Below, one piece after another: positions 1 to 7,001 of a DNA stretch of 7,001 nt. The notes under the pieces are model-generated. The model was not told the DNA's origin, did no database searches, and was given only the letters and a program-made list of their open reading frames with translations. How positions within the stretch are numbered: position 1 is the first letter of the stretch; the number at the start of each line of letters is the position of its first letter. The position numbers and the translations under genes were made by a program. The DNA comes from a bacterium (GTDB taxonomy: Bacteria; Thermosulfidibacterota; Thermosulfidibacteria; Thermosulfidibacterales; JALWSI01): NCBI GenBank assembly GCA_027080315.1, contig JALWSI010000089.1, positions 1 to 7,001 of the forward strand. Reading direction: 5' to 3'.

Positions 1-545
1 ACCATCCCCGAGGCTATGGAGATGCCCCAAACGAATCCCTTAACCATCTCCTCTTCTCTCTCGTAGTAGCCCATGCTTCTGGTCACCAGATACTTGGTGA
101 TCATGGAGAGAATAAGTGCTCCCAAGGTAGCTCCAAACATGAGCCCCCAGTGGCTCAGGGTGTTGGAACTCATAAGACTTCCAAGCTCCTTAAAACTACC
201 GGCTCGTGACCCTTCCACCACTCCCAATGCAAGCAGCATAAACTCAAGGTCAATCTCTCTGAAGAAAGGTCCTGAAAAGGGGAGAATGCCGAGAATCAAC
301 GACATGTAGTATCCAGCAATTCCTCCCACCCAGCTGGGAAAGAGACCGGTTGAAGCACCGGTTAAGAGGGTTCTGAAAAATAGTGCCAGCAGCAAAGAGA
401 CAACCACAGGGTAAAGGATCAGGTTTATCAATCCAACAGCCTGTTTTGCCCCCTTGCTCAGGTACCACATGCTCAGCTTTGAGAAGCCCAGGTGGAATAG
501 AAAAACCCCTATGGGCAGAGAAAATAGCGCCACTTTTTCAATCAT
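1..545 (-). CDS. Multi-pass membrane protein of unknown function, C-terminus cut by the window edge
   Basis: An open frame reads leftward from an ATG at 545 through 181 complete codons to the window edge without a stop, so the C-terminus is missing. An in-frame TGA lies two codons upstream of this ATG, so no longer N-terminus is possible. AAAGG sits about 11 nt upstream as a weak ribosome binding site. The protein is very hydrophobic. Likely membrane segments lie near residues 3-23, 38-62, 71-92, 101-113, 132-152 and from 168 on. A charged loop, YYEREEEM, sits at about 160-167, just before the last visible segment. A Gly/Pro-rich stretch (GILPFSGPFF) spans 86-95. I do not recognise the family; a permease or transporter subunit is possible, but no signature motif supports it. 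It lies downstream of satP on the same strand, but a terminator separates the two, so it is probably transcribed on its own. Being a gene is well supported; the function is unknown. Confidence 0.8.
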   Translation of the reverse strand, partial: MIEKVALFSLPIGVFLFHLGFSKLSMWYLSKGAKQAVGLINLILYPVVVSLLLALFFRTLLTGASTGLFPSWVGGIAGYYMSLILGILPFSGPFFREIDLEFMLLALGVVEGSRAGSFKELGSLMSSNTLSHWGLMFGATLGALILSMITKYLVTRSMGYYEREEEMVKGFVWGISIASGM

Positions 546-599
546 AGCTCATCCAGCCTTTCAAAGGGTTCTGTCTTAACCATTCTCGTTTCCACTGGC

Positions 600-627
600 A
601 TTATCCACAAATCCCTTTTCTCTTCAA
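600..627 (-). promoter_or_regulatory. Possible sigma-70 promoter for the 545 membrane-protein gene
   Basis: On the minus strand a TTGAAG at 627-622 (four of six match TTGACA) is followed after 16 nt by GATAAT at 605-600 (five of six match TATAAT). It lies between the satP terminator and the ATG at 545, where a separate promoter would be expected. The -35 match is modest, so this is a candidate only. Confidence 0.35.
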
Positions 628-644
628 ATGGTGGTTGAGGCCAA

Positions 645-672
645 GAAAAAGGGGTGGAACAAGGTCCACCCC
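645..672 (-). terminator. Rho-independent terminator of satP
   Basis: On the minus strand an 8-bp perfect stem, GGGGTGGA paired with TCCACCCC (672-665 with 658-651), closes a 6-nt loop and is followed directly by TTTTTC. It starts about 35 nt after the satP stop codon. The run of U follows the stem only on the minus strand, so it should stop satP transcription and shield the membrane-protein gene at 545 from read-through. Confidence 0.8.
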
Positions 673-706
673 AAAATATAGAACAGAAGTGAGATAAGAT
701 CAGACT

Positions 707-1282
707 TTAGCCAATGGGAAGCACCTCTTTACCAAAGGCTTCGTTGATGAGCTCTGCCGCCATGAGATACCAGGCGGTGAAGGCGGTCCAGATACCCTCG
801 TAGCCTGCGAAGGTACCGATAGGCTTGCTACCCAGGGCCACATGGATGTCAAGCAGGATGAACAATAATAACAGAGATGCAAATATGATCCATAGGACCT
901 TTGGTTTCTTGAAGGTTGGTATCCACATGATGAAGGTGAAGATGGTCCAGGCGATCAGCGTCCACAGCAGGGCGCCGTGGAAGTCTTTGAACCCGGGCAG
1001 CACCGCGTTGTCTTTGAAATAGACTAACGTTGCCAGAGCGATCCAGAACGCGCCGTAAGACGAGAATGCGCACATGCCAAAGGTGTTGCCAGTACCAAAC
1101 TCAAGAAGTCCTGCGCAGAGCTGTGCAAAACCTCCGTAGAAAAGTCCCAAAGGTAGAGCAGTTGCCACATCCTTCAGGATGCCAGCGTTGTGCACGTTAA
1201 GAACAAAGGTTGTAAGAGCAAATCCTCCCAGCCCCAAAGGTGCTGGATTAGCAAATGGTCTCCATTTTGCCTCTTCTGCCAT
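707..1282 (-). CDS. satP: Acetate/succinate uptake transporter, GPR1/FUN34/YaaH (SatP) family
   Basis: This 191-residue inner-membrane protein has about six hydrophobic segments, close to the 188 residues of E. coli SatP. The family signature is plain: [10 protein letters not shown] at residues 12-21, then [20 protein letters not shown] at 50-69 and [20 protein letters not shown] at 159-178. These proteins move acetate, and in E. coli also succinate, across the inner membrane, probably as oligomers with proton symport. Substrate preference here is inferred from the family. The ATG at 1282 has an excellent AGGAGG site 9 nt upstream. The gene ends in TAA and is followed by a terminator hairpin, so it is probably monocistronic. 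A TTGACA-type promoter lies about 220-250 nt upstream, giving a long purine-rich leader. The window shows no acetate-activating enzyme beside it. I am confident in the family and less so in the exact substrate. Confidence 0.93.
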
Positions 1283-1499
1283 AGCCTTTTCCTCCTAACC
1301 TTTCAGATAATTAGTAAATAACTCTCAGCTTTTCAGGAATAAACCTTCTTCCCAAATAACCTTTCTCCACCAACCCCTCTTTCATCCGAGACCACAGGGC
1401 CTCTGCTCTTTACCGCGACCTTCCCTCAATCTCTCTTCTCTCTCCTTTTCCAACCACCTCCTTTCTCTCTATTCTCATTCTTCTCTTCACTTTGACCTC
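1283..1499 (-). promoter_or_regulatory. Purine-rich 5' leader of satP with a displaced perfect Shine-Dalgarno complement
   Basis: Between the proposed promoter and the satP ATG lie about 210 nt that are strongly purine-rich on the transcribed strand. In 1421-1500, 70 of 80 plus-strand bases are pyrimidines. The leader holds many GGA and GAGAG runs, the functional AGGAGG next to the ATG, and a second, stronger one (plus-strand 1451-1467; AGAAAGGAGGTG on the minus strand) 169 nt from the ATG. Just after this second site a TTG opens a 9-codon reading frame ending in TGA, which could be a leader peptide, although the spacing is tight. No credible longer gene lies on either strand here. Confidence 0.4.
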
Positions 1500-1529
1500 T
1501 ATAAACCATCTACCCGTTGGGCGTGTCAA
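1500..1529 (-). promoter_or_regulatory. Candidate sigma-70 promoter of satP
   Basis: On the minus strand a perfect -35 TTGACA (1529-1524) is followed after 18 nt by TTTATA (1505-1500), which matches only three of six -10 positions. AT-rich sequence lies just upstream (about 1530-1570), as an UP-element-like region would. Transcription would begin near 1493. The poor -10 suggests an activator may be needed. Confidence 0.45.
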
Positions 1530-1653
1530 TAGGTATTTTCAAAATATGGGTTAATTTTTTGATGATATGATAGGCGGACGGGATTAGGAGTAGGAGGCCT
1601 TGTGGTTATTGTTAGGAATTTCAGATAATTGTTCTTGGTGGTCTTGGGATTTT

Positions 1654-1688
1654 CAGACAACCGCCTGTTGAAGATCGGTTGGTGTCTG
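1654..1688. other. Imperfect inverted repeat in the satP-lemA intergenic region
   Basis: CAGACAACCG at 1654-1663 pairs with CGGTTG plus TCTG at 1676-1688, apart from a 3-nt GTG bulge, around a 12-nt loop. It lies between the divergent satP and lemA genes. It could be a regulator site or an RNA hairpin, or it may be chance. The rest of 1530-1735 shows no gene and no other clear signal. Confidence 0.25.
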
Positions 1689-1735
1689 CGGGATGCTGGG
1701 GAGAGATATTCCTTGAATCACGGTTGTTATTCTTG

Positions 1736-1754
1736 GAAAATCAAAATGATTTTC
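1736..1754. promoter_or_regulatory. Perfect palindrome upstream of lemA, possible operator
   Basis: GAAAATCA and TGATTTTC form a perfect 8-bp inverted repeat around AAA. It ends 11 bp before the candidate lemA -35 element. The size, symmetry and position suit a dimeric transcription factor, but it is also AT-rich enough to be incidental. Confidence 0.35.
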
Positions 1755-1765
1755 GGTTTTCGTGG

Positions 1766-1794
1766 TTGACGGGGTGGCCCTCAGGTTTTAGGTT
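1766..1794 (+). promoter_or_regulatory. Weak candidate promoter of lemA
   Basis: TTGACG (1766-1771) matches five of six -35 positions. After a 17-nt spacer comes TAGGTT (1789-1794), which matches only three of six -10 positions. Transcription would begin near 1800, about 35 nt before the lemA ATG. No other plus-strand candidate nearby is better. Confidence 0.3.
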
Positions 1795-1835
1795 TTGTTG
1801 GGGTTCTAAGATGTGAGGTAGAGAGGAGGGTTGAG

Positions 1836-2390
1836 ATGAAGCTTACTGCGTGGATACCGGTGGTGGTTCTTATGGGGGCTGTGGGTGGTATCATTGCCCT
1901 TTACAACAGGATGGTTCGGTTGCGCATAAGGTGCGACGAGTCGTGGGCCAGCATAGATGCCCAGCTCAAGCGCAGAGCCGATCTTATTCCTAATCTCGTG
2001 GAGACGGTGAAGGGTTACGCCGCCCACGAGAAGGGTCTGTTTGAAGAGGTGACCAACGCCCGGGCCAAGGCCATTGCCGGAGGCAGCGTTCAGGAACGGG
2101 CCGAGGCAGAGGGGCTATTAAGCGGAGCATTGCGCAGCCTCTTTGCTGTGGCCGAGGCGTACCCTGAGCTTAAAGCCAACACCAACTTTCTGCAGCTTCA
2201 AGAGAGCCTCTCAAAGATTGAGGACGATATCCAGATGGCCCGCCGCTACTACAACGCGGTGGTACGGGACTACAACGCCGCCATTGAGACCTTTCCGGGC
2301 AATCTTTTTGCAGGGGTCTTTGGCTTCACCCCGCGCCACTACTTTGAGGTGGCAGAGGCTGATAGGGGACCGGTGGAAGTTAAGTTTTGA
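1836..2390 (+). CDS. lemA: LemA family protein
   Basis: A 184-residue protein of usual LemA length. Residues 5-23 form one hydrophobic segment, likely a signal anchor placing the rest outside the cytoplasmic membrane. The remainder is helical and matches the LemA core throughout: YNRMVRLR (23-30), SWASIDAQLKRRADLIPNLV (36-55), YPELKANTNFLQLQESL (109-125), IEDDIQMARRYYNAVVRDYN (128-147) and a C-terminal FP...GF (153-164). LemA proteins are widespread but their biochemical role is poorly defined; they are often linked to envelope functions. The ATG at 1836 has a GAGGAGGG site with suitable spacing. No TPM-domain (DUF477), HtpX-like peptidase or other usual LemA partner follows; the repeat mosaic starts within a few bases of the stop. 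So it appears as a single-gene unit. The family call is secure. Confidence 0.93.
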   Translation: MKLTAWIPVVVLMGAVGGIIALYNRMVRLRIRCDESWASIDAQLKRRADLIPNLVETVKGYAAHEKGLFEEVTNARAKAIAGGSVQERAEAEGLLSGALRSLFAVAEAYPELKANTNFLQLQESLSKIEDDIQMARRYYNAVVRDYNAAIETFPGNLFAGVFGFTPRHYFEVAEADRGPVEVKF

Positions 2391-2393
2391 TAA

Positions 2394-2654
2394 TCTGGTC
2401 TGTTTGGTCGGTCTGGTCTATCTGGTTTGTCTGGTCTGTCTCGTCTGTCTGGTTCGTTTGGTCTATCTGGTCTGTTTGATTTGGGGTTTTAAGTTGCTTG
2501 TGAGTTTTAAGTTTCAAGTTTTAAGTTTTAAGAATCTGAGCATTTTACGTTTCACTCAATACTCAGTCCTCAGCACTCAGTCCTGCCCTTGGTCCTGCTC
2601 CTTCTCACGCCTTACTCCTCACGCTTCACGCTGATTCCTGACCACTGACCACTG
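2394..2654. repeat. Repeat mosaic, part A (TCTGG tract plus four other short repeat types)
   Basis: Starting 4 nt after the lemA stop, five blocks of degenerate short repeats follow one another. A pentamer/decamer tract around TCTGG, TCTGT and TCTAT spans about 2394-2479. TTTTAAG/TTTCAAG units span 2487-2532. CACTCAGTCCT units span about 2551-2585. CTTACTCC/TCACGC units span about 2606-2631. TGACCACTGA units span 2638-2654. Open frames across it exist only because the pentamer tract lacks stops and gives meaningless LVCLV repeats. No gene is credible here. Confidence 0.85.
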
Positions 2655-2694
2655 AATGGGTGTGACAAAATTTGTCAGGGGTGACGAGGTTTGG

Positions 2695-2843
2695 GTCGGT
2701 CTGGTTTATCTCGTCTGTCTGGTCTATCTGGTCTGTTTGGTCTGTCTTGTCTGTCTGGTGAGGTTGTCTCGTTTTACTCCTTACTCCTTACGCTTCACGC
2801 CTTACGCTTTACACAGTCCACAGTCCTCAGCACTCAGTCCTGT
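2695..2843. repeat. Repeat mosaic, part B (second copy of the same repeat types)
   Basis: The TCTGG-type tract returns at about 2695-2768, then TTACTCC/TTACGC/TTCACGC units at about 2771-2812, then the CAGTCC block at 2813-2843. The 22 nt at 2821-2842 are identical to 2564-2585 in part A. The order of block types is the same as in A, but the TTTTAAG and TGACCACTGA blocks are missing. The mosaic ends only 6 nt before the sigma-54 promoter. The 40 nt between A and B (2655-2694) show nothing recognisable. Confidence 0.85.
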
Positions 2844-2848
2844 CTGTG

Positions 2849-2865
2849 TTGGCATATTTCTTGCT
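2849..2865 (+). promoter_or_regulatory. Sigma-54 (RpoN) promoter of the pilin cluster
   Basis: TTGGCA at 2849-2854, six bases, then TTGCT at 2861-2865 reproduces the -24/-12 consensus (TGGCAC-N5-TTGC). The invariant GG is at 2851-2852 and the GC at 2863-2864, in exact spacing. Transcription would begin near 2876, about 173 nt before the first pilin ATG. Sigma-54 transcription of major pilins, with the activator PilR, is established in Pseudomonas and Geobacter. No activator gene is in this window, and its upstream binding site would have to lie in or beyond the repeat mosaic. Confidence 0.7.
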
Positions 2866-2875
2866 CTCAATTCAA

Positions 2876-3048
2876 AGCGAAGAACCAGCTTGCGCTTTTG
2901 GCTGGTTAAAGTGTATTGATGACAAAGTGGAGAAAGGAGGTGGTTGAGGCAGCAGGCAGAAGAGCTTTGAGATGCTTTTGAGATTTGTCCTTTCAGGGCA
3001 GAGAGATTAAGGGCTGAAGTAAAAAGTTAGAAAAAAGGAGGAGAAGAG
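2876..3048 (+). promoter_or_regulatory. 5' leader of the first pilin with a displaced perfect Shine-Dalgarno complement
   Basis: The predicted leader is about 173 nt long and purine-rich. At 2930-2946 it contains the same 17 nt as the satP leader, including AGAAAGGAGGTG, a perfect complement of the common 16S 3' end, 103 nt ahead of the pilin ATG. A TTG right after it opens an 8-codon frame (2944-2970), and an ATG at 2972 opens another 12-codon frame; neither has good spacing to a ribosome binding site. The functional site is AAGGAGG next to the ATG at 3049. Confidence 0.4.
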
Positions 3049-3471
3049 ATGATTCAGAGAATTCAAAGGTTAAGCAAAGAGAAAAAGGCGTTTACCCTGA
3101 TTGAGCTGATGATCGTGGTGGCAATTATCGCTATTCTGGCGGCATTGGCGCTGCCGCAGTACAACAAGTACCGCCAGAAGGCAGAGGCAAAGGAGATGCT
3201 TACCGGTGCCAGGGCTTGTGCTATGGAGATTGTGAGTGAGTGCATGGCAAATGGTGGCCAGAATCCTAACCTGAATGATACCGATGCCAGTGCCTATGAA
3301 TCATGTAGAAATTACAATTCCCCCAAGATAGGCAACGTGGATATAGTGCTCAATCCTTCTAATAACTGCTCTCAATTCCACGTTAATGCTGATGATAAAG
3401 CTGGTACCAATCCTTTCTACGCTAAATGTAATGGTAATTATCAGAATGGGGTAGAATGTTGGCTCAAGTAA
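3049..3471 (+). CDS. Type IV pilin, probable main subunit, with six cysteines
   Basis: A 140-residue class III prepilin. The leader is 14 residues and basic (ends KEKKA). Cleavage by the prepilin peptidase is expected between Ala14 and Phe15; the residue before the cut is Ala rather than the usual Gly. The mature N-terminus FTLIELMIVVAIIAILAALA is canonical, with Glu5 for subunit registration and Pro22 in the helix, followed by Tyr24 and Tyr27. Six cysteines (57, 65, 86, 107, 127, 137) suggest up to three disulfides in the globular head after export. The short C-terminus ends CWLK. AAGGAGG lies 7 nt before the ATG. It is first in the cluster, directly behind the sigma-54 promoter and followed by a strong hairpin, as expected for the most abundant subunit. 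It is PilA-like, but I give no symbol because the head domain does not match a pilin I can name. Confidence 0.93.
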   Translation: MIQRIQRLSKEKKAFTLIELMIVVAIIAILAALALPQYNKYRQKAEAKEMLTGARACAMEIVSECMANGGQNPNLNDTDASAYESCRNYNSPKIGNVDIVLNPSNNCSQFHVNADDKAGTNPFYAKCNGNYQNGVECWLK

Positions 3472-3512
3472 GTAGTAAATAACTAATAATATGATAATAT
3501 GCGGTAGGATTA

Positions 3513-3541
3513 GGCTGGCAGGGATTTGTGCCCTGCCAGCC
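3513..3541 (+). other. Strong hairpin between pilin 1 and pilin 2 (attenuator or mRNA-stabilising element)
   Basis: GGCTGGCAGGG at 3513-3523 pairs perfectly over 11 bp, mostly G-C, with CCCTGCCAGCC at 3531-3541 around the 7-nt loop ATTTGTG. It starts 42 nt after the pilin 1 stop and lies 43 nt before the next start. No U-run follows, so it is not a classical intrinsic terminator. A smaller 5-bp hairpin (CGAAA/TTTCG, 3545-3559) follows. It may protect the 3' end of the pilin 1 message or partly stop transcription so that downstream pilins are made in smaller amounts. Confidence 0.7.
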
Positions 3542-3583
3542 AGCCGAAAAGGTCTTTCGTGATAGGGATAGGAGAGATAAGGT

Positions 3584-3991
3584 TTGAACGGAGAGCCGGA
3601 TTTGAGGGTTGAGAATAGGGGATTTACTCTTGTGGAGTTAATGTTGGTTATTTTTATAATATCCGTTCTTACTGCTTTGTCGCTGGTCTATTACGGTCGG
3701 TATCATCAAAGAGCACGGGCGAAAGACCTGATGACGGTGGCGAGAGGCTGCGCGGCAGATGTGATATCCGAGTGTGTGGCCAAGAGTGGGAACATAGCCG
3801 ATCTTAGCACTTACTTTTTCCATTCATGTCAGAACCGAACAATGGAAGGGACAGGCGAGATAGAGACCTCTGTTGTAGGGTGTTGCACGGATTTCACCGT
3901 TGACTCGGTGGGAACGAAGGTTACCCTTTACAAGGGGGAGTGTACAGGAGACTATTCTGACAGACTGGAGTGTGACATTGTTGGAAGATAG
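3584..3991 (+). CDS. Type IV pilin-like protein, cysteine-rich paralogue of the first pilin
   Basis: A 135-residue class III prepilin counted from a TTG at 3584. A second in-frame TTG at 3602, with GGAG 8 nt before it, would give a 7-residue leader (MRVENRG) and is an equally good start. Cleavage falls after Gly13 (ENRG|FTLVEL), with Glu5 of the mature form present. The helix has Val at mature position 22 in place of Pro. Seven cysteines (56, 64, 82, 100, 101, 120, 130) line up with the six of the upstream pilin. The first two are at mature positions 43 and 51 in both, and the last two are 10 apart in both. AR-x-CA-x5-SEC is shared as well. This points to duplication and divergence, with this copy likely a minor pilin or a specialised alternative subunit. 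It is probably co-transcribed, lies after the hairpin, and its end overlaps the next pilin. Confidence 0.88.
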   Translation: MNGEPDLRVENRGFTLVELMLVIFIISVLTALSLVYYGRYHQRARAKDLMTVARGCAADVISECVAKSGNIADLSTYFFHSCQNRTMEGTGEIETSVVGCCTDFTVDSVGTKVTLYKGECTGDYSDRLECDIVGR

Positions 3992-4433
3992 ACAGGGGTT
4001 CACTTTGTTAGAGCTTATGATAACCGTAGCCATACTTGCCATTTTGGCGGCTGTTTCTCTATATGCGTACTCTCATTTCATCAGCTCTGGGCGTCAGGTT
4101 GGCCCAGTAAGAGCTCTGCTGGCGGCATCGGCGGCTGAAGAGCAGTACTACTCTGAACATGGAACTTATGCCACAAGCATTGAAGATCTCTCTGGCTTTG
4201 ATGACGGCACCACAGACAACGACTTTCGGCTCTTTGCCTCAAGTGGTAGCAACGAGAAGACCTACAAGCTGTGGGTTGCCAACGCAACCTCTTCTGGTTA
4301 CCGCATAGATGCCCAGAATCTTGCAGGCACCGATAGCTGGCACATAGCTTGCAATGCCACCTCTCCCATAGGATCCTGCAAGCCCGTACACGACACCGGC
4401 GAAAGCGGCGTGGTAGAGAAGGCCCTCAAATAG
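3978..4433 (+). CDS. Minor type IV pilin, PilE/ComP-like
   Basis: A 151-residue prepilin when started at the TTG at 3978, which has GGAG exactly 7 nt upstream and gives a 7-residue leader (MLEDRQG). A GTG at 3972 is possible but sits too close to that site. The frame stays open back to an ATG at 3900, but this would add an implausible 26 residues inside the previous gene. Cleavage falls after Gly7 (RQG|FTLLEL), with Glu5 present; the helix lacks Pro22. The segment AEEQYYSEHGTYATSIEDL (53-71) is typical of PilE-type minor pilins. Cys125 and Cys134 would close a C-terminal disulfide loop as in PilE and PilA heads. The start lies inside the last codons of the preceding gene (14-nt overlap), which indicates translational coupling. 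It probably primes or modulates the pilus; a pseudopilin role is less likely but open. Confidence 0.9.
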   Translation: MLEDRQGFTLLELMITVAILAILAAVSLYAYSHFISSGRQVGPVRALLAASAAEEQYYSEHGTYATSIEDLSGFDDGTTDNDFRLFASSGSNEKTYKLWVANATSSGYRIDAQNLAGTDSWHIACNATSPIGSCKPVHDTGESGVVEKALK

Positions 4434-4439
4434 GACTTT

Positions 4440-6761
4440 TCACTTTCTTTCATTGTTTGGGAGTAGTTCCTTCTCCAATGAGTGCGAACTCCGTGGCGTC
4501 CATTTGATCTCTTTTTTACCCCTTAGCATTCCCACAAGGGTTCTCAGGTTCTCTTTTGCGTCCTGGTAGTCTGGGTCTATGTTTAGGGCCAGGCGGTAGC
4601 TGTTTATTGCCTCTTTGTACCGCTTGAGCCCCCACAGGCAGTTGCCTATGTAGTTGTAATAGACCTTTTTGAGTGACTTTTTGGGGCATAGCACCACCGC
4701 CTTGGTGAATGAGTCTAACGCATCTTCAACATCAAACAGCTTGTACCGGGCAAGGCCCAAGAAAGCGTAGGTTCTCATGTCGGCGTCTCCCACCATGTCA
4801 AGGTACTTTTTCAGGTAACGCACAGACTCCTGGTACCTTGCGGCCTTGTAGCAGAGAATGCCGAGTTCTTTCATGGCAGGGGCGGCCCTGGGATTCAGTT
4901 TTAGGACGGTTTCCATCTCCTTTGTTGCCCTCTCTGTGTTGTTGTCAATCTCAAACATCTTGCCCAGCCTGAAGTGTAAAGAGGCAGACTTTGGCTTTAA
5001 TTTTATGGCCTTCTCGATCTCCTCCATAGCCTTCTCCCGCTGGTGGTTCTTCTCAAAGAGATCCGCCAGACCCTTGTAGGGATAGACAGAGTGGGGCGAT
5101 ATGGCCTTCAACCGCTCAAGCTCCTTCTTAATGGCGGTGGAGTTGCCCTTCTTCAAAAGGCTGCTCACCGAGGCAAAGGGCTTGAGATGCTTGAAGCACC
5201 CTGTGTCTGTTTTATGGGCGGTTCTGTTATCCACGTAAAGGGCTCTTTCGTCGTCCATGTTGACTAAGCACCAGGTGGAGTTGCCCCATAGCCACTTTGA
5301 GGGGGTTGAGCTTTTTCTCACTATTGCCACATTCACCCTGGTTCTTCCTATCTCGTTCCAGAATACCTGCTTAACCCTGTCGGTCTGGCGGTAGAGCCAG
5401 AAGTGAAACGGCGAATAGACCGTTGGGGTGCGCCCGTCTATGTAAACCCGGCAGTTGGGATATAGCCTCCATATCAAGAATCCCCCCATGCCGTACTCGT
5501 TGATGAGGTTTCCCTTTATGCCTTTATTTCTGACAAATTCCGTTATGTCCCAGGGGTAGAAGGACGCCACGGCCTTGCCGTAGTCTTTGGTCACCCTTGG
5601 TATCTCAAAGGCCTTCCAGGTCAAGGGAGCAAGGTAGAAGGCGATTATTATGCCAATTATAGCCTTGGTTTTAAGCTCTGCCTTTGAGAGCAGAACTGCA
5701 ACCCAGGGAATCAGAATCAGGGCATCAATGGCAACGAAGCGCGAGTGCTTCAGGGCAAGGAACAGGGTGAAGGGCAATAAGACTGCCAGGGCCACCGTTG
5801 CCCGTTTATCCCTCTTGAACCCCAAAGGTATGCAGAGGGCGGAGAGCAGAAATAGGAGACCCCGGGCCGACTCCCTTGTGCCGGGGATGAGGGTGAATAT
5901 CTCTTTCCACCTCATGGGATGCCACTCTGAGATGTTACGGGTGGCGTCTGCTCCCTTGCCAAGGTGAGAGGTGATGGCAAAGACCAGCATCTGAAACCCG
6001 TAAGGGGTGATGCAGGATACCACCAGAAGGGAGAGCATCAGGATCAGATGCCGGTGCAGCCAGTCCTTTTTCACCAACTCCCTCATGTGGAGCCCCAGGT
6101 CATCCCAGGCGTCTCCTAAAAAGAGTGCCCCTGCCACTGCAAAGGCCACAAGAAAGCTGCCGTGGGAGTTAAGCCAGACAAGGTAGAGAAGAAGAGCCGC
6201 CCCCAGTGCCCACCTTTTGCCCCTGCTTGCCCAGAGGTCTGCTGATTCGGTGAAGAGCACAAGGCATAAAAACCCCAAGATATGGGGCCTTGCCATGAAC
6301 CGTATCTGCACAATCACCACGGTGAGCATACCAAGGAGCACGGCTATGTAGGGGTTGCCGCATCGCCGCCTGAGCAGAAGGTAAAAAATGGCCATGGTTA
6401 AGGTGATTATGGCGACCTTCAGGGCCCAGAAGCCCCAAAGACCACCGGCCTTGTAGGTGAGAAAGGTTAGGACCTGAAAGAGCCAGCAGAGGTCTATCCA
6501 CCTGCAGCTGGTGCAGGTGTGAGAGAAAGGGTCAACCTGGGGAATCTGGTGGTGGGTGAATATCCACTTACCTGTGGCAAGGTGCCACCAGGGATCAAAG
6601 GTGCGGATGGGCCTTAGGGCAAAGACCAGAATTAGGGCCAGAAATAGCAGCACACCGAGAGCTTCAAAAGACCGCAGGAGTCCCTTGGGGTTTGAGAGCA
6701 GCCATTCCCAGACCCGGCTTATTCTCCTCCTTACAGCGCGAGATATGCCCTCTATGCCCAA
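4440..6761 (-). CDS. GT-C-like multi-pass membrane protein with C-terminal TPR domain, putative glycosyltransferase
   Basis: A 773-residue protein in two parts. Residues 1-400 carry about ten membrane segments in a GT-C-like layout. The first periplasmic loop holds FDPWWHLATG (55-64) and IPQVDPFSHT (73-82), a pattern I know from large bacterial membrane proteins often annotated as glycosyltransferase-like. Asp56 and Asp77 are candidate catalytic or metal-binding residues by analogy with other GT-C enzymes. KHSRF (338-342) and NEYGMGGFLIWRLYP...VYIDGR (421-444) are further signatures of this group. Residues about 555-745 form five or so TPR repeats (such as EKAMEEIEKAIKLKP). The start is a TTG at 6761 with AAGGAG 6 nt upstream; no usable ATG lies nearby. 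It converges on the pilin cluster with a 6-nt gap. Pilin glycosylation is a guess from position, as in TfpW/TfpO systems; other cell-surface glycans are equally possible. Confidence 0.85.
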   Translation of the reverse strand: MGIEGISRAVRRRISRVWEWLLSNPKGLLRSFEALGVLLFLALILVFALRPIRTFDPWWHLATGKWIFTHHQIPQVDPFSHTCTSCRWIDLCWLFQVLTFLTYKAGGLWGFWALKVAIITLTMAIFYLLLRRRCGNPYIAVLLGMLTVVIVQIRFMARPHILGFLCLVLFTESADLWASRGKRWALGAALLLYLVWLNSHGSFLVAFAVAGALFLGDAWDDLGLHMRELVKKDWLHRHLILMLSLLVVSCITPYGFQMLVFAITSHLGKGADATRNISEWHPMRWKEIFTLIPGTRESARGLLFLLSALCIPLGFKRDKRATVALAVLLPFTLFLALKHSRFVAIDALILIPWVAVLLSKAELKTKAIIGIIIAFYLAPLTWKAFEIPRVTKDYGKAVASFYPWDITEFVRNKGIKGNLINEYGMGGFLIWRLYPNCRVYIDGRTPTVYSPFHFWLYRQTDRVKQVFWNEIGRTRVNVAIVRKSSTPSKWLWGNSTWCLVNMDDERALYVDNRTAHKTDTGCFKHLKPFASVSSLLKKGNSTAIKKELERLKAISPHSVYPYKGLADLFEKNHQREKAMEEIEKAIKLKPKSASLHFRLGKMFEIDNNTERATKEMETVLKLNPRAAPAMKELGILCYKAARYQESVRYLKKYLDMVGDADMRTYAFLGLARYKLFDVEDALDSFTKAVVLCPKKSLKKVYYNYIGNCLWGLKRYKEAINSYRLALNIDPDYQDAKENLRTLVGMLRGKKEIKWTPRSSHSLEKELLPNNERK

Positions 6762-6860
6762 ACCCGTCTCCTTCTCTGCTGGTCTATGACTTTCAACCTA
6801 CCAGAGGGAGACTTGGCTTTGAAGTGATGAGAGGAGGTTATCCGGCATTTGGGTTTTGCT

Positions 6861-6889
6861 TTGATCCCAATGTGTCCTATTGTTATAAC
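6861..6889 (+). promoter_or_regulatory. Sigma-70 promoter of the RHH gene
   Basis: TTGATC (6861-6866; four of six) is followed after exactly 17 nt by TATAAC (6884-6889; five of six). Transcription would begin near 6896, about 33 nt before the ATG at 6929. The spacing and position are good. Confidence 0.6.
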
Positions 6890-6896
6890 ACCTGTT
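6881..6896. promoter_or_regulatory. Palindromic candidate operator over the -10 element
   Basis: TGTTATAACA (6881-6890) is a perfect 10-bp palindrome covering the -10 box. The half-site TGTT recurs at 6893-6896, so half-sites fall every 6 bp (6881, 6887, 6893). Ribbon-helix-helix antitoxins usually repress their own promoter through such sites, which fits the gene that follows. Binding is inferred. Confidence 0.5.
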
Positions 6897-6928
6897 GTTT
6901 AGGTTTAGACTTTGTGGAGGGATGAATA

Positions 6929-7001
6929 ATGCAGAGAAAGCTGACCATCACAATTGATGAGCAGGTTTACGAGGCTCTAAATGCGGTGGTGGGGCCTGAT
7001 A
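6929..7001 (+). CDS. Ribbon-helix-helix antitoxin-like protein, N-terminus only
   Basis: Only the first 24 codons are inside the window (MQRKLTITIDEQVYEAL at 1-17, then NAVVGPD). A short basic start, a beta strand KLTITID and a helix beginning at EQVYEAL are the standard N-terminus of RHH (CopG/MetJ-type) antitoxins that pair with PIN-domain or MazF-type toxins. GGAGGG lies 7 nt before the ATG, which decides this start over an ATG at 6922 in another frame that stops after 11 codons. A palindrome over the -10 box suggests autoregulation. The toxin partner, if any, would lie beyond the right edge. The family assignment rests on a short stretch. Confidence 0.7.
   Translation, partial: MQRKLTITIDEQVYEALNAVVGPD

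Follow-up and report, generated by a model that had tools for sequence, protein, structure and literature searches.

Type IV pili are strong under force, yet they must dissolve back into the membrane. The classical type IVa major pilins (PAK pilin, 1OQW; Neisseria PilE, 1AY2; Dichelobacter FimA, 3SOK) have, by model comparison, the same fold as the proteins described here and carry a C-terminal pair of cysteines; we take them to be without the two helix cysteines, and the head partners of these, with which this study is concerned. PpdD, the type IVa major pilin of enterohaemorrhagic E. coli (PDB 6GV9, 6GMS), presumably has four cysteines, not six, with only one in the helix, and one of its disulfides presumably involves a cysteine toward the C-terminal end of helix 1. 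PpdD has two disulfides (PMC11046646), which is the exception among pilins, the rule being one C-terminal disulfide (PMC11046646); an earlier reading of this DNA from its letters alone (hereafter the sequence-only reading) was thus broadly right in saying that most pilins have zero or two cysteines. Among large major pilins, ~9% have six or more cysteines, and many of these come from myxobacteria (PMC11046646). Pilins of this kind, such as Myxococcus xanthus PilA, resemble the proteins studied here in having many cysteines, and two head disulfides have been described (PMC11046646), but M. xanthus PilA differs in its size (208 residues), its CPxC motif, and its two free cysteines, and a pair of cysteines on helix 1 is not described in PMC11046646.

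Here we describe a clade of compact pilins with six cysteines, two of them on helix 1, of which we found no published account in the open-access text searched. The fold and the machine are those of the type IVa pilin.

Results

Two cysteine-rich pilin genes lie next to a minor pilin gene

The window (the whole stretch of DNA that was analyzed) is all of contig C89 (7001 bases), which belongs to a 1.84 Mb assembly that comprises 253 contigs and is ~94% complete. Three consecutive genes on the + strand encode pilin1, pilin2, and pilin3, all of which score above the Pfam N_methyl cut-off; for pilin1 and pilin2, this is part of the family check that the sequence-only reading had proposed. The features are as follows.

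2850–2865, + strand: sigma-54 (-24/-12) promoter-type site TGGCATATTTCTTGCT (pattern search, 0 mismatches)
3049–3471, + strand: pilin1, probable major type IVa pilin (Pfam N_methyl, E = 1.4e-8)
3513–3541, + strand: hairpin with an 11-bp perfect stem in the gap between pilin1 and pilin2, no T-run (RNA fold)
3584–3991, + strand: pilin2, paralogue with the six-cysteine framework and one extra cysteine (Pfam N_methyl, E = 2.1e-7)
3981–4433, + strand: pilin3, ComP/PilE-like minor pilin (Pfam N_methyl, E = 8.4e-9; ComP_DUS 34.1 bits, cut-off 27.3)
4440–6761, - strand: large membrane protein carrying TPR repeats at its C-terminus and the motif WWHLATGKWI (Pfam matches to TPR only)

The leader of pilin1 extends to 3090 and ends in Ala instead of Gly, and the mature protein starts at 3091 (FTLIELMIVV...). 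Translation of pilin2 may start at TTG 3584 or at TTG 3602, which has a nearer GGAG, and its mature protein starts at 3623. Both mature proteins carry F1 and E5, which, with the short charged leader and the hydrophobic helix 1 that they also have, are the N-terminal hallmarks of type IV pilins (class III signal, N_methyl); pilin2 has Val, not Pro, at position 22. Pilin3 starts at TTG 3981, so that it overlaps the end of pilin2 by 11 bases, and has a C-terminal CX8C pair. The coordinates and all of the cysteine numbers in the sequence-only reading were correct; pilin3, which overlaps the end of pilin2, went unmentioned there. Minor pilins resembling pilin3 also come after a six-cysteine pilin in Thermosulfurimonas dismutans and in genomes G103, G446, G443, G447, G442, and G673.

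The best NCBIfam model for pilin1 is that of PpdD (PRK10574, E = 2e-13). The match is confined to residues 11–72 of the precursor, and the scores of pilin1 (50.7 bits) and pilin2 (36.0 bits) lie below the 138-bit cut-off for PpdD equivalogs. The presence of a ComP-like minor pilin as the next gene, and an N-terminal motif that is common to the pseudopilins of type II secretion, would suit the possibility that both genes encode pseudopilins of a secretion system or a competence pseudopilus and that their products do not build a retractable type IV pilus. We consider this improbable, because a separate GspG-like gene and a cluster of GspH/I/J-like genes are found elsewhere in the genome, on other contigs, pilin1 has the N-terminus of a major pilin and scores only 28 against the 89-bit GspG cut-off, and regulators of the PilS/PilR type precede the relative in G006 (a genome of the same order). 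PilB- and PilT-type ATPases are encoded in the genome of the window, on other contigs than the pilins, and of the 11 N_methyl matches in this 94%-complete assembly, pilin1 alone is a classical major-type pilin.

The protein encoded at 4440–6761 is 29% identical, over 749 columns, to the product of the gene directly behind the six-cysteine pilin of G006, and genes of this type were seen next to six-cysteine pilins only within the order of the window. Its membrane half has no Pfam match. It is possibly a glycosyltransferase-like partner of the pilins. BLAST clustering also grouped this protein with a gene close to the G439 pilins, a match that we rejected because the latter encodes a YcaO-TPR protein and the two have only the TPR repeats in common. 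In the SRBZ-1 MAG, the place behind the six-cysteine pilin is occupied by a PMT_2 glycosyltransferase-like protein, hinting at pilin glycosylation. On the other side of the pilins, units of ~9 bases (TCTGGTCTG type) form two arrays (window positions 2394–2483 and 2694–2759), which, with further short repeats such as ACTCAGTCCTCAGCACTCAGTCCTG, fill the region that separates pilin1 from a LemA gene.

Six cysteines are conserved in a clade of compact pilins

Counted from Phe1, the cysteines of mature pilin1 are at positions 43, 51, 72, 93, 113, and 123, and those of pilin2 are at 43, 51, 69, 87, 88, 107, and 117. As the sequence-only reading had pointed out, both proteins have cysteines at 43 and 51, one central cysteine, a fourth cysteine (doubled to CC in pilin2), and a final pair spaced by 10. 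The two proteins are 36–39% identical and are thus paralogues, so common ancestry alone could account for the shared framework; the telling evidence is which features are kept in distant relatives.

Genome searches located members of the clade in G006, in G103 (from another phylum), in T. dismutans S95, and in one Thermodesulfobacteriota MAG. In all, we collected 40 full-length six-cysteine members from 26 genomes, which cover the order of the window, Thermodesulfobacteriota (including T. dismutans), and one further phylum. Within the class of T. dismutans, 17 of 41 genomes encode members of the clade, and six additional genomes of the same phylum do so too. The clade is not widespread: it was found in 13 of 395 genomes of that phylum and in only 3 of 386 genomes sampled across the domain.

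Every full-length member (40/40) has the complete framework, which consists of CX7C on helix 1, a cysteine in the alpha-beta loop, a cysteine at the first sheet turn, and a C-terminal pair; such conservation is not due to chance. The idea that these pilins are unusually disulfide-stabilized is supported. The first 32 members were chosen by the presence of CX7C at 43/51 or 44/52, which makes those two positions circular in that set, and the filter cost no full-length profile match. Their six cysteines align with no exception, and past residue 30 the sole other column conserved at 80% or above is a Tyr (81%). Eight later members were found by a profile search without the CX7C filter, and all have the six cysteines, with some ascertainment bias in that the profile was built from six-cysteine sequences and favors six-cysteine matches. 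We left out a second copy in G423 that has lost its N-terminal part, pieces cut by the end of a contig, and short partial matches in G427. Cysteines at both 43 and 51 occur, by the rule that defines the family, in none of 67 other pilins from the same loci, whose cysteine counts range from 0 to 10.

Homologs that lack these cysteines had been put forward as a way of refuting the proposal, and no full-length member of the clade is of this kind. Only a more distant set of related pilins, in the genus-level group of G103, has four cysteines; on an alignment of moderate quality, these proteins are without the equivalents of C51 and C93 together and keep the other four.

Several further cysteine-rich or thiol proteins were seen in these genomes. 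A separate minor pilin with 8–10 cysteines, of which C43 and C46 lie on helix 1, is encoded in L106, L108, L109, and L111, from four Thermodesulfobacteriota genomes; it is convergent with the six-cysteine pilins. An AhpC/TSA-type thiol protein (Pfam) adjoins the six-cysteine pilins of G423, and a gene of the same cluster adjoins those of G422 (the two loci being L147 7544–8032 and L148 8180–8674).

Predicted structures place two cysteines on helix 1

We modeled the mature proteins with AlphaFold, using shallow alignments of four sequences (those of the window and L063 only; pTM 0.62 and 0.67). In the models of both pilin1 (pLDDT 77.0) and pilin2 (pLDDT 84.5), a helix spanning residues 3–53 is followed by a four-stranded antiparallel sheet on which it packs, which is the type IV pilin fold. 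Foldseek found no match in the PDB under an E value of 0.001. This says nothing against a pilin fold. Pilins emerged when its candidates were realigned: the top rows from VIA-align were mostly type IV pilins (all Z scores were at most 8.4), the best being P. aeruginosa PilE (Z 8.4), and PAK pilin gave Z 7.5 with both models.

Cys43 and Cys51 had been placed on the N-terminal helix or at its edge, and in both models they lie inside helix 1. They are two turns apart, which by helix geometry corresponds to ~12 angstroms, and so they cannot bond each other. The terminal cysteines face each other across the strands of the predicted hairpin, whose register is 111–116/120–125 in pilin1 (C113 and C123) and 103–110/114–121 in pilin2 (C107 and C117). 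Each copy of a tandem pair in G484 has eight cysteines, and the extra two flank the terminal pair symmetrically in nearly the same register (106 and 126, compared with 110 and 121), as would be expected of a second cross-strand bridge.

The cysteines probably form three disulfides within each subunit

Of the 40 members, 33 have exactly six cysteines, a number that fits three intramolecular bonds; the others have seven (five members) or eight (two members). We think it probable that pilin1 is a type IVa major pilin and pilin2 a cysteine-matched accessory or second subunit, each with three intramolecular disulfides. According to this model, a type IVa pilus would have pilin1 as its main subunit, and pilin2, having arisen by lineage-specific tandem duplication, would enter the same filament. 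The Cys113–Cys123 bond would close the C-terminal hairpin, like the D-region disulfide of ordinary pilins, while Cys43 and Cys51 would each bond a head cysteine (Cys72 in the alpha-beta loop or Cys93 at the first sheet turn), so that helix 1 would be stapled to the head at two points. The helix–head pairing may be 43–72 with 51–93, or 43–93 with 51–72; either would staple the helix twice. The first arrangement is favored by the four-cysteine pilins of the G103 group, which are without exactly the equivalents of 51 and 93. The helix cysteine of E. coli PpdD, which we take to lie near position 50 and to bond the alpha-beta loop, would favor 51–72.

A VKOR-type oxidase would introduce the bonds in the periplasm. 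The genome of the window encodes a VKOR-thioredoxin-like fusion and a DsbC/G-like protein; VKOR scores above the cut-off only within the order of the window, and no oxidant was identified in several of the Thermodesulfobacteriota members. The likely gain is resistance of the head to unfolding, whether by heat or by the force of retraction, and assembly and retraction would not be blocked, as the bonds would stay within one subunit.

Three intramolecular bonds leave over the odd cysteine of pilin2, whose Cys87 and Cys88 are adjacent at the first sheet turn of the model. This seventh cysteine, which also occurs in the second copies of G408, G437, and G448, raises the alternative that some cysteines, and above all the extra one of pilin2, bond neighboring subunits, giving a cross-linked filament or locking pilin2 to pilin1. 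That seems unlikely, given the predominance of members with exactly six cysteines. The occurrence of seven cysteines in 4 of 16 second copies versus 1 of 24 other members is not significant (Fisher p = 0.14), and in this comparison G408 and G437 share ancestry; a covalent filament would also hinder PilT-driven retraction. We give a similarly small chance, and if anything a slightly smaller one, to a combined scheme in which helix 1, stapled twice and in a manner invariant across phyla, belongs to a tandem-duplicated two-subunit filament whose subunits are linked covalently through the extra cysteine of the second.

The sequence-only reading had also raised the binding of metal or heme, which would make for a redox-active or conductive filament. 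The lineages of the clade include iron- and sulfur-metabolizing anaerobes, and the clade proteins have many cysteines. However, the first 32 members contain neither CXXCH, the motif of multiheme cytochrome filaments, nor CXXC; by inspection, CXXCH is also absent from the eight later members, and CX3C occurs only in the two eight-cysteine members. Heme binding is thus contradicted, and metal binding receives no support. Electrically conductive pilins are described as having at least 9.8% aromatic residues and aromatic-free gaps of at most 23 residues (as quoted in PMC8860800). Aromatic residues (F, Y, W, H) make up 8.7% of pilin1, which has an aromatic-free stretch of 41 residues, and 10.7% of pilin2, which has one of 35 residues, so that neither protein fits this description. 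We regard a metal- or heme-binding filament as very improbable, and our preferred reading remains that of three disulfides within each subunit.

Side-by-side duplication recurred

Two intact adjacent copies are present in 14 of the 26 genomes, and two more have a pair with one incomplete copy. The second six-cysteine pilin of G423 (L115 1456–1731, - strand), which has lost its N-terminal part, is apparently decaying. The second copies fall into more than one group in a maximum-likelihood tree of the first 32 members, and forcing them together was rejected (p-AU 1e-8); on this tree, copy status (first or second) has to change at least seven times. As the tree rejects a single origin of second copies, side-by-side duplication recurred independently, and the cysteine framework is retained in both copies at each duplication. 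Pilin1 and pilin2 are sisters and each other's nearest relatives in the tree (support 90/78, not starred), which bears out the description of them as a duplicated cysteine-rich pair. Pilin2 has the longest branch, which, with its Val22, fits a specialized or minor subunit.

Regulatory signals surround the pilin genes

The TGGCATATTTCTTGCT site lies 183 bases upstream of the start of pilin1; a second sigma-54-like match, at 4338, is inside pilin3, and we treated it as chance. Exact sigma-54 sites are found 41–48 bases upstream of the first six-cysteine pilin in G006, G446, and G443, and sigma-54-type sites also precede the pilins in G476, G484, G763, and G546, with a separate site for each copy of the tandem pair in G484 (L170). 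None was found upstream of the pilins in the other members examined. In G006, a sigma-54-dependent response regulator and a sensor kinase are encoded just upstream of the six-cysteine pilin, which we take to be the classic PilR/PilS arrangement.

The RNA fold of 3472–3601, between pilin1 and pilin2, has a z score of -3.8 relative to shuffled sequences. Most other tandem pairs likewise have a hairpin between the two genes (G437, G448, G421, G426, G447, G440, and G408), and there is none in G446 and G443, in which the genes abut. The 3513–3541 hairpin is possibly an attenuator or an mRNA stabilizer; whether terminator-like or stabilizing, it may cause the output of pilin1 to exceed that of pilin2.

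Discussion

The pilins described here form part of a natural series with two, four, six, or eight cysteines, which, together with the 14 tandem pairs, offers a ready test of how disulfides relate to filament stability. The same series is equally suited to asking why bacteria maintain, next to each other, two major-type pilins that are so closely matched.
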